This document shows positions 1-64,000 of a DNA stretch of 64,000 nt, piece by piece; position 1 is the first letter of the stretch; each line of letters starts with the position of its first letter. Below the pieces are notes generated by a model. The model saw nothing but the letters and a program-made list of their open reading frames with translations. It was not told the DNA's origin and did not search any database. The translations under genes and the position numbers were made by a program. The stretch is from an uncultured Clostridia bacterium (GTDB lineage Bacteria > Bacillota > Clostridia > Oscillospirales > Acutalibacteraceae): NCBI GenBank assembly GCA_946555465.1, contig CAMNST010000008.1:1-64000 (forward strand), in the 5' to 3' direction.

Positions 1-75
1 ATTACACCCTTATTTTCCATTTGTCAATACTTTTTTTCAACTTTTTTTATTTTTTTCTTCCCCACTCTTTTTCTG

Positions 76-98
76 CCGCTTTTCAACTGCGGTTTTTT
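76..98 (+). terminator. Weak possible terminator from the left flank
   Basis: A short CCGC/GCGG hairpin (76-79 with 89-92) is followed by seven T residues on the plus strand. It would end a plus-strand transcript from beyond the left edge. The stem is only 4 bp, so this is weak. Apart from it and the minus-strand RNA-like element at 209-306, the first 306 bases hold no gene that I can see; they are very AT-rich. Confidence 0.3.
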
Positions 99-203
99 TA
101 GGATAATTGCAGTTTATCTGACTTTTATCCGCTATATCTTCAACGGTGTAATATAAAATTATTTTGCTTAATTCTGCTATATTTTCTATCCTCTTTTAAA
201 TAA

Positions 204-233
204 TAAAAAAAGATACCGAAAAACGGTATCTTT
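204..233 (-). terminator. Intrinsic terminator
   Basis: A 10-bp perfect stem (AAAGATACCG 209-218 with CGGTATCTTT 224-233) and an A tract at 204-211, which becomes a U tract on the minus strand, form a good Rho-independent terminator for the minus-strand gene ending at 307 and the folded stretch between them. Confidence 0.75.
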
Positions 234-234
234 A

Positions 235-303
235 AAGAAGTCGGCAATCCGTTTTCGTGCTACCCGCACAAGTTGAGACGGTTCTCAAAACGCGCTCTGC
301 ACT
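235..303 (-). ncRNA. Candidate structured RNA (three-way junction) ahead of a terminator
   Basis: Read on the minus strand, this stretch can fold into an outer CGUUUU/AAAACG stem enclosing two hairpins (about UUGAGA/UCUCAA with an ACCG loop, and UUGUGC/GCACGA). The U residues of the first hairpin partly compete with the outer stem. An intrinsic terminator follows at 209-233. It is GC-richer than its surroundings. It could be the 3' UTR of the minus-strand gene ending at 307, or a leader of a gene beyond the left edge. I do not recognise a known family; the fold was read by eye. Confidence 0.35.
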
Positions 304-306
304 ATT

Positions 307-999
307 TTAATCGTTTATTTCAACATTTCCGTATTTTGTATATGCCTTTAATATAATCTGTGATGATGAGTCACCTTTATTAATCTCTGCGCCGCCTCCA
401 AAAACGGACACTTCAATCTGAATATTATTGGTACGGCTTATGCTGATATCTCCCTTTTCGGTTGAAACAAAAGAATTCCGTGTCATAACGGCATTACGGA
501 TTTCAATATTGCCGAAACCGGTATGAACATTTACACAACCTTTTATATTATCAAGCGAAATATCACCGCAAAGTGTGCTGATATCCGCCTCAATATCAAA
601 ATTCATAGGAACATAAATGACAACTATTGTTTTAGGTGAAGACGGATAGTCAGCCTGACGATTTTCATTGCATAAAATCTGAAGGCAGTTATTTTCACAT
701 AATGTCTGAGCAGTATCATCCTCTTCTCCAAATGCGACAATCTTTACTTTATCCTTCAGAAGTTTTGTATTGACAATTTTTATATCACTGTAATTAGAAT
801 TAATTTTAATGGCGTTAAAATTATCCGTATTATAATCTTCAGAACATATAATATTAAACGGTCTGACATAAATATCATAAAGCGGTCTTTCTTTTTTTTC
901 ACAAGATAATAAAAGAGCGCATGCAAATGACGATAAAATCACCAGCACTATAGTTACCGCAAGCCAGACAGTTGCTTTTAAACTGCTTTTATCTTTCAT
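307..999 (-). CDS. Membrane-anchored DUF4097-like beta-strand repeat protein
   Basis: The 230-residue product has an N-terminal hydrophobic segment (about residues 11-32) ending in LLSC, so it is either a single-pass membrane protein or a lipoprotein acylated at Cys33. The rest is outside the membrane. Its C-terminal half alternates short strands with glycine/asparagine turns (motifs such as GDISLDNIKG, GFGNIEI, KGDISI, YGNVEI), the pattern of DUF4097 putative adhesin domains that form a right-handed beta structure. The start is supported by an AAGGAA site just upstream. It is transcribed alone and divergently from asnB. The function is unknown; in related bacteria such proteins often accompany membrane-stress regulators, but none is present here. 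Confidence 0.6.
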   Translation of the reverse strand: MKDKSSLKATVWLAVTIVLVILSSFACALLLSCEKKERPLYDIYVRPFNIICSEDYNTDNFNAIKINSNYSDIKIVNTKLLKDKVKIVAFGEEDDTAQTLCENNCLQILCNENRQADYPSSPKTIVVIYVPMNFDIEADISTLCGDISLDNIKGCVNVHTGFGNIEIRNAVMTRNSFVSTEKGDISISRTNNIQIEVSVFGGGAEINKGDSSSQIILKAYTKYGNVEIND

Positions 1000-1104
1000 A
1001 AATGAATTCCTTATATAATATTTTGTATATTATATATCATTTAAAAAACATTTTCCATAATAACGATTAAATTTTATCTGCATATAATAATCTGAGGTGA
1101 TTTT

Positions 1105-2928
1105 ATGTGCGGAATAGCAGGAATTTTATCTTCATCCATAGATTTACGTGAAAACAAACCGCTGATTGAAAACATCAGCAGCACGTTAAAAATGAGAGGT
1201 CCGGATGCAAAGGGCGAATATATAACACATGATACAGCGCTTATTCACCGCCGCCTCTCGGTAATTGACGTTGAAAACGGAAAACAACCGATGAGATTCG
1301 GCAAATATATAATTGTTTATAACGGAGAACTTTATAATACCGAAGAAGTAAAAAATGAACTTATTTCATCAGGTTACAAATTTGATACCCATTGTGACAC
1401 AGAAGTTGTTTTAAAAGCATTTGATAAATGGCAGGAGGAAAGTGTAAAAAAACTTAACGGTATTTTTGCATACGCCGTATATGACGAAAAAGAAAAAACA
1501 CTCTTCCTTGCCCGTGACAGAATCGGCGTTAAACCCTGCTACTATTCAAAGGTCAAAAATATTTTTGCTTTTGCAAGCAGAATAAAAAGCCTTTTATGTA
1601 TTGATGAAATCAAGCCTGTTGTTGATGAAAAAGGTCTTAATGAAATATTTATGCTCGGCCCTGCCAAAACAATCGGCACAGGCATATTCAGAGATATTGA
1701 CGAATTGCCGCCGGCCCATTATCTTATTTATAAAGACGGAAAAATTTCCATTGAGCAATACTGGAAACTGACTGCGCAAGAAAACAATGAAACTGTCAGC
1801 GAGGCAGCAGAACACACGCATTTTCTTGTTAAAGACTCTATTGAACGCCAACTTATATCAGATGTTCCCCTTGCAACATTTTTAAGCGGAGGACTCGACT
1901 CTTCAATAATATCTAAAATTGCAGCAGATAAATATAAAGAAAACGGAAAAAAACTCAGCACTTATTCCGTTGATTATATTGATAATGATATTTACTTTAA
2001 AAAGAGCCTCTTTCAGCCAAACAAAGATTCCGACTATATAGGCTTGATGGCAGATTTTATAGATTCAGAGCATCACAATGTTGTGCTTGATAACTCGGAT
2101 GTTGCAGCCGCACTTGCAGATGCGGCCATTGCAAGAGGCATACCCGGTTTTGCAGATGTTGACTCTTCACTGCTTCTGTTCTGCAAAGAGGTAAAAAAAG
2201 ACTTTACGGTTTGCCTTTCAGGTGAATGTGCCGATGAAATTTTCGGCGGTTATCCATGGTATCACAGAAAAGAGATTCTTTTTGAAGACGGTTTCCCATG
2301 GTCAAGGTCGGTAGACGTAAGAAAAAGCATACTTAGAAGCGATTTTCTGAAAAATGGTGCAGACTATGCAAAAAGTGCCTATAAAAATACGCTTTCGGAT
2401 GTTTCCTGCCTTGACAGTGACGGAAAATTTGAAAAAAGAATGAGAGAGATGTTTATCCTGAACCTCAACTGGTTTATGCAGACACTCCTTATGAGAAAAG
2501 ATGTTATGAGCATGGAATCTTCACTTGAGGTGCGTGTTCCCTTCTGTGATTACCGCCTTGTTGAATACGCTTATAATATGCCGTGGAACATAAAGGCTCT
2601 TGACGGAAGAGAAAAGGGAATTCTCAGAAAAGCGTTTGAAAATGATTTGCCATACGAGATTGCATGGCGAAAAAAGAGCCCTTATCCAAAAACACACAAC
2701 CCTGTTTATTTCGACTGTGTGTGCAGACTGGCAAAGCAGGCACTTGAAGATACCTCCTGTCCGCTGGGTGAAATGCTTAATGCAAACGTCGTATATTCTC
2801 TTATGGAAAATCCTGAGTCAATGACAGAGCCATGGTACGGCCAGTTAATGAAAACGCCGCAGGTGCTGGCGTATATTTATCAGATATATGTATGGATAAA
2901 AAATAACAATGTTGAGTTTGACATTTAA
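1105..2928 (+). CDS. asnB: Asparagine synthetase, glutamine-hydrolysing (AsnB)
   Basis: Converts aspartate, glutamine and ATP to asparagine, glutamate, AMP and PPi in the cytoplasm. The N-terminal class II glutamine amidotransferase domain starts MCGIAGIL, exposing the nucleophile Cys2 after Met removal, with RGPD at about residue 32 and the YNGELYN motif near residue 74. The C-terminal synthetase domain has the ATP-pyrophosphatase loop SGGLDSS at residues 261-267. At 607 residues it is the normal family length. A GAGGTG ribosome site lies 7 nt before the ATG. It is monocistronic or read through into the nitroreductase gene 53 nt downstream. No T-box leader is visible. Confidence 0.95.
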   Translation: MCGIAGILSSSIDLRENKPLIENISSTLKMRGPDAKGEYITHDTALIHRRLSVIDVENGKQPMRFGKYIIVYNGELYNTEEVKNELISSGYKFDTHCDTEVVLKAFDKWQEESVKKLNGIFAYAVYDEKEKTLFLARDRIGVKPCYYSKVKNIFAFASRIKSLLCIDEIKPVVDEKGLNEIFMLGPAKTIGTGIFRDIDELPPAHYLIYKDGKISIEQYWKLTAQENNETVSEAAEHTHFLVKDSIERQLISDVPLATFLSGGLDSSIISKIAADKYKENGKKLSTYSVDYIDNDIYFKKSLFQPNKDSDYIGLMADFIDSEHHNVVLDNSDVAAALADAAIARGIPGFADVDSSLLLFCKEVKKDFTVCLSGECADEIFGGYPWYHRKEILFEDGFPWSRSVDVRKSILRSDFLKNGADYAKSAYKNTLSDVSCLDSDGKFEKRMREMFILNLNWFMQTLLMRKDVMSMESSLEVRVPFCDYRLVEYAYNMPWNIKALDGREKGILRKAFENDLPYEIAWRKKSPYPKTHNPVYFDCVCRLAKQALEDTSCPLGEMLNANVVYSLMENPESMTEPWYGQLMKTPQVLAYIYQIYVWIKNNNVEFDI

Positions 2929-2981
2929 ATATGCTATAATTAATTATATATCAGACTATAAATTTAACAGGATGCTTAAAT

Positions 2982-3758
2982 ATGACAAATGAAGAATATA
3001 TAAAAGCAATAGAAATGCGCCGTTCAAGACGAACATACCGCCCGTATTCACTCGACAGTGCAACACTTGAGGTTATAGGAAGTCTTGTTGATATTGTCAA
3101 CAGGCAGGAAGGGCTTCATTTCAGGCTTATTGAAGACGGTTCAGATGCATTTACAATTATTTCAGGAAAATTTTCACTTGTTGCAATCTGCGGAACAGAT
3201 ACCGAAAAAACAAGAATCAAATCAGGATACTATGGTGAAATGATCGTTCTGCAGTGCGTTTACCATGGTCTCGGCACATGCTGGATTACAGGTACTTACG
3301 ACGAAAATAAAGTTCTGGCAAAACTCAATCTCCCAAAAGACATTCGCCTTTACGGTGTCATAGTTATAGGCAGCGTTAAAGATAAACTGAGCACAAAGGA
3401 AAAAATGCTTCACAACATTACTCACAAGCAAAATAAACCCTATCAGAAGATGTTTGATGTTTGCGATCAGAAACTTCCGCCCTATTATGAATACGCGATG
3501 AGGCTTGTTGAAAAAGCACCTTCGGATACAAACAGGCGTCCTGTTCATTTCAAATACGAAAACGGCGTTATGTCCGGCTATGTTGAAGAACCGTATTCAG
3601 ACAAAAGCATTGAATTTGGTATTGCTCAGTTGCATTTTAATCTTGGCGCCGCCGCAAAAGGAGTTAAGGGCGAATGGGATATGAGCGGAAGATTTTGTAC
3701 CGAAGATCAAAAAGTAATAAAATTTCCGGAAAATAAAGGAGAAAATGAAAATGAGTAA
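2982..3758 (+). CDS. TM1586-type nitroreductase family protein
   Basis: A 258-residue flavoprotein of the nitroreductase superfamily. The N-terminus has the typical MRRSRRTYRPY segment (residues about 12-22) that binds FMN phosphate. Two related halves (residues about 1-140 and 150-258) match the internally duplicated TM1586-like nitroreductases, which form a single-chain pseudo-dimer. The physiological substrate is not predictable; members are assumed to be NAD(P)H-dependent FMN oxidoreductases. The 3' end overlaps the following GDPD gene, so the two are probably translated from one message. Confidence 0.75.
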   Translation: MTNEEYIKAIEMRRSRRTYRPYSLDSATLEVIGSLVDIVNRQEGLHFRLIEDGSDAFTIISGKFSLVAICGTDTEKTRIKSGYYGEMIVLQCVYHGLGTCWITGTYDENKVLAKLNLPKDIRLYGVIVIGSVKDKLSTKEKMLHNITHKQNKPYQKMFDVCDQKLPPYYEYAMRLVEKAPSDTNRRPVHFKYENGVMSGYVEEPYSDKSIEFGIAQLHFNLGAAAKGVKGEWDMSGRFCTEDQKVIKFPENKGENENE

Positions 3759-4620
3759 TACTGCCGGCGAAAAGAAAAAATGGTCTAAAAAGAAAAAAAT
3801 CACTGTTATCGTTTTGTCTGTTCTTTTTGCACTTATTGTGCTTGTAGTTATTGCAGGTGTATCCGCACTGAACTGGTACTGCAAAACAGACGATTACAAT
3901 GTTTTTTCAACAGTTCACAACGTTACGCTCATTGCCCACAGAGGTATGAGAAGCGTTGCGCCCGAAAACACCACAGCCGCATTTAAAAAAGCCGGTGAAA
4001 ACAAATACTGGGGTGCAGAATGTGATATTTACAGAACTGCTGATGGTGTATGGATTGTTTCTCACGATGAAAACACATACAGAATGATGGATAAAACAGC
4101 ATCCGTTGAAGAAAGCACATATGAAGAACTTTTAGAACAGAAAGTTGACAACGGTTCAAACATTGATACTTACACTGACCTTAAAATATGTTCACTTGAA
4201 GAATACCTTCAGATATGCAAAGAATATTCAATGGTTGCAGTTATTGAACTCAAAGGCAAAAACAACACCGAATATTATAACGAAATAATTGATATGGTTA
4301 AAAAATATGAAGTTGAGGCTGTTTATATTTCTTTCCATATTGAAAACATCAAGGCAATCAGAGAATTAACCGATGATACGGTTTACTTCCTTACCCAGAC
4401 AATTAAAGAGGAAGATATCGAACTTGCAAAATCAATAGAAAACTGTGGAATTGATTTTAATGCAAACAAGAAAAAGAACTTCACCAGCGGTATGCTCGAC
4501 AAGTGCAAAGAAGAAAATATTGCACTTGGTGCATGGACCGTTAACGATGCCGACCTTCTGGATAAACTTATTGAAAACGAAGTTACTCTTATTACCACAG
4601 ACTGTATAAAAGGCATTTAA
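3751..4620 (+). CDS. Membrane-anchored glycerophosphodiester phosphodiesterase
   Basis: Hydrolyses glycerophosphodiesters from phospholipid or teichoic-acid turnover to glycerol-3-phosphate and an alcohol. With the start at 3751 (GGAG 9 nt upstream; an in-frame ATG at 3745 is only 3 nt from GGAG) the protein has a Lys-rich N-terminus, one membrane segment (residues about 17-39) and an extracellular TIM barrel. Visible GDPD residues are H63-R64 (AHRGM), E72 (PENT), E90 and D92 (ECDI) and H105 (SHDENTY). The C-terminal TVND..IITTD pattern is also typical. It overlaps the nitroreductase gene by 8 nt and ends before a strong terminator. Confidence 0.88.
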   Translation: MSNTAGEKKKWSKKKKITVIVLSVLFALIVLVVIAGVSALNWYCKTDDYNVFSTVHNVTLIAHRGMRSVAPENTTAAFKKAGENKYWGAECDIYRTADGVWIVSHDENTYRMMDKTASVEESTYEELLEQKVDNGSNIDTYTDLKICSLEEYLQICKEYSMVAVIELKGKNNTEYYNEIIDMVKKYEVEAVYISFHIENIKAIRELTDDTVYFLTQTIKEEDIELAKSIENCGIDFNANKKKNFTSGMLDKCKEENIALGAWTVNDADLLDKLIENEVTLITTDCIKGI

Positions 4621-4631
4621 AACAGCATTAA

Positions 4632-4670
4632 CCCCCTGCAAATGATAAAAATCATTTGCAGGGGGTTATT
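4632..4670 (+). terminator. Intrinsic terminator (possibly bidirectional)
   Basis: A 15-bp perfect stem, CCCCCTGCAAATGAT with its complement, and an AAAA loop span 4632-4665, followed by TTATTTTG. It ends the plus-strand gene group and sits between two converging genes. Confidence 0.9.
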
Positions 4671-4680
4671 TTGTATCAAC

Positions 4681-5535
4681 TTATTTTATTTTTAAATTTC
4701 CGTCTATGTCTTCAAGTTCCCTAAAAACAGGGCGTTCATAATTTGTTTTATTAGGTGAATGGAAAGTAAGCATCCGTTTTTCATCTGAATTAAAAATCAT
4801 ACCATGACCGCCGTCATCTGTAATCAGCGGCGGAAGATGAACAAATCTGCCGTCTATTTCACCATTGTCTGATTTTGCAATGCACTGTGAATACTGATGA
4901 TTGATAAATGTTGACCAAATAAGCAGAAGATCTCCGTTTTCTGCACGATACATAAAAGGTCCGTCCGTAATATAATGCTCACCCTCCTCTTTTTTATCTG
5001 CCCATTCGGGAGATGAACCTGAAAAAATCAGCACCGGTTCACTTACGGCCTTTGTTAAATCTTCATTCAGTTTAAGATAGCATATTGTGCCGTCAATTAT
5101 CTGGGTGTGCTCATGGCAAAAAACAAGATACGGCTCTCCGCTTTTTGAAATATACAGAGTTCCGTCAAGACATTCCCATTCATCCGGTGTTACAGCACCG
5201 TCGCTGTGAGGAACAAATTCGCCCGAAGGATTGTCGGATTTAAGAATGTAAACCCCTCTGAGCCCGTTTTCTTTGGTAAATGTAGCAAACATATAATAAG
5301 CACCTCTGTATTTATGAACTTCAGGTGCCCAGTTTACCTCTCTGTTAAAGCCGTATTTTTCTGAATTGAAACATTCTTTGGGTTCGCTCCAGTTTTCAAG
5401 GTCGGCTGATAAATAAACATCAAAACCGTTTGTACCCTTGCCAAAATCTTTTGCTCTTGTACCGTAAAGATAATATGTGTCGCCCTCTTTCAAAACAAAA
5501 GGGTCACGGATATTAATATCACTTAAATGCATCAT
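4681..5535 (-). CDS. Glycoside hydrolase family 43-like protein
   Basis: A 284-residue five-bladed beta-propeller protein related to GH43 arabinofuranosidases/xylosidases. The N-terminal IRDPFVL (Asp11) supplies the expected catalytic base; APEVHKY, CLDGTLY and TDGPFMY mark the following blades. In classical GH43 the last motif is EGP with the acid Glu; here it reads DGP, which I believe is characteristic of this uncharacterised branch rather than a mutation, so the substrate is uncertain. There is no signal peptide, so it acts on imported oligosaccharides. Start: ATG at 5535 or the adjacent ATG at 5532, 4 or 7 nt from GAGG. It follows the PI-PLC-like gene by 12 nt and is probably co-transcribed with it. 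Confidence 0.75.
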   Translation of the reverse strand: MMHLSDINIRDPFVLKEGDTYYLYGTRAKDFGKGTNGFDVYLSADLENWSEPKECFNSEKYGFNREVNWAPEVHKYRGAYYMFATFTKENGLRGVYILKSDNPSGEFVPHSDGAVTPDEWECLDGTLYISKSGEPYLVFCHEHTQIIDGTICYLKLNEDLTKAVSEPVLIFSGSSPEWADKKEEGEHYITDGPFMYRAENGDLLLIWSTFINHQYSQCIAKSDNGEIDGRFVHLPPLITDDGGHGMIFNSDEKRMLTFHSPNKTNYERPVFRELEDIDGNLKIK

Positions 5536-5547
5536 CTTACCTCTTAT

Positions 5548-6444
5548 TTATAAATTTTTATTTGTTTTAATTATTTTTTCGGTTATATCCGTATCGGGAA
5601 AATCCATATAAATTATTCCGTAATAAAAACCGTCTTTCAGCGGATATGCCATAAAAGCAGGATTTATATATTTTGAATTGTTATAAGGCCCTTTTAAACC
5701 GCCCGCTGTTGAAATATAGTTTATTATATACTTGTTATCAAAAGGCTTCATTCTGTCAAGAAACGGCTTTATCACCTTATTCCAGCGCGGCTTGGGTTTA
5801 TATTTAAACCTGTCCTGAATGATAAACGTCATTTCATTTTTTCCGCTTGTCTTAAGTGTAAGCGGTTTTGGTTTCAGAGAATCCTGTTCAACCCACTTTG
5901 AAAAGTCAACACCCGTGTTCTTATCGGTATATTCCGTCCTGTCGGCCATTTTGCAGCGGCGGATCAAAACAATTTTGCCCCTTGCCTCTGACATAAGCGG
6001 TTCTCTGTTTTCAAGAAACCATTTGCTTTCATTACCTTTAATATATGTGTTATAAAGATTATCAAAACATTTTTCCTGTTCTTTTCCGCTGTCATTTTTA
6101 AACTGAAAAATGATTGTTTCACTTTTGTTTTCTTCAAGAAATTTATAGCACTGCGCCAGCACATCAGCCATATCCATCTGTGCTGAAAAATGACTTTTTG
6201 TATTAAAAGCCTTTGCTGCACCGTGAACCATTTTCAGTCTGCTGCCTTTGCCCGAAACTCTGATATCAAGCCCTCTTACTCCAATACCCAACTGCTCATA
6301 TATATTCATATTCTGGCATTTGGAAATATGCGAAAACTGAACAAACTGTGTTACACAGTCGTGCGTTGCAGGAATATTAAGCCTGAACAGCCAAAAATCA
6401 TCGGGTATATCCGCCATCCATTTTTTTAAATTCATCTCAGCCAT
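5548..6444 (-). CDS. Phosphatidylinositol-specific phospholipase C-like protein
   Basis: A 298-residue protein with the PI-PLC X-domain pattern. PATHDC carries the first catalytic His (H28), GVRGLDIRV follows (residues about 55-63), and MVHGAA carries the second catalytic His (H74). Bacterial PI-PLCs cleave phosphoinositides or GPI-type head groups without calcium. No signal peptide or membrane segment is visible, unlike secreted virulence-type PI-PLCs, so the protein may act on an internal or imported substrate. The GGAG site lies 10 nt before the ATG. It heads a two-gene minus-strand unit with the GH43-like gene. Confidence 0.75.
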   Translation of the reverse strand: MAEMNLKKWMADIPDDFWLFRLNIPATHDCVTQFVQFSHISKCQNMNIYEQLGIGVRGLDIRVSGKGSRLKMVHGAAKAFNTKSHFSAQMDMADVLAQCYKFLEENKSETIIFQFKNDSGKEQEKCFDNLYNTYIKGNESKWFLENREPLMSEARGKIVLIRRCKMADRTEYTDKNTGVDFSKWVEQDSLKPKPLTLKTSGKNEMTFIIQDRFKYKPKPRWNKVIKPFLDRMKPFDNKYIINYISTAGGLKGPYNNSKYINPAFMAYPLKDGFYYGIIYMDFPDTDITEKIIKTNKNL

Positions 6445-6564
6445 ATTTTAATAACTCCGAAAAATAAAAAATATTGAATAAAAACAATATAACATTTTTA
6501 TATAATAATTGCAAATACTTAAAATATATCTTATAATTTAAATTGAAATACGCAGGGGGGAATT

Positions 6565-7005
6565 ATGGAAATTTTAAAAACAAAAGGCAAAATAACAACA
6601 GCCAATGATAAAACAAATTTAATACACCGATTTGATGTTCCGGCAGGAATTAAATCTTTAAAAATCAATTTTGAATATTCGCCAAAAACAGTTGAAGACA
6701 GAGAAAAGGCAATTATGATTATAAAAGACTGTTTTGAAAAATATGATGAAGAAATAAGAGGCAGGGCAGCGGATTATCTTCCGGTAAAAAATCTTGTAAC
6801 CATCTCGGTTGATGAAAACGGAAAATACCGCGGCGCCGCTCACCGACAAAGCAATAAGCAGGAACATATTATCAGTGCAGACTTTGCCTCTCCCGGATTT
6901 ACAAAAGGGGCCGTATCCGAAGGTGAATGGGATATTGTTTTAAACGTTCACTATGCCGGATGCAACATGGATTACATATTAGAAATTGAAGGAGAAACAG
7001 AATAA
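6565..7005 (+). CDS. Small beta-rich protein coupled to a PHP hydrolase
   Basis: A 146-residue cytoplasmic protein without a family name I can assign. It is predicted to be beta-rich and carries no signal peptide or catalytic motif. Its stop codon overlaps the start of the PHP-domain gene (TAATG), so the two are translationally coupled. Larger CehA/McbA metallohydrolases carry a beta-sandwich domain before their PHP domain; this protein may be that domain encoded separately (inference). A strong GGGGGG ribosome site precedes the ATG. Confidence 0.6.
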   Translation: MEILKTKGKITTANDKTNLIHRFDVPAGIKSLKINFEYSPKTVEDREKAIMIIKDCFEKYDEEIRGRAADYLPVKNLVTISVDENGKYRGAAHRQSNKQEHIISADFASPGFTKGAVSEGEWDIVLNVHYAGCNMDYILEIEGETE

Positions 7006-7955
7006 TGAGTTATCTTCCATGCGAACTGCACTGCCACACTGTTCATTCAGACGGTGATTTTCAGGTAAAAGAACTTCAGGAGGCTGCAAAACAGGACCAC
7101 CTCGCTTTAATTGCATTAACCGACCACAACACGGTTTCCGGTCACAGCGAACTTGATGAAGAAATTGTTCCTTTTATAAAGGGAATTGAATGGACCACAT
7201 ATTTCGGCCATATGCTTGTTTTGGGAGCAAAAGAATTTATCGACTGGCGAAATGCAAAACCCGATAACATTGACGAAAAAATTAAAGAAATAAAATCAAA
7301 GGGCGGAATAGTAGGTGTTGCGCACCCATATCAGATAGGTTCGCCTGTTTGCACCGGCGGAAGATGGGAATTCAGGGTAAAAGACTGGCGCAATATTGAT
7401 TATATGGAAATATGGCACGAAGATCTTACCTCTCTCAGCAGTGAAAACAAAAAATCACTTGAACTGTGGACATCACTCCTTGATAAAGGATACAAAATTG
7501 CCGCTGCCTACGGAAGAGACTGGCACAGACCTGAAACCTCAGGTCACTATGGATGCACCTATATTGATATTGAAGGCGAAACAACTTCCGAACAGGCTAT
7601 ACGCGGAATAAGAATGGGCAAAACAGTTGTTTCCTCGGGTGCTAAATTTTTCTTTCGTCTTCACAGACACGGAAATACCTATATGATTGGTGACACCGTC
7701 AGAAAAGGAAACTACACTTTCAGTTTCTTTACCGATTTGCATTCACGCAAGAAAGATGCAGGCGAAGAAGCCATTACATACAAAACGATAAAAGTTGTTA
7801 CAAACGGTTCCAAAACTGTTCTTGAAACACGTTATAATGAACGCCATGTTATGCTGAGGCTTGAAAAAGGGCACTGGTACAGAGCAGAATTATGGGGCAG
7901 TGTTGACGGCGAAAATATGCCTTTGGCAATAACATCGCCGATATACTGCGAATAA
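7005..7955 (+). CDS. CehA/McbA-like PHP-domain metallohydrolase
   Basis: A 316-residue PHP-fold metal-dependent phosphoesterase/hydrolase. The metal-binding motifs are visible: ELHCHT (H9, H11), LTDHNT (D40, H41), a VAHPYQ histidine near residue 105 and GRDWHRP near residue 172. The C-terminal 80 residues look like a small beta domain. Family members hydrolyse carbamates, esters or phosphoesters; the substrate here is unknown. It is translated in a TAATG overlap with the preceding beta-rich gene. No further gene belongs to this unit; 119 nt of AT-rich sequence follow. Confidence 0.8.
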   Translation: MSYLPCELHCHTVHSDGDFQVKELQEAAKQDHLALIALTDHNTVSGHSELDEEIVPFIKGIEWTTYFGHMLVLGAKEFIDWRNAKPDNIDEKIKEIKSKGGIVGVAHPYQIGSPVCTGGRWEFRVKDWRNIDYMEIWHEDLTSLSSENKKSLELWTSLLDKGYKIAAAYGRDWHRPETSGHYGCTYIDIEGETTSEQAIRGIRMGKTVVSSGAKFFFRLHRHGNTYMIGDTVRKGNYTFSFFTDLHSRKKDAGEEAITYKTIKVVTNGSKTVLETRYNERHVMLRLEKGHWYRAELWGSVDGENMPLAITSPIYCE

Positions 7956-8074
7956 TAAAATATTTAACACAGATTTTACACAATCCACACCGTTTTTTAA
8001 TTCCATGCTTTTAATATAGGCATAAATAATAAAAATACATTTTCAGAGTAAATTCTGCAAACAGAGGTAAAATT

Positions 8075-9841
8075 ATGACGATATTTGATGTTTTAACCCT
8101 TATCGGCGGACTTGCTATGTTCCTGTTCGGAATGAACATAATGGGCAGCAGTCTTGAAAAAGCAAGCGGCGGTAAACTTGAATCCATACTTGAAAAAATG
8201 ACCAACAACCGAATCAAAGGTGTATTTCTCGGAATGGTTGTAACTGCACTTATTCAGTCTTCAGGCGCGGTTACGGTAATGGCCGTTGGCTTTGTAAACA
8301 GCGGAATTATGACGCTTAAACAGGTTATCGGCATAATTATGGGTGCAAACATAGGTACAACGGTTACCGCATGGCTTCTTTCTCTTACCGGAATTGAAGG
8401 TTCAAATCTTTTTATCAGTCTTTTAAAACCAAGTTCATTTGCACCGATACTTGCAATTATCGGCATAATTCTTATCATGTTTGCCAAAAGTGATAAAAAG
8501 AAAAATATAGGCAATATTCTTGCCGGCTTTGCAATCCTTATGATTGGTATGCAGACGATGAGCAGTTCTGTTGAACCGCTTCAGAATGTTCCTGAATTTA
8601 CGGGAATTCTTACAAAGTTCTCTAATCCGATTCTTGGAGTGCTTGCAGGTATGCTTTTAACGGCAGTAATTCAGAGTTCATCCGCATCTGTCGGAATTCT
8701 TCAGGCACTGTCAAGCACGGGTGCCATCTCTGTTGCAGCAGCATTTCCTATTATTCTCGGTCAGAATATCGGTGCAAGCCTTACAGGTCTTTTATCATCC
8801 ATCGGAACAAATAAAAATGCAAAAAGAACTGCAGGCGTTTACCTTGTATTCAACATTATCGGTGTTGCACTGGCAATGATTATATTCTACGGTGCAAATG
8901 CAATATTTGATTTACCGTTCTTTACCGAACAGGTAAACCCGGCCGATATAGCAATTATTCATTCTGTATTCAATATTTTCGCAACAGTTGTATTATTTCC
9001 TTTCGGCGGCCTTCTTGAAAAACTTATGTATCTCATTATTAAAGAAACTCCGGAAGAAAAGAAAGCACACGAAGAAAAGAAAGCAAAACTTGTTGAAGAA
9101 AGATTTCTTATATCAACAGCATATGCTATTGATAAAGTTAAAGAGCAGTGTGATGAAATGGCACTTCTCGCAAAAAAGAACATTCTGCTCAGCCTTGATT
9201 TTATAAAAATTTATAATCATGTTAAAGATGAAAAAATTAAGGAAAATGAAAAACGGCTTGATAAATATGAAGATGATCTTGAAACTTATCTTGTAAAAAT
9301 CAGTTCAATGGAACTTTCTGTTGAAGATTCAATGAAACTCAGCAAACTTTCACATGCTATCGGTAATTTTGAACGTATCGGCGACTACGGTGTTAACATT
9401 TTAAAAACAAAAAGAAAAATGCACAAAGAAAAAATTCATTTTTCCGATGAAGCCAACAGAGAACTTGACATAATGGGCAATGCCGTTAAAGAAATTATCG
9501 AAAATTCCACAAGAGCATTTATTGAAGATGATATTGAACTTGCTCAGACCATTGAACCGCTTGAACAGGTTATCAACAATCTTAAATCAGAACTCCGTGC
9601 CAAACATTCAAAAAGAATGGAAAACAACGAGTGCTCGGTTGAAAACGGCATGCTGTTTTTTGATATAATAAATTCTTTTGAAAGAATTGCAGACCACTGT
9701 TCAAACCTTGCTGTTTGCATAATTGAACTTTCACAGGGCAGTTATCAAACACATAGTTACCTCAAAGGCGTTAAAAATTCAGAAAACAAATCATTTATGC
9801 AGAATTTTGAAACTTACCTTGCTAAATATTCATTGAGATAG
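8075..9841 (+). CDS. Na+/phosphate symporter with C-terminal PhoU domain (NptA-like)
   Basis: Imports inorganic phosphate with sodium across the cytoplasmic membrane. The N-terminal about 320 residues hold the inverted-repeat membrane domain with the two hallmark QSS motifs (residues 61-63 QSSGAVTV and 200-202 QSSSASV). The C-terminal about 240 residues are charged, helical and PhoU-like (motifs such as IGDYGVNIL and ERIADHCSNLAV), as in the YjbB/NptA family of 550-600 residues. Ten nucleotides downstream starts a PhoB-like response regulator followed by its kinase, which suggests the transporter is under, or reports to, a phosphate-sensing two-component system. Confidence 0.9.
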   Translation: MTIFDVLTLIGGLAMFLFGMNIMGSSLEKASGGKLESILEKMTNNRIKGVFLGMVVTALIQSSGAVTVMAVGFVNSGIMTLKQVIGIIMGANIGTTVTAWLLSLTGIEGSNLFISLLKPSSFAPILAIIGIILIMFAKSDKKKNIGNILAGFAILMIGMQTMSSSVEPLQNVPEFTGILTKFSNPILGVLAGMLLTAVIQSSSASVGILQALSSTGAISVAAAFPIILGQNIGASLTGLLSSIGTNKNAKRTAGVYLVFNIIGVALAMIIFYGANAIFDLPFFTEQVNPADIAIIHSVFNIFATVVLFPFGGLLEKLMYLIIKETPEEKKAHEEKKAKLVEERFLISTAYAIDKVKEQCDEMALLAKKNILLSLDFIKIYNHVKDEKIKENEKRLDKYEDDLETYLVKISSMELSVEDSMKLSKLSHAIGNFERIGDYGVNILKTKRKMHKEKIHFSDEANRELDIMGNAVKEIIENSTRAFIEDDIELAQTIEPLEQVINNLKSELRAKHSKRMENNECSVENGMLFFDIINSFERIADHCSNLAVCIIELSQGSYQTHSYLKGVKNSENKSFMQNFETYLAKYSLR

Positions 9842-9850
9842 GACATTCTT

Positions 9851-10531
9851 ATGCGTGAAAATCAACTTGTATATATTGTTGAAGATGACTGTGCTATCAG
9901 AGAACTTGAAATGTATGCCCTAAAGAACGCATCATTTGATGTAACGGGGTTCGGTGACGGAAAAGAATTCTTTGATGCAGTAAGCCGTAAAATACCTGAT
10001 ATAATTCTGCTTGATATTATGCTTCCGCAGGATGACGGTCTTGAAATACTTGACTCTCTCAGAAAAACCGAACAATATGCCGATATTCCTGTTATTATGG
10101 TTACGGCAAAAACATCTGAAATAGATGCAGTTAAGGGTCTTGATATGGGGGCTGACGACTACATAACAAAACCGTTCGGCGTTATGGAACTTGTATCAAG
10201 AGTCAAAGCAATACTGAGAAGATGCGAAAAGAACGTTAAAGCGGTTTTGACATATAAAAACATCGAAATTGACGAAAACCGCCATACTGTTCTTGTTGAT
10301 GGTTCAGAGATTGATCTGACATACAAAGAATATGAAATACTTAAATATCTTATAAAAAACAAAGGCATTGTTCTGACAAGGGACAGGCTTATGGAAATTG
10401 TCTGGGGATATGATTTTGAACAGGGCAACAGAACCGTTGATGTACATATCCTGTCTCTCAGAAAAAAACTCGGTACCGCCGGTGAGCATATAAAAACAAT
10501 CAGAAACGTGGGGTATAAGGTCGGTGACTAA
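9851..10531 (+). CDS. OmpR/PhoB-family response regulator
   Basis: A 226-residue transcription factor. The receiver domain shows the acidic cluster EDD (residues 11-13), the phosphoacceptor D55 (LLDIMLP) and the conserved TKPF lysine. The C-terminal winged helix carries LTYKEYEIL, RDRLMEIVWGY and RTVDVHI..LRKKL, diagnostic for OmpR-type DNA binding. It is followed by its histidine kinase with an 8-nt overlap. The close link to the NptA-PhoU gene makes phosphate control of cell-surface or transport genes likely, but the signal is inferred from context only. Confidence 0.9.
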   Translation: MRENQLVYIVEDDCAIRELEMYALKNASFDVTGFGDGKEFFDAVSRKIPDIILLDIMLPQDDGLEILDSLRKTEQYADIPVIMVTAKTSEIDAVKGLDMGADDYITKPFGVMELVSRVKAILRRCEKNVKAVLTYKNIEIDENRHTVLVDGSEIDLTYKEYEILKYLIKNKGIVLTRDRLMEIVWGYDFEQGNRTVDVHILSLRKKLGTAGEHIKTIRNVGYKVGD

Positions 10532-11846
10532 AAAAACCTTATCAAAAATTTTGTCTTTCGGTATTGCCGTTATTGTTGTTACATCGGTATTGATTGTTTC
10601 AATTTTTTATAACTATTATAATAATCAGGCAGAAGACAAACTGGTAACCGTTGCAAATCTTGCCGAATCTGAACTGGAGCGCAGCAACAATTATTCCTTT
10701 ATCAACTCCACATTTGACAACGAAACCAGAATTACGCTTATTTCAGCAGACGGAACCGTTCTTGCCGACAGCATAGAAAACACCGATTCTCTTGATAATC
10801 ATCTAAAACGTGAAGAAGTTGAAAAAGCAATAAACAGCGGAGAGTCTTCATTAATAAGAATGTCGCAGACTATAAACAAAAATATGTATTACTATGCACG
10901 TCTTCTTCCCGACGGAAATATTCTGCGCATTTCTACAGAGTCAAAAAGCATTGTTGATATACTTAGTGATGTTGCATTATACATCATTCTGGTTGTTATT
11001 TTCGTAATTGCCTGCTCGGTTATTATCAGCATCCGCATCACAAAAAGCATTGTTAAACCGATTGAAGAACTTGGCGAGCATCTTGACAATATTGAAAATA
11101 TAAAAACTTTTGAAGAACTTATGCCTTTTGTTTGCGCACTTTCGGAACAAAAGCAGAAAAGGATTGCACTGGATAAGCAAAAAAAGCAGTTTACGGCAAA
11201 TATGTCTCACGAACTTAAAACACCGCTCACCTCAATAGCCGGTTATGCCGAACTGATAGAAACAGGCATAGCAAAACAGGAAGACATAAAACCTTTTGCG
11301 GGAATAATCAGAAAAGAGGCGCTCCGCCTTGTAACACTAAGTGAAGATATTATCAGACTTTCTCAGATGGAGGAAGAAGAAGGGCAGGAAGTTTCTTTTT
11401 CTTCCGTTAATCTCTTTGCCTCTGCACAAAGATGTGTTGAGGCACTCTCAGCCGCAGCAAACATCAGGGGAATAACATTAACGCTTGAGGGTGAAGAATG
11501 CTATATAAGAGCAAACAATATGCTGCTTGAAGAACTTATATATAATCTTTGCGATAATGCCATAAGATATAACAAAGAAAACGGCTCTGTCTGCGTTAAG
11601 GTTGTGCCATATGACACAGGCGCTGCTTTCATTGTTTCCGACACCGGAATAGGCATTGAAGATAAATATAAAGAAAGAGTTTTTGAACGGTTTTTCCGTG
11701 TTGATAAAAGCCGAAGCAAACAGACCGGCGGCACCGGTTTGGGACTTGCCATTGTTAAACATATTGTTCAGATTCATAACGCAGAACTGAAGGTTAACAG
11801 CATTTTCAAAGAAGGAACAACAATTTCCGTTTATTTCAAAAAATAA
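10524..11846 (+). CDS. PhoR-like sensor histidine kinase
   Basis: A 440-residue membrane kinase starting with GTG inside the end of the regulator gene. TM1 is at about residues 10-29 and TM2 at about 151-170, and they flank a roughly 120-residue extracytoplasmic sensor. The HisKA box MSHELKTPLTS carries the phosphorylated H229; the N box NLCDNAIRYN, DTGIGI and GTGLGLAIVKH complete the ATPase domain. It partners the preceding PhoB-like regulator. The lack of a PAS domain between TM2 and HisKA differs from the classical PhoR layout. Confidence 0.9.
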   Translation: MTKKTLSKILSFGIAVIVVTSVLIVSIFYNYYNNQAEDKLVTVANLAESELERSNNYSFINSTFDNETRITLISADGTVLADSIENTDSLDNHLKREEVEKAINSGESSLIRMSQTINKNMYYYARLLPDGNILRISTESKSIVDILSDVALYIILVVIFVIACSVIISIRITKSIVKPIEELGEHLDNIENIKTFEELMPFVCALSEQKQKRIALDKQKKQFTANMSHELKTPLTSIAGYAELIETGIAKQEDIKPFAGIIRKEALRLVTLSEDIIRLSQMEEEEGQEVSFSSVNLFASAQRCVEALSAAANIRGITLTLEGEECYIRANNMLLEELIYNLCDNAIRYNKENGSVCVKVVPYDTGAAFIVSDTGIGIEDKYKERVFERFFRVDKSRSKQTGGTGLGLAIVKHIVQIHNAELKVNSIFKEGTTISVYFKK

Positions 11847-11860
11847 ATATTAAAAATATA

Positions 11861-11889
11861 TTGAAAAATGTTGTGTTTTAGTATATTAT
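11861..11889 (+). promoter_or_regulatory. Sigma-A promoter of the secreted-protein gene
   Basis: TTGAAA (11861-11866), a 17-nt spacer and TATTAT (11884-11889) lie about 50 nt before the ATG at 11941, which also has a good AAGGGGA ribosome site. This shows the next gene is transcribed separately from the phosphate-sensing genes. Confidence 0.6.
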
Positions 11890-11940
11890 ATAAAAGTAAT
11901 ATACTGCAGATTACTGCAAACTGCAAAAAGGGGAAATTTT

Positions 11941-12858
11941 ATGAAACAGAAATCTAAACTCAGTACTTTTAATAAGTTTTTAACTGTAGTCCTCGTACTT
12001 GTTCTTGTGGCAAATGTTATCGTAATTGCAAAAAAACCTGTTCCTGTTGCAGCAAATGCCGAAGGCACAGCTACTGAAGACGTTGCAGTTATTGACGAAT
12101 TTGTTGCCGGTACATACGGCGGAAAAGAATTTACTTCTGTTGATGATGTTGTAAATTATTATGTTGAATGCTTCAACTATACAAAAACTTTAACCGCATC
12201 TTACACAGAAAACGGTGAAGCAAAAACTTACTACAAACTTTTGGGTGATGAAAACCTTACTGTAGAAAATCTTCTTGTTGAAGGCAAATCAAACGATGTT
12301 ATCAATAAACTTGTTCCGGGTATTGTAGGCGGTTTGTTCTCCGGCAATGTTAAGGGCCTTTCTCCTTCTGATAACAGAAACCCTGAACTTGACACAAGAG
12401 ATGACGGAAAAATCAATTTAACAACATCTGCTCTTACTGCTGATGATGTTCTTGCATGCAACGTTAAAGATAACGGCGACGGCACAATTAACATCACCAT
12501 TCAGCCTAAGGCAGCCATTCTTTCAATGCCTAATGCAGACTCTCAGGGTCGTTTCTTCAATGTACTCGGCGATATTTCATCCACTGTTGAATCCATCACC
12601 GTCCTTTCCTTCTCACAGGGAACTATTGATGATAACTTTATAGTTAATTATCAGGGCGGTACAGGTACTGTTACCATTAACACCTCAACAGGCGAAGTTG
12701 TTTCAGGTGATTTCACTATGAAAGTTCATATTGACGTATCACACGCAAATGTTGCTGTATTAAAAGACAAGAGTGCTTCACTTGATGTTGTTTATACAAA
12801 CCACTTCCCTGCATCTGACGAATATCTTCAGACAACAAAAGGAATTACAAGAAACTAA
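11941..12858 (+). CDS. Secreted or membrane-anchored protein of unknown function
   Basis: A 305-residue protein with a Lys-rich start and one hydrophobic stretch (about residues 13-29), followed by VAANAEG, a plausible signal-peptidase site. The exported part has a FVAGTYGGKEF segment, then a region rich in beta strands (motifs NITIQPKA, GTVTINTSTGEVVSG, MKVHIDVSH). I do not recognise the family. Strong promoter, strong ribosome site and own terminator suggest substantial independent expression. No sortase motif is seen at the C-terminus. Confidence 0.7.
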   Translation: MKQKSKLSTFNKFLTVVLVLVLVANVIVIAKKPVPVAANAEGTATEDVAVIDEFVAGTYGGKEFTSVDDVVNYYVECFNYTKTLTASYTENGEAKTYYKLLGDENLTVENLLVEGKSNDVINKLVPGIVGGLFSGNVKGLSPSDNRNPELDTRDDGKINLTTSALTADDVLACNVKDNGDGTINITIQPKAAILSMPNADSQGRFFNVLGDISSTVESITVLSFSQGTIDDNFIVNYQGGTGTVTINTSTGEVVSGDFTMKVHIDVSHANVAVLKDKSASLDVVYTNHFPASDEYLQTTKGITRN

Positions 12859-12868
12859 TAGCAAAGAG

Positions 12869-12896
12869 AAAGGGCTGTCATTGACAGCCCTTTTCT
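12869..12896 (+). terminator. Intrinsic terminator
   Basis: AAGGGCTGTCA (from 12870) pairs with TGACAGCCCTT, with a tight loop, followed by TTTTCT. It ends the secreted-protein gene just before ylmH. Confidence 0.8.
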
Positions 12897-12908
12897 GTTA
12901 ACAAACCT

Positions 12909-13622
12909 ATGACAGAAAAAAGATTTAACGAATTATATAATAAAGCATATGAACATTCATACAAAACGTTCAGCGAGTTTTTGAATATGGATGAGCAAAG
13001 TATTCTTGCAAATGAATATCTGCCTTGCATTACTTTCGGCGGATATGAAAACGCACAAAGGGTTGTTGCCGGTTTCGGAGAGGATATCAATAAAAATGAT
13101 TTTCCGATAACGTGTTTAAAAATATCTCCTGTTATGCAAAAATTTTCAGACAATCTCAGCCACCGGGATTTTTTAGGTGCAATTATGAATCTCGGCATAA
13201 AGCGAGAAATGCTTGGCGACATAATTATTGAAAACAACTGCGGGTATTTATTTTGCCTTGATAAAATGAGCGACTATATAGCAGATAATCTCAGCAAAGT
13301 AAAACACACAACAGTTAAAACCGAAATAACCGGCAATCTGCCTGAAAATTTAAACAAACTGCCTGATATTTCTCATGTGATTGTATCTTCAGTGAGGCTT
13401 GATGTTATTATTTGTGCAGTTTATAATCTTTCAAGAAGCAGTTGCAGCAAACTTTTTAAAACAGACAAAATATTTGTTAATTCAAAATGCAGCGAAAATT
13501 CTTCGTACAATGTAAAAAACGGTGATATTGTTTCGGTAAGGGGTTTCGGAAGATTCATTTTTGAAGAGCAAATCAGAAACACAAAAAAAGACAGAATCGT
13601 CATAGCCATAAGAAAATATTAA
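12909..13622 (+). CDS. YlmH-like S4-domain RNA-binding protein
   Basis: A 237-residue cytoplasmic protein of the YlmH family: N-terminal YlmH domains (ITFGGYENAQRVVAGF, SHRDFLGAIMNLGIKREMLGDI, GYLFCLDKM) and a C-terminal S4 RNA-binding domain at about residues 175-220 (RSSCSKLF..NSKCSEN..VKNGDIVSVRGFGRF). YlmH homologues in Bacillus bind stalled large ribosomal subunits and act in ribosome-associated quality control (RqcP2). In Bacillus the gene sits in the ylm-divIVA cluster; here it stands alone, 50 nt after a terminator. Its ATG has no obvious strong ribosome site. Confidence 0.85.
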   Translation: MTEKRFNELYNKAYEHSYKTFSEFLNMDEQSILANEYLPCITFGGYENAQRVVAGFGEDINKNDFPITCLKISPVMQKFSDNLSHRDFLGAIMNLGIKREMLGDIIIENNCGYLFCLDKMSDYIADNLSKVKHTTVKTEITGNLPENLNKLPDISHVIVSSVRLDVIICAVYNLSRSSCSKLFKTDKIFVNSKCSENSSYNVKNGDIVSVRGFGRFIFEEQIRNTKKDRIVIAIRKY

Positions 13623-13650
13623 AAATTAAATCATTCAGGGGGAAATGTTT

Positions 13651-15306
13651 ATGAAAGACTGGTACAAAGAATTAGTTGTTTACCAAATCTGGCCGCGTTC
13701 GTTTTGTGACGGAAACGGCGACGGCATCGGCGATTTGGAAGGTGTGCTGTCGAAACTCGACTACATAAAAGATCTTGGCTGCAATGCCATCTGGTTTTCA
13801 CCGCTCTACCCTTCACCCAATGCCGACTTTGGTTATGACATTGCCGATTACCGAAACATCCACGAAGATTACGGAACACTTGAACTTTTCAAAAAAGTTC
13901 TTGATGAGGCACACAAAAGAGACATTAAGGTTATTATGGATCTTGTTGTGAACCACACGTCAGATGAACATAAGTGGTTTATCGACTCGCAGGATAAAAA
14001 TTCACCGTATCACGACTACTACATATGGCGCAAAGGAAAGGGCAAAAGACCGCCTAACAACTGGCTGTCCTGCTTTGAGGGCGGTGCATGGGAATACAGC
14101 AAAAAACTTGATGAATACTATCTGCACGTATTTGCAAAAAAGCAGCCCGATTTAAATCATGATAATCCAAAGGTACGCGAAGAAGTTAAAGATATAATGA
14201 AATTTTGGCTGGATATGGGTGTTGACGGTTTCCGTGAAGATGTTATCACATTTATCTCAAAACGCAAAGGTCTTCCAAACGGATTTCCGATTCCTGCTGC
14301 CTGCGGAATCGAGCATTATATGGACGGTCCGAATATTCACGAATATCTTAAGGAATACCGCGAGGTAACAGACAAATATGACTGTTTTACCGTAGGAGAA
14401 GCACCTATGATGACACCCGGTAAAGCACTGAAATATATTGATGAAAGCCACAAAGAACTTGACCTTATGTTCCATTTTGAACATATTGAGGCTGACTGCT
14501 TTATGGTCGACTATATTCAGACAAAGTTCAACCTCAGAAAAATGAAAAGTGCATTTTCCCGCTGGCAGAAAAAGATAAACGGCAGAGCATGGAACACTTT
14601 ATACATTGAAAACCACGACCACCCGAGAATTATTTCGCGTTACGGCAGCGAAAAGTTCAGAACCGAATCGGGAAAAATGCTTGCAAATATGTATATGCTG
14701 CAGCAGGGCACCCCATTTATCTATCAGGGGCAGGAAATCGGTATGCTCAATACCGCACTTGACAGTCTTGATGATTATGTTGACTGCTTTGTAAAAAACA
14801 ACTATGATGTTGCCAGAAATAAAGTTCATCTGAAAGAAGAAAAATGCTGGGAATGGGCAGTAAAATCCACACGCGATAACGCAAGAACCCCTGTTCAGTG
14901 GGATGACAGCGAAAATGCAGGATTTACAACCGGCACGCCTTGGTTTCCGGTAAATAAAAACTACAAAGAAATCAACGCAAAAAAAGAGGCTGAAGATGAA
15001 AACTCTATTCTCAACCACTATAAAAAACTTATCAAATTCAAAAAAGAAAATAAAGTTGCAATTTTCGGTGACTATAAAGAACATTACAAAAATTCAGACA
15101 AACTTTATGTTTATGAAAGAAATTACGAAGGCAAACGCCTTCTTGTTATAAACTCATTCACAGAGGAAAGAGTGCCGTTTGAAGCACCGGAAGGTTTTGA
15201 CCTTGAAAAGGGCACACCAATTCTCTGCAACTATGAAACAAACTTTGTTCAGGGCAATGGTTTCAAAACACGTCCCTATGAAACAAGAGTTTATGTTTTT
15301 GATTAA
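13651..15306 (+). CDS. GH13 alpha-glucosidase (oligo-1,6-glucosidase type)
   Basis: A 551-residue cytoplasmic exo-glucosidase that releases glucose from isomalto- or malto-oligosaccharides. The start at 13651 is 8 nt from AGGGGG; the in-frame ATG at 13645 is too close. Family features: calcium-type DGNGDGIGD loop near residue 20, DLVVNHTS (region I, about 97-104), GFREDVIT with nucleophile D197, VGEAP with acid/base E250 and ENHDHPR with D323. A Val follows the nucleophile, as in alpha-1,6-specific enzymes. No phosphosugar transporter is adjacent, so trehalose-6-phosphate hydrolase is less likely but not excluded. Confidence 0.88.
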   Translation: MKDWYKELVVYQIWPRSFCDGNGDGIGDLEGVLSKLDYIKDLGCNAIWFSPLYPSPNADFGYDIADYRNIHEDYGTLELFKKVLDEAHKRDIKVIMDLVVNHTSDEHKWFIDSQDKNSPYHDYYIWRKGKGKRPPNNWLSCFEGGAWEYSKKLDEYYLHVFAKKQPDLNHDNPKVREEVKDIMKFWLDMGVDGFREDVITFISKRKGLPNGFPIPAACGIEHYMDGPNIHEYLKEYREVTDKYDCFTVGEAPMMTPGKALKYIDESHKELDLMFHFEHIEADCFMVDYIQTKFNLRKMKSAFSRWQKKINGRAWNTLYIENHDHPRIISRYGSEKFRTESGKMLANMYMLQQGTPFIYQGQEIGMLNTALDSLDDYVDCFVKNNYDVARNKVHLKEEKCWEWAVKSTRDNARTPVQWDDSENAGFTTGTPWFPVNKNYKEINAKKEAEDENSILNHYKKLIKFKKENKVAIFGDYKEHYKNSDKLYVYERNYEGKRLLVINSFTEERVPFEAPEGFDLEKGTPILCNYETNFVQGNGFKTRPYETRVYVFD

Positions 15307-15329
15307 TATCTGTATCAGAATAATTTCAA

Positions 15330-15365
15330 AAGGACTTGTTCAAAATCTGAACAAGTCCTTTTTTA
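15330..15365 (+). terminator. Intrinsic terminator between converging genes
   Basis: A 13-bp stem (AAGGACTTGTTCA with its complement, loop AAATC, 15330-15360) is followed by a T tract. It ends the alpha-glucosidase gene and may also serve the hyp operon on the other strand, which carries a matching A tract. Confidence 0.85.
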
Positions 15366-15701
15366 ACAGGCTTCTATCTGCCTTACCATAAATTCACGCC
15401 CGCCGATTATTTCATAATCGGTTTTTCTGCATTTAGGGCAGATTCTTTCGCACGTATTAAGTTCGTATTCCTCACCGCAGGCACACTTTGCCATTGCAGG
15501 AATAATATTTAAAATCATTTCCGTTTCTTCAAAAACACTGCTGAGTCTTGCTGCATTCCAGCATTCCTTAAAATAATCAGGCAGAATTCCCGAAAGTTCG
15601 CCCACATCAACAGTTACTGATGAAACCTTTTTTAAATCCTGTTCTTTCATAATCTCTTCAACAAGTTCAAAGATTTCAAGAACCACACCTAACTCGTGCA
15701 T
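15363..15701 (-). CDS. hypA: Hydrogenase nickel-incorporation protein HypA
   Basis: A 112-residue zinc-containing nickel metallochaperone. The N-terminal Met-His-Glu provides the nickel site (His2). The zinc-ribbon region reads CAC at residues 73-75 and CPKC at 88-91, with an extra Cys84; the first pair is CxC rather than the usual CxxC, so Cys84 may take part in zinc binding (inference). It is the last gene of a five-gene minus-strand operon and abuts hypB. HypA with HypB delivers nickel to [NiFe]-hydrogenase, yet no hydrogenase large subunit lies in the window. Confidence 0.9.
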   Translation of the reverse strand: MHELGVVLEIFELVEEIMKEQDLKKVSSVTVDVGELSGILPDYFKECWNAARLSSVFEETEMILNIIPAMAKCACGEEYELNTCERICPKCRKTDYEIIGGREFMVRQIEAC

Positions 15702-16369
15702 TACTTATTCCACTGCCCAACAGCATTTCTGAGCCAGTCGCACCATGCATCTACACCCTCGCCTGTTTTTGCTGAAATAAAGAAAATTTCTGCATTCGGG
15801 TTGAGTTTTTTTATTCTTTCAACAACTGCACCGTCATCAAAATCAAATACAGATTTTGTATCAATTTTATTGATAAGAACAACATCCGAAACTGTAAACA
15901 TCAAAGGATATTTAAGCGGTTTATCGTCGCCCTCAGGAACAGATAAAATCATTGCATTTTTAACTGCACCTGTATCAAATTCAGCCGGGCAGACAAGATT
16001 TCCCACATTTTCAAGAACAACAAGATCAAGATTTTCCGTACCGAACTCTTTCAGACCCTGCTCTGTCATACCGGCGTCAAGATGGCACATACCGCCGGTA
16101 TGAAGTTGAATTGATTTAACACCTGTGTCAGCAATCGTTTTTGCATCAACATCACTGTCGATATCGGCCTCCATAACACCTATTTTCATTTCATCTTTAA
16201 GGCGCGAAATTGTTGCTTTAAGCGTTGTCGTTTTACCTGATCCGGGCGATGACATAAGATTTAAAAGAAAAGTTTTCTGTTCTTTGAGTTGCGTTCTGAG
16301 ACGATCTGCTTCGCGGTCGTTATTTTCAAAAACACTTTTTTTGATTTCTATAACTTTAAATTCGTCCAT
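15701..16369 (-). CDS. hypB: Hydrogenase/urease nickel-insertion GTPase HypB
   Basis: A 222-residue SIMIBI-class GTPase that powers nickel transfer. The start at 16369 (MDEFKV) follows AAGGAG with good spacing; the longer frame starts upstream of that site. The P-loop SPGSGKTT is at residues 41-48; EADIDSDVDA, the metal-binding GGMCHLDA (C95, H96), ENVGNLVCPAEFD with a second metal-site Cys, and NKID complete the family signature. The N-terminus lacks a His-rich nickel store. It abuts hypA and follows the GltD-like subunit gene by 10 nt. Confidence 0.92.
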   Translation of the reverse strand: MDEFKVIEIKKSVFENNDREADRLRTQLKEQKTFLLNLMSSPGSGKTTTLKATISRLKDEMKIGVMEADIDSDVDAKTIADTGVKSIQLHTGGMCHLDAGMTEQGLKEFGTENLDLVVLENVGNLVCPAEFDTGAVKNAMILSVPEGDDKPLKYPLMFTVSDVVLINKIDTKSVFDFDDGAVVERIKKLNPNAEIFFISAKTGEGVDAWCDWLRNAVGQWNK

Positions 16370-16379
16370 AGTACACTCC

Positions 16380-18587
16380 TTATTCAAAAAACTTTATCAT
16401 TTCATCTCTTGAAAATCCGCAATTTCTTGCTGCATCATTATTCGGAATAACACGCATAATTTTTCCGCCATACGTTGAAATGAGGAACTGGCAGTCTTTG
16501 CCGTCAATATCTTTTGATCTGATTTCATATTTTTCAGCAAGCGGAACCTGTTTCTGAACATTTGCCTTTTCGGTTAATGCACCTGTCGGACAGAGTTTTA
16601 CGCACAGACCGCAGTTGGTACACTTTGTCTGGTCGAGCGGAAGGGCAAAAGCAGGTGAAACACTGGTTTTGAAACCTCTGCCAAGCAAACCGATCGCACT
16701 TATATCCATAACTTCCTTACAGGAACGAACACACAGCCCGCACAAAATACACTTTGCTGTATTGCGTTCAATAAATGCGTTTTCATCTCTTGTATATTTC
16801 TGAGGCATTTCACCGGCAAAACGGTCAGGCTTAATATCATATCTCTGCGCAACTGACAGAAGTTTGCACTTGAAATATTCACGGCAGCCGCATTCAAGAC
16901 ATCTCTGTGCCTCTTTCTTTGCTTCTTCAACTGTAAGACCGAGCGAAACCTCGTCAAAATTATTTTTACGGACATCTGCATCAAGAACTTCGGCAACTGT
17001 TCTTGGCTGAACTGCTTTACCCGAAACATCAATTCGTTCATCATCTCGTTTACTGATATAAGGAACAGTAAAATCAAGAACTTTGCCATTCAGATAAGCA
17101 TCAACAACCTTGACACATCTGTCTGCCTCACCGATAGCCTCGATAGCGATTGAAGCGCCCTTGTTTGTGGCATCGCCTATGGCAAACACGCCGTCAATAT
17201 CCGTCATAAATGTATCTTCATCTGCAAGAATAGTACCTCTGTCAGTAAGAGCAACCTGAGAAAAATCAGTGGGGTCAAGTTTCTGGCCGATTGCCATAAT
17301 AACACTGTCCAACGGAAGATATTCGGTTTTGCCTTCAACGGCAACAGGGCGGCGTCTGCCCGAAGCATCAGGTTCGCCGAGTTCCATAATCTGAAGGGTC
17401 ATACCGCAAACCTTACCATTTTCGCTGTGAATTTCGGTAGGATTTGTGAGGAACTTATAAATTACACCTTCTTCTTCAGATTCTTTAATTTCGATTTCTT
17501 CGGCAGGCATTTCATTTTTAGTTCTTCTGTAAATTATATAAACTTCTTTTGCACCGAGACGAACTGCCGTTCTGCAGGCATCCATGGCAGTATTACCGCC
17601 GCCGCAGACCGCAACTCTTGTGCCGATATCAACAGGATTTCCCTGAATTACACTTCTTAAAAAGTCAATACCACCGTATACACCCTCGGCATCTTCACCC
17701 TTCACACGCATTGGGCTTGATTTCCACGCACCCGGTGCAAGAATAACGGCATCATTTACGGATTTAAGGTTTTCAAGAGTTATATCCCTGCCGAGTTTTA
17801 CATTGTTGCAAAGGCGTACACCTGTTTTTTCAATGATTGCAATTTCGCTGTCGAGAACCTCTTTCGGAAGACGATACTGCGGAATGCCGTATCTTAACAT
17901 ACCGCCCATTTTTTCCATCATATCAAAAACAGTTACTTCGTGGCCGAGTTTTCTAAGATACATAGCAGCCGTAAGACCGGCAGGTCCGCCGCCCACGATT
18001 GCAACTTTCTTTCCGGTGCTTTCGGAAACTTCGGGAATATAGGAATCACCTTTTAGATCCAAATCGGCTGCAAATGATTTAAGTTGTGCAATATTGACAG
18101 GTTCTTCAACTTTTGCACGTCTGCAAGCCTTTTCGCATGGATGAGGGCATACTCTTCCGATAGATGCAGGAAGCGGAATTTTATTTTTTATAAGTTTGAG
18201 TGCCTCATCAAATTCTCCGTTTGCAATAAGACCTACATAACCCTGACAGTCTGTATTTGCAGGACAAGCCAACTGACAAGGCGCCACACAGTCACCATCA
18301 TGTGCCGACATCAGAAGTTCCATTGCAATTTTTCTTGATTTAACAACTCTTTCACTTTCGGTTTCAATAACCATTCCTTCCTGAACTTTTGCAGAACAGG
18401 AACGCAGAAGTTTGGGAACACCCTCGGCCTCAACTACGCAGAGACCGCACGCACCGTAAACCTCAACTGCTTCATCATAGCAAAGAGTGGGAATATATAT
18501 TCCGTTTTGCTGAGCCGCCTGAAGAATTGTACTTCCTGCCGGAGCAGTAATTTCTTTGCCGTTTATCGTTAATTTAATATTTTCCAT
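16380..18587 (-). CDS. NfnB/GltD-like subunit with [2Fe-2S] and 4Fe-4S domains
   Basis: A 735-residue iron-sulfur flavoprotein. Order: a plant-type [2Fe-2S] domain (C36, C47, C50, C64); a GltD-type N-terminal cysteine-rich helical domain (CQLACP, CPHPCEKAC); an FAD domain (GGGPAGLTAA) and an NAD(P)H domain (CGGGNTAMD); then two ferredoxin-like [4Fe-4S] motifs (CILCGLCVRSC, CTNCGLCVKLCP). It lacks the H-cluster domain of [FeFe]-hydrogenase. With the two upstream NuoF/NuoE-like genes it matches the described NfnABC/StnABC (Bfu-family) transhydrogenases, which couple NADH, NADPH and ferredoxin by electron bifurcation. Assignment is by domain layout, not by alignment. Confidence 0.75.
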   Translation of the reverse strand: MENIKLTINGKEITAPAGSTILQAAQQNGIYIPTLCYDEAVEVYGACGLCVVEAEGVPKLLRSCSAKVQEGMVIETESERVVKSRKIAMELLMSAHDGDCVAPCQLACPANTDCQGYVGLIANGEFDEALKLIKNKIPLPASIGRVCPHPCEKACRRAKVEEPVNIAQLKSFAADLDLKGDSYIPEVSESTGKKVAIVGGGPAGLTAAMYLRKLGHEVTVFDMMEKMGGMLRYGIPQYRLPKEVLDSEIAIIEKTGVRLCNNVKLGRDITLENLKSVNDAVILAPGAWKSSPMRVKGEDAEGVYGGIDFLRSVIQGNPVDIGTRVAVCGGGNTAMDACRTAVRLGAKEVYIIYRRTKNEMPAEEIEIKESEEEGVIYKFLTNPTEIHSENGKVCGMTLQIMELGEPDASGRRRPVAVEGKTEYLPLDSVIMAIGQKLDPTDFSQVALTDRGTILADEDTFMTDIDGVFAIGDATNKGASIAIEAIGEADRCVKVVDAYLNGKVLDFTVPYISKRDDERIDVSGKAVQPRTVAEVLDADVRKNNFDEVSLGLTVEEAKKEAQRCLECGCREYFKCKLLSVAQRYDIKPDRFAGEMPQKYTRDENAFIERNTAKCILCGLCVRSCKEVMDISAIGLLGRGFKTSVSPAFALPLDQTKCTNCGLCVKLCPTGALTEKANVQKQVPLAEKYEIRSKDIDGKDCQFLISTYGGKIMRVIPNNDAARNCGFSRDEMIKFFE

Positions 18588-18599
18588 ATCTGCTCCTCC

Positions 18600-20348
18600 T
18601 TACTTTCTGATTATTGCACCAAATTTGCAGTTGCCGATACATTTGCCGCACTTGATACATTTATCCGTATCAATGCTATGCGGATTTTTAACGCTTCCGC
18701 TGATTGCATTTACAGGGCAGTTTCTTGCACAGAGTGTGCAGCCCTTACATTTATCGGCGATGATTGAATATTCAATAAGACCCGAACATTCTCCTGCCGG
18801 GCAGGTTTTATTTTCAATATGAGCCTCATACTCATCCCTGAAATATTTAATTGTGGTCAATACCGGATTAGGTGCAGTCTGACCGAGACCGCAAAGCGCA
18901 CCGTCTTTAATTGCATAACAGAGTTCTTCAAGCAGTTCAATATCACCGCTCTTGCCTTCACCTTCGGTTATACGTGTTAAAATTTCAAGCATTCTTGTAG
19001 TTCCGATACGGCAGTGAATACATTTTCCGCAACTTTCTTTTGCAGTAAAATCAAGGAAGAATTTTGCCATACCAACCATGCAGGTGCTTTCATCCATAAC
19101 AACCATACCGCCCGAGCCCATAATTGCACCTGTTGCGCCAAGTGCTTTATAATCAATAACGATATCAATGAGTTCTGCCGGAATACATCCGCCTGACGGA
19201 CCGCCCATCTGAACTGCCTTGAATGCCTTGTCACCTTTCATACCCCCGCCGATATCAAAAATAACATCGCGCAGCGTTTTGCCCATAGGTATTTCAACAA
19301 GACCGCTTCTTTTAACTTTACCCGTAACAGCAAATACTTTTGTACCTTTTGAGCCTTCGGTTCCCATAGCGGAAAAAGCCTCACCGCCGTTATTTATAAT
19401 CCATCCGACATTTGCAAAAGTTTCAACATTATTGATATTAGACGGCTTTCTCCAATAGCCGCTCTGTGCCGGGAAAGGGGGTTTGAGCCTTGGCATTCCT
19501 CTGTGACCTTCAAGTGATTCAATAAGTGCTGTTTCTTCGCCGCATACAAATGCGCCTGCACCTGCTTTTATAGTCATATGACAGGAAAAATCCGTACCAA
19601 AAATGTTATCTCCGAGATAGCCTGCATCTTCAGCCTGTCTGATTGCACGCTCAAGACGTTTGATTGCAAGAGGATATTCGGCTCTGACATAAACCACCGC
19701 ATTTTTTGCTCCGATTGCATATGCACCGATAAGCATACCTTCAATAAGATTATGCGGGTCAGACTCTATAACCGCTCTGTCCATAAATGCACCGGGGTCA
19801 CCCTCATCGGCATTACAGATAAGATATTTTTCTTCACCCTCGCTCTGACGCGCGGCATTCCACTTAAACCATGTCGGGAAACCTGCTCCGCCTCTGCCGG
19901 CAAGCCCCGAAACTTTGATAACTTCAATAACTTCTTCGGGTGTCATTTCACAAACTGCTTTTTTAAGAGCAGAATAACCGTCAGCGCTTACAAATTCATC
20001 CAGTTCCTCAGGATTGATAATACCGCATCTTCTCAAAGCAATTCTTGTTTGCTTGGTTAAAAATTCTTTATCTTCATCTGAAACCAGCAAATCACTTATA
20101 ACGGACTCATCACCGTTTTTTGCATACTCAGCAATTTTTGCAGCATCTGCCTCAGTTACACGCACAAGTCTTTTAACTTCTTTGCCGTCTTCATAAATAT
20201 CTACGATTGGCTCAAGATAGCACATACCTATGCATCCTGCGATTGTTAAAACAGCACCGTTTAAATCTTCTTTTAAAAGTGCCTGTCTTACCTTTTCTGC
20301 TCCCGCTGCAATACCGCAGGAACCTTCTCCTACAACAATTTTCATCAT
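18600..20348 (-). CDS. NuoF-like NADH-binding subunit (Bfu/HydB type)
   Basis: A 582-residue diaphorase subunit. An N-terminal thioredoxin-like [2Fe-2S] domain (GSCGIAAGA, AGCIGMC) is followed by the NuoF core with GRGGAGFPT, ICNADEGDPGAF and GAGAFVCGEETAL for FMN and NADH, and the N3-type [4Fe-4S] site ESCGKCIHC. The C-terminus adds two [4Fe-4S] motifs (CKGCTLCARNCP, CIKCGKCIGNC). This extended form is typical of HydB/NfnB-type subunits of electron-bifurcating complexes rather than of complex I. Its start overlaps the NuoE-like stop by 4 nt; GGGAGG precedes it. Confidence 0.85.
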   Translation of the reverse strand: MMKIVVGEGSCGIAAGAEKVRQALLKEDLNGAVLTIAGCIGMCYLEPIVDIYEDGKEVKRLVRVTEADAAKIAEYAKNGDESVISDLLVSDEDKEFLTKQTRIALRRCGIINPEELDEFVSADGYSALKKAVCEMTPEEVIEVIKVSGLAGRGGAGFPTWFKWNAARQSEGEEKYLICNADEGDPGAFMDRAVIESDPHNLIEGMLIGAYAIGAKNAVVYVRAEYPLAIKRLERAIRQAEDAGYLGDNIFGTDFSCHMTIKAGAGAFVCGEETALIESLEGHRGMPRLKPPFPAQSGYWRKPSNINNVETFANVGWIINNGGEAFSAMGTEGSKGTKVFAVTGKVKRSGLVEIPMGKTLRDVIFDIGGGMKGDKAFKAVQMGGPSGGCIPAELIDIVIDYKALGATGAIMGSGGMVVMDESTCMVGMAKFFLDFTAKESCGKCIHCRIGTTRMLEILTRITEGEGKSGDIELLEELCYAIKDGALCGLGQTAPNPVLTTIKYFRDEYEAHIENKTCPAGECSGLIEYSIIADKCKGCTLCARNCPVNAISGSVKNPHSIDTDKCIKCGKCIGNCKFGAIIRK

Positions 20349-20818
20349 TCTGCCTCCCTTAACTCTTTCAGTATCTTCTTTGTCTTTTCCGGAGTGAGAG
20401 AACCATATGTATCATCATTAATCATCATAACCGGTGAAAGCGAACAACAGCCGAGACAGGCAACGCATTTAAGCGAAAAAAGTCCGTCTTCCGTAGTTTC
20501 GCCGTCGTCAATGTTAAGTTCATCTTTAATTGTCTGCAAAATCAGTTCACTCGAGTTTACATGGCAGGCAGTTCCCTGACAGAGCATAATAAGATATTTG
20601 CCCACAGGAGTAAGGCGAAACTGGGTATAGAATGTTGCCACACCCATAATTTCACTTTCGGCAATGCCTGTTTTTTCACTGATAAGTTCAATAGCCGCTT
20701 TTGGCAGATAGCCATAAACATCCTGCGTTTTCTGCAATATTGTAATAAGTGAGCCTTTAACACTTCCGTATTCTTTTAAAATCGGCTCAATAAGATTAAG
20801 GTCGATTTTGTTTTCCAT
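20345..20818 (-). CDS. NuoE-like [2Fe-2S] subunit (HydC type)
   Basis: A 157-residue thioredoxin-fold protein with one [2Fe-2S] cluster. Ligands match the NuoE spacing: C80, C85, C121 and C125 (CQGTAC and CLGCC), with an extra Cys124. The start at 20818 is 6 nt after GAGGTG; an upstream in-frame ATG at 20854 has no good site. It is the first gene of the operon nuoE-nuoF-nfnB-like-hypB-hypA and is ATGA-coupled to the NuoF-like gene. In bifurcating hydrogenases and transhydrogenases this subunit sits beside the NADH-binding subunit. Confidence 0.87.
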   Translation of the reverse strand: MENKIDLNLIEPILKEYGSVKGSLITILQKTQDVYGYLPKAAIELISEKTGIAESEIMGVATFYTQFRLTPVGKYLIMLCQGTACHVNSSELILQTIKDELNIDDGETTEDGLFSLKCVACLGCCSLSPVMMINDDTYGSLTPEKTKKILKELREAE

Positions 20819-20883
20819 AAAAGGCACCTCAACTTTCTTTATAGTTAAATTCACAATTATATAAATAATATATAATTTTATAT

Positions 20884-20912
20884 ATAATACAAAATAAATG
20901 TCGATTTTTCAA
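20884..20912 (-). promoter_or_regulatory. Sigma-A promoter of the NuoE/F-hypBA operon
   Basis: On the minus strand TTGAAA (20912-20907), a 17-nt spacer and TATTAT (20889-20884) lie about 65 nt before the NuoE-like start. No obvious Rex-type palindrome was noticed next to it. Confidence 0.6.
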
Positions 20913-20930
20913 TAGAAGATTAATGAAATT

Positions 20931-21746
20931 TTACAACGCATATTTTTCCACTGCTGCCGCAAGGCCGTCTTCCGCATTTGACAGAGTAACAAACTTTGCC
21001 GATTTTTTGCATTCTTCAGTTGCATTTTCCATTGCAAAAGAATATTTGGCAAACTCAAGCATAGGGCAGTCATTGCCTGCATCGCCGAATGCCATAACCT
21101 CGTCTGAGGTAATTTTCATATTGGCGCATATGCCTGCAACCGCACTGCCTTTATCGGCATCTATAACCGTTGCTTCCAGCCCGCCCTTAAAACTTGATGC
21201 AACGGATAAATGATATGACAAAAATTTCTCTTTAAATTCGTCATAATCTTCATCTTTAACCGTATAAAGCGTGATTTTTTCAACTCCGTCACCGTTAAGA
21301 TATTCTGCAAGATCAAAATGACCGTTCATGGATTTCATAACTTCCGAAACAAATTCGCCCGGAAAATCCATATTCGCAAAATATTTTTCAATCCCAAACT
21401 GATAATGACTTTCGCCGTTATAGGAAACATCAAAATAAACTTCCCGGTCAAGAAAATATTCAATCAACTCGGAAATTGTTTTGCCGTCAATAAGGCTTGA
21501 ATGAATTATTTCATTGCTGTTTCGGTCAAAAACACATGCACCGTTTGAATAAATTATATAATCAACAAAAGGAATCTGATTAACAACATCACCTATAATG
21601 CACATCGGCCTGCCCGTTGAAATGGCAATTTTTATTCCCTTATCATGTGCCGCTTTCAAAGTGTTGATCGTTCTTTCGGTAATTGTCAGATGATCCGGAG
21701 ACATCAGTGTTCCGTCAAGATCGGTAGCAATTAATTTTATTATCAT
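20931..21746 (-). CDS. Cof-type HAD-superfamily sugar/nucleotide phosphatase
   Basis: A 271-residue cytoplasmic HAD hydrolase of class IIB (Cof family). The nucleophile motif ATDLDGTL carries D9 and D11, STGRP is motif II, and GDAGNDCPMLEFA is the metal-binding motif IV. Such enzymes dephosphorylate sugar phosphates, pyridoxal phosphate or flavin precursors; the substrate cannot be read from sequence. ATG at 21746 is preferred (AAGG 8-9 nt upstream) over a GTG two codons earlier. It stands alone between the hydrogenase-like operon and the transglutaminase-like gene. Confidence 0.85.
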   Translation of the reverse strand: MIIKLIATDLDGTLMSPDHLTITERTINTLKAAHDKGIKIAISTGRPMCIIGDVVNQIPFVDYIIYSNGACVFDRNSNEIIHSSLIDGKTISELIEYFLDREVYFDVSYNGESHYQFGIEKYFANMDFPGEFVSEVMKSMNGHFDLAEYLNGDGVEKITLYTVKDEDYDEFKEKFLSYHLSVASSFKGGLEATVIDADKGSAVAGICANMKITSDEVMAFGDAGNDCPMLEFAKYSFAMENATEECKKSAKFVTLSNAEDGLAAAVEKYAL

Positions 21747-21920
21747 AATCACATCCTTCTATTTTGATAAAGATTACTGTTTCTATATAGTAATCATAGT
21801 AATTGTATCATAAACAGATAAAATAATCTATAACATATAAAAATATAATAATTTAAAATTCTGCCATTTTTTCATAAATATGTGGTAAAATATAAAGAGA
21901 ACATTGTTAGGAGCGTTATT

Positions 21921-23102
21921 TTGAAAAAATTTTTATCATTTATACTTGTAATTGCAATCGTTATTGCAGGGGTATACTTTTATAATAATTATACCGGCAA
22001 TCCCGTTGGAGAATATTTATCAATGCAAGATAAAAGTATTACAACAACGGTTGCTGATTCTCAGGCAGAAAAAGCAGAAAAAGATGTTGAACTTCTGATA
22101 AAAAACACCCTTGATGATGAAGAAAAGCAATTATATGACACAATTTATTCAGGGCTTTCAACACTCGATAAATCAATTAATATCGGACTTAATACAGACG
22201 TAAATGATGCTTTTCACATTCTTCGCCTGATAACATGTGACCACCCTGAACTTTTCTGGGTAACAGGCAACTGCAGTTACAGTGCAGGCAGAATAATGCC
22301 TGAATACTATTATTCTAAAGAAGAAGCAGAAATAATCAGCAAAGAAATATCAGAAACGGCCGAAGATATTTACAAAAGAATAAATCCCCAAGGTGATGAC
22401 TACAGCAAATCGCTTGCAATATTTGATTATATTACACTGAATACATCTTATGACCATAATGCCGTTCAAAATCTTAATGAAAACCATACGGCAACAACAA
22501 TAGAAGGTGTTTTTCTTAACGGCAAAGCCGTATGTTCCGGCTACGCAAAAGCATATCAGTATCTTCTTATGATGAGTTCAATAAGTTCGGCCTATATTAC
22601 GGGAACAGCCGATACGCCAACCGAAAGCGGCAGCCACGCATGGACTGTTCAGAAAAATGACGGTGAATTTTATCACACCGATATAACATGGGCAGACAGT
22701 TATGAAAACAGTACCCAAAACGATTTTGTAAGCCACACATATTTCTGCATCACCGAAGAAGAAATTTTAAAGACGCATAAAATAGACAGTGACATACCTC
22801 ATTTTATATGTACCGAAACAAAAGACAACTACTTCAACCGTCAATCGTTATGCTTTGAAAATTACAGCCAGAGCGATATAAGAACTGCAGTAAAAAACAA
22901 TTATAAAACCTGCAAAGGGCTTGAATTAAAATTTAAAAACAAAAGTGCCTTTGACGAGGCAAAAACAGATTTAATTGATAATTCAAACATATATATTATT
23001 TTGAAATCAGTTGACTCGTTCTCAAAAACGATAAACAGCAATCAGATAAGTTACAATTTTGACGATACACACAATATAATAATGATTATTTTTTCAAAAT
23101 AA
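21921..23102 (+). CDS. Membrane-anchored transglutaminase-like protein
   Basis: A 393-residue exported protein with a TTG start: GGAG lies 7 nt upstream, and the result is a classic MKKF-type signal anchor (residues about 4-22). An earlier in-frame ATG at 21882 lies in promoter-like sequence. The extracellular part contains a transglutaminase/protease-like core with the triad C205 (AVCSGYA), H239 (SHAWT) and D254 (HTDITWAD). These surface enzymes are proteases or cross-linking enzymes of unknown substrate. The C-terminal about 80 residues are a separate, unrecognised domain. Confidence 0.75.
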   Translation: MKKFLSFILVIAIVIAGVYFYNNYTGNPVGEYLSMQDKSITTTVADSQAEKAEKDVELLIKNTLDDEEKQLYDTIYSGLSTLDKSINIGLNTDVNDAFHILRLITCDHPELFWVTGNCSYSAGRIMPEYYYSKEEAEIISKEISETAEDIYKRINPQGDDYSKSLAIFDYITLNTSYDHNAVQNLNENHTATTIEGVFLNGKAVCSGYAKAYQYLLMMSSISSAYITGTADTPTESGSHAWTVQKNDGEFYHTDITWADSYENSTQNDFVSHTYFCITEEEILKTHKIDSDIPHFICTETKDNYFNRQSLCFENYSQSDIRTAVKNNYKTCKGLELKFKNKSAFDEAKTDLIDNSNIYIILKSVDSFSKTINSNQISYNFDDTHNIIMIIFSK

Positions 23103-23118
23103 TTATATGACAAATAAG

Positions 23119-23155
23119 AAAAGAGTCAGCACCTGTCGGCGCTAACTCTTTTTTG
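23119..23155. terminator. Bidirectional intrinsic terminator
   Basis: AAAGAGTCAGCACC and GGCGCTAACTCTTT pair around a TGTC loop with T tracts on both strands. It ends both the transglutaminase-like gene (plus) and pckG (minus). Confidence 0.85.
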
Positions 23156-23164
23156 TGCTTTCCA

Positions 23165-24946
23165 TTACTTTTCAAGGTTTGCCTTAACTTCTGCAAGTTT
23201 AGCAGCGAGTTCTTCAGGAAGTGTATCGCCGAACTTAGCATAAAGTTCATCAACACCCTTGAGTTCTTCTTCCCATGCAGCCTTGTCAACATCAAGAATC
23301 TTATCAAGTTCATCTTCTGTCATATCAAGACCTTCAAGATTGATATCTTTAGCATATGGAAGATAGCCGATTGCTGTATCTTGAGCGTCAACCTTACCAT
23401 CGCAGCGGTCAATAATCCAATCAAGAACACGAAGGTTATCGCCGAAACCGGGCCACAGGAAGTTGCCTTCGTCATCTTTACGGAACCAGTTAACATTGAA
23501 AATCTTGGGAGCCTTTTCAGGATCAAGTGTTTCACCGATTTCAATCCAGTGCTTCCAGTAGTCACCCATATTGTAACCGCAGAAAGGAAGCATAGCCATT
23601 GGGTCACGACGAACAACACCAACTGCACCTGTTGCAGCAGCAGTTGTTTCAGAACCCATGATTGAACCAACGAATACACCGTGATTCCAGTCTTTTGACT
23701 GATAAACAAGCGGAGTGAGTTTTGCTCTTCTGCCGCCGAATACGATTGCAGAAATCGGAACACCCTGTGGATTTTCAAATTCTGAAGAAATACATGGGCA
23801 GTTTACTGCAGGAGCAGTAAATCTTGAGTTTGGATGAGCACCCTTCTCGTCGCTTTCAGCACCGTTCCAAGGATTGCCCTTCCAGTCAATAGCGTTTGTA
23901 GGAGGATTCTTGTCGAGACCTTCCCACCAAACTGTGTTATTATCAAGGTTGTGGCAAACATTTGTAAAGATGGTTCCCTGCATTGTTGATTTAAGAGCGT
24001 TCGGGTTAGACTTCATATTTGTACCCGGAGCAACACCGAAGAAACCGTTTTCAGGGTTAATAGCATAAAGACGTCCGTCAGGACCTTTTCTTATCCATGA
24101 AATATCGTCACCTACGCACCAAACTTTGTAGCCCTTTGCCTGATATCCTTCCGGCGGAATGAGCATTGCAAGGTTTGTTTTACCGCATGCAGACGGGAAT
24201 GCAGCACAGATATACTTAACTTCTCCGTCCGGCTTCTGGAGACCGAGGATAAGCATATGTTCTGCCTGCCAGCCTTCATTTTTGCCAAGGTAAGATGCTA
24301 TACGGAGAGCGAAACATTTCTTACCGAGAAGTACGTTTCCGCCGTAAGCAGAATTAACAGAAATAATTGTGTTATCTTCAGGGAACTGGCAAATCCATCT
24401 CTTTTCAGGATCAACATCACATTTGCAGTGCATACCGCGTACCCAGTCATCTGAATCGCCGAGTGCATCAAGAACTGCTTTGCCGACTCTTGTCATAATG
24501 TTCATATTAAGAACAACGTAGATTGAGTCTGTGATTTCGATACCGATTTTTGAGAAAGGTGAACCAACAGGACCCATTGAATAAGGGATAATGTACATCG
24601 TTCTGCCTTCATAGGAACCTGCTGCAATGTCATAAAGCATTTTATAGCATTCCTGAGGATCCATCCAGTGGTTTGTAGGACCGGCATCTTTTTCGTTCTT
24701 TGAGCAGATAAGTGTTCTGTCCTCAACACGGGCAACGTCATTCTCTGCTGTTCTGTGAAGATAACAGTCAGGAAGAAGTTCTTCATTAAGTTTAATCATT
24801 TCGCCAGTTTCAACGGCTTCTGCCTTAAGAGCGTCAATCTGCTCTTTTGAACCGTCAATCCAAACAATTTCTGATGGCTTGAGAAGTTCAACCTTTTCAT
24901 CAAGCCATGCAAGTAATGACTTGTTTGAAGTAAGATTTGTTTCCAT
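23165..24946 (-). CDS. pckG: Phosphoenolpyruvate carboxykinase, GTP-dependent
   Basis: A 593-residue enzyme that interconverts oxaloacetate + GTP and PEP + GDP + CO2. It is of the GTP type: the kinase loop reads FPSACGKTN with the reactive Cys, preceded by NSAYGGN, with HWMDP and YIIPYSMGP near the N-terminus. Length matches the family. In anaerobic gut Clostridia it may run in the carboxylating direction, feeding oxaloacetate to succinate or aspartate (inference). AAGGAG stands 8 nt before the ATG. The leader carries a perfect inverted repeat at 24992-25010, suggesting dedicated control. Confidence 0.95.
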   Translation of the reverse strand: METNLTSNKSLLAWLDEKVELLKPSEIVWIDGSKEQIDALKAEAVETGEMIKLNEELLPDCYLHRTAENDVARVEDRTLICSKNEKDAGPTNHWMDPQECYKMLYDIAAGSYEGRTMYIIPYSMGPVGSPFSKIGIEITDSIYVVLNMNIMTRVGKAVLDALGDSDDWVRGMHCKCDVDPEKRWICQFPEDNTIISVNSAYGGNVLLGKKCFALRIASYLGKNEGWQAEHMLILGLQKPDGEVKYICAAFPSACGKTNLAMLIPPEGYQAKGYKVWCVGDDISWIRKGPDGRLYAINPENGFFGVAPGTNMKSNPNALKSTMQGTIFTNVCHNLDNNTVWWEGLDKNPPTNAIDWKGNPWNGAESDEKGAHPNSRFTAPAVNCPCISSEFENPQGVPISAIVFGGRRAKLTPLVYQSKDWNHGVFVGSIMGSETTAAATGAVGVVRRDPMAMLPFCGYNMGDYWKHWIEIGETLDPEKAPKIFNVNWFRKDDEGNFLWPGFGDNLRVLDWIIDRCDGKVDAQDTAIGYLPYAKDINLEGLDMTEDELDKILDVDKAAWEEELKGVDELYAKFGDTLPEELAAKLAEVKANLEK

Positions 24947-24991
24947 AAGGTATTCTCCTTTTTAAAATAGTTTGTAATATATGAAACTTTC

Positions 24992-25010
24992 AGGTCAATA
25001 AATTTGACCT
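24992..25010. promoter_or_regulatory. Inverted repeat in the pckG leader
   Basis: AGGTCAA (24992-24998), TAAAT and TTGACCT (25004-25010) form a perfect 7-bp inverted repeat, located about +14 to +32 relative to the inferred pckG start. It fits a repressor operator; a weak RNA hairpin is the alternative. No regulator gene is adjacent. Confidence 0.5.
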
Positions 25011-25030
25011 TTCAGTTTTTACCCACGATA

Positions 25031-25059
25031 ATTATAAGCAAATATTGTTAAAAATTCAA
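25031..25059 (-). promoter_or_regulatory. Sigma-A promoter of pckG
   Basis: On the minus strand TTGAAT (25059-25054), a 17-nt spacer and TATAAT (25036-25031) give a transcription start near 25024 and a leader of about 78 nt. Confidence 0.65.
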
Positions 25060-25107
25060 TAGAATGGTCTAAAATTCATTAAAATGTAACAATAAATATT
25101 AATAAGA

Positions 25108-26127
25108 TTAATTCTTTTTATAAATCTCGTCAATGGGCATTGTAGCATAAGCATTGAGACTTTCATCCGCTTTTACACCGCTTATAAATTCATAATAACC
25201 CTGTGATGCAATCATTGCCGCATTGTCGCCGCAGTATCTGAGTTCGGGAATATATAACTCCCATTCATGTTTTTCACAAAGGGATTTTGCCTCTGCTCTT
25301 AATTTAGAATTGGCAGAAACTCCGCCTGCTATAACAATTTTGCAAAAATTTTTATCAACCGCCACTTTCTCAAGATTTGAAATAAGACAGTCAACAACAC
25401 TTTTCTGAAATGATGCGGCAAGGTCGGCAACATTTATATCTTCACCCTTCTGAGCAGCGTTATGAACCGTGTTAATTACGCTTGTTTTCAGTCCGCTGAA
25501 AGAAAAATCATATGGACTTCCGCTGACTTTCGGCTTTGGAAATTTAAAAGCATTTTCATTTCCCTGCGTGCTTATTTTATCTATGCTCACCCCGCCGGGA
25601 TAAGCAAGCCCCATCGTTCTGCCCGCCTTATCAAGGGCCTCGCCCGCTGCATCGTCACGCGTTTTGCCGATAACTTCAAAATCCGTATATGATTTTACAG
25701 CCACAATATGCGAATGGCCGCCGCTGACAACAAGGCAGAGAAACGGCGGTTTTACACTGCCCGAAATATAATTTGATGCGATATGCCCTCTGAGATGATG
25801 AACAGGAACAAGGGGTTTATCTGAGGCAAAGGCAAGACCCTTTGCAAAATTAACGCCAACAAGAAGAGCACCGATAAGACCGGGGGCGTATGTAACCGCT
25901 ACCGCATCAATATCATCCATGCTGCAATCTGCCTGTTCAAGCGCCTCTTTAACAACACCGCTTATTGACTCGGCATGACGTCGTGATGCTATTTCCGGCA
26001 CTACTCCGCCGTAGAGTTTATGCTCCTCAAGTGAGGTTGCAATAACATTTGATAATACCTTTCGTCCATCCTCAACAACTGCCGCAGCAGTTTCATCACA
26101 GGAGGATTCTATTCCTAAAATTTTCAT
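25108..26127 (-). CDS. tsaD: tRNA N6-threonylcarbamoyladenosine transferase TsaD
   Basis: Transfers the threonylcarbamoyl group to A37 of ANN-decoding tRNAs. The 339-residue protein has the ASKHA fold with IESSCDETAAA at the N-terminus, the metal-binding HHLRGH (H111, H115), FSGLKT and GGVSANSKLR. The start overlaps the preceding membrane-protein gene by 4 nt (ATGA), so it is the last gene of the polA-rimI-membrane protein-tsaD unit. TsaB, often next to rimI and tsaD, is not in this cluster. Confidence 0.96.
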   Translation of the reverse strand: MKILGIESSCDETAAAVVEDGRKVLSNVIATSLEEHKLYGGVVPEIASRRHAESISGVVKEALEQADCSMDDIDAVAVTYAPGLIGALLVGVNFAKGLAFASDKPLVPVHHLRGHIASNYISGSVKPPFLCLVVSGGHSHIVAVKSYTDFEVIGKTRDDAAGEALDKAGRTMGLAYPGGVSIDKISTQGNENAFKFPKPKVSGSPYDFSFSGLKTSVINTVHNAAQKGEDINVADLAASFQKSVVDCLISNLEKVAVDKNFCKIVIAGGVSANSKLRAEAKSLCEKHEWELYIPELRYCGDNAAMIASQGYYEFISGVKADESLNAYATMPIDEIYKKN

Positions 26128-27533
26128 TCATTTTCTCCGTAATATAAATTATAAATATCGTCGATACTTCGGATATGTTTCACTTCTTTATCATATGCAG
26201 AAACAATATTTTCTATGGTTTTCCACAGTCCGTCATCCTTTTTACAGTCAGGAAGTTGAAAATAACTTTCATCATCTGCAATAACATAAACATATTCCGA
26301 ATAATCGCCGTAAATCGTTTTATCATTATCTGAAACGGAATATGACTCAACAAGATAAATATCGGCATCTTCATAATCAATTTCGGAAATGATAAGCGGA
26401 CCTTCACACAATTTACAGTGGTCGTCATAAAAACCGATATTGGTTACAACTGACATCGAAAAAATCACAGCAACCAAAAGAGAAAACAGGCACAGTATTC
26501 TGTTGCATATTTTTATCGCTTTATTATTCTCTCTGCTGTCTTTATCAAATTTTCTTGAATAAAAAACCTTGTTGTTTTCATTTGCAAAACGCATAATAAT
26601 TTTCTTTGAAAAAAAACCTTTTACAAAGAAAAACAAAAACAAACCGTTTAAAAGAGCAAAAATATAATGTTCATAAACCGGAATACTCTGCCCTGCAAAA
26701 CGAAAATACGCATCGGGCGGAACAAAAGCGCCATGAAAGGTAAGCGCATAAAAAATTGCGGTGGTTATTAAAATAAGCACCATACTGCCAAAGAAAATTG
26801 CTGCATTAACTTTTCGCTTAAGTGAGGCAAACTGCTTTTCGGTCTCATCTACAAGTTCATTGCATTTACCCGGCAGATATCCCTGTTCAAGATAAGCAAG
26901 TAGTCGTTTTTCATAAATCGTGTTTATTTTATTTTTTGCCTGTTTTTTTCTTAGGCCTGCAAGCATCTTCTGCTTATCTCCGGCGTTGGCAGCATAAATG
27001 ATGTGGGAATAATCAAATTCAGACGGCAGTGCAAGATTCTCTTTCCAGTTTTCTCCGCTGCACATAATTTTATCCTGCCTGAAATAATTTTCAAGCGTGT
27101 TGATATATTGCGGTGTACCCGCTCTTTCAATATCCGCCATATATCTTTCGGTAAGCAGAACAAGTCTGCCCGCTGCAGAAGTTAAGAAACTTTTTCCGTA
27201 ACAGTTATAATAATAGTAAACATTGAAATCGCCGATGTTAAACAGATTGAATATATCATAAATTGAATATTCAAAGGGCGAATTTTCAAAAATATATTTT
27301 ATATCAAAACAATTTTCAGTGAAAAGCACACCTGTATTGAAAATAATTTTTGCCTTGAAATTTTCATATTGCACCAGTGCATAAAAACAATAATAATCAG
27401 ATGCATAAAAATCGCTGTATGTAACAAACTGTGCAAGTTCACTTCTTGAAACATAATTATCAATAAAAGTTTTGACAGCCTTGATATCTTCCTCCTGAGA
27501 AGACTTCAGTTTATACTTTTTATCTTTTTTCAT
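26124..27533 (-). CDS. Membrane protein of unknown function in the polA-tsaD operon
   Basis: A 469-residue protein with a long soluble N-terminal part (about residues 1-240) and three to four hydrophobic segments in the C-terminal half (about 243-265, 290-312, 345-368). A final roughly 95-residue soluble domain contains two nearby Cys (CKLC) and many acidic and Tyr residues. I do not recognise the family. ATG at 27533 is 7 nt from GGAG and 2 nt after the rimI stop; the 3' end overlaps tsaD. Its conserved position between rimI and tsaD may be incidental. Confidence 0.65.
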   Translation of the reverse strand: MKKDKKYKLKSSQEEDIKAVKTFIDNYVSRSELAQFVTYSDFYASDYYCFYALVQYENFKAKIIFNTGVLFTENCFDIKYIFENSPFEYSIYDIFNLFNIGDFNVYYYYNCYGKSFLTSAAGRLVLLTERYMADIERAGTPQYINTLENYFRQDKIMCSGENWKENLALPSEFDYSHIIYAANAGDKQKMLAGLRKKQAKNKINTIYEKRLLAYLEQGYLPGKCNELVDETEKQFASLKRKVNAAIFFGSMVLILITTAIFYALTFHGAFVPPDAYFRFAGQSIPVYEHYIFALLNGLFLFFFVKGFFSKKIIMRFANENNKVFYSRKFDKDSRENNKAIKICNRILCLFSLLVAVIFSMSVVTNIGFYDDHCKLCEGPLIISEIDYEDADIYLVESYSVSDNDKTIYGDYSEYVYVIADDESYFQLPDCKKDDGLWKTIENIVSAYDKEVKHIRSIDDIYNLYYGENE

Positions 27534-27535
27534 AA

Positions 27536-27970
27536 TCAATCTCCGAAATATTTTGTCATAATAACAGCATTTTCATCGGGATTACGATAAAAATCCGGTC
27601 GGATTCCGACCCTTTCAAAGCCCGTTTTTTCATAAAGATTTATTGCCGGCAAATTGCTTTCACGCACTTCGAGAGTCATAAAATTCATTTTATTTTTCAT
27701 ACACGCACGGATAAGTGCCTTTGCAACCCCGCGTCTCCGAAATTCAGGAAGAACAGCAACATTTGTAACATAACCCTCGCCGCTGAAAATCTGAAGACCC
27801 ATATACCCGGCAACTCTGCCGTCAATAAGAGCAACAACAAAATGTGCATTTTCATTGTCTATTTCTTCAGCCAGCGACTGTCTGCTCCATGGATTGCTGA
27901 AACAGTTTTTTTCTATTTCACAAACCTCGTCAAGATATTCTTCTTTAAATTCATCTATTTTCATAACCAT
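27536..27970 (-). CDS. rimI: Ribosomal-protein-alanine N-acetyltransferase family (RimI-like)
   Basis: A 144-residue GNAT acetyltransferase. The acetyl-CoA loop is VLPEFRRRGVAKAL (about residues 74-87), and TLEVRESNLPAINLYEKTGF is the RimI-type C-terminal motif. RimI acetylates the N-terminus of ribosomal protein bS18 and is usually linked to tsaB/tsaD, as here. It starts three nucleotides after the polA stop without a clear ribosome site, so it depends on translational coupling; a second ATG lies two codons on. Confidence 0.88.
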   Translation of the reverse strand: MVMKIDEFKEEYLDEVCEIEKNCFSNPWSRQSLAEEIDNENAHFVVALIDGRVAGYMGLQIFSGEGYVTNVAVLPEFRRRGVAKALIRACMKNKMNFMTLEVRESNLPAINLYEKTGFERVGIRPDFYRNPDENAVIMTKYFGD

Positions 27971-27973
27971 AAA

Positions 27974-30574
27974 TCAATGTGCATCATACCACGTATTGCC
28001 GATACATCCGTCCGCTCTTAAAAGAACTTTCATTTTGCACGCATTTTCCATTTCCTTTGTAACAATTTCAAGTGCCTTCTGCGCCTCTTCATCAGGCGCT
28101 TCAACAATAAGTTCGTCGTGCACCTGTAAAATCAGATGCGCCTGCATGCCCTCTTCTTTAAGCCTTCTGTCAACCTTAACCATTGCAATTTTAATTATAT
28201 CTGCAGCCGTTCCCTGAATCGGCATATTTCTGGCAACTCTTTCGCCGAATGCTCTCATCATATGATTGCTTGAAGAAAGTTCAGGCAGATATCTTCTGCG
28301 CTTAAAGAGGGTTTCACTGTAGCCCTTGTCTTTTGCAAGATCAATCATTTTTTTCATATAGGAATCAACCCCGCTGTAGGTGGCAAGATAATTATCAATA
28401 TACTGCTTTGCCTCTTTGTTTGAAACACCGATATCTTTTGCAAGAGAGAATGCACCGATACCGTAAACAATACCGAAATTAACAGCCTTGGCACTGCTTC
28501 TCATCTGCGGCGTTACCATTTCAAGCGGAAGATTGAACACCTGTGATGCAGTGATAGAATGAATATCATCGCCGTTATTAAAGGCTTTTATCATCGTTTC
28601 ATCGTCAGCAAGGTCAGAAAGAACACGCAGTTCAATCTGGCTGTAGTCTGCATCAATAAGTTTTTTGCCTTTGCCCGCAACAAAAAATTTGCGCATTTCT
28701 CTGCCAAGTTCGGTTCTGATAGGAATATTCTGCAGATTTGGCTCTAAGGAAGAAATTCTGCCTGTGCGGGTTTCAACCTGATTGAATCGGGTATGAATTC
28801 TGCCGTCATCTTCAATTACTTTCAATAAACCATCGCAGTATGTTGATTTAAGTTTGGTAAGCGAACGGTATTCAAGAATTTGCTCAATTACGGGGTGCTC
28901 ATTTTTAAGCCCCTCAAGCACTTCGGCATTTGTTGAATAGCCTGTTTTTGTTTTTTTCCTGCAGGGCAGATGCAAATCTTCAAAAAGCGCAATTCCCAGT
29001 TGTTTTGGTGAATTTATATTGAATTCATATCCCACACCGTCAAAAATAGACTTGGTCAGTTCATTTATTCTTACAGAAAGTTTTTTGCCGAAATCTTCAA
29101 TTCCCTGTCTGTCAACCTCAAAACCTGCATATTCCATTTTAGCAAGCACCGCTGAAAGAGGCAGTTCAATTTCGGTTAAAAGTTCTGCCTGTTCTGCTTC
29201 TTCAATAAGTTTATTTGTTTTATCAAAAAGAGGTTTAACCGTTGCGGAAATGCTTACGGTAATATCACTTTCACCAAGCGTATTAAGATATTCGGGAACT
29301 GCCACTCCGTATTCAAGACACAAGTGCTGCAGGTCATAATTATTATCACCGGGTCTCAAAAGATATGCCGAAAGCATAAGGTCACCGCAGCATTTTTTCA
29401 GTTCCACCCCGTATTTGCAGGCAAGGCGGTGAAGTTCCTTTGTGTTATATGAATATTTTTTTATGCTTTCATCTTCAAAAAAGTTGCGAACAAAATAGGA
29501 ATACTCGGGCGTTTCAGACGGCATAACGATAATTTCGTCACCAAATGAAAAATACAAATCCGTTATTTCACCATCAATTATATTCGGATAAAAATAAGCG
29601 TCACTGCCCTTAAGTTTATCCCAAAGATAATCGGCATCAACACAGGTAAGCCTGCTTATCTCCCTTTTTTTTACTTCCTGAACCTCACTGTCAACTGCAG
29701 CATTCGGATCAAGATTAAATCTGGGAATAAGCGAAAACAATTCAAGCCGTTTAAAAGTTATGGCCGCTTTGTTCAAATCTCCGTTGCCCACAACATAATT
29801 ATTTATTTGCAAATCAATCGGTGCCTGTGTACTGATGGTTCCTAAGTCAAGTGAAAGATAAGCCGTTTTCCTGCCCCTTTCAAGTTTTTCCTTTACACTC
29901 GGTTTAATATCAAGTTCAATAAGATTTTTATAAATATAATCAACCGTGTGAAAATGCTGAATAAGACTGAGCGCCGTTTTTTTGCCAATACCTGCAACAC
30001 CGGGAATGTTATCGCTGCTGTCGCCCTGAAGCGCTTTAACCTGAATTAGTTCAGGAGGTGTTACCCCATATTCATCCATAATTGCAGTCTCGTCATAAAT
30101 TTCCGTAACTGCCTGTCCCATTTTTGTTCTGGCAAGCAAAACTTTAACTCCGCCGTGTGCAAGTTGCAAAGAATCTCTGTCACCTGTTGCAATAAAACAC
30201 TCGTCTCCGTTTTTGCGGCAGGCATCTGCAAGAGTGCCGAGAATATCGTCTGCCTCCCAGCCCTCTCTTTCAATCGTTTTGTAGCCCAAATCCTTAAGAA
30301 TTTCTTTAAGCACAGGCATCTGCGTTCGCAGTTCTTCGGGCATACCATGACGCCCTGCTTTGTATGCATCATACATTTTATGACGAAATGTCGGAGCATG
30401 AACATCAAATGCTACTGCCACTGCATCGGGATTGCAAATTTCCTGAAGTTTAAGAAGAATATTTAAAAATCCATAAATTGCATTGGTATATTCGCCGTTT
30501 TTTGTTGTTAAAAGTCTTATTCCGTAAAAGGCACGGTTTACAATACTGTTTCCATCTACAACCAATAATTTCAT
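27974..30574 (-). CDS. polA: DNA polymerase I
   Basis: An 866-residue repair and Okazaki-processing polymerase. The start at 30574 is preceded by GAGGTAGTTGT; the open frame continues upstream to 30685 but crosses the promoter and is not coding. Domains: 5'-nuclease (about 1-290, VDGNSIVNRAFYG), a 3'-5' exonuclease-like domain (about 310-460) and the family A polymerase (about 490-866) with motif A DADYSQIELR, motif B RSSAKAVNFGIVYG and motif C LQVHDELIVE. The proofreading domain lacks the DxE metal motif, so it is probably inactive, as in Bacillus and Thermus enzymes. Confidence 0.95.
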   Translation of the reverse strand: MKLLVVDGNSIVNRAFYGIRLLTTKNGEYTNAIYGFLNILLKLQEICNPDAVAVAFDVHAPTFRHKMYDAYKAGRHGMPEELRTQMPVLKEILKDLGYKTIEREGWEADDILGTLADACRKNGDECFIATGDRDSLQLAHGGVKVLLARTKMGQAVTEIYDETAIMDEYGVTPPELIQVKALQGDSSDNIPGVAGIGKKTALSLIQHFHTVDYIYKNLIELDIKPSVKEKLERGRKTAYLSLDLGTISTQAPIDLQINNYVVGNGDLNKAAITFKRLELFSLIPRFNLDPNAAVDSEVQEVKKREISRLTCVDADYLWDKLKGSDAYFYPNIIDGEITDLYFSFGDEIIVMPSETPEYSYFVRNFFEDESIKKYSYNTKELHRLACKYGVELKKCCGDLMLSAYLLRPGDNNYDLQHLCLEYGVAVPEYLNTLGESDITVSISATVKPLFDKTNKLIEEAEQAELLTEIELPLSAVLAKMEYAGFEVDRQGIEDFGKKLSVRINELTKSIFDGVGYEFNINSPKQLGIALFEDLHLPCRKKTKTGYSTNAEVLEGLKNEHPVIEQILEYRSLTKLKSTYCDGLLKVIEDDGRIHTRFNQVETRTGRISSLEPNLQNIPIRTELGREMRKFFVAGKGKKLIDADYSQIELRVLSDLADDETMIKAFNNGDDIHSITASQVFNLPLEMVTPQMRSSAKAVNFGIVYGIGAFSLAKDIGVSNKEAKQYIDNYLATYSGVDSYMKKMIDLAKDKGYSETLFKRRRYLPELSSSNHMMRAFGERVARNMPIQGTAADIIKIAMVKVDRRLKEEGMQAHLILQVHDELIVEAPDEEAQKALEIVTKEMENACKMKVLLRADGCIGNTWYDAH

Positions 30575-30605
30575 ACAACTACCTCTATTATATATAATTA
30601 TATTT

Positions 30606-30634
30606 ATTGTACCACAAAATGTATTATTGGTAAA
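30606..30634 (-). promoter_or_regulatory. Sigma-A promoter of polA
   Basis: On the minus strand TTTACC (30634-30629), a 17-nt spacer and TACAAT (30611-30606) precede polA by about 32 nt. It is divergent from, and only 10 bp away from, the -35 box of the structured RNA gene on the plus strand. Confidence 0.55.
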
Positions 30635-30644
30635 TAAAAATAAA

Positions 30645-30674
30645 TTGACTAATGCATTTTTATTATGGTATAAT
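30645..30674 (+). promoter_or_regulatory. Sigma-A promoter of structured RNA copy 1
   Basis: TTGACT (30645-30650), an 18-nt spacer and a perfect TATAAT (30669-30674). The predicted first transcribed base, 7 nt downstream, is the first G of the RNA's terminal helix. Box sequences, spacer length and start distance are identical in copy 2. Confidence 0.75.
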
Positions 30675-30680
30675 AACTTT

Positions 30681-30850
30681 GCCAAATAAGAATTTAATAC
30701 TCCAAAGGTTCAGCAACGGTATGTATTTTTTATTTTTGATAAAAATACATGCTCTTATTTCACATACCGTTTTGAACGTGTATTGAATTCTTGTTTGGCG
30801 ACAGTTAGAGCCATGTGTTTTTTATGCGTGGCTTCGGCTGCGCATTTTTT
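30681..30850 (+). ncRNA. Structured RNA of unrecognised family, copy 1
   Basis: About 170 nt. The 5' end GCCAAATAAG... (30681-30700) pairs over 20 bp with 30780-30799. Inside, ACGGTATGT pairs with ACATACCGT and an A/U-rich helix extends to the tip, giving a long rod with internal loops. Then comes the segment GGCGACAGTTAGAGCCATG and an intrinsic terminator, AUGCGUGGC-UUCG-GCUGCGCAU plus six U (30824-30850). GCCAUGUG (30810-30817) can alternatively pair with UGCGUGGC (30825-30832), which would undo the terminator. A paralogue with the same promoter and 3' module lies at 57386-57557. I considered 6S RNA but could not support it. Confidence 0.7.
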
Positions 30851-30871
30851 ATTTTCGGAGGTGATAAATAT

Positions 30872-30922
30872 CTGTACTACACGCTTATGCACGCTCTGAT
30901 TGTTGTCAAACAAAATACTTAA
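30872..30922 (+). CDS. Possible tiny hydrophobic peptide behind RNA copy 1
   Basis: After the RNA terminator a GGAGG site (30857-30861) is followed 10 nt later by CTG TAC TAC ACG..., a 16-codon frame (read as MYYTLMHALIVVKQNT) ending 5 nt before the stem of a strong terminator. The start codon is non-standard and the frame may be a decayed toxin-like peptide. Evidence is limited to the ribosome site, the terminator and the parallel with copy 2, where a larger gene follows. Confidence 0.2.
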   Translation: MYYTLMHALIVVKQNT

Positions 30923-30926
30923 AAGA

Positions 30927-30963
30927 AAAGGGGCAGTCTCAGATATGAGACTGCCCCCTTTTT
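30927..30963. terminator. Strong intrinsic terminator, tail-to-tail
   Basis: GGGGCAGTCTCA pairs with TGAGACTGCCCC around GATA; A and T tracts flank the stem, so it can work in both directions. It ends the giant surface-protein gene (minus) and anything transcribed past the RNA on the plus strand. Confidence 0.85.
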
Positions 30964-30969
30964 GTTTGT

Positions 30970-33900
30970 TTACTTATTGGTGGTAACGGTTTTAACTGTT
31001 GACCACGCAGAGTAATATGTTTTTCCGTTCACTGTTTTATATGTACGAACACGTACATAATATCTCTTATTTGCTCCCATATAATTTCTTGTTACCGAAG
31101 AAGTTGATGTGTTTGCATAATTAAGCGTTCTTGAATTTGTAAAATTGCTGTACTGGCTGTACTGCAACTGATAACCCGTTGTCTGTACCTTCTGAAGGTT
31201 CCATTTTACGGTAAATGCCTGCGACTGAGCAGTAAGTGAACTGATTGTGGTTGATTTCGGGATAATATCAAAGGAGAGTGTTTTTGTTCCCGAATAATTG
31301 CCCATAAAGTTTACGATAATTGTGTAAGTGCCTACATTTGTTCTGCCCGGTGCATAAGTAAGCGTATAATCTGTTTTATACTTCAATGCAACACCCTGGC
31401 TGTTTTTAACTGTAACACCCGGGCCGATATCTCTGCCTGTGTAAACATAAGACGGCGCATTTACTTTAATTGTAGAAACTCTGTAAATGGTTGTTGTTGT
31501 GGAAGCCTTTTTGCTGCCGCATTCTTTACAAACATCTGTTTTCACAATTTTACCGTTGGATGATGCTGTTGCTTTTGTAACAGTTGTCTGGGTTTCGTAA
31601 CTGTGACCTTTTGGAGGCGTAATATCGCCCACATACTGATATCTGCAGTCTGCACAGGTATAGGTTGTGTAACCGCCTTCGGTACAGGTTGCTGCGGTTG
31701 GAACAATAATATAATCATGTTCAATCGGACCGGTGTAATCGCTTACATAACTGTCTCCGCATTCCATACAGGTGTATGTTGTGTATCCCTGTGATGAACA
31801 AGTAGGTTCTGTAACTTCTGTTTCATATTCATGACCTGTTGCCGAAGTGTAATCTGAAATATATCTGTATCCGCATTTTCCGCAGGTATATGTGGTGTAA
31901 CCATGTTCGGTACAGGTTGGTGCTTCTGTATTTGCGCTGAAGAAATGAGGTGTTTCATCTACATAATCATCAATATAAACATCACCGCATGACTTACAGG
32001 TATGCGTTGTGTAACCATACTGTGTACAGGTTGCTTCTGTTACAACATCTTCATAATCATGTTCAAGTTTTTCAACATAATTGTCAATAACAACTTCGCC
32101 GCACACGGTGCATGTGAACGCTGTGTAACCCTCTGTTGTGCATGTCGGTTCTGTGATAACTGCTGTAAAATTATGATCTGCCATATCGGTATAATCATCA
32201 ATGTAACTGTCATCGCAGTTTTCACATTTGAATGTTGTATAACCGATTGAGGTACATGTTGGTTCTGTTACAACTTTATCATATTTGTGAGGAAGTTTTT
32301 CCGTATAATTATCTGTTGAAACAAAACCACAGACTTTACATGTATGCGTTGTATATCCAACCGAAGTGCATGTTGCCTCTGTAACAGCATCTGTATTGTT
32401 GTGGCCCATCGGTTCTGTGAAATTGGCAATATATGTATCTTCACAAACCACACATTTATAGGTTGTGTAACCCTTTTCTGTACAGGTTGGTCTTGTTATT
32501 TCGGCATCATAGCCGTGACCTTTTGCAGAAAGAACTTTACCTTCCAAAACGATTTCGCCGCAGTTGTCACATACAACATCACCTGAATAACCTGTTTCCG
32601 TACAGGTTGGTTTGGTAGCGTTATCGGTATGAGTTGATTCGTGTATACAAGGCATTGTATATTCATCAACAACCACAATATCAAATGAACCGCTGATAAT
32701 AAATCCGTTTGCTACATAGGTAACATTAACTGTTTTGGTTCCCGCTGTTTCTGTTCCCGGCCAGTCGAATACACAGTATTCAATTTCGCAGTCAGAAACA
32801 GTAACGCCCTCTGTTGTAACTGTGAGTGTACCTGTTTCGAGTTCGTCACCGATAAGATATTCGCCTCTTGCATCTGTGATATCAAGATGAAGATTATCGC
32901 AGTACCAATAAGCGTATAATGTAATTCCGTCTGAAACAATATCATCTGCGCTTACAGGTTTTCCTGCATTTTCTGCATCATACCAGCCTGCAAATGTAAG
33001 ATTATAATTTTCATTCGGAATTGCATCGGGAACAGGCATTTCGCCGTATTTATCACCGATATTGTAACTTAATGTAAAGTTATCATTTGATAAACTTCCG
33101 CCGTTGAAATTTACTGCGCATTGATCAGGAGAAACGACATAAATATCAACACTGCCTTTTACAATATAACCGTTAGATTCAAACGCAACCATAACTGTCT
33201 TTTTGCCGGGTGTTGTCATATCGGGAACTGTTACATTGCAAATGTTTGCAGGAATAGAAGAGATGGTAAGGAAACTGATTTTCAATGTGCTTTCATCAAA
33301 TTTTTCACCAATCTGATAATGCGTTTTTGTTGTTTCAACATTTAATGGATAATCTGCCGAATACCAATAAGCATATAAAGTAATATCATCGTTTATAATG
33401 GTGTTTTCATTAACCTGAACACCTTTTGTTTTTGCATCATACCAACCGGCAAATTCTCCGTCTTCAAGAACCGGAACAGGAAGTTCGCCCAGTTTTTTGC
33501 CATATTCAACAATCTTGCTTTCGGCAGAACACTGACCGCCGTTTGCGTCTAATGTTACCGTGCGTGTTTCAACAACACGGCCGCTTATTGCATAAAGATT
33601 GATAACGGCACCATGTTCGTCAGTAAGATTATACAACCCTGCATTATCGGCATAAGCCACTTCATTGCTGCCGGGTGTTAATGACCAGCCCAAGAATTCT
33701 TCATCATCATTAACTAATCCGAGTGATTCTGCTGTTGGAATAAACGATGTATAATTGTAATAAAGTGTCATGCTTTCAACAAGATCACTTCCGTTATAAA
33801 GATTAACGATATATGTAATCGGCTGCCATACAGCATAAAGATTTACGTTTCCGCTTTCTGACGGACGTTTTGTAAGAACTTCGCCGTCCTGATATTCAAC

Positions 33901-36666
33901 AGTTGTTGCCTTGTAATCTGTTGACCAGCCGGCAAAGACATAACCGGGCTTTGAAAGGTTAAGTTTTTTAGCCGTTGTAAGTGAATTGCTGCCCGAAACA
34001 AGATATTCGGAACTGCCAACAACAACGCCGTTGTCAACATAGAAAATTGTGCTGCTGTTTTTCTCAAATACAGCGTAAAGACCTACTGCACCGCCTGATG
34101 ATGAAAGATCGGTAATCTTCTGTCCGTCAGTATACTGGATGATACCCGAGTTACAGGTTTTTGACCAACCTGCAAAGTGATAACCCGGTTTGTAGTTGAG
34201 AATACCAAGTTCTTCGGCAGTTTTCAACGGACTTGCAACGCCGAAAACATGTGTTGATGAATCTATGGATTTAAGATTTCCGGGTACACCAACGTAGTAA
34301 TAAACTTTATATGATGTTCCTGTATAATGCGCATAGAGCGTATGGTCTGAAGTTTTATCTACGATTGTATTTGCATCAACCTTCACTCCGCCGACTTTCT
34401 GCGTGTACCAGCCTTCAAAATTTGCTCCTGTGTGATTTGCATAAGGCAGATTGCCGTATTTATAACCATATGCAACCTGCATTGAAGGAAGATCACTTAT
34501 ACCGCCGTTTGCATCAAACTTAACGGTACAGCCTGCTTTGCTTTCAATGCCAACAACAACAGAACCTGACTGAACACTGCTCTTTGATTTAACGCCGAGA
34601 TAATACTGTGTTCCGGCAGTCATTTTGCACACAACTGTAAAATTGGTGCCCTCTGACAAACCGTTGTCTTTGGCAATAACTTTCATACTTTCATCACAGA
34701 TGAAACCTTCATTGCCTATTCTGCCTGATGAAGAGAAAACATATGTGCCTGTTTCTGACGGAACAAATGAATAATATTGAATACTTCCGTCTTTATCTAA
34801 ATTTACGGTTTCTCTGGTTCCGGCAGTAATGGAAGGATAAGCCTGCCATACAGCATATAATGCCACGGTTCCTTTTTCGGCAAGATTAATAACTTTTTCT
34901 CCGGCAAGATAATCGGGACTTGATGCTCCGTTTGTTCTCGACCAGCCTAAAAAGACGTAACCGTTCTTTGTAATTTCAGATTTAACAATATGTTCTTTGT
35001 CATAAGTTGCGGTGTATGTGCTGAGTTTTGTACTGCCGTTATAATATTCAACATTATACTTATTTGCAGTCCACTGCGCAATAAGAGTATGGTTTTCGGT
35101 TACTCTTACCCTTGAAGATGAAGTTATTACTGTACCGTCAAGAGTCCATTCTGCCGAGTAGCCTGTTTTTGAAGGAACAGGAAGAGTGCCGTATGTTGAA
35201 GTAAAATAAACAATTTTGCTGCTTGTATCACAGACACCGCCGTTTGCATCAAATGTAACATTAACGGGAGCACCGGTCCAGTGCGCATAAAGCGTCTGCT
35301 CAACTGCAACTCTTACGATAGAATCAGCAGTAATTTTTGTTCCTCCGCTTTCTGCTGTGTACCAGCCTGCAAATGTATAACCGTTTCGCTGAGGAACAGG
35401 AAGTTCTCCGTAAGGTTCGTTATACGTTACAGTTGCGGTTGTTGTATCAATCGTTCCGCCATTAGGGTCTAAATTCAAAGTAATCTGACCTGCATTTACG
35501 TTTACGGCTATATTTTTTTCTCTGCAGTATTCTTCTATAGCAGAGCCCGCCTCTGTAAATACAACAAGGCTGCTTGTTTTGCATTTTTCAAAAATGCCTG
35601 TACCGATATTCGTAACAGACTTCGGAATATAAATTGTTTTTAATCCTTTGCATGCCGTGAAAGCATATTCGCCTATTGATGTAACCGAATCAGGAATTAT
35701 AATATCCGTTAAATCCTGACAGTTGTTAAAAGCATCATTGCCTATTGAAGTAACGCCGTTTTCGATTGTTATACTTGTTAAAGAACTGTACCAGAATGCA
35801 CAATCTTCAATAACCTTTACAGTTGAAGGAATAACAATTTCATCAACATATAGACAATCGTCAAATGCAGCGAATCCGATGGTTTCAACGGTTTCGGGAA
35901 TCACAAATCTGCCTTCCTTTGCATCAGGATACTGAATGAGTGTTTTCATATCCTTGCTGTAAAGAACGCCGTAAACAGAAGCATAATTCTGATTGCCCTC
36001 TGCCACATAGATATTCTGCATTGAAGTGCATTCGTAAAATGCATCTTCGCTCAGTGTTTCCACAGATGCGGGAATGGTAAATGTTTCAAGAGTGCCGCAC
36101 TGATAAAATGCACTTTCCCCGATTTCTCTGCATTTTGAACCATCCTCAAAACGGAGTGACTCAAGATAAGTTGCTCCTGCAAACGCTTCGTAAGAGATGG
36201 TTTCCACATTTGCCGGAATAACAACTTCAAAGAGCCATGTATTTGAAAACGCATTATCTTTAATAATGGTTAACTGCTGCGGCAAATCAATTTCTTCAAG
36301 AGATTCACAATAATCAAAAGCATGTTTTCCTATTGAAGTTACCGTGTCAGCCAGTTGAACATCATAGATATAACTGCTTTTGAAAAATGCGTAATCACCT
36401 ATTGAGGTAACCCCGTTTTCAACAATAACTGTTTCAATGTCGCCCGAAAAAGCATTCCACGGGGCACCTGTTTTTGCACTATAATTATCCATCTCACCAT
36501 CACCGCTTATGGTGAGCGTATAATTATCCGCATTGTAATTCCACGAAAGAGAATCACCGCAGGTTCCATCCGCGGGAATTTCATTCGCGACCGCCGTTAA
36601 GTTTAATCCTGTTGTCATACTGAGAAGCATTGCAACAGAGAGCAATAAACTTAAAACCCTTTTCAT
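30970..36666 (-). CDS. Giant secreted LRR / InlB-repeat / Cys-repeat protein
   Basis: A 1,898-residue exported protein. Signal peptide: residues 1-28 (KRVLSLLLSVAMLLSM...AVANE). Residues about 40-390 are BspA-type leucine-rich repeats (TSIGxxAFxxC units). Residues about 395-1335 hold eight or nine InlB B-like/Listeria-Bacteroides repeats (FDANGG..YGxLPVPxxxGYxFAGWYT). Residues about 1340-1720 hold nine near-regular units of the type TEPTCTxxGYTTYTCxxCGxxYI plus a degenerate tenth. Then a bacterial Ig/MBG-like domain (about 1725-1805) and a fibronectin III domain (about 1809-1898). No sorting motif or membrane tail is present, so retention must be non-covalent or the protein is released. Likely an adhesin or ligand-binding surface protein. 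Confidence 0.88.
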   Translation of the reverse strand: MKRVLSLLLSVAMLLSMTTGLNLTAVANEIPADGTCGDSLSWNYNADNYTLTISGDGEMDNYSAKTGAPWNAFSGDIETVIVENGVTSIGDYAFFKSSYIYDVQLADTVTSIGKHAFDYCESLEEIDLPQQLTIIKDNAFSNTWLFEVVIPANVETISYEAFAGATYLESLRFEDGSKCREIGESAFYQCGTLETFTIPASVETLSEDAFYECTSMQNIYVAEGNQNYASVYGVLYSKDMKTLIQYPDAKEGRFVIPETVETIGFAAFDDCLYVDEIVIPSTVKVIEDCAFWYSSLTSITIENGVTSIGNDAFNNCQDLTDIIIPDSVTSIGEYAFTACKGLKTIYIPKSVTNIGTGIFEKCKTSSLVVFTEAGSAIEEYCREKNIAVNVNAGQITLNLDPNGGTIDTTTATVTYNEPYGELPVPQRNGYTFAGWYTAESGGTKITADSIVRVAVEQTLYAHWTGAPVNVTFDANGGVCDTSSKIVYFTSTYGTLPVPSKTGYSAEWTLDGTVITSSSRVRVTENHTLIAQWTANKYNVEYYNGSTKLSTYTATYDKEHIVKSEITKNGYVFLGWSRTNGASSPDYLAGEKVINLAEKGTVALYAVWQAYPSITAGTRETVNLDKDGSIQYYSFVPSETGTYVFSSSGRIGNEGFICDESMKVIAKDNGLSEGTNFTVVCKMTAGTQYYLGVKSKSSVQSGSVVVGIESKAGCTVKFDANGGISDLPSMQVAYGYKYGNLPYANHTGANFEGWYTQKVGGVKVDANTIVDKTSDHTLYAHYTGTSYKVYYYVGVPGNLKSIDSSTHVFGVASPLKTAEELGILNYKPGYHFAGWSKTCNSGIIQYTDGQKITDLSSSGGAVGLYAVFEKNSSTIFYVDNGVVVGSSEYLVSGSNSLTTAKKLNLSKPGYVFAGWSTDYKATTVEYQDGEVLTKRPSESGNVNLYAVWQPITYIVNLYNGSDLVESMTLYYNYTSFIPTAESLGLVNDDEEFLGWSLTPGSNEVAYADNAGLYNLTDEHGAVINLYAISGRVVETRTVTLDANGGQCSAESKIVEYGKKLGELPVPVLEDGEFAGWYDAKTKGVQVNENTIINDDITLYAYWYSADYPLNVETTKTHYQIGEKFDESTLKISFLTISSIPANICNVTVPDMTTPGKKTVMVAFESNGYIVKGSVDIYVVSPDQCAVNFNGGSLSNDNFTLSYNIGDKYGEMPVPDAIPNENYNLTFAGWYDAENAGKPVSADDIVSDGITLYAYWYCDNLHLDITDARGEYLIGDELETGTLTVTTEGVTVSDCEIEYCVFDWPGTETAGTKTVNVTYVANGFIISGSFDIVVVDEYTMPCIHESTHTDNATKPTCTETGYSGDVVCDNCGEIVLEGKVLSAKGHGYDAEITRPTCTEKGYTTYKCVVCEDTYIANFTEPMGHNNTDAVTEATCTSVGYTTHTCKVCGFVSTDNYTEKLPHKYDKVVTEPTCTSIGYTTFKCENCDDSYIDDYTDMADHNFTAVITEPTCTTEGYTAFTCTVCGEVVIDNYVEKLEHDYEDVVTEATCTQYGYTTHTCKSCGDVYIDDYVDETPHFFSANTEAPTCTEHGYTTYTCGKCGYRYISDYTSATGHEYETEVTEPTCSSQGYTTYTCMECGDSYVSDYTGPIEHDYIIVPTAATCTEGGYTTYTCADCRYQYVGDITPPKGHSYETQTTVTKATASSNGKIVKTDVCKECGSKKASTTTTIYRVSTIKVNAPSYVYTGRDIGPGVTVKNSQGVALKYKTDYTLTYAPGRTNVGTYTIIVNFMGNYSGTKTLSFDIIPKSTTISSLTAQSQAFTVKWNLQKVQTTGYQLQYSQYSNFTNSRTLNYANTSTSSVTRNYMGANKRYYVRVRTYKTVNGKTYYSAWSTVKTVTTNK
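31520..32650 (-). repeat. Coding tandem repeats: Cys-rich units in the giant protein
   Basis: Nine recognisable units of about 36-38 codons, each with one isolated Cys in PTCT/ATCT followed by a CxxC pair about 10 residues later and a His at the unit boundary, then a tenth without the first Cys. The spacing would allow disulfides or zinc binding. The DNA of the units is diverged, so this is an old amplification under protein-level selection, not a recent duplication. Confidence 0.75.
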
Positions 36667-36910
36667 AAAAATTTCCTCCTTTTTGTTTTTATTTTAGACT
36701 GTATTGCCTGCAAATGCGCACCGCAATAAGCCTGCTTTCATATAGTAGTCCCTGACCAAAAGAAAAAGCTGACACATTTCTATAAAAAATTTTCAGAAAT
36801 TTGTCACCTTTTACAAAATTATAACTCTATTGTGCGATAAAACTTCAGCGCAGCAGTGATAAATAATGTAATAAAACAAATAATAATCAGGATAATAACT
36901 GCTTATCACA

Positions 36911-36939
36911 TTGACTTTTGATGTTATTATTGTTATACT
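36911..36939 (+). promoter_or_regulatory. Sigma-A promoter of zapA
   Basis: TTGACT (36911-36916), a 17-nt spacer and TATACT (36934-36939), about 44 nt before the zapA ATG. The rest of the 316-nt gap between the giant gene and zapA is AT-rich; it must also hold the minus-strand promoter of the giant gene, for which I see no convincing match. Confidence 0.65.
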
Positions 36940-36982
36940 AAATAAGTAAAAATGTCGATTGTTATATGAAGGTGTAAAAAAT

Positions 36983-37333
36983 ATGAATAAAAACAGAGTT
37001 CAGGTAAAAATTGGCGGTGCAACTTACACGATTGTTACGGAAGATGACAGTGAATATGTTGAAAACCTTGCAGAAATGCTTAATAATGAAATACGCTCAG
37101 TGTGTAACGCAAACCCGTCTTTATCAATAACCCAGGCGGCTGTTCTTGTTGCACTTGATCAGGCTGATGCCTGCAAAAAAGCATCTGCTTCATCTGATAA
37201 TCTCCGCGTTCAGATTAAAGATTATCTTGAAGAAAGCGCAAGAGCAAGAATGGAAGTTGAAGTGGCTCGCCGCGAGGTTGAAAGACTCAACCGTGAAATT
37301 TCCGATTTAAGAGAAAGACTTGCTAACAAATAA
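36983..37333 (+). CDS. zapA: Cell division protein ZapA
   Basis: A 116-residue FtsZ-associated protein that bundles FtsZ filaments at midcell. The N-terminal globular part (VQVKIGGATYTIVTEDDSEYVENLAEMLN) is diagnostic; the C-terminal half is a long charged coiled coil (residues about 70-116). ATG at 36983 is chosen because AAGGTG lies just upstream; the earlier ATG at 36959 has no site. It is followed at 18 nt by the U32-family gene, an arrangement common in Clostridia. Confidence 0.9.
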   Translation: MNKNRVQVKIGGATYTIVTEDDSEYVENLAEMLNNEIRSVCNANPSLSITQAAVLVALDQADACKKASASSDNLRVQIKDYLEESARARMEVEVARREVERLNREISDLRERLANK

Positions 37334-37351
37334 TTTTAAAGGTTTTAAAAT

Positions 37352-39352
37352 ATGAAATATGAAATTTTGGCTCCTGCCGGCGGTATGGAGTCACTGATTG
37401 CCGGTGTGCGCAGCGGTGCAAATGCGGTTTATCTTGGCGGTAAACTGTTTAATGCCCGACGCAATGCCGGCAATTTTGATGATGATGAACTAAAAAAGGC
37501 TGTTGAATACTGCCGTCAGAGAGGGGTTAAGGTTTACTTAACCCTTAATATTCTTATAAGCGATAATGAATTTGAGAATGCTTATAACACTGTTAAAGAT
37601 GCATTAACTGCAGGAGTTGATGGATTTATAATTCAGGATATCGGTGTTGCCAAAATGATTAAGGAACACTTTCCTCAGGCAAAACTGCATGCATCAACAC
37701 AGATGAGCATAATGACACCGCAGGGCGTTAAATTTGCAGAAGATATCGGATTTTCAAGAGTTGTTCTGCCAAGAGAAATGAGCCTTGAAGAAATAAAAGA
37801 TATACGTGAAAACACAAATCTTGAACTCGAACTGTTTGTTCACGGTGCACTTTGTATGTGTGTATCAGGGCAGTGCTACCTTTCTTCCGTTATAGGTTCG
37901 CGAAGCGGAAACCGCGGTCTCTGTGCCCAGCCCTGCCGCCTGCCTTTCAGTGCCAAAGGTGATAAAAATGAATATGCACTTTCACTTAAAGATTTAAGTC
38001 TTATCGAGCATTTAAGAGAAATGGACGGCATAACATCACTAAAAATTGAAGGACGTATGAAACGCCCCGAATACGTAAGTGCTGCCGTAACTGCCATAAA
38101 AAAAGCCGTTGACGGCACTATTGCAGACAGCGACACAAAAAATCTTCAGAGTGTTTTTTCACGTTCGGGCTTTACAGACGGATATTTTACAAATGCATTA
38201 GGCAGCAATATGTTCGGCACACGTCAGAAAGACGATGTGCTTTCGGCAAAAAATGTACTTAAAGAGATAAGCCATAATTATGATAATGAAAATCCGCTTA
38301 TACCAATTAATATGCATTTTGTCTGCAAAGAGGAACAGCCTTGCCGCCTTACGGCTTCTGCGCTTGGCAGAACCGTAACCATAAACGGTGAAATACCCGA
38401 AAAAGCAATAAATAAACCTATGACATCCGAATCACTTTCACAGAGACTTGCCAAACTTGGCGGAACACAGTTTTATGCTGAAAAAATTGATGTTGAACTT
38501 GACAGCGGTTTGATTATTCCCGTTTCAAAAATAAATGAACTGAGAAGAAATGCTGTTGAAAAACTTTCAGAAACAAGCAAAAAAGAAATCATTTCAAAAC
38601 CACTTAACATTATAAAACCGGCAGATAAAAATTCTGTTCCTTATCTTACGGCTTCATTTAAAAATGCACAGCAGATACCCGACAGACATCCTTTTAAATA
38701 TGTTTTTATTCCTATAGATTCATCTGCAGAAGATTTTGTTGATAACCGGGCAGGTGCTGTTTTGCCAAGGGGACTTTTCGGCATTGAACCCGATATCAGA
38801 AAAAAACTTGAAAAACTGAAAAAGATAGGTGTTTCAAGAGTTCTTTGTTCAAATATAGGCGCTTACAGGCTTGCCAAAGATATGAATTTTGAAGTGTTCG
38901 GCGACTTCGGGCTGAATATCTATAACTCACAAAGTGCAAATATGATTGATAACCCGATTTTGTCCTTTGAACTTACACTTGAACAGGCTAATAAAATAAA
39001 CGCACAAAACACAGGTGTAATTGTTTACGGAAAAATTCCCCTTATGCTGACAAGAAACTGCCCCGTAAAAAACAGCATCGGCTGCACGGAATGCGCACGA
39101 AACGGCAAACTTACCGACAGAAAGGGTTATGAATTTGAAGTTATCTGCTCACAATATCCCTGTGTGGAAATTTTAAATTCCGTTCCGATTTATATGCTGG
39201 ACAGAATGAGAGAGGTAAAAACCGATTTTGCACATTTTTATTTTTCAACAGAAACAAAAAAAGATATTGAAAAAATAATAAAAATGTATGAATCAGGTGA
39301 AAAGCCGACTTTTAAATATACAAGGGGACTTTATCAGAGAGGTACATTATAA
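37352..39352 (+). CDS. U32-family peptidase / RlhA-like protein with DUF3656
   Basis: A 666-residue protein. The N-terminal U32 TIM-barrel domain (EILAPAGGMESL, ANAVYLGGKLFNAR, LHASTQM, ELELFVHGALC) carries the conserved Cys set CVSGQC..GLCAQPC (about residues 169-195), which in characterised U32 proteins binds an iron-sulfur cluster. The C-terminal half matches the DUF3656-type extension. Relatives hydroxylate 23S rRNA C2501 (RlhA) or act in prephenate-derived tRNA/ubiquinone hydroxylation; here an RNA modification role is the likelier inference than proteolysis. Its stop overlaps the maf start (TAATG). Confidence 0.82.
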   Translation: MKYEILAPAGGMESLIAGVRSGANAVYLGGKLFNARRNAGNFDDDELKKAVEYCRQRGVKVYLTLNILISDNEFENAYNTVKDALTAGVDGFIIQDIGVAKMIKEHFPQAKLHASTQMSIMTPQGVKFAEDIGFSRVVLPREMSLEEIKDIRENTNLELELFVHGALCMCVSGQCYLSSVIGSRSGNRGLCAQPCRLPFSAKGDKNEYALSLKDLSLIEHLREMDGITSLKIEGRMKRPEYVSAAVTAIKKAVDGTIADSDTKNLQSVFSRSGFTDGYFTNALGSNMFGTRQKDDVLSAKNVLKEISHNYDNENPLIPINMHFVCKEEQPCRLTASALGRTVTINGEIPEKAINKPMTSESLSQRLAKLGGTQFYAEKIDVELDSGLIIPVSKINELRRNAVEKLSETSKKEIISKPLNIIKPADKNSVPYLTASFKNAQQIPDRHPFKYVFIPIDSSAEDFVDNRAGAVLPRGLFGIEPDIRKKLEKLKKIGVSRVLCSNIGAYRLAKDMNFEVFGDFGLNIYNSQSANMIDNPILSFELTLEQANKINAQNTGVIVYGKIPLMLTRNCPVKNSIGCTECARNGKLTDRKGYEFEVICSQYPCVEILNSVPIYMLDRMREVKTDFAHFYFSTETKKDIEKIIKMYESGEKPTFKYTRGLYQRGTL

Positions 39353-39885
39353 TGATTATTCTTGCATCAAAATCACCAAGAAGAAAAGAACTTTTATCAC
39401 TTATAACAGAAGACTTTGAAATAAAGAGTGCCAATGTTGATGAAACTTTACCTGATGGTATTGCACCTGATAAGGCCGTTGAGTATCTTTCAAAAATAAA
39501 AGCAATGCCGTTAAAAAATGATACCGATACAATTATCGGTGCAGACACGGTTGTTGCTGTTGACGGAAAAATACTCGGCAAACCCGCCGACCATGAAGAC
39601 GCATATAATATGCTAAAAATGCTCAGCGGAAAATGGCACAGCGTTTTTACGGGAATAACCGTTATAAAACCTGAAAAAACCATCACCGTCTCTGTTGAAA
39701 CAAAAGTTAAATTTTTTGAACTGAACGATGATGAAATTTTCAAATACATAAACACAGGTGAGTGTGATGATAAAGCAGGTGCATACGGCATTCAGGGCAA
39801 AGGAGCCCTGCTCGTTGAGAAAATCGACGGAGATTACTTCAATGTAGTCGGTCTTCCGGTAAGCACACTCAGCAAACTCTTATAG
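39352..39885 (+). CDS. maf: Maf-like nucleoside triphosphate pyrophosphatase
   Basis: A 177-residue house-cleaning pyrophosphatase that hydrolyses dTTP/UTP and modified pyrimidine nucleotides. Motifs: ILASKSPRRKELL at the N-terminus, NVDET, a KA pair near residue 50, GADTVV (about 64-69) and DKAGAYGIQGKGA. It is normally associated with septum and cell-division gene clusters, consistent with zapA two genes upstream. It is coupled to the U32 gene by a one-base overlap. Confidence 0.92.
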   Translation: MIILASKSPRRKELLSLITEDFEIKSANVDETLPDGIAPDKAVEYLSKIKAMPLKNDTDTIIGADTVVAVDGKILGKPADHEDAYNMLKMLSGKWHSVFTGITVIKPEKTITVSVETKVKFFELNDDEIFKYINTGECDDKAGAYGIQGKGALLVEKIDGDYFNVVGLPVSTLSKLL

Positions 39886-39966
39886 GATTTTGCTTCGTTA
39901 TTGTACATTTTACCAGATATTAGACTGTTTAAAGCCGTTTAAAAGAATATTGTCGAAAAAAGGTAC

Positions 39967-39995
39967 TTGAAAAAATATTTTTTTTATGCTATTAT
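39967..39995 (+). promoter_or_regulatory. Sigma-A promoter of the PHP gene
   Basis: TTGAAA (39967-39972), a 17-nt spacer and TATTAT (39990-39995), giving a leader of about 93 nt for the gene at 40095. Confidence 0.55.
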
Positions 39996-40022
39996 AATAT
40001 TATTTAAAAATATTATTTTGTT

Positions 40023-40038
40023 GTGAGTGGCCGCTCAC
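40023..40038. promoter_or_regulatory. GC-rich palindrome in the PHP-gene leader
   Basis: GTGAGTGGCCGCTCAC is a 16-bp near-perfect palindrome (one mismatched pair) about 20 nt downstream of the inferred start, in very AT-rich surroundings. It may be an operator or a leader hairpin. Confidence 0.4.
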
Positions 40039-40094
40039 TATTTTATTTTAGAAAGCAGTAGAATTCCCGTATTAATTATTGAAAGGAGATTGTT

Positions 40095-40982
40095 ATGGCA
40101 GCAGATTTACATTGTCATACTAAACTCAGCGATGGCTCGGTTGGTATTGAAGACCTTATTGTTATCGCTCAAAAAAGCGGAATAGATACTATTGCCATAA
40201 CGGATCACGACTGCCTTGCAGGCACTGTTCGCGGACAGGTTATCGGCAAAAGGTATGGAGTAAATATCATTCCGGGTGTTGAACTCTCAGCATTTGACAA
40301 CGAAGTAGGAAAAAAAGTTCACATTCTCTGTTATCTTGCTGATAAGCCGGATAGACTTGAGGGACTTTGCAAAAGAACCTCGGTTGCAAGAAAAAGAGCA
40401 GGTCAGATTATGATGCTTAAGGTTGCATCGCGTTTCCCTGTTTCAACCGACTTTATTGTCAGCCACGCTTCAGGTTCAACAAATCTTTTTAAACAGCATA
40501 TCATGCATGCTCTTATGGACGCCGGATATACAAACGAAATTTTCGGCGACTTGTATTACGCGCTCTTTTCAGGCAACAGTGAAACAAATATCCTTGCTCC
40601 GGTAAAATATCCGGAAGTGGAAGAGGTTATTAATGAAATACACGGTGCCGGCGGTATCGCGGTTCTTGCTCACCCTGCTATTTATAACAATTTTGAAGAA
40701 ATTGACAAATACATAGAAATGGGTCTTGACGGAATCGAAGTATGGCATCCATCGGCTGATGACGAAACCATTGAAAAACTCAGCAAAATCTGCAAAAAGA
40801 ACAAACTTCTTTTAACAGGCGGTTCTGATTTTCACGGTATCTACGGCGGAAAATCCGTAACACTCGGTACTTGTATGACACCTGATGAACACGTTGACAA
40901 ACTTATGGGCTTTAAAGCAAAAAGAAAAAGAGCCCAGCGAAAGGCTGAAAAAGAGGCGGCTTTGCTTGCCGCTGCTGAATAA
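40095..40982 (+). CDS. PHP-domain phosphoesterase (YciV/TrpH-like)
   Basis: A 295-residue metal-dependent phosphoesterase. Metal-site motifs: DLHCHTKLSDGS (H6, H8), ITDHDC (D39, H40 region), PGVELSA, VLAHPA (about 195-200) and GSDFHG near the C-terminus. The order and length fit the YciV/TrpH group; the E. coli member acts as a 5'-3' exonuclease on RNA and short oligonucleotides (RNase AM). The last 20 residues are a Lys/Arg/Ala-rich helix that could contact nucleic acid. Its own promoter and terminator make it a single-gene unit. Confidence 0.85.
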   Translation: MAADLHCHTKLSDGSVGIEDLIVIAQKSGIDTIAITDHDCLAGTVRGQVIGKRYGVNIIPGVELSAFDNEVGKKVHILCYLADKPDRLEGLCKRTSVARKRAGQIMMLKVASRFPVSTDFIVSHASGSTNLFKQHIMHALMDAGYTNEIFGDLYYALFSGNSETNILAPVKYPEVEEVINEIHGAGGIAVLAHPAIYNNFEEIDKYIEMGLDGIEVWHPSADDETIEKLSKICKKNKLLLTGGSDFHGIYGGKSVTLGTCMTPDEHVDKLMGFKAKRKRAQRKAEKEAALLAAAE

Positions 40983-40990
40983 TTTAAATT

Positions 40991-41020
40991 ACTCTCCGTC
41001 TTTGACGGGGAGTTTTTTTG
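40991..41020 (+). terminator. Intrinsic terminator
   Basis: ACTCTCCGTC and GACGGGGAGT pair around a TTT loop (one G-U pair), followed by seven T residues. Confidence 0.85.
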
Positions 41021-41055
41021 CGGGAAAACGAATCAGCCAGGCTGCATATAATATA

Positions 41056-41084
41056 TTGACAAGGGCAGATTACATTGATATAAT
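41056..41084 (+). promoter_or_regulatory. Consensus sigma-A promoter of the TetR-ABC operon
   Basis: TTGACA (41056-41061), a 17-nt spacer and TATAAT (41079-41084): a perfect consensus promoter. Confidence 0.8.
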
Positions 41085-41088
41085 CATA

Positions 41089-41106
41089 ATATAACATATG
41101 TTATAT
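41089..41106. promoter_or_regulatory. Perfect palindrome, likely TetR operator
   Basis: ATATAACATATGTTATAT is an 18-bp perfect palindrome that begins 5 nt after the -10 box and covers the transcription start, 25 nt before the TetR-family gene. Position and symmetry fit autorepression of the tetR-ABC operon. Confidence 0.65.
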
Positions 41107-41130
41107 ATCGCGTGTTATAAGAGGTGTACC

Positions 41131-41691
41131 ATGGCCCCAAAAATAAAAGTTACTAAAGAAGATATTATCAAATCAGGTCTTGCCCTTGTCAGAGAGGATG
41201 GAGAAAGCGGTCTTAATGCCCGTGCGGTTGCACAAAAAATCGGCTGCTCAACCCAGCCGATTTTCAGCAACTACTCACTTATGGAGGATTTAAAAAAGGA
41301 TATTATTGCCGCTGCGGAAAAATTATATCTCGATTATACGCATGGCAAAATGAACACGGCGCAGATTCCGCCGTATAAAGCAAGCGGACTTGCATACATT
41401 CAATTTGCGAAAGACGAAACAAATCTGTTCAAACTTCTGTTTATGCGAAACAGACGCAAAGAAACCGAATCAGATAATAAAAACGCTGTCAGCGAATTCG
41501 TGGATATCGTTGCAAAAAATACAAATCTCAGCCGGGAAGATGCCTATATGTTTCATCTTGAAATGTGGGTATATGTTCACGGAATTGCATCAATGATTGC
41601 AACTTCATACCTTGAATGGGATGAAGAAACCATAAGCAAAATGCTCACTGATGCATACATCGGTTTAAAGAGGAGATACTGCGATGAATAA
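41131..41691 (+). CDS. TetR-family transcriptional regulator
   Basis: A 186-residue repressor. The N-terminal helix-turn-helix (EDIIKSGLALVREDGESGLNARAVAQKIGCSTQPIFSNYSLMEDL, about residues 8-52) is typical; the C-terminal ligand domain is all-helical and ends in a TetR_C-like LEMWVYVHGIASMIAT segment. The ATG at 41131 follows GAGGTG by 6 nt; an upstream in-frame ATG at 41098 lies inside the operator. It overlaps the ABC ATPase gene by 8 nt and presumably controls that transporter. Confidence 0.9.
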   Translation: MAPKIKVTKEDIIKSGLALVREDGESGLNARAVAQKIGCSTQPIFSNYSLMEDLKKDIIAAAEKLYLDYTHGKMNTAQIPPYKASGLAYIQFAKDETNLFKLLFMRNRRKETESDNKNAVSEFVDIVAKNTNLSREDAYMFHLEMWVYVHGIASMIATSYLEWDEETISKMLTDAYIGLKRRYCDE

Positions 41692-42544
41692 AATTCTTGA
41701 AGTAAAAAACCTGTGCAAAAGATATGAAAACTTCAGTTTAAAAAATGTTTCTTTCTTTGCGGAAGCAGGAAAAATAACGGGTTTTATAGGACGAAACGGC
41801 GCCGGAAAAACCACAACGCTGAAATCAATTCTCAATCTTGCCGATATTGATTTCGGAGAAATAAAATATTTCGGTCTTGATTTCAGAACACATGAACAGG
41901 AAATAAAACAGCAAATCGGTTTTGCTTTTGGTGCGGTTCATTATTATAACCGAAAAAGAATCAAAGATATTGCCAATGTAACAAAAAACTTTTATCCTGA
42001 CTGGGATAATAATGAATATAAAAAATACCTGAAAAAATTCAATCTTGACGAAAATAAAAAAATTATTGAACTTTCTGAAGGTATGAAAGTGAAATTAAGC
42101 ATTGCTTTTGCCCTTTCTCATAAAGCAAAATTATTGATTTTGGATGAACCCACCAGCGGACTTGACCCTGTTTCCAGAAACGAAATACTTGAGATTTTTC
42201 TTGAATTGGTAAAAAAAGGAATATCCATTATTTTTTCAAGCCACATCACTTCAGACCTTGATAAATGTGCCGATAACATTATATATATCAGAAACGGCGA
42301 AATTTTTGCCTGCGAAAATACGGAAAATTTTATAAACTCTTACCGAATTATCAATGCAGACAAACCATTAAATAATATGCAGGAAAAAGCCGTTATCGGA
42401 AAATGCAACAGCAAAAACGGCAAAACTGTATTAATAAAAAATAAAGATAGCAAATTATTTGAAAATTTTTCTGCTGAAAAGCCTGATTTGCAGGACATAA
42501 TGGTGCACATTGAACAGCAAAACGAAAAGGATGAAAAGCAATGA
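41684..42544 (+). CDS. ABC transporter ATP-binding protein
   Basis: A 286-residue ATPase of the ABC-2 (drug/antibiotic/bacteriocin export) class. Walker A GRNGAGKTT is at about residues 38-46; the Q-loop region KQQIGFAFG, signature LSEGMK, Walker B LLILDEPTSGLD and switch His SSHI follow. The C-terminal 70 residues are a divergent tail, as in BcrA/YtrB-like proteins. It is overlapped at both ends (tetR by 8 nt, permease by 4 nt), forming a three-gene operon. The substrate is unknown. Confidence 0.92.
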   Translation: MNKILEVKNLCKRYENFSLKNVSFFAEAGKITGFIGRNGAGKTTTLKSILNLADIDFGEIKYFGLDFRTHEQEIKQQIGFAFGAVHYYNRKRIKDIANVTKNFYPDWDNNEYKKYLKKFNLDENKKIIELSEGMKVKLSIAFALSHKAKLLILDEPTSGLDPVSRNEILEIFLELVKKGISIIFSSHITSDLDKCADNIIYIRNGEIFACENTENFINSYRIINADKPLNNMQEKAVIGKCNSKNGKTVLIKNKDSKLFENFSAEKPDLQDIMVHIEQQNEKDEKQ

Positions 42545-43197
42545 AAAATCTGATAAAAAAAGAAATGACGCTTACCGCCTCATCTCTTACTTATATATTT
42601 ATACTGTTTTCCGTTACAACGCTTATACCGGGTTATCCGATTTTAGTCGGTGCATTTTTCGTATGCCTCGGAATTTTCTATTCATTTCAGTTTTCAAGAG
42701 AATATAACGACATTCTTTTTTCTGCTCTCCTGCCTGTAAAAAAGAGTGACATCGTTAAAGCAAAGTATTTATTCACGGTTTTTATACAGTTCATATCTTT
42801 TTTTATATTTGCCTTGCTAACCGTTTTGCGCATTACACTGCTGGAAAATAGCGCGGCTTATACAGCAAATCCGCTGATGCGTGCAAATATTGCGTTTCTC
42901 GGATGGATTCTGATCATTTTTGCTCTGTTTAATATAATTTTTCTTGAAAAATTTTTTAAAACCGCATATTATATCGGAAAGCCGTTTGTTTTATTCTGCA
43001 TTTGTGCATTTGCAGTTGTCGCTGCCGCGGAATCAATATGGCATTTTCCTAATCTTGAAACACTTGCAACTACGGATTCAAACGATTTCGGCATACAGGC
43101 AATACTTCTTTTTGCGGGCATATTTGTCTATGTTTCAGGCACAATTCTGTCCTGCAGAAAATCTATCAAAAATTTTGAAAAAATTGATTTGCAATAA
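42541..43197 (+). CDS. ABC-2 type permease
   Basis: A 218-residue integral membrane protein with about six hydrophobic segments and the N-terminal pattern MKNLIKKEMTLTASS plus the FQFSREYNDILFSALLPVKKSDIVKAKY loop, characteristic of small ABC-2 permeases (PF13346-like). It partners the preceding ATPase. As a half-size permease it would act as a homodimer. It is the last gene of the TetR-controlled unit. Confidence 0.85.
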   Translation: MKNLIKKEMTLTASSLTYIFILFSVTTLIPGYPILVGAFFVCLGIFYSFQFSREYNDILFSALLPVKKSDIVKAKYLFTVFIQFISFFIFALLTVLRITLLENSAAYTANPLMRANIAFLGWILIIFALFNIIFLEKFFKTAYYIGKPFVLFCICAFAVVAAAESIWHFPNLETLATTDSNDFGIQAILLFAGIFVYVSGTILSCRKSIKNFEKIDLQ

Positions 43198-43210
43198 TTA
43201 TAAACAATTA

Positions 43211-43238
43211 TTGACACTTGTGTCTTATTAACTATAAT
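43211..43238 (+). promoter_or_regulatory. Promoter and inverted repeat before the GH27 gene
   Basis: TTGACA (43211-43216), a 16-nt spacer and TATAAT (43233-43238). The -35 box overlaps the inverted repeat GACACTTGTGTC (43213-43224), a possible operator for sugar-responsive control. Confidence 0.55.
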
Positions 43239-43312
43239 AAAGATATGCATTAACTGCTGTTCTGTATCAGCAAAATCGAATAGAACAACCCATAAAAAGG
43301 AAGGTATTCTTT

Positions 43313-44617
43313 ATGCACAGAAAATTTGCAAAAACACCGCCCCTCGGCTGGAACAGTTGGGACTGTTTCGGTGCAGGAGTAACTGAAAAACAACTCAGAG
43401 AAAATGCCGAATATATGGCAAAATATTTAAAGCCGTACGGCTGGCAGTACATAGTATGTGACATTCAGTGGTATGAACCAAAAGCAATAGATAATGATTA
43501 TTTCAGTTTCACACCGCTTAACCTTGATGAATATGGCAGAGTTATCCCTGCAGAAAACCGTTTTCCAAGCGCTAAAGACGGAAAAGGATTTAAAGAAATT
43601 GCAGACTACTGCCATAGTTTAGGGCTTAAATTCGGCATTCATATTATGCGTGGTATTCCAAGACAAGCGGCTCACGCAGATTTGCCGATAAAAGGCAGCA
43701 AATATACCGCCCGTCAGGTGGCTCACCATTTTTCTGTATGTTCGTGGAACACGGATATGTACGGAATGTACAACTGTGAAGGCGCTCAGGATTACTACAA
43801 TTCAATCATTGAACTTTATGCCTCATGGGGTGTTGATTTTATTAAGTGTGATGATATTTGTGTAACTGAATTTCGCAAATGGGATAATCCGTATTCTGCA
43901 GATTACGAAATAGAAATGATAAGAAAAGCAATCGACAACTGCGGCAGAGAAATTGTTCTTTCACTCTCACCCGGACCTGCCGAACCTGATTGTGCAGAAC
44001 ATCTCGGCAAAAACGCCAATATGTGGCGAATGACCGGTGATTTCTGGGATCAGTGGGATAAACTTCACGATATGTTCAGCCGCTGCCATACTTGGCAGAA
44101 TTATGTCAGAGAAGGAAATTACCCCGACTGTGATATGCTTCCGCTCGGTAAACTTTCAAAAAACGGTACTTGCCACGGTCCTCAGAACAGAATGACCCAA
44201 TTTACCAAGTCCGAGCAAATAACAATGATGAGCCTTTGGGGCATTTTCAGAAGTCCGCTTATGATGGGCGGTAATATGCCCGAAAATGATGAATGGACGC
44301 TTTCGCTTTTAACAAATGAAGAATATATGAAAATGCACAGAACATCATACGGTGCCCATCAGCATTACCGAAATGAAAAGAACGGAAAAGGTCAGGTTAT
44401 CTGGGTATCAAACGGCAAAGGCTGCAAATACGCTGCACTGTTTAACACAAAAGACACAGAACAGAACGTAAAACTCAATTTAACGGAAATTCTTATGCCC
44501 GATGAAAAATATACAATCTATGATATCTGGGCAAAAGAAGAAATCGGCAGATTTAAAAACACTTTCAAAACATCAATTCCACCCCACGGTGCAGGACTAT
44601 ATAAAATCACAAAGTAA
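43313..44617 (+). CDS. GH27 alpha-galactosidase
   Basis: A 434-residue glycoside hydrolase of family 27, without signal peptide, so intracellular. Typical N-terminus: TPPLGWNSWDCFG. Nucleophile D180 lies in DFIKCDD (residues 176-181); acid/base D243 lies in RMTGDFWD. The C-terminal about 90 residues form the beta-sandwich. Related GH27 enzymes release terminal alpha-galactose (melibiose, raffinose, galacto-oligosaccharides); alpha-N-acetylgalactosaminidase or beta-L-arabinopyranosidase specificity cannot be excluded. It is a single-gene unit with a promoter and terminator. Confidence 0.88.
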   Translation: MHRKFAKTPPLGWNSWDCFGAGVTEKQLRENAEYMAKYLKPYGWQYIVCDIQWYEPKAIDNDYFSFTPLNLDEYGRVIPAENRFPSAKDGKGFKEIADYCHSLGLKFGIHIMRGIPRQAAHADLPIKGSKYTARQVAHHFSVCSWNTDMYGMYNCEGAQDYYNSIIELYASWGVDFIKCDDICVTEFRKWDNPYSADYEIEMIRKAIDNCGREIVLSLSPGPAEPDCAEHLGKNANMWRMTGDFWDQWDKLHDMFSRCHTWQNYVREGNYPDCDMLPLGKLSKNGTCHGPQNRMTQFTKSEQITMMSLWGIFRSPLMMGGNMPENDEWTLSLLTNEEYMKMHRTSYGAHQHYRNEKNGKGQVIWVSNGKGCKYAALFNTKDTEQNVKLNLTEILMPDEKYTIYDIWAKEEIGRFKNTFKTSIPPHGAGLYKITK

Positions 44618-44655
44618 AATTTTTTCAAATATTTCAAACAAATAAGAAATCATAA

Positions 44656-44693
44656 AAAGACAGTGTCTGAATACTCTGACACTGTCTTTTTTT
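44656..44693 (+). terminator. Intrinsic terminator between converging genes
   Basis: AAAGACAGTGTC pairs with GACACTGTCTTT across a loop of about 10 nt, with a long T tract. The flanking A tract may let it serve the minus-strand gene ending at 44692 too. Confidence 0.8.
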
Positions 44694-45273
44694 ACACATT
44701 ATATACCATAACCGTCTGAACAAACTGGGTATTGAGAAACTGTTTCTGATATGATGTTTCAAAGCCCTGCTGCGTCATAAAGTCAACAAGTTTTCTTGAG
44801 AAAGTCTCATACACAAGGGCAAAGCCTTTTTCTTTTGCATGTGCCTGTATCTCTTCAACAAGTTCCTTTATCTCATTCATACTCTGAGCCGGTGATGCAT
44901 AAATTGTCATTACTCTGGTATCGTTTCTCTGCGGAACAACTACATCTGTTATTGCTTCCACCGATTCTCTGTGCATTTTGATTCGGTAAGCGTTTTTGTC
45001 AAGTTTTAAGCCAAATGAATTTTTTCCCGAAAATTTATATTCAAATGCAGCAACGCTTACAAGCGAAACAACTGCCTTTCTGTCTAACGAAACATAACAT
45101 TCGCCGTATTTTGCCCAACTGAAAAGATAATAGTCAAGAAATTTATTTATATATTTTTCTCTTTTCAACTTTTCGGGGCAGTAAAACATAAAAAGCGGAT
45201 GAGCGATTAACTGAGGTGACAGAGCAGCCTTTATATCCTGTGCTTTTTTCTTTGTCATTTTAGTTACTTTCAA
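44692..45273 (-). CDS. GNAT-like acetyltransferase family protein
   Basis: A 193-residue cytoplasmic protein with a GNAT-like layout: LSPQLIAHPLFMFYCPEKLKREKY at the N-terminus, a central strand region (CYVSLDRKAVVSLVSVAAFEY), VMTIYASPAQ and a C-terminal helix-strand pair (AKEKGFALVYETFSRKLVDFMTQQGFE). The usual acetyl-CoA loop Q/RxxGxG/A is not obvious, so it may be a degenerate member. A TTG start at 45273 is inferred because AAGGAGG lies 8 nt upstream; the earlier in-frame GTG overlaps that site. Confidence 0.6.
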   Translation of the reverse strand: MKVTKMTKKKAQDIKAALSPQLIAHPLFMFYCPEKLKREKYINKFLDYYLFSWAKYGECYVSLDRKAVVSLVSVAAFEYKFSGKNSFGLKLDKNAYRIKMHRESVEAITDVVVPQRNDTRVMTIYASPAQSMNEIKELVEEIQAHAKEKGFALVYETFSRKLVDFMTQQGFETSYQKQFLNTQFVQTVMVYNV

Positions 45274-45339
45274 TATATCCGCCTCCTTCACTTATATTAA
45301 ATATTTAATTATTTAATTTATTGTCAACTACTTGTAAAT

Positions 45340-46740
45340 TTACCGTGAATTATTTGTTTCCGGTTCACTCTTTTTTATGTCTTTTTTAATAAAAATCCAC
45401 ATAATTATACTCATGATCACACAGGCTGCATCGGCAACGGCCTGAGCATAAATTACGCCGTTGAGACCGACGAACTTATTGAGTATAAACAAAAGAGGAA
45501 TAAACACAAGACCCTGTCTGCCTACAGACAAAATCATACTCTGTTTGCCTTTGCCCATTCCCTGGAATCCGAAGTTGAACACAAATAAAATTCCTATAAA
45601 CGGACCTGTTATCATAAGCGCCGTAAGCATTTTTACACCGATTTCAACAACACCCGCTTCATCAATAAACATGCCGATAATATTTTCTCTGAAGAAAATA
45701 AGAAAAGCGGTCATAACTGTTCCGATAATTACATTTACACCCATTCCGAAACGCATACAACTTTTCATTCTCTTATAATTCTTTGCACCATAGCAGTATC
45801 CGATAAGCGGCTGAACACCCGAACCGAGACCAATCTGCAGCATAACAACAAGCATATTGGCTTTCATTGCAACGCCCATTCCCGCAACAGCATTATCGCC
45901 GTATGTTACAAGAACCGTATTGATAATAATATTGCTTACACTCATAAGAAGATTGTTAAGACTTGCCGGAAGACCTACACTGACAACGCCGCCCAACACA
46001 CCGTTTTTAACTGTAAATCTTTTTGGTGTAATGCTCAGAATACTTTTTCCCCTGAGGAAATATATGAGATAAAAAATCACCGAACAGATGTTGCCGATAA
46101 CGGTTGCTATTGCCGCACCTGCAACGCCCATATCCAAACCGAAAGGCAGTGACATACCAAAAAGTTTGTCTCCGCTGTCAAGAATAAAAATCGGGTCAAG
46201 AACAATATTGACTACCTGACCTAAAATCATTCCGAACATAGATGTTTTGGCAGCACCTTCGCCTCTTACAAGGTTGCCTGCCATAATGGAGGTAACAACA
46301 AACGGCGCACCGAAACCTACCCACATAAGATAATCTTCGGCAAAGTCTATTGTGTTATCACTGGCACCGACAAGATAAAGAATCGGACGTTTGAATACAA
46401 CAAAAATGATTCCCATCACAACGCCCGCACCGATTGCACTGTAAACACAGAAACTGCTGATCTGCTTAACTCTGTCTGTTTTGCCCTCGCCGAGTGAACG
46501 GCTTACAAAAGCACAGCCACCGACGCCAAACAGATTTCCGAATGCCATTAAAATCAGGAAAACCGGCATTGCAACGCTTACTGCTGCCACCTGATTGCTG
46601 TTTCCGGTCTGACCTACAAAAAATGTATCGGCCAGATTATATACAATATTAATAAGCATGCCCAGCATACTTGGTATGGCAAGGGTTGCCACTGCTTTAG
46701 GCACTTTGTATTGCGCAAAAACTTTTGTATTGTCCTTCAT
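45340..46740 (-). CDS. MATE-family multidrug/cation antiporter
   Basis: A 466-residue, about 12-helix membrane transporter. The N-terminal half shows PSMLGMLINIVYNLADTFFVGQ and the typical GNLFGVGGCAFVSRSLGEG loop; the second repeat has VGLPASLNNLLMSVSNIIINTVL and QPLIGYCYGAKNYKR. This is the DinF/NorM-like type that exports cationic drugs or metabolites with Na+ or H+. ATG at 46740 is chosen because the upstream part of the frame overlaps rsmA. It follows rsmA by 13 nt. Confidence 0.92.
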   Translation of the reverse strand: MKDNTKVFAQYKVPKAVATLAIPSMLGMLINIVYNLADTFFVGQTGNSNQVAAVSVAMPVFLILMAFGNLFGVGGCAFVSRSLGEGKTDRVKQISSFCVYSAIGAGVVMGIIFVVFKRPILYLVGASDNTIDFAEDYLMWVGFGAPFVVTSIMAGNLVRGEGAAKTSMFGMILGQVVNIVLDPIFILDSGDKLFGMSLPFGLDMGVAGAAIATVIGNICSVIFYLIYFLRGKSILSITPKRFTVKNGVLGGVVSVGLPASLNNLLMSVSNIIINTVLVTYGDNAVAGMGVAMKANMLVVMLQIGLGSGVQPLIGYCYGAKNYKRMKSCMRFGMGVNVIIGTVMTAFLIFFRENIIGMFIDEAGVVEIGVKMLTALMITGPFIGILFVFNFGFQGMGKGKQSMILSVGRQGLVFIPLLFILNKFVGLNGVIYAQAVADAACVIMSIIMWIFIKKDIKKSEPETNNSR

Positions 46741-46753
46741 AATTTCCGCTATT

Positions 46754-47602
46754 CTAAATCCTTTCTGCAATATGAATAAAATCTTCCATTGTAAGTTTTT
46801 CGGCGCGTGTATTCGCTTCTATTCCCAAATCTGAAAAAACACTGCCTATTTTGTTTTTATCAGCGCCCATAGTGTTTGAAATGCTGTTAAGCGCTGTTTT
46901 TCTTCGCTGTGAAAAGGCACACTTTACAACGGTAAAAAATTTTTTTCTGTCTTTAACTTCAAATTTCTTTTCTTTACGAAGCGAAAGACGGATAACCACA
47001 CTGTCAACTTTAGGACTGGGCATAAAACTCTCTCTTCCGACACCGAATAAAATTTCGCTTTCGGCATAATAATGAACAGCAATGGTAACCGCTCCGGCAT
47101 CTCTTGTCCCAACCTCGGCACAAAGCCGTTCCCCCGCCTCTTTCTGAACCATAACCACAATTTGATCAATGGGAAGTTCACTTTCAAGCAGGGTCATAAT
47201 TACAGGAGAGGTTATATAATACGGCAGATTTGCACATACTTTTACCGATGTGCAGTCTGAAAATTTTTCCTCAATCAGTTTTTTCAGATCAATTTTCATA
47301 ACATCGCCGCTGATGATTTCAAGGTTATCACACGCACTTAAAGTTTCATCAAGCACAGGAAAAAGCCGTTTATCAAGTTCAATGGCAACAACCTTGCCTG
47401 CCACGCGGCATAACTCTTTTGTTAAAACACCTATGCCGGGACCGACTTCAATTACTCCCGTGTTTTCATCGGCATTAAGACTGTCTGCCATCTGAGGGCA
47501 GACATCCGCATCTATAAGAAAATTCTGACCAAGAGCCTTTGAAAAGGTGAAGCCGTGTTTTGCAAGAACTCTTTTTATTGTGTTGTAATCATATAAATTC
47601 AT
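46754..47602 (-). CDS. rsmA: 16S rRNA dimethyladenosine transferase RsmA (KsgA)
   Basis: A 282-residue SAM-dependent methyltransferase that dimethylates A1518 and A1519 of 16S rRNA. Motifs: SKALGQNFLID at the N-terminus, EVGPGIGVLT (SAM loop), VAIELDKRL, and the catalytic NLPYYITSP. The length is standard. It lies between the MATE gene and the divergent MarR gene. Confidence 0.96.
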   Translation of the reverse strand: MNLYDYNTIKRVLAKHGFTFSKALGQNFLIDADVCPQMADSLNADENTGVIEVGPGIGVLTKELCRVAGKVVAIELDKRLFPVLDETLSACDNLEIISGDVMKIDLKKLIEEKFSDCTSVKVCANLPYYITSPVIMTLLESELPIDQIVVMVQKEAGERLCAEVGTRDAGAVTIAVHYYAESEILFGVGRESFMPSPKVDSVVIRLSLRKEKKFEVKDRKKFFTVVKCAFSQRRKTALNSISNTMGADKNKIGSVFSDLGIEANTRAEKLTMEDFIHIAERI

Positions 47603-47693
47603 TGCTTCCCTCTTTATTAATACCTATTATATAATAAGCAATCCGAAATTCGTGTTATTGTAACATATTCATTTTATGTTTACAATATTTTTC

Positions 47694-47721
47694 TTGACAT
47701 TTTGTAAATATGTGATAAAAT
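47694..47721 (+). promoter_or_regulatory. Promoter of the MarR-ABC exporter operon
   Basis: TTGACA (47694-47699), a 16-nt spacer and TAAAAT (47716-47721). Confidence 0.6.
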
Positions 47722-47726
47722 TACCG

Positions 47727-47752
47727 TTAGCCGACTAACAATAGTCGGCTAA
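47727..47752. promoter_or_regulatory. Perfect inverted repeat, likely MarR operator
   Basis: TTAGCCGACTA (47727-47737), ACAA and TAGTCGGCTAA (47742-47752) form a perfect 11-bp inverted repeat just after the -10 box, over the inferred transcription start and 33 nt before marR. It also resembles MarR-type sites in which the core TTAG..CTAA is symmetric. Confidence 0.75.
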
Positions 47753-47784
47753 ATAGTCAATGTTTCTTACAAGGAATTAAGTGT

Positions 47785-48249
47785 ATGAAAATAAAAGAAC
47801 ACAAATGTCCGCCTGAAAAAGGAAAAATCGGACCAAGAACCATGTATCTTTCAAATCTGATAAGAAAAAGATTTAATGAAGTCAGCAACGAGTTGGGTTT
47901 GTTTTCAGGTCAGCAGGATATTTTATTCAATGTTGTTGAAAATGAAGGCCTTACACTGAGTGAACTTTCAAAAAAACTGGGCGTATCAAGTGCAACGGCA
48001 AGCGTTTCGGTTAAAAGAATGGAAAAATCAGGATTTATCGAAAAAAAGAATGATAAAAAAGATACCCGCGTCATTCGCCTTTATCCGACAGATAAAGCAA
48101 AAGAGGCACCCGAAAAAATCAGGCAGCAGATGGATATACTTGAAGAAACCCTTACAGCATCTATGTCAGATGAAGAAATTGGCTTTTTGTCAGATTTACT
48201 TGACAAAGCAGTAAAAAATATGAAAGCAAGGAGTGATACGGATGATTAA
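47785..48249 (+). CDS. MarR-family transcriptional regulator
   Basis: A 154-residue winged-helix repressor. The DNA-binding region is LTLSELSKKLGVSSATASVSVKRMEKSGFIEKKNDKKDTRVIRLYPTDKAKE (about residues 55-110); N- and C-terminal helices form the dimer. It is the first gene of an operon with two ABC exporter half-genes (8-nt overlap with the first). The perfect inverted repeat at its promoter argues for autorepression relieved by the exported drug or metabolite. Confidence 0.92.
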   Translation: MKIKEHKCPPEKGKIGPRTMYLSNLIRKRFNEVSNELGLFSGQQDILFNVVENEGLTLSELSKKLGVSSATASVSVKRMEKSGFIEKKNDKKDTRVIRLYPTDKAKEAPEKIRQQMDILEETLTASMSDEEIGFLSDLLDKAVKNMKARSDTDD

Positions 48250-50005
48250 AAAACTGGCAAAATACTTAAAAGGCTTATGGCATCTTTGCCTTATAAGCGC
48301 AGCAGGTATGATTGTTGAGGCGATGTGCGAACTTGCACTGCCGTCAATCGCAAACAGAATTTACACAACCGTTGAAGGCGCTTCTCCGGGAAATGCCGAC
48401 ATAAAAATTTATGTCATCAAAACCGGACTGATGATGTTTGCTCTTGCACTAATCGGTCTTGCCGGCGGTCTTGCAACCATGAAAACATCTTCCGTTGTAA
48501 GCCAGAAATTCTCTTACAGACTGCGTAAAGATGTATACAGCAAAATAAACGAATTCTCTTTCAGCAATATTGACCGCTTTTCAACATCATCGCTTACCAC
48601 AAGAATGACAAACGATATCACAATGCTTCAGAATGTTGTTATGATGTCGCTCAGAATTTTAGTAAGAGCCCCCGCTCTTCTCATCGTTTCGGCATTTTTT
48701 GCATTTTCAATCAACGCAAGACTTTCAATGATTATTCTTGTTCTGCTTCCGATTATGGCAATCATTATTGTTGTTATTCTGAAATTCGGTTTTCCGATGT
48801 TTCAGAAAATGCAGAAGAAGATTGACAATGTAAATCGGGTTGTTCAGGAAAACCTTATCGGCATAAGAGTTGTTAAAGCATTCGTTCGCGAAGACAGGGA
48901 AAAAGAAAAATTTCACAAAGCATCAGATGATCTGGCAAAACAAGGCAGCAAGGCTGCAGGGCTTGTTGTTACCGTTATGCCGATTATGATGCTGCTTATG
49001 AATGTTGTTATTATTTTCATTTATTACAGAGGTGCATTGGATGCCGCCTCGCCGATAACCGATCCGCATCATATGGATGTCGGCCAGATTTCTGTTCTTG
49101 CATCTTACATTGTTCAGGTTCTTATGAACATTATGATGGTATCCATGCTTCTTCTTCAGATTGCAAGAGGAAAGGCATGCGGCGACAGAGTTGTAGAAAT
49201 TCTGGATACCGAAATTGATATCATAAATCCCGAAAATCCCTATATTCCGAAAGAATCAAAGGGCGAAGTTGAATTCAGAAATGTTGATTTCAGATACAAT
49301 ACCGAAAATGTTGATGATAAAGTTCTTGACAATATAAACTTTAAGGCGGCTCCGGGCAGCATTGTGGGAATAATCGGTTCAACCGGCTGCGGAAAATCCA
49401 CACTTGTTAATCTTATCCCCAGACTTTATGATGTTTGCGGCGGAGAAGTTTTAATTGACGGCGTAAATGTTAAGGATTATGACCTTAAAACACTCAGAGA
49501 TTTAATCGGAGTTGTTCTTCAGAAAAATGTTTTGTTCTCAGGAACAATAAAGGAAAACATAAGATGGGGAAAAAGCGACGCCACGGATGAGGAAATCATA
49601 AATGCCTGCAAGGCTGCTCAGGCACACAACTTTATTCTTGAACAGCCAAATGGTTATGATACAGACCTTTCACAGGGCGGTCTTAATCTTTCGGGCGGTC
49701 AGAAGCAGCGTTTATGCATTGCCCGTGCAATGATAAAAAAGCCTAAAATTCTTATTCTTGATGACTCAACAAGCGCAGTTGATACTGCAACAGAAGCAAA
49801 AATCCGCGAAAGTTTTTATAACGAACTTTCAGATACAACCGTGTTTATTATTGCACAGCGCATCTCTTCCGTTAAAAACGCAGATCAGATTATTGTTCTT
49901 GACGACGGAAAAATTGATGCAATAAACAATCACGACGAACTTATGAAATCCTGTGAAATTTATCAGGAAATCTATAAAACGCAGCAGAAAGGGGTGCTTG
50001 AATAA
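48242..50005 (+). CDS. ABC exporter half-transporter, degenerate-site subunit
   Basis: A 587-residue protein: a six-helix type I exporter membrane domain (about 1-310) fused to an ABC ATPase (about 340-587). Walker A GSTGCGKST and signature LSGGQKQR are intact, but Walker B ends ILILDDSTSAVD with Asp in place of the catalytic Glu, and the switch region reads IIAQRIS with Gln instead of His. These changes mark the degenerate ATP site of heterodimeric exporters such as TM287/288 or BmrCD. ATG at 48242 is 8 nt from GGAG. The stop overlaps the partner's start. Confidence 0.92.
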   Translation: MIKKLAKYLKGLWHLCLISAAGMIVEAMCELALPSIANRIYTTVEGASPGNADIKIYVIKTGLMMFALALIGLAGGLATMKTSSVVSQKFSYRLRKDVYSKINEFSFSNIDRFSTSSLTTRMTNDITMLQNVVMMSLRILVRAPALLIVSAFFAFSINARLSMIILVLLPIMAIIIVVILKFGFPMFQKMQKKIDNVNRVVQENLIGIRVVKAFVREDREKEKFHKASDDLAKQGSKAAGLVVTVMPIMMLLMNVVIIFIYYRGALDAASPITDPHHMDVGQISVLASYIVQVLMNIMMVSMLLLQIARGKACGDRVVEILDTEIDIINPENPYIPKESKGEVEFRNVDFRYNTENVDDKVLDNINFKAAPGSIVGIIGSTGCGKSTLVNLIPRLYDVCGGEVLIDGVNVKDYDLKTLRDLIGVVLQKNVLFSGTIKENIRWGKSDATDEEIINACKAAQAHNFILEQPNGYDTDLSQGGLNLSGGQKQRLCIARAMIKKPKILILDDSTSAVDTATEAKIRESFYNELSDTTVFIIAQRISSVKNADQIIVLDDGKIDAINNHDELMKSCEIYQEIYKTQQKGVLE

Positions 50006-51867
50006 TGCCTCCGATGGGACCTCCGGGAAAAGGACGCAGTATTGGTTCGGTTAAACCAAAAGATGTAAAAAAGACTTTAGGCAGAATTATTGAATATATA
50101 GGCAAAAACAAAATATTTCTTTTCATTGTTTTATTAATGCTTATTCTCAGCACTCTTTGTCAGACAGGTGCCTCCTACTGGCTGAAACCTATTTTAAATG
50201 ACATTGCCGAGTCAATCAAACTGAACAACTTTGAAACAGTCGGAATAAAGAAACTGATTACCAACCTTATAATTGTTTCTGCATTTTACATTGGTGCAGC
50301 ACTGTTTACATTTATTCAGTCGCGTATCATGGTAAACATTGCATACAAAACAACAAACCTTATCCGTAAAGATTTGTTCAATCATATGCAGACTCTTGAA
50401 CTACGCTATTTCGACTCTAAAACCCACGGCGAAATAATGAGCCGCTTTACAAATGACGTTGATAATATTCAGAATATGCTTGAACAGACGATTGTTCAAC
50501 TTATATCCTCAATCTTTTCATTTGTAAGCATTATCGTAATGATGATTGTTCTTAAATGGCAGTTATTCCTTGTGGCGTGCATTTTCCTTGTTATCATGCT
50601 GGTAAACTCGGCAAACATTGCAAAAAGAACAAAAAAATATTACAAAGCCCAGCAGTCTGCCCTTGGTGAAATGAACGGCAATATTGAAGAAACAATCGAG
50701 GGTATGAAGGTTGTAAAAGTTTTCAATCACGAAGAACGGTCCATCGCTGAATTTGACGAGTTGAATGAAAAATACCGTGATGTTGCAACAAGTGCAAATT
50801 TTTACTCAGGCATTATGGGACCATGTTCTACAGGTATTAACAATGCATCGTATTCAACAACTGCACTTGTCGGCGGAATTCTTGTTATAACCGGCGGACT
50901 TGACATAGGAACATTTTTTACTTTTCTCAGTTATTCAAAGCAGTTTACACAGCCGATTAACCAGATTATGAATCAGATGAACAATATATTCTCTGCCCTT
51001 GCGGGTGCGGAGCGCGTATTTGAAATTATGGATATGCCGTCTGAAACAGATAACGGAACCGTTACACTTGAAGAAGTTAAAACGCCGCAGGGCAACAACT
51101 GGTTCTGGATTGACGGTGAAAAGAGAATTCCTGTTGAAGGAAAAGTTGTTTTTGAAAATGTTGACTTCGGTTATGTACCCGAAAAACAGGTTCTTAAAGA
51201 TATTAACCTTTATGCAAAACCCGGTCAGAAAATCGCCTTTGTAGGTTCAACCGGTGCAGGAAAAACAACAATAACAAATCTTATAAACCGTTTTTATGAT
51301 ATTCAGGATGGAACAATAACCTATGACGGAATAGACATAAAACGAATAAAGAAAGCCGACCTTCGCCATTCGCTTGCAATGGTTCTTCAGGATACGCATC
51401 TGTTCACCGGCACAATTATGGATAATATCCGCTACGGCAGACTTGATGCAACCGACGAAGAATGCATTGAAGCATCAAAACTTGCCTCGGCCCATTCGTT
51501 TATAAAACATCTGCCTAAGGGCTACGACACGGAAATTACAGGCGACGGCGGAAATCTTTCGCAGGGTCAGCGGCAACTTCTTGCCATTGCAAGAGCGGCA
51601 GTTGCAAATCCGCCTGTTATGATTCTTGATGAAGCAACCTCTTCTATTGACACAAGAACCGAACTTCATATTGAACACGGTATGGACCGCCTTATGATTG
51701 GCAGAACCGTATTTGTTATTGCCCACAGGCTCTCAACCGTCAGAAATTCAAACGCAATTATGGTTCTTGAAAACGGAGAAATAATTGAACGCGGTGACCA
51801 TGATGCACTGCTTGAACAAAAGGGCAGATATTTTGAACTTTATACCGGCAAAGCAAAACTCGGATAA
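50005..51867 (+). CDS. ABC exporter half-transporter, catalytic-site subunit
   Basis: A 620-residue partner of the preceding protein. It starts with a Pro/Gly-rich MPPMGPPGKGR tail, then a six-helix exporter domain (about 35-330) and an ABC ATPase with GSTGAGKTT, LSQGQRQ, MILDEATSSID and IAHRLST, all canonical, so it contributes the Walker B Glu and switch His of the competent site. The last gene of the MarR operon. Probable multidrug or peptide efflux; the substrate is unknown. Confidence 0.92.
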   Translation: MPPMGPPGKGRSIGSVKPKDVKKTLGRIIEYIGKNKIFLFIVLLMLILSTLCQTGASYWLKPILNDIAESIKLNNFETVGIKKLITNLIIVSAFYIGAALFTFIQSRIMVNIAYKTTNLIRKDLFNHMQTLELRYFDSKTHGEIMSRFTNDVDNIQNMLEQTIVQLISSIFSFVSIIVMMIVLKWQLFLVACIFLVIMLVNSANIAKRTKKYYKAQQSALGEMNGNIEETIEGMKVVKVFNHEERSIAEFDELNEKYRDVATSANFYSGIMGPCSTGINNASYSTTALVGGILVITGGLDIGTFFTFLSYSKQFTQPINQIMNQMNNIFSALAGAERVFEIMDMPSETDNGTVTLEEVKTPQGNNWFWIDGEKRIPVEGKVVFENVDFGYVPEKQVLKDINLYAKPGQKIAFVGSTGAGKTTITNLINRFYDIQDGTITYDGIDIKRIKKADLRHSLAMVLQDTHLFTGTIMDNIRYGRLDATDEECIEASKLASAHSFIKHLPKGYDTEITGDGGNLSQGQRQLLAIARAAVANPPVMILDEATSSIDTRTELHIEHGMDRLMIGRTVFVIAHRLSTVRNSNAIMVLENGEIIERGDHDALLEQKGRYFELYTGKAKLG

Positions 51868-51980
51868 AAAATTTGTCACTTTATTTTGTGTATCCTTTAA
51901 TTTTTTACAGCCTTTTACTCAACAAATTGTGTTGTAAAAAATTTCAAAACACTATAATATAAAATAAATTAAAAAAATTC

Positions 51981-52009
51981 TTTACATTTTATTTATACGG
52001 TGTTATAAT
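51981..52009 (+). promoter_or_regulatory. Sigma-A promoter of the SPSTG-protein gene
   Basis: TTTACA (51981-51986), a 17-nt spacer and TATAAT (52004-52009). Confidence 0.65.
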
Positions 52010-52050
52010 TTAAGCAAGTAGTTATAGTAAAAATATTGAGGTGTTTTATT

Positions 52051-52596
52051 ATGAAAAAGATTATGTCAATTATTCTTGCAGCAATAATGACAGTTTCTGT
52101 TTTTGCAATATCAACAGTTTCTGCATTTGCAGCAGATGTAAACAGTCCTACTGCTTCAACAGCAACTGATATTAAGCCAACTCTTCAGGTTAACGGTATA
52201 ACAACAACAACTGATATTAAATATACCGAAACTGCAAAAAATCCTATCACAATTAACTTTGTTTACACAGGCGAAGGAAAAGTTACAGGTTGGGAACACA
52301 ACCTTAAAGTTTTAGGTCTTGTTGACGGCGTTGACTATATTGCAACCCAGAACGCAGACGGTTCATTAACCATTCAGTTTATTACAAAAGCCGCTGTTGA
52401 TCGTTGGGAAAACGGTGAAGTAACCGTTAATGCTCTTGTTGACTTTGATGGCAAAACAAACACAACTGCAAAACCTAACTCATCAAACAAGTCACCAAGC
52501 ACAGGCGTTTCAACATCTGTAATTGCTGGCAGCGTTGCTTTGGCAGGTGCAGGTATCGCAGTTCTTTCAGCAACAAAAAAGAGAGACGCTGAATAA
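52051..52596 (+). CDS. Small sortase-anchored surface protein (SPSTG motif)
   Basis: A 181-residue exported protein. Signal peptide: MKKIMSIILAAIMTVSVF...AFAAD. The mature part is short and beta-rich, with a Thr-rich N-terminal stretch; I do not recognise a domain. The C-terminus is a sorting signal: SPSTG at residues 148-152, a hydrophobic segment and a KKRD tail. ATG at 52051 follows GAGGTG by 7 nt. The class B sortase encoded 88 nt downstream is the obvious anchoring enzyme, since clostridial sortase B is known to accept (S/P)PxTG motifs. Confidence 0.78.
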   Translation: MKKIMSIILAAIMTVSVFAISTVSAFAADVNSPTASTATDIKPTLQVNGITTTTDIKYTETAKNPITINFVYTGEGKVTGWEHNLKVLGLVDGVDYIATQNADGSLTIQFITKAAVDRWENGEVTVNALVDFDGKTNTTAKPNSSNKSPSTGVSTSVIAGSVALAGAGIAVLSATKKRDAE

Positions 52597-52612
52597 TATT
52601 TATAAATAAATT

Positions 52613-52651
52613 AAAAAACCTGTTTTCCTTAATCGGTAAACAGGTTTTTTT
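52613..52651 (+). terminator. Intrinsic terminator
   Basis: AAAACCTGTTT pairs with AAACAGGTTTT across a 12-nt loop, followed by T residues. It separates the anchored-protein gene from the sortase gene. Confidence 0.8.
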
Positions 52652-52683
52652 AGTGTATAATTACTACTAAAAGGGTGTTTTCA

Positions 52684-53511
52684 ATGGCAAAAGATAATAC
52701 TGATATTGAAAATGATTTTTCAGAGTCAAATGAAAAAAAAGAGAATAAAAACCGTATTCCAAAACTTATTCTTTTATTTATCGTTGTTTTTGTAGTTATT
52801 TTTTGCGGAATTTATTTTGGATTTCAGATTTATAACCAATATCTGACAGACAGGGAACCAACCACTGTTTCAACCACCGCACCAACCACAGCCCCAAAAG
52901 AAGAACCTAAAGTTGAAAATCCGATTGATTTTAAAACGCTTCAGGAGCAAAACAGCGATATTTACGCATGGATAAAAATTGACGATACCACTGTTGATTA
53001 CCCCATTGTTCAGAGTTCGGTTGACGATAACTTTTATCTTAAACACCGTTCTGAAGACAAAGCGTGGTCTGCAAGCGGTGCAATTTATACAGAATCGGTA
53101 AACAAGAAAAATTTCAGCGATTCATTTACACTGATTTACGGTCACAACGGTTACGGTGACAATATGTTTACTGCCCTGCATAAATTCAATAAAGAAGAAT
53201 TTTTTAATTCACACCCATATTTTTATATCTATACTCCTGAAAGAAAACTTACGTATCAGGTCATTTCGGCATTCAAATATGACGACCGTCATATTATGAA
53301 TTCGTTTAACTTTGCCGATACAAAAGAGGTAACAGAATTTCAGGAATTTTTGCAAAATCCCGAATCGGCATTAAAAAATGTAAGAACGGATTTAGACATT
53401 AATATTGACAGTTCGAGCAAAATTGTTATACTATCAACATGTATAACCAATCAGAAAACGAATAGATATCTTGTTTGCGGAGTTTTAGTAAAAGATGAAA
53501 AAACCTATTGA
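52684..53511 (+). CDS. srtB: Class B sortase
   Basis: A 275-residue transpeptidase: cytoplasmic N-terminus, one membrane segment (about 27-47), a Thr/Pro linker and an extracellular sortase domain. Catalytic residues: H154 (YGHNGYGDNMF), C253 (LSTCIT) and R261 (TNRYLVCGVL); NSDIYAWIKIDDTTVDYPIVQ is a sortase B hallmark. It cleaves sorting signals between Thr and Gly and links the protein to peptidoglycan. Candidate substrates in the window are the SPSTG protein upstream and the SPATG protein at 61647-62798. The gene overlaps the LCP gene by 17 nt. Confidence 0.92.
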   Translation: MAKDNTDIENDFSESNEKKENKNRIPKLILLFIVVFVVIFCGIYFGFQIYNQYLTDREPTTVSTTAPTTAPKEEPKVENPIDFKTLQEQNSDIYAWIKIDDTTVDYPIVQSSVDDNFYLKHRSEDKAWSASGAIYTESVNKKNFSDSFTLIYGHNGYGDNMFTALHKFNKEEFFNSHPYFYIYTPERKLTYQVISAFKYDDRHIMNSFNFADTKEVTEFQEFLQNPESALKNVRTDLDINIDSSSKIVILSTCITNQKTNRYLVCGVLVKDEKTY

Positions 53512-54802
53512 TCCAAATTTACAGGGCTTTGATGAAAACAATCTGCCCATTGATATTGAAAAACCACAGGAATTTACCATAAACGGCGAAAAACCGGAAA
53601 AGGATATTTTTTCTTCCGGTTTTAACCCGTTATCAAATCATTCCGACAGCGGTGACGGCGACAAACTCAATCTGAATGTTGAAAGTCGCGAACACAGACA
53701 TCATCATTCACATTCTTCGGGAAGTTCACATCACTCTTCGTCCGAGTCGCATCATCACACACACCACCATTCTTCAAAAAGCAAAAAATCAAAAATGCCT
53801 GTGGCAGCAAAAATTGCCATTTCCATTCTTGTGATATTGCTTTTGCTGATTTTTGCTGTTGTGGGAACAGTTCTTTATCTTGAAAGCCGGGGTAAAGACG
53901 ATTTAAAAAATGTTAAAACCGAAACCGATTATCAGGAAGTTATTGAATACAACGGTCATAAATATATTTATAATAACGACATTGTATCTGTTGCATTTAT
54001 CGGCGTTGATAAAAGAGATCTTGGTCTTGATAACGGAAAAATCGGTACGGCAGGACAAGCCGACGCAAATATTGTTCTCACCGTTGATACCTCAACAGGC
54101 AAAGCAACCGCCATTGCCGTTCCGCGTGATACAATGGTTGATGTTGACCTTTATTCCGAAAGCGGATTATTTCTCAGAAGCGAAGAAATGCAGTTGTGTC
54201 TCAGTTATGCCTACGGCAACGGAACAGATACTTCGGCTGCAAACGTTACAACTTCCATAAGCCGTATTCTCTATAACGTTCCGATCAGCAAATATTTTGC
54301 GCTTGACCTTGACGGAATTGCGCCTATCAATGATGCCATCGGCGGAGTAACCGTTACATCGCTTTATGACTTAAAGAAATATGGAATTTCAAAAGGTGAC
54401 GAGGTTCACCTTCATGGCGATTTAACCGAAGCATATGTCAGAACAAGAGATATGGACGATGTTAACGCCTCTCTTAACAGAACAGCAAGACAAATGCAGT
54501 ACATTAAGGCATTTGCCGGCCAGTTAGTGCCTGCTGTTATAAATGATTTCAGCGTTGTAAGCAGTTTATATAACACCGCTTCCGAATACAGTTCAACAGA
54601 TATTTCGCTTTCAAACGTTACTTATCTTGCATCACTTCTGCTTTCAAAAGGTGTAACCGATTTTGATACAATTACACTTGAAGGTGAAATGAAACCGAGT
54701 GACAGAATAGATTATGCTGACGTAGTTTATGCAGAATTCTATCCCGACGAGGAAGCACTTATGGAAACTGTGTTAAGCGTATTTTACAAACAAGCAGATT
54801 AA
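53495..54802 (+). CDS. LytR-CpsA-Psr family protein with His-rich cytoplasmic tail
   Basis: A 435-residue membrane protein of the LCP family, which transfers lipid-linked teichoic acid or capsule polymers to peptidoglycan. The LCP domain follows the membrane segment (about 104-127), with FIGVDKRD, ADANIVLTVDT, IAVPRDTMVDV and the C-terminal VRTRDMDDVNASLNRTARQMQ arginines. Unusual: residues 67-92 of the predicted cytoplasmic part contain 13 His in 26 positions, mixed with Ser, suggesting metal binding. It is expressed with sortase B through a 17-nt gene overlap, linking two cell-wall attachment enzymes. Confidence 0.9.
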   Translation: MKKPIDPNLQGFDENNLPIDIEKPQEFTINGEKPEKDIFSSGFNPLSNHSDSGDGDKLNLNVESREHRHHHSHSSGSSHHSSSESHHHTHHHSSKSKKSKMPVAAKIAISILVILLLLIFAVVGTVLYLESRGKDDLKNVKTETDYQEVIEYNGHKYIYNNDIVSVAFIGVDKRDLGLDNGKIGTAGQADANIVLTVDTSTGKATAIAVPRDTMVDVDLYSESGLFLRSEEMQLCLSYAYGNGTDTSAANVTTSISRILYNVPISKYFALDLDGIAPINDAIGGVTVTSLYDLKKYGISKGDEVHLHGDLTEAYVRTRDMDDVNASLNRTARQMQYIKAFAGQLVPAVINDFSVVSSLYNTASEYSSTDISLSNVTYLASLLLSKGVTDFDTITLEGEMKPSDRIDYADVVYAEFYPDEEALMETVLSVFYKQAD

Positions 54803-54824
54803 TTTTATATAAAGGAGAATACCT

Positions 54825-55673
54825 ATGAACGCTCAAACAAAAAAAATGCTTTCATCTTATGCTGCAAAAATCAGAATGGGCATAATTGAAAGCACTTACG
54901 GTGCAAAAGCAGGCCATCCGGGCGGAAGCCTTTCATCTGCCGACTTTTTTGCATATCTTTATTTTAATGAAATGAGAGTTGACCCAAAAAATCCTAAAGA
55001 CGAAAACCGCGACAGATTTGTTCTTTCAAAAGGTCACTGCGCACCCGGTCTTTACAGTGCGCTTGCACACAAAGGATTTTTCCCTGTTGAAGATTTGCCG
55101 ACACTTCGTCACATTGACTCCTATCTTCAGGGTCATCCGAATATGAATACAGTTCCCGGCATTGATATGTCTACCGGCTCATTAGGTCAGGGAATCAGTG
55201 CTGCTGCCGGAATGGCAAAGGCCGCAAAATATATTCATAAAGACGATATCAACATTTACACCCTTCTTGGTGACGGTGAAATTGAAGAAGGTCAGGTATG
55301 GGAGGCAATGATGTTTGCCGCTCAGTACAATCTTGACAACTTCTGCGTATTTATCGACTGCAACGGTCTTCAGATTGACGGAAGTTGCGATGAAGTTATG
55401 AGTGCAGAACCTATCGACGAAAAACTCAAAGCATTCGGTTTTGAGGTTATGACCATCAACGGCAACGATTTTGACGACCTTGAAAAAGCCTTTGACGCAT
55501 TTCATAACACAAACGGAAAGCCTTTCGGCGTAATTATGAAAACCGTAAAAGGCAAAGGCGTTTCATTTATGGAAAATGAAGTGGGCTGGCACGGAAAAGC
55601 ACCTAATGAAGAAGAATACAACATTGCAATGGCTGAACTCAGAGCAGCACTTGCAGAAATTGAGGAGGCGTAA
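54825..55673 (+). CDS. Transketolase, N-terminal (TPP-binding) subunit
   Basis: A 282-residue thiamine-pyrophosphate-binding half of transketolase: KAGHPGGSLSSADF near residue 28, LSKGHCAPGLY, TGSLGQG and the TPP motif GDGEIEEGQVWEAMMFA..DNFCVFIDCNG. It works with the C-terminal subunit encoded 2 nt downstream to move two-carbon units in the non-oxidative pentose phosphate pathway. Split transketolases are common in Clostridia and archaea. AAGGAG precedes the ATG. Confidence 0.94.
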   Translation: MNAQTKKMLSSYAAKIRMGIIESTYGAKAGHPGGSLSSADFFAYLYFNEMRVDPKNPKDENRDRFVLSKGHCAPGLYSALAHKGFFPVEDLPTLRHIDSYLQGHPNMNTVPGIDMSTGSLGQGISAAAGMAKAAKYIHKDDINIYTLLGDGEIEEGQVWEAMMFAAQYNLDNFCVFIDCNGLQIDGSCDEVMSAEPIDEKLKAFGFEVMTINGNDFDDLEKAFDAFHNTNGKPFGVIMKTVKGKGVSFMENEVGWHGKAPNEEEYNIAMAELRAALAEIEEA

Positions 55674-55675
55674 TT

Positions 55676-56617
55676 ATGGCTGATGTTAAAAAAATTGCCA
55701 CCCGTGACAGTTACGGTAATGCATTAAAAGAACTTGCAAACGAAGGCGCAGAGAAACTTGTTGTTCTTGATGCCGACCTTTCTGCAGCAACAAAAACAGG
55801 CATATTCAAAAAAGATTTTCCCGACCGCCATATCAACTGCGGAATTGCAGAAGCAAATATGATTTGCGTTGCTGCAGGCATGAGCACAATGGGTCTTGTT
55901 CCTTTCGCATCAAGTTTTGCCATGTTTGCCGCCGGCAGAGCATTTGAACAGGTCAGAAATACAATCGGTTATCCGCACCTTAATGTAAAAATCGGCGCAA
56001 CACACGCCGGCATTTCTGTTGGTGAAGACGGCGCATCACACCAGTGCTGCGAAGACTTTGCTCTTATGAGAGCCATTCCCGGTATGGTTGTTATCTGCCC
56101 TGCCGATGATGTTGAGGCAAAACAGGCAGTTAAAGCGGCTTATAACTACGAGGGCCCTGTTTATCTGAGATTCGGCAGACTTGCCGTTCCTGTTTTCCAC
56201 GATGAAAACTATAAATTTGAAATCGGCAAAGGTGAAGTTATCAGCGAGGGCAGCGACGTAACAATTATCGCCAACGGGCTTATGGTTGCCGAGGCAATCG
56301 AAGCAGGCAAAATGCTTGCTGAAAAAGGCATCAGCGCAGAAATCATTAACATTGCCACAATTAAACCGCTTGATGAAGAACTTGTTATTGCATCTGCCAA
56401 AAAAACAGGCAAGGTTATCACTGTTGAAGAGCATAACATTATCGGCGGTCTGGGCGAGGCAGTATGTTCTGTTCTCAGCGAAAAATGCCCGACACCTGTT
56501 AAAAGAATCGGCGTAAATGATGAATTCGGCCACAGCGGCCCTGCACTTGACCTTCTTAAACAATTTGGTCTTTGTGCAGACAATATTGCAAAAACTGCAG
56601 AAGAATTTGTAAAATAA
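55676..56617 (+). CDS. Transketolase, C-terminal (pyrimidine-binding) subunit
   Basis: A 313-residue second half of the split transketolase: pyrimidine-binding domain with GIAEANMICVAAGMSTMG (Glu that activates TPP), the GVGEDG-like SVGEDGASHQ, and a C-terminal transketolase domain (VEEHNIIGGLGEAV, FGHSGPALDLL). DXS-like alternatives are excluded by the size and partner gene. It ends before a terminator. Confidence 0.94.
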   Translation: MADVKKIATRDSYGNALKELANEGAEKLVVLDADLSAATKTGIFKKDFPDRHINCGIAEANMICVAAGMSTMGLVPFASSFAMFAAGRAFEQVRNTIGYPHLNVKIGATHAGISVGEDGASHQCCEDFALMRAIPGMVVICPADDVEAKQAVKAAYNYEGPVYLRFGRLAVPVFHDENYKFEIGKGEVISEGSDVTIIANGLMVAEAIEAGKMLAEKGISAEIINIATIKPLDEELVIASAKKTGKVITVEEHNIIGGLGEAVCSVLSEKCPTPVKRIGVNDEFGHSGPALDLLKQFGLCADNIAKTAEEFVK

Positions 56618-56637
56618 AAAACAAAATATATAAACGA

Positions 56638-56676
56638 AAAACAACCTCCGAGTTTAAAACTGCGGGGGTTGTTTCT
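56638..56676 (+). terminator. Intrinsic terminator
   Basis: ACAACCTCCG pairs with CGGGGGTTGT, with an inner AGTTT/AAACT extension, followed by TTTCT. It ends the transketolase operon. Confidence 0.8.
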
Positions 56677-56707
56677 CTGATAAGATGAAAGATTTGTATA
56701 ACAAAGA

Positions 56708-56727
56708 TTGTACGGTGCGTCGTACAA
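56708..56727. promoter_or_regulatory. Inverted repeat upstream of the HTH gene, site 1
   Basis: TTGTACG (56708-56714) and CGTACAA (56721-56727) are a perfect 7-bp inverted repeat with a 6-nt centre, about 95 nt before the small HTH gene. A possible operator. Confidence 0.45.
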
Positions 56728-56737
56728 CATAATTATA

Positions 56738-56756
56738 TTATCACATTATGTGATAA
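56738..56756. promoter_or_regulatory. Palindrome upstream of the HTH gene, site 2
   Basis: TTATCACATTATGTGATAA is a perfect 19-bp palindrome (single central base), 65 nt upstream of the small Xre-like gene. A likely operator for that regulator or for one encoded elsewhere. Confidence 0.5.
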
Positions 56757-56821
56757 ATGTCAATATCTCTGGGCGTGATAATTTACAATTATTTTGAAAA
56801 AATAATTGTAGGAGGATATTT

Positions 56822-57016
56822 ATGCGCTTAAGAGAACTGAGAGAAGACAGCGATATCGAACAAAAAGAACTTGCTGCCCTGCTCAATGTAAGACAAAACA
56901 CGTATTCACAATACGAAACAGGCAAAAGACTGATTTCTGTTTATGCACTGTGGAAACTGGCAGATTATTATAACACCAGCATTGATTATATTGTTGGCAG
57001 AACTGATGAAAGATAA
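56822..57016 (+). CDS. Small Xre/Cro-family HTH regulator
   Basis: A 64-residue protein that is little more than a lambda-Cro-type helix-turn-helix: MRLRELREDSDIEQKELAALLNVRQNTYSQYETGKRLISVYALWKLADYYNTSIDYIVGRTD. GGAGG precedes the ATG by 6 nt. Two inverted repeats in its upstream region may be its sites. It converges on a 93-residue unknown gene that lies behind a structured RNA; whether they form one functional unit is unknown. Confidence 0.88.
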   Translation: MRLRELREDSDIEQKELAALLNVRQNTYSQYETGKRLISVYALWKLADYYNTSIDYIVGRTDER

Positions 57017-57042
57017 AACCGTGTTTTGGTAATCAAATGAAT

Positions 57043-57080
57043 TGCCCGTCCGTGATACTAAAAAAGTACCGGGCGGGTTT
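57043..57080 (+). terminator. Terminator after the HTH gene
   Basis: CCCGTCCG..ATACT and AGTACCGGGCGGG pair (with small imperfections) around an A-rich loop, followed by TTTATT. It abuts the stop codon of the converging minus-strand gene. Confidence 0.65.
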
Positions 57081-57082
57081 AT

Positions 57083-57364
57083 TCATTGCCTGTTTTTCAG
57101 CATATGCTGCATATGCTGATAGCATTTATCTGAAAATGCGGTCAGTTCTTCAGTATAATTCAATGCATCTCCGATTGCCATGCAGAGCAGATCGTAATTC
57201 TTGTTGTTATACGCCTCCAGTTCAACACAGCACCCCTGCAGAACATTCAGCAGTTCTATTTTGTTGGAGAGAATCTCCAGTCTGTCATTCAGTTGATTAT
57301 GCATTTTGAAAAATTCATGCAAATCCTTACCCTCAATGTCATACGAATACGTTTTTTCAGTCAT
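57083..57364 (-). CDS. Small helical protein of unknown function behind structured RNA
   Basis: A 93-residue, highly charged, mostly helical cytoplasmic protein (MTEKTYSYDIEGKDL..., then EFFKMHNQLNDRLEILSNKIELL) with five to six heptad-like turns, two adjacent Cys and several His; no membrane segment. I do not recognise the family. Start: ATG 57364 lies 9 nt from AGGAGG; ATG 57370 is only 3 nt away. The ribosome site is immediately downstream of the terminator of structured RNA copy 2, so expression needs read-through of that RNA. Confidence 0.6.
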   Translation of the reverse strand: MTEKTYSYDIEGKDLHEFFKMHNQLNDRLEILSNKIELLNVLQGCCVELEAYNNKNYDLLCMAIGDALNYTEELTAFSDKCYQHMQHMLKNRQ

Positions 57365-57385
57365 TTTCATAACCCTCCTGAAAAT

Positions 57386-57557
57386 AAAAAATGCGCAGCC
57401 GAAGCCGCGCATAAAAAACGCATGGCTCCAACTGTCGCCAAACAATTTACATTACCAGCCCTAAGGATAGTATGATGAAATGAGCATGCGTTTTTATCAG
57501 AAGATAAAAAAACATACTTATCCTATATAGGGCATATTAAAATGTAAATCATTTGGC
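57386..57557 (-). ncRNA. Structured RNA of unrecognised family, copy 2
   Basis: About 172 nt on the minus strand. The 5' end GCCAAATGATTTACATT (57557-57541) pairs over 17 bp with 57453-57437; an inner helix uses GGATAAGTATG and CATACTATCC. The 3' module (GGCGACAGTTGGAGCCATGCG, then the UUCG-loop terminator AUGCGCGGC/GCUGCGCAU at 57412-57391 and U residues) is nearly identical to copy 1 at 30681-30850. The terminal helices differ in sequence yet still pair, i.e. they covary. The alternative GCCAUGCG/UGCGCGGC pairing (one A-C mismatch) competes with the terminator. Confidence 0.7.
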
Positions 57558-57563
57558 AGGATT

Positions 57564-57593
57564 ATTATATCACAAATTAACTATATTAGTCAA
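57564..57593 (-). promoter_or_regulatory. Sigma-A promoter of structured RNA copy 2
   Basis: On the minus strand TTGACT (57593-57588), an 18-nt spacer and TATAAT (57569-57564); the RNA's first helix base follows 7 nt later. Same boxes and distances as copy 1. Confidence 0.75.
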
Positions 57594-57597
57594 CAAA

Positions 57598-57628
57598 AAA
57601 ACCTTCCGTTAAATCGGAAGGCTTTTTT
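57598..57628 (-). terminator. Intrinsic terminator of the Fe-ADH gene
   Basis: CCTTCCG and CGGAAGG pair around TTAAAT, with a U tract on the minus strand. It sits directly before the promoter of structured RNA copy 2. Confidence 0.8.
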
Positions 57629-57630
57629 GT

Positions 57631-58761
57631 TTATTTCAGTGAAAGATACATTTCTCTGATATTCTGCTCTGTGAGCGGTATCGGGTTACGAGTCATCAGC
57701 ATAGACATACTTTTCTTTGTGAGTTCTTCAATCTGTTCATCGGTTACACATCCGATTTCGGAAAGATTTGTCACCATACCCATTCTTTTTTTCATTGCCA
57801 TTATCTCGTCTGCCATTTCATACGGGGTATTGAAACCGCAGTCTTTTGCAAGGGCGGTAATTCTGCCGTCGCTGTCTGCATTATCGGCATTGAATTTTAT
57901 GAAATAATCAAGGGTGAAGGCACATGCCTCGCCGTGGGGAACGCCATAGATATTTGTAAGCGGAAAAGAGCAGGCGTGAGAACCTGTTGTTCGCGGATGG
58001 CTGAATGCCACACCGGCAACGATAGACGCCTCTGCCATTTTTTCTCTTGCAAGCAAATCGTTTGGATTATTATAGGCTTTTTCAAGCCATTCAAAAACGA
58101 GCCTTGCACTGTAGACCGCGCAGGCAGTGCAGACAGGCTGATGAATGGTTGCCCAGTAACTCTCAACAGCATGCGCAAGAACATCAAGACCTGTTGATGC
58201 CGTAATCTGCGGAGGAACGGTTAAAGTAAGTTCGGGGTCAATTACCGCAATTTTGGGGTACATTGCAGGGTCGTTCATCGGATTTTTAAGTTTAAGTTCA
58301 ACATCGGTTAAAACAGCAATATTGGTAACCTCGGAAGCCGTGCCTGAGGTTGTGGTAACAGCAATCATCGAAATTGCTTCTTCAGGGTTAATTGCCTTGC
58401 CGCCTGTGTGATAAGAACGAATCGTATCGTTTCCTCCGGCAATCGCCGCGGCTGCCTTGCAGCAATCCATAGGCGAACCGCCGCCCAGAGCAACTGCAAA
58501 ATCGGCACCGATTTCGCGCATCAGTTTAACACAGTCGTCAACATTCTGCGTTGTCGGGTTCGGGCGAACATCGCTGAAAAGCGTTTTAATAAGACCGCCG
58601 CTCATTTTTAAAAATACATCGGCAAGTCCGTTTTTTGCAAAACTGCGCGAGCAGACAAGCACACCTTTTGTGCCGCCGATCTGCTCAATATATGATTTTA
58701 TATTTTTTCTTTTGCCGTTACCGAAAACAAGCGTAACAGGCAGATTGAATTCCCATTCCAT
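57631..58761 (-). CDS. Iron-containing alcohol dehydrogenase
   Basis: A 376-residue group III NAD(P)-dependent dehydrogenase. The dinucleotide region GGGSPMDCCKAAA, followed by TTSGTASEVT and the iron-binding segment TGLDVLAHAVESYW..HPRTTGSHACSFPLTNIYGVPHGEACA supply the Asp and three His ligands. The N-terminus FNLPVTLVFGNGK resembles the YqhD/butanol-dehydrogenase branch, so it probably reduces aldehydes during fermentation; the natural substrate is not certain. ATG 58761 follows AAGGAG by 6 nt; earlier in-frame codons lack a site. Confidence 0.9.
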   Translation of the reverse strand: MEWEFNLPVTLVFGNGKRKNIKSYIEQIGGTKGVLVCSRSFAKNGLADVFLKMSGGLIKTLFSDVRPNPTTQNVDDCVKLMREIGADFAVALGGGSPMDCCKAAAAIAGGNDTIRSYHTGGKAINPEEAISMIAVTTTSGTASEVTNIAVLTDVELKLKNPMNDPAMYPKIAVIDPELTLTVPPQITASTGLDVLAHAVESYWATIHQPVCTACAVYSARLVFEWLEKAYNNPNDLLAREKMAEASIVAGVAFSHPRTTGSHACSFPLTNIYGVPHGEACAFTLDYFIKFNADNADSDGRITALAKDCGFNTPYEMADEIMAMKKRMGMVTNLSEIGCVTDEQIEELTKKSMSMLMTRNPIPLTEQNIREMYLSLK

Positions 58762-58990
58762 TGTTATCTCCTTATTTTTTGCTTTTATAAAAACTATATT
58801 AACATTTTTTTCAAATATAGGCAAGAATTATATCAAAAGGCGATTTTTGGCTTAACCAAGCCGATGCAACTATCGGTTGCAACTGAAATTGCAAACTAAA
58901 ATATGTAGCGAAACCCGGGTTGATTATGTAAAATATGGTTGTCGGGTGAGAAAAGCCCAAAACAAAAAATACATTTTAACGGAGAAAATT

Positions 58991-59908
58991 ATGGCACAGA
59001 AAATGACAGTTATTAAAGATGAACACTTTGGTATAGCAAGAAAAATCGTTTCAAATATGACAGCAGAAAGTTGGGAAACCATTCCCCATGCAGTTATATC
59101 GTACGAACCGGAAGTAACCGAGTTTATGAAAGTGATGAAAGAAATTAACAAAGACGCAACCAAAGAAACAAAACTCACACTGAACACAATTATGTTAAGG
59201 GTTATCGTTGAAGGACTTAAAGCATGCCCCGTTCTTAACTCACACATCAACTTCAACCGCAAACTTGTAAGAGGCGAAGTAAAAACATTTGAAGAAATTC
59301 ATATTTCAATGCCGATGATTTTGAAGACAGGCGAAATGATGACAATCAATATGCACGATATGGAAAAGAAAACAATCAGCCAGATGCGAGACGCCATTGC
59401 CGACAGTTCACGCAGGGCAAACAATTCAGACCTTAACGAAGTTATGTTTGAAGTTTCGCTTGATAATACGCTTCAGGGATTAAAGCAGGGCAAAATTGCC
59501 CAGACAATCAACAGACTTATCGGTTCAAAAACAGGCAAGCACAAGGTTAAAACTTTAAAAGGTGCTGCAAAAAAAGAATACTATTCTATTCCTGAAAAAG
59601 ACAGACTTACAAAACACGACATTGAGCAAGGCACAATAACCGTATCAAACCTCGGATCTGTTTGCAGAAACTGGAACGGAATCTGCACCATTCTTGAAAT
59701 TATACCGCCGCAGGTATGTGCAATCGCAATCGCCTCGCTTCAACTTGTTCCCATTGCAGAAAATGAAGACACAATCCGCACAGGATACAAACTTCCGCTT
59801 ACCATTGCATTTGACCACAGAGCACTTGATATGGGTGATGTTACACCATTTATTGATAAACTCAACGAAATTTTTGCAAATCCCGAAATGATAAAAGAGT
59901 GGGTATAA
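58991..59908 (+). CDS. Stand-alone E2-like acyltransferase catalytic domain
   Basis: A 305-residue protein homologous to the catalytic domain of 2-oxoacid dehydrogenase E2 subunits/chloramphenicol acetyltransferase. The catalytic motif FDHRALDMGD carries H276; the TITVSNLGSV and IPPQVCAIAI strands are also E2-like. It has no lipoyl domain and no E1-binding domain, and E1/E3 genes are absent nearby, so it does not form a normal 2-oxoacid dehydrogenase. It probably moves an acyl group from CoA to an unknown acceptor. GGAG lies 6 nt before the ATG. It is a single-gene unit with its own terminator. Confidence 0.8.
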   Translation: MAQKMTVIKDEHFGIARKIVSNMTAESWETIPHAVISYEPEVTEFMKVMKEINKDATKETKLTLNTIMLRVIVEGLKACPVLNSHINFNRKLVRGEVKTFEEIHISMPMILKTGEMMTINMHDMEKKTISQMRDAIADSSRRANNSDLNEVMFEVSLDNTLQGLKQGKIAQTINRLIGSKTGKHKVKTLKGAAKKEYYSIPEKDRLTKHDIEQGTITVSNLGSVCRNWNGICTILEIIPPQVCAIAIASLQLVPIAENEDTIRTGYKLPLTIAFDHRALDMGDVTPFIDKLNEIFANPEMIKEWV

Positions 59909-59928
59909 TTTAAAACTGATATCAAATT

Positions 59929-59958
59929 TAAAGCGGTTCTTTTGAGCCGCTTTTTTGT
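59929..59958 (+). terminator. Intrinsic terminator
   Basis: AAAGCGGTTC and GAGCCGCTTT pair around TTTT, followed by T residues. Confidence 0.85.
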
Positions 59959-60021
59959 TTACAAAGCAGATAAAGAATGTTATAATTTCAATATACAATG
60001 CAGATGAAACAAGGAGGCATT

Positions 60022-60561
60022 ATGAATAAAGATATTGAAAAAGTTCTCGTTACCGAAGAAGAACTGCGTAACATTTCGCGTAAACTCGGTGAAAAAATCA
60101 CCAAAGATTATCAGGGAAAAAAACTGCTTATTGTCGGCGTACTCAAAGGTTCAATCTATTTTCTGACGGATCTTTCAAGATACATTGACCTGCCCTGCAA
60201 TATTGATTTTATTCAGGCATCCAGTTACGGCTCGGAAACAGTTTCAAGCGGAACAATAAAAATAATTAAGGATATCCGTGATGATTTAACCGGTTTTGAC
60301 GTTCTTCTTGTTGAAGACATTCTTGACACGGGCAGAACACTTAAACATATCCACGATATGCTGAGCAAAAGGAATCCGAAATCCATTGCCGTTGTTACGC
60401 TGCTTGACAAACCCGAACGCAGGGTTGCCGATATTTCGGCAGATTATATCGGCGTTGATGTGCCTAACGAATTTGTTGTCGGCTACGGTCTGGATTATAA
60501 CCAGTTTTACAGAAATCTGCCCTACATAGGCATTCTCAAAAGAGAAATTTATGAAAAATAA
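60022..60561 (+). CDS. hpt: Hypoxanthine phosphoribosyltransferase
   Basis: A 179-residue purine-salvage enzyme converting hypoxanthine or guanine plus PRPP to IMP or GMP. Visible: LLIVGVLKGSIYFLTDL, IDFIQASSYG, the PRPP loop VLLVEDILDTGRTL and the base-binding VPNEFVVGYGLDY. ATG 60022 follows AGGAGG by 5 nt; an upstream frame from 59998 lacks a site. The downstream cobalamin-riboswitch promoter starts at its stop codon. Confidence 0.95.
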   Translation: MNKDIEKVLVTEEELRNISRKLGEKITKDYQGKKLLIVGVLKGSIYFLTDLSRYIDLPCNIDFIQASSYGSETVSSGTIKIIKDIRDDLTGFDVLLVEDILDTGRTLKHIHDMLSKRNPKSIAVVTLLDKPERRVADISADYIGVDVPNEFVVGYGLDYNQFYRNLPYIGILKREIYEK

Positions 60562-60589
60562 TTGACATTTTCATGATTAATGATATACT
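60562..60589 (+). promoter_or_regulatory. Promoter of the cobalamin-riboswitch operon
   Basis: TTGACA (60562-60567), a 16-nt spacer and TATACT (60584-60589) with an upstream TGA (extended -10). The -35 box starts one base after the hpt stop codon. Confidence 0.7.
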
Positions 60590-60605
60590 TTAATAAATTA
60601 ATATT

Positions 60606-60772
60606 ACTCACGGTTTTTATAATTGGTTTTATAAAATTAAAAGGGAATCAGGTGTGAATCCTGAGCAACCGCCATTACCGTATCTGATGAAGCAGTTACA
60701 AATACCATTGGGAAACTGAGAAGGTGTAACTGCACGCATTATGCTATATCACAAGTCGGGAGACCTGCCGTA
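60606..60772 (+). promoter_or_regulatory. Cobalamin (B12) riboswitch
   Basis: The aptamer shows the conserved cobalamin core in order: AAAGGGAATCAGGTGTGAATCCTGAGC (60640-60666, seen in two parts AAGGGAATCAGGTG and AATCCTGAGC), the B12-box-like CCATTGGGAAACTGAGAAGG (60705-60724) and AAGTCGGGAGACCTGCC (60753-60769). ACGG at 60610-60613 can close the domain with CCGT at 60768-60771. It is followed by an overlapping antiterminator/terminator platform, so the operon should be switched off when the ligand is abundant. Confidence 0.93.
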
Positions 60773-60791
60773 AAAATAAATTCAGTTTTCG

Positions 60792-60879
60792 GGCAAGGGG
60801 AAAACAACGGATTTATACCAAGGAATTATTGCGTTTAAATCTATCCCTCCTGCCGGTGACAGGGGGGATTTTTATTTTT
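60792..60879 (+). terminator. Riboswitch expression platform: terminator with competing antiterminator
   Basis: ATCCCTCCTG (60843-60852) pairs with CAGGGGGGAT (60860-60869) to give a 10-bp terminator stem followed by a U-rich run. Upstream, GGCAAGGGG (60792-60800) can instead pair with CCTCCTGCC (60846-60854; one mismatch), which excludes the terminator. The terminator's 3' arm is also the only good ribosome site for the next gene, so the hairpin may control translation too. Confidence 0.75.
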
Positions 60880-61617
60880 AAAAAAGCGAGCGCAGTATTA
60901 CTCTGCGTTTTTATGTGCATTTCTTTTTTCGGCTGCAGTGCCGATAAAAAAACAGAAACAGGTGCAAACAACAGTACCGTATCAAATTCAGCCGCTGCCT
61001 CGTCTGTTTCAGAATCAGTAACAGAAAAAGCAGACGCGAAAAGCACGGTTTCACAAAATGCGGATGAAAACAAAAACCATTCATCGGGTGCAAATTCGCA
61101 AAATTCAAAAAGCACAAGCGGCGCAAACAGAAATAACGAAAACCGCACCACTGAAAAAGAAAACCGCACACAAAACACAACTGCTGCCAAAACAACAAAA
61201 GCACCTTCAAAAACAACCACAAAAAAAGTTGCAACAACTTCTTCAAAAATTTCATGCACAGTGACAATAGAATGCAAATCTATTCTTAATAATATGGACA
61301 ATTTAAAAGAAGGCCACGAGGATTATGTTCCTGATGACGGTGTTATGCTCAGCAATTATTCCGTTACTGTTGAAAACGGTGATTCGGTTTATGATGCTGT
61401 TAAATCCGCATGCAGCAATAATGCAATTAACATCAATTCTCAGTCAAGTTCTTACGGCGTTTATATTGTTGGTTTTAATAACATAGATGAAAAAGACTGC
61501 GGAAAAGAAAGCGGCTGGAAATACAAGGTCAACGGTAAATATCCATCAAAGAGTTGCAATAAATATACGGTTTCAAACGGTGATAACATTGTGTTTACAT
61601 ACACATGTTCATATTAA
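60829..61617 (+). CDS. DUF4430 (transcobalamin beta-domain-like) lipoprotein
   Basis: An exported protein under the cobalamin riboswitch. A Lys-Lys hydrophobic signal peptide ends in the lipobox FFGC, then come about 100 Ser/Thr/Asn/Lys-rich linker residues and a C-terminal domain of about 120 residues with the DUF4430 pattern ENGDSVYDAVK...GWKYKVNGKYPSKSCNKYTVSNGDNIVFTYTC. This domain is related to the C-terminal beta-domain of animal transcobalamin/intrinsic factor, which contacts B12. Start uncertain: a TTG at 60829 (AAGGA 4 nt before) lies upstream of the terminator stem; an ATT at 60874, 6 nt after GGGGGG, would give a normal short signal peptide. Confidence 0.8.
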   Translation: MRLNLSLLPVTGGIFIFKKASAVLLCVFMCISFFGCSADKKTETGANNSTVSNSAAASSVSESVTEKADAKSTVSQNADENKNHSSGANSQNSKSTSGANRNNENRTTEKENRTQNTTAAKTTKAPSKTTTKKVATTSSKISCTVTIECKSILNNMDNLKEGHEDYVPDDGVMLSNYSVTVENGDSVYDAVKSACSNNAININSQSSSYGVYIVGFNNIDEKDCGKESGWKYKVNGKYPSKSCNKYTVSNGDNIVFTYTCSY

Positions 61618-61646
61618 ACAAAATTTTCATACAGGAGGTTCATATT

Positions 61647-62798
61647 ATGAAAAAAGTATTATCATTTTTATTTGCAATTTGCCTTATGCTCAGTATAAGC
61701 ACAACTGCATTTGCAAGTGAAACCAAAAAAAGCGAAAAGGTTGCGGCACAGAGCGAGGCGGCAGCAAACTATCTTACCGAAGGCAGAGCGTCTTATACCG
61801 TTGAATCGGCTGTTGATTACCTGAATCTTACAAACGCAGGCAACGATATGTCAAAATTTGACGAAGGCTTTTTTAACAGCGTTAAAGCAAATCTTGACGC
61901 CAACGGCGGAAAACTTATTGTTTACGGAAGCGAAAGCATAACATCATATGCGGCTGTAATTCAGATTCTTTACGCACTTGATATGGATCCGGAAAACTTT
62001 TACGGCTACAACTTAAATGCTGCATTCACCGCAATGGATCCGACTGTTTCTTTAAGCAACCCTTACTATTACAAAGTTGTTATTCCCGCAACAACCTTAA
62101 TTGATAATGCAGAAGATTTCGGCAAAAAACTCTGTGATAATTTTATTGAAAATTATTACAAAATGGGCAGCGGTATGGATTACTACGGTTTCGCCTGCGA
62201 TAATACGGCAAACTTCATTGCTGCTGTTTCTTCTTATGCAGATGATTATAGCGATATTTTAAAGGATGCATTTACAATTCTTGAAAGTTACAAGGTTGAC
62301 GGCGGTTACTGCTACAATCCTGAATACGGCAGCGAACCAAACTGCAATTCAACCGCACTTGCCCTTATGGCTTACAGTGAATATGTTATCAATGCTGACG
62401 ACGGCGAAAAATATCTTGAAAAAACACATCAAATTTATGCTAATCTGTGCACTTTTGAAAATCCGAATAAAACAGGTGTTTTCACATATGACGGAGAAGA
62501 CAGTGCGCTTTCCACAAGCGATGCCCTTTGGGGACTTAATTCATATTTCCGGGTTGCATTGGTGCAGGATATAATTGATGATGACAGCAAAGATGACAAT
62601 AATAACAGCAGCGAAAGCACAACTTCTGCCGCTGCAACAACTAAGCCTGCCCAAAGTGCAAAAACACAGACAACAAAGAAAACAAATACATCAAAAAAGT
62701 CACCTGCAACAGGTATTAACGAAACAGGTGTTTGTGTTACAATTTCTCTTCTCGCAGCAGCAAGTGCAACTGCATTATTAAAGAAAAAAAGTAAGTAA
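61647..62798 (+). CDS. Sortase-anchored alpha/alpha-toroid (prenyltransferase-like) protein
   Basis: A 383-residue cell-wall protein, 29 nt after the DUF4430 gene and thus under the same riboswitch. Signal peptide: residues 1-23 (KKVLSFLFAICLMLS..AFA). The core (about 30-315) is all-helical with repeats such as GSESITSYAAVIQILYALDMDP, CDNTANFIAAVSSYADDY, DGGYCYNPEYGSEPNCNSTALALMAYSEY and STSDALWGLNSYFR: the alpha6/alpha6 toroid pattern shared by terpene cyclases, prenyltransferases and the N-terminal domain of intrinsic factor. A Thr/Ala-rich linker leads to SPATG (residues 352-356), a hydrophobic segment and a KKKSK tail. The ATG follows AGGAGG by 8 nt. Confidence 0.85.
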   Translation: MKKVLSFLFAICLMLSISTTAFASETKKSEKVAAQSEAAANYLTEGRASYTVESAVDYLNLTNAGNDMSKFDEGFFNSVKANLDANGGKLIVYGSESITSYAAVIQILYALDMDPENFYGYNLNAAFTAMDPTVSLSNPYYYKVVIPATTLIDNAEDFGKKLCDNFIENYYKMGSGMDYYGFACDNTANFIAAVSSYADDYSDILKDAFTILESYKVDGGYCYNPEYGSEPNCNSTALALMAYSEYVINADDGEKYLEKTHQIYANLCTFENPNKTGVFTYDGEDSALSTSDALWGLNSYFRVALVQDIIDDDSKDDNNNSSESTTSAAATTKPAQSAKTQTTKKTNTSKKSPATGINETGVCVTISLLAAASATALLKKKSK

Positions 62799-62828
62799 GC
62801 AATAATTATACTGATTATATAAAAGGAT

Positions 62829-62860
62829 AACGGCGTACAGAGTTTTCTGTACGCCGTTTG
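62829..62860. terminator. Intrinsic terminator between converging genes
   Basis: CGGCGTACAGA and TCTGTACGCCG pair around GTTT (62831-62856). It ends the cobalamin-regulated operon and probably rsmE from the other side. Confidence 0.8.
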
Positions 62861-62862
62861 CT

Positions 62863-63585
62863 TTATTCCATATTATCTGTTAAAAGCATAATTGCGGTTA
62901 ACGCTGCAACCGGTGCGGTCTGGGTGCGCAGAATTCTTTTACCCAGCGTTGCAACTTCTCCGCCGTTTTTCTTAATAAGTTCAACTTCTTCTTTTTCAAA
63001 ACCGCCTTCAGGACCGATATAGACAGATATTGACTGAAGATTTTTTTCTATCAGAGTTTTAAGGCTCTCTCCGCCGCCTTCGTAAAAAAGAATTTTCTTT
63101 TCACAGTTATCATTTTGCACTGCCTCTTTTAATGTTATCATTTTTCCTATTTCGGGAACAATTCCCCGTCCGCTCTGCTGGGCTGCCTCAAGTGCAATTT
63201 TCTGATAACGCATCTGTTTTTTTCTCGCCGATTTATCATCGGGGCGACTGACACTTCGGTGGGTTAAAACCGGAACAATTCTGAAAACACCCATTTCAGT
63301 GCATTTCTGAATAATATCCTCCATTTTATCGCTTTTAGGCACACCCTGGTAAATCGTAACTTTAACAGTTGGTTCGCTCTTGTTTGCCTGCTTATAACAA
63401 ACTGTAAGCACAACTTCTTCGCTTGTTATCCCATCAATCATACAGCCATAGTCATTGCCGTCACCGCAGCATACGGTCAGCATATCGCCTGTTTTCATTC
63501 TGAGCGACTTGCCTATATGACGAGCCTGCTCACCGGTAAGAATAACTTTTTCATCGGGTTTTGCATCAACAAATAATTTTTGCAT
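62863..63585 (-). CDS. rsmE: 16S rRNA m3U1498 methyltransferase RsmE
   Basis: A 240-residue SPOUT methyltransferase. N-terminal PUA-like domain (HIGKSLRMKTGDMLTVCCGDG), then the knotted SAM domain with GVPKSDKMEDIIQKCTEMGV, GPEGGF and LGKRILRTQTAPVAAL, all diagnostic. It follows the DNA glycosylase gene by 11 nt on the minus strand with AAAGGAC as ribosome site. Confidence 0.95.
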   Translation of the reverse strand: MQKLFVDAKPDEKVILTGEQARHIGKSLRMKTGDMLTVCCGDGNDYGCMIDGITSEEVVLTVCYKQANKSEPTVKVTIYQGVPKSDKMEDIIQKCTEMGVFRIVPVLTHRSVSRPDDKSARKKQMRYQKIALEAAQQSGRGIVPEIGKMITLKEAVQNDNCEKKILFYEGGGESLKTLIEKNLQSISVYIGPEGGFEKEEVELIKKNGGEVATLGKRILRTQTAPVAALTAIMLLTDNME

Positions 63586-63596
63586 AATTTTGTCCT

Positions 63597-64000
63597 TTAC
63601 AGATTATTTCTGGCCCAGTGGAAAAGATACTGCTGGGCGATTCCGCCGATGCCGTTAAAGCACTCAGGCAGACCATTGGGATAATATTCCATAACTCTTT
63701 TCATCCAGACATCAACGGGAAAAGCATCATAAAAACCAAAACCAAAGAGCAATGCACAGTTTGCAACCTTAATGCCGACCCCGTAAATATTTAAAAGTTC
63801 TTTTCTTGCCTCTTCAAGAGAAAGCATTTTAATTTTTTCTAAATCTATTACTCCCGACGCAACATCTTTTGCAAGTTTTTCAAGATACTTTGCGCGGTAT
63901 CCTGTTCCGAGTTTTTCAAAATCATCAACCGAAAGAGTGCTGAGTTTTTCTGCAGAAGGAAAAGAATAAAAACCATTTCCTATCTCATCACCGTATGCCT
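63597..64000 (-). CDS. DNA glycosylase/AP lyase of the OGG1 type (partial)
   Basis: Only the C-terminal about 134 residues are inside the window; the frame is open to the right edge. HhH-GPD fold: AYGDEIGNGFYSFPSAEKL, LGTGYRAKYL and the helix-hairpin-helix NIYGVGIKVANCALLFGF with the catalytic Lys (GVGIKV), then FPVDVWMKRV with the catalytic Asp. This pattern is the 8-oxoguanine DNA glycosylase (Ogg) family, which removes oxidised guanine. An ATG at 63827 would give a too short 76-residue protein and is internal. Confidence 0.85.
   Translation of the reverse strand, partial: AYGDEIGNGFYSFPSAEKLSTLSVDDFEKLGTGYRAKYLEKLAKDVASGVIDLEKIKMLSLEEARKELLNIYGVGIKVANCALLFGFGFYDAFPVDVWMKRVMEYYPNGLPECFNGIGGIAQQYLFHWARNNL

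Follow-up and report, generated by a model that had tools for sequence, protein, structure and literature searches.

In animal intrinsic factor, two halves of the protein hold the cobamide jointly. Burroughs et al. 2007 (PMC1796856) defined a transcobalamin-type SLBB domain in low-GC Gram-positive bacteria and described its fusions with toroids and beta-propellers together with Gram-positive anchors. The authors noted CbiO/CbiQ-like neighbour genes and missing B12 synthesis genes, predicted that these Gram-positive proteins scavenge B12, and proposed a transfer to animals. The main text of that paper makes no mention of riboswitches. Among the other described systems, a CbrT-type ECF cobalamin transporter is known in Lactobacillus delbrueckii (PMC6977713), and BtuG and BtuH have been characterised in Bacteroides as proteins that bind B12 at the cell surface (PMC6143338, PMC8941943); the text of the BtuH paper (PMC8941943) mentions neither DUF4430 nor transcobalamin.

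B12 capture outside the membrane in Gram-positive gut bacteria without BtuFCD is poorly described, and searches of an open-access library revealed no experimental work on a DUF4430–toroid pair from Gram-positives. The initial annotation of the locus presented here, made from the sequence, knew of no comparable characterised Gram-positive system; this holds at most for characterised ones, the kind itself having been predicted in PMC1796856.

The window analysed is a whole stretch of 64,000 nt, positions 1–64,000 of the forward strand of contig CAMNST010000008.1 (assembly GCA_946555465.1), from an uncultured Clostridia bacterium of the Acutalibacteraceae. The best explanation of two of its genes, to which we give a probability of roughly 70%, is that they would encode a two-part cell-surface cobamide-capture system, in which the two parts either hold the ligand jointly or pass it on.

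The Riboswitch and the Transcription Unit

The regulatory features of the locus are as follows:

60562..60589, + strand: promoter-like −35/−10 pair, TTGACA-16 nt-TATACT (11/12 consensus matches)
60594..60786, + strand: cobalamin riboswitch aptamer RF00174 (92.2 bits, gathering score 31.5)
60843..60869, + strand: terminator-like hairpin and T-run, likely the expression platform (10 pairs)
62829..62858, + strand: terminator-like hairpin 3′ of gene 2 (the opposite strand scores too)

The covariance-model search recovered the full aptamer (model positions 1–189 of 189, E 1.4e-21), which is the sole RF00174 match at E ≤ 0.001 in the bacterium's own genome (2.23 Mb, 97% complete). Two co-directional genes for exported-type proteins lie downstream, and the arrangement of a riboswitch plus two genes, as annotated initially, is confirmed. 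The promoter-like site and the hairpin 3′ of gene 2 make the proposed unit 60562–62857 plausible as a transcription unit; the promoter call is a consensus match alone, and the same criterion gives 9 sites in the stretch against 8.3 expected in shuffles.

The 3′ arm of the hairpin at 60843–60869 contains a Shine–Dalgarno-like AGGGGGG. Judged by eye, a comparable hairpin with a purine-rich 3′ arm stands immediately 5′ of the start in five of six relatives, the exception being L094. Elsewhere in the window, positions 30970–36666 encode a protein of 1898 aa in which leucine-rich repeats of the BspA type occur together with Listeria–Bacteroides repeats.

The DUF4430 Protein

The first gene and its domain are located as follows:

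60829..61617, + strand: gene 1, encoding an exported protein with DUF4430 that is probably a lipoprotein (uncertain start at TTG 60829 or ATT 60874)
61246..61614, + strand: transcobalamin-type beta-grasp domain, DUF4430, PF14478 (Pfam, structural model)

The match of gene 1 to PF14478 reaches 64.9 bits against a curated cut-off of 23.8 (E 9.1e-18) and is the only one in the own genome. The best structural matches of the DUF4430 model are the beta domains of transcobalamin, intrinsic factor and haptocorrin, which bears out the relationship initially proposed; going by the model, the domain is of the intrinsic factor/transcobalamin beta type. A helix at residues 48–58 is followed in the model by strands 63–68 and 71–77, forming the extra beta-hairpin that PMC1796856 gives as a clade feature. 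A ligand-contacting residue in this hairpin would be hydrophobic or aromatic and conserved. In alignment A4, which comprises the window and 18 relatives (L097, L098, L099, L104 and L114 left out), Tyr 73 of the hairpin is invariant in 19/19 rows, the aligned residue of intrinsic factor being Val, and the hairpin Trp of intrinsic factor aligns with Tyr or Phe in 10/19 rows, those retaining the hairpin tip. A search of PDB sequences with the whole DUF4430 protein gave no match at E ≤ 1.

The N-terminal hydrophobic stretch, by direct inspection, ends in FFGC, that is, in a lipobox-like but non-canonical Cys. The leaders of six relatives end in SLFGC, FVGC, GGC, CAC, CSC and FTGC, the residues before Gly again being non-canonical. 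Going by these leaders, the gene 1 product is probably a membrane lipoprotein; a stalk of low complexity, some 100 residues long, is recognised by eye.

Gene 1 has no ATG, GTG or TTG at the position where its relatives start. The candidates are an in-frame TTG at 60829, 5′ of the terminator hairpin, and an ATT at 60874, 3′ of it; most of the relatives examined use ATG or TTG after the hairpin, and within 60829–60885 of the window none of ATG, GTG and TTG follows the hairpin as a start. This anomaly possibly reflects an ATT start, the upstream TTG start or a sequence error.

The Toroid Protein

The second gene, its parts and the sortase gene of the window are located as follows:

61647..62798, + strand: gene 2, encoding a 383-aa exported surface protein with an alpha/alpha toroid (ORF listing, model, structural matches)
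61725..62630, + strand: toroid domain as modelled, residues 27–328 (AlphaFold2, pLDDT 95.5)
62700..62795, + strand: cell-wall sorting-type tail with SPATG, hydrophobic stretch and basic end KKKSK (direct inspection)
52675..53511, + strand: sortase gene, possible anchoring enzyme (PF04203)

The ORF was listed as 61605–62798, and its start is assigned to the ATG at 61647. The two domains are located on separate proteins, as initially annotated: the ORFs 60829–61617 and 61605–62798 do not form one chain. AlphaFold2, run with 23 sequences, gave a confident all-helical toroid for residues 27–328, with low confidence for the final ~15 modelled residues. The mouth of the modelled toroid has conserved D159, N206, S209, T210, T264 and D266 (model numbering). 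Alignment A3 comprises the window and 22 relatives, L097, with no toroid ORF in the ORF set, being left out.

Enzymes with an (alpha/alpha) toroid and terpene cyclases head the solved-structure matches listed for the toroid model, and intrinsic factor and transcobalamin are absent from the best 50 toroid matches listed by Foldseek and by VIA each. Against Pfam, gene 2 gave nothing below E 0.1 and one chance-level SIT match at 0.1; against PF01122 (Cobalamin_bind alpha domain) it gave no match at E ≤ 1, HMMER filters dropping most matches above 0.1. Among the related toroids PF01122 was matched by 1/17 (E 0.059), which we do not count as support. The toroid profile found no PDB sequence at E ≤ 1, and a profile of related toroids found 43, consisting of squalene cyclases, prenyltransferases and alpha-2-macroglobulins with zero B12 carriers. 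The toroid had initially been likened to that of intrinsic factor: the alpha/alpha-toroid fold is supported by AlphaFold2 and by the structural matches, but a likeness specifically to intrinsic factor was shown by none of the tests, PF01122 being unmatched, the PDB profile search empty and the structural matches confined to those listed.

GH88/GH105 and epimerase-type enzymes are also among the best listed matches, and this favours an alternative in which the DUF4430 lipoprotein would be the sole binder of the cobamide, while the co-regulated toroid would be an enzyme or an adhesin whose targets are glycans or the cobamide carriers of other organisms. We consider it unlikely, for reasons found in the gene neighbourhoods described below.

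As for the anchoring, among 22 toroid relatives with listed tails 16 retain a [ST]PxTG motif, one carries SPATS in its place and the ends of five are different. The own genome contains three sortase matches, one of them inside the window, and Pfam gives no anchor-domain match in gene 2. By its tail, the gene 2 product is a candidate for sortase anchoring to the cell wall. For the combination of a lipid and a wall anchor proposed at the outset, the sequence shows the SPATG tail and the sortase matches, but no canonical lipobox (FFGC) in gene 1 and no Pfam anchor domain in gene 2.

Association of Riboswitch, DUF4430 and Toroid in Related Genomes

Among 300 same-family genomes, DUF4430 is present in 228 and the cobalamin riboswitch in 194, and matches to the window toroid were found in 17, some of them confined to the signal peptide or tail. 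For the best 150 listed riboswitch matches and the best 150 listed DUF4430 matches, 50 of the 150 riboswitches are followed on their own strand by DUF4430 at a distance of up to 8 kb; near the same riboswitches it lies upstream on the same strand in none and on the other strand in two. Random placement predicts 0.16 pairs, with a maximum of 4 in 2000 runs.

We fetched 40 neighbourhoods, namely 39 of these 50 pairs and L071 (riboswitch plus toroid); as they were picked for a riboswitch with DUF4430 or a toroid, the counts among them are conditional. DUF4430 occurs in at least 36 of the 40, a lower bound, since some DUF4430 genes were lost in the selection of ORFs. A toroid is present in 19 neighbourhoods, a beta-propeller in 13, neither in eight and both in none, and this exchange or absence of the toroid also fits DUF4430 as the sole binder. 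ECF genes are frequent as well (EcfT in 20, EcfA downstream in 21, S component in 21; L052 has an additional EcfA match upstream). The window toroid family is homologous to the toroids of these riboswitch–ECF loci (hhalign probability 99, E 7e-18), which argues against DUF4430 as the sole binder.

The propellers replacing the toroid are of the PQQ type (L054, L056, L059, L070, L074–L077, L082, L085–L088) and are Pfam-confirmed in 9/13 loci. In L054, L056 and L059 the propeller is fused to DUF4430; these loci were considered as toroid–DUF4430 fusions and rejected, Pfam showing a beta-propeller. The riboswitch-linked toroid proteins include one of 994 aa (L089) and two with tandem toroid domains (L078, L079). 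L058 and L060 represent a minimal form, composed of the riboswitch, a ~155-aa DUF4430 protein with an N-terminal hydrophobic stretch and a single ECF S component, with no toroid or propeller.

Direct relatives of the window toroid were collected in a genome-collection scan with one peptide pattern, so that the 23 loci obtained, including Eubacterium coprostanoligenes ATCC 51222, are a sample. The co-occurrence in other Clostridia, to which the initial annotation had pointed as a check, was found: the cobalamin riboswitch lies 5′ of the toroid in 18/23 loci (barely above threshold in L093), and DUF4430 adjoins the toroid in 19/23 (partial in L097). Of the five loci with no upstream riboswitch, L103 has intact flanks, and the toroid of L097, L104, L109 and L114 lies at the edge of a contig; of the four with no adjacent DUF4430, the flanks are intact in L098 and L099, and L104 and L114 lie at contig edges.

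The DUF4430 gene is divergent in 9/19 loci, and in eight of those nine the riboswitch is directly 5′ of the toroid, as it also is in L098 and L099. The toroid gene thus has the riboswitch directly before it in 10 loci, two of which have no adjacent DUF4430 gene, and this again argues against a toroid that is only an accessory to the sole binder.

Within the preferred two-part capture, a relay is also conceivable: the cobamide caught by the wall toroid would move on to the DUF4430 lipoprotein, and presentation to the S component would be the task of the lipoprotein alone, with no stage at which both hold the ligand. Staphylococcal Isd is a haem relay, and such a form would resemble it. The different anchoring signals on the two products, their separate genes with the divergent orientation just described, the minimal loci L058 and L060 where a small DUF4430 protein stands directly beside the S component, and the isolated human transcobalamin beta domain solved with cyanocobalamin (5np4) are in accordance with it. 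However, toroid and DUF4430 form one chain in four more distant relatives (L013, L015, L016, L020) and also in the bacterial proteins of PMC1796856, and such a fusion favours joint action. The relay is the main rival to joint holding, with odds only slightly lower and likewise somewhat against it, and as a sub-form of two-part capture its odds fall within those given for the main reading.

In the fusions L013, L016 and L020, hydrophobic, membrane-like stretches are located between the toroid and DUF4430. At six distant-toroid loci, the four toroid–DUF4430 fusions among them, no cobalamin riboswitch was detected at E ≤ 0.1.

Predicted B12 Import and Use in the Host Genome

At E ≤ 0.001 the own genome (97% complete) gave matches neither to FecCD/BtuC nor to CbiC or CobS, and the host is apparently unable to make vitamin B12. 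Its one match to a B12-binding domain is a MetH-like protein, with an activation-domain protein as neighbour. On contig C7 (locus L119, 3801–7277), the genes for EcfT, EcfA and an S component come directly after one for a CobA-type corrinoid adenosyltransferase; EcfA is a two-ATPase protein, and EcfT scores 24.5, just below the CbiQ cut-off of 25. This is likely a locus of B12 import and activation. The S component has 43–44% identity to the riboswitch-linked S components of L065, L078 and L087 and 24–39% to the remaining ones compared, and from the context of these relatives we infer that it is cobamide-specific. No riboswitch was found at the ECF and MetH loci of the own genome, where the search gave one unrelated sub-threshold match.

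The riboswitch, the transporter and the genome context point to corrinoid scavenging, in agreement with the initial proposal. A different ligand is conceivable: what the pair captures under its B12 riboswitch would then be cobalt, for example, or a corrinoid that falls short of a complete cobamide. In some bacteria predicted operons for cobalt uptake likewise have a B12 riboswitch in front of them (PMC2667541), and 3u7z, a solved relative, carries the label of a putative metal-binding protein. We regard this as quite improbable: with no CbiC and CobS matches in the genome, neither cobalt nor cobinamide would help the cell much towards B12, and the same genome has MetH and the CobA-type adenosyltransferase.

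The Proposed Mechanism

The mechanism that we suggest for two-part capture starts from computed features, namely the regulation, the export-type features, the folds, the gene association, the ECF–adenosyltransferase locus and MetH. At low intracellular cobamide the riboswitch would permit transcription, and both proteins would be made and exported. The gene 1 product would become a membrane lipoprotein whose low-complexity stalk bears the transcobalamin-type beta-grasp domain, and the gene 2 toroid would be attached to the cell wall through sortase. Both domains may then handle the cobamide between them, most simply by holding it jointly, as the halves of intrinsic factor do. Captured cobamide would be delivered to the ECF importer encoded elsewhere (EcfT, EcfA and the S component beside the CobA-type adenosyltransferase) and, after adenosylation where needed, be used by the cobalamin-dependent methionine synthase MetH.

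Ligand binding, the contact between both proteins and the hand-off are what we infer in this scheme. Joint holding of the cobamide by the toroid and the DUF4430 domain is possible, with the odds somewhat against it. Should the pair bind cobamides jointly, bacteria would divide between two proteins the two-domain logic that human intrinsic factor has in one, and it would become possible to test whether the animal B12 carriers are of bacterial origin, as has been proposed. In a wider and tentative view, for which we see the odds as only a little unfavourable, many Clostridia may possess a bipartite intrinsic factor, in which a transcobalamin-type lipoprotein under riboswitch control has an interchangeable toroid or propeller cover, and which feeds ECF importers, the window representing the minimal, unfused wall-plus-membrane form and the animal B12 carriers being descendants of fused versions.

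Comparison with Known Systems

The system of the window extends a kind already predicted from sequence and is no new category. With the proteins of PMC1796856 it shares the domain type, the toroid and propeller partners, the Gram-positive anchors, the CbiQ/CbiO-like neighbours and the predicted role in B12 scavenging; the toroids described there are fused to SLBB, whereas the window toroid is a separate protein. The riboswitch linkage provides independent evidence for the 2007 prediction and identifies a concrete protein pair. What is added here is the split toroid protein, the counts of riboswitch association, the toroid/propeller alternation, and the link to a specific type of ECF S component and to a genome with no CbiC, CobS or BtuC-type matches.

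The likeness to CbrT consists in ECF import as the likely membrane step, the own genome having an EcfT–EcfA–S locus; the difference is that this transporter is encoded in another locus and that B12 specificity is assigned to its S component solely through the context of relatives. BtuG and BtuH are similar in their riboswitch-linked loci and in being surface lipoproteins for B12 capture. The beta-propeller of BtuG recalls the propellers that are the alternative partners in the relatives described here, a likeness of fold; BtuG is Gram-negative, works with BtuB and is reported in PMC6143338 from Bacteroidetes only.

Finally, animal intrinsic factor, transcobalamin and haptocorrin resemble the window pair in the structural type of the beta-grasp domain, in the alpha/alpha-toroid partner, in the extracellular location and in the B12 context. 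They differ from it in that gene 2 gives no PF01122 match, and in that the animal carriers are one secreted chain, whereas the window pair comprises two separate surface-anchored proteins for which binding is predicted.
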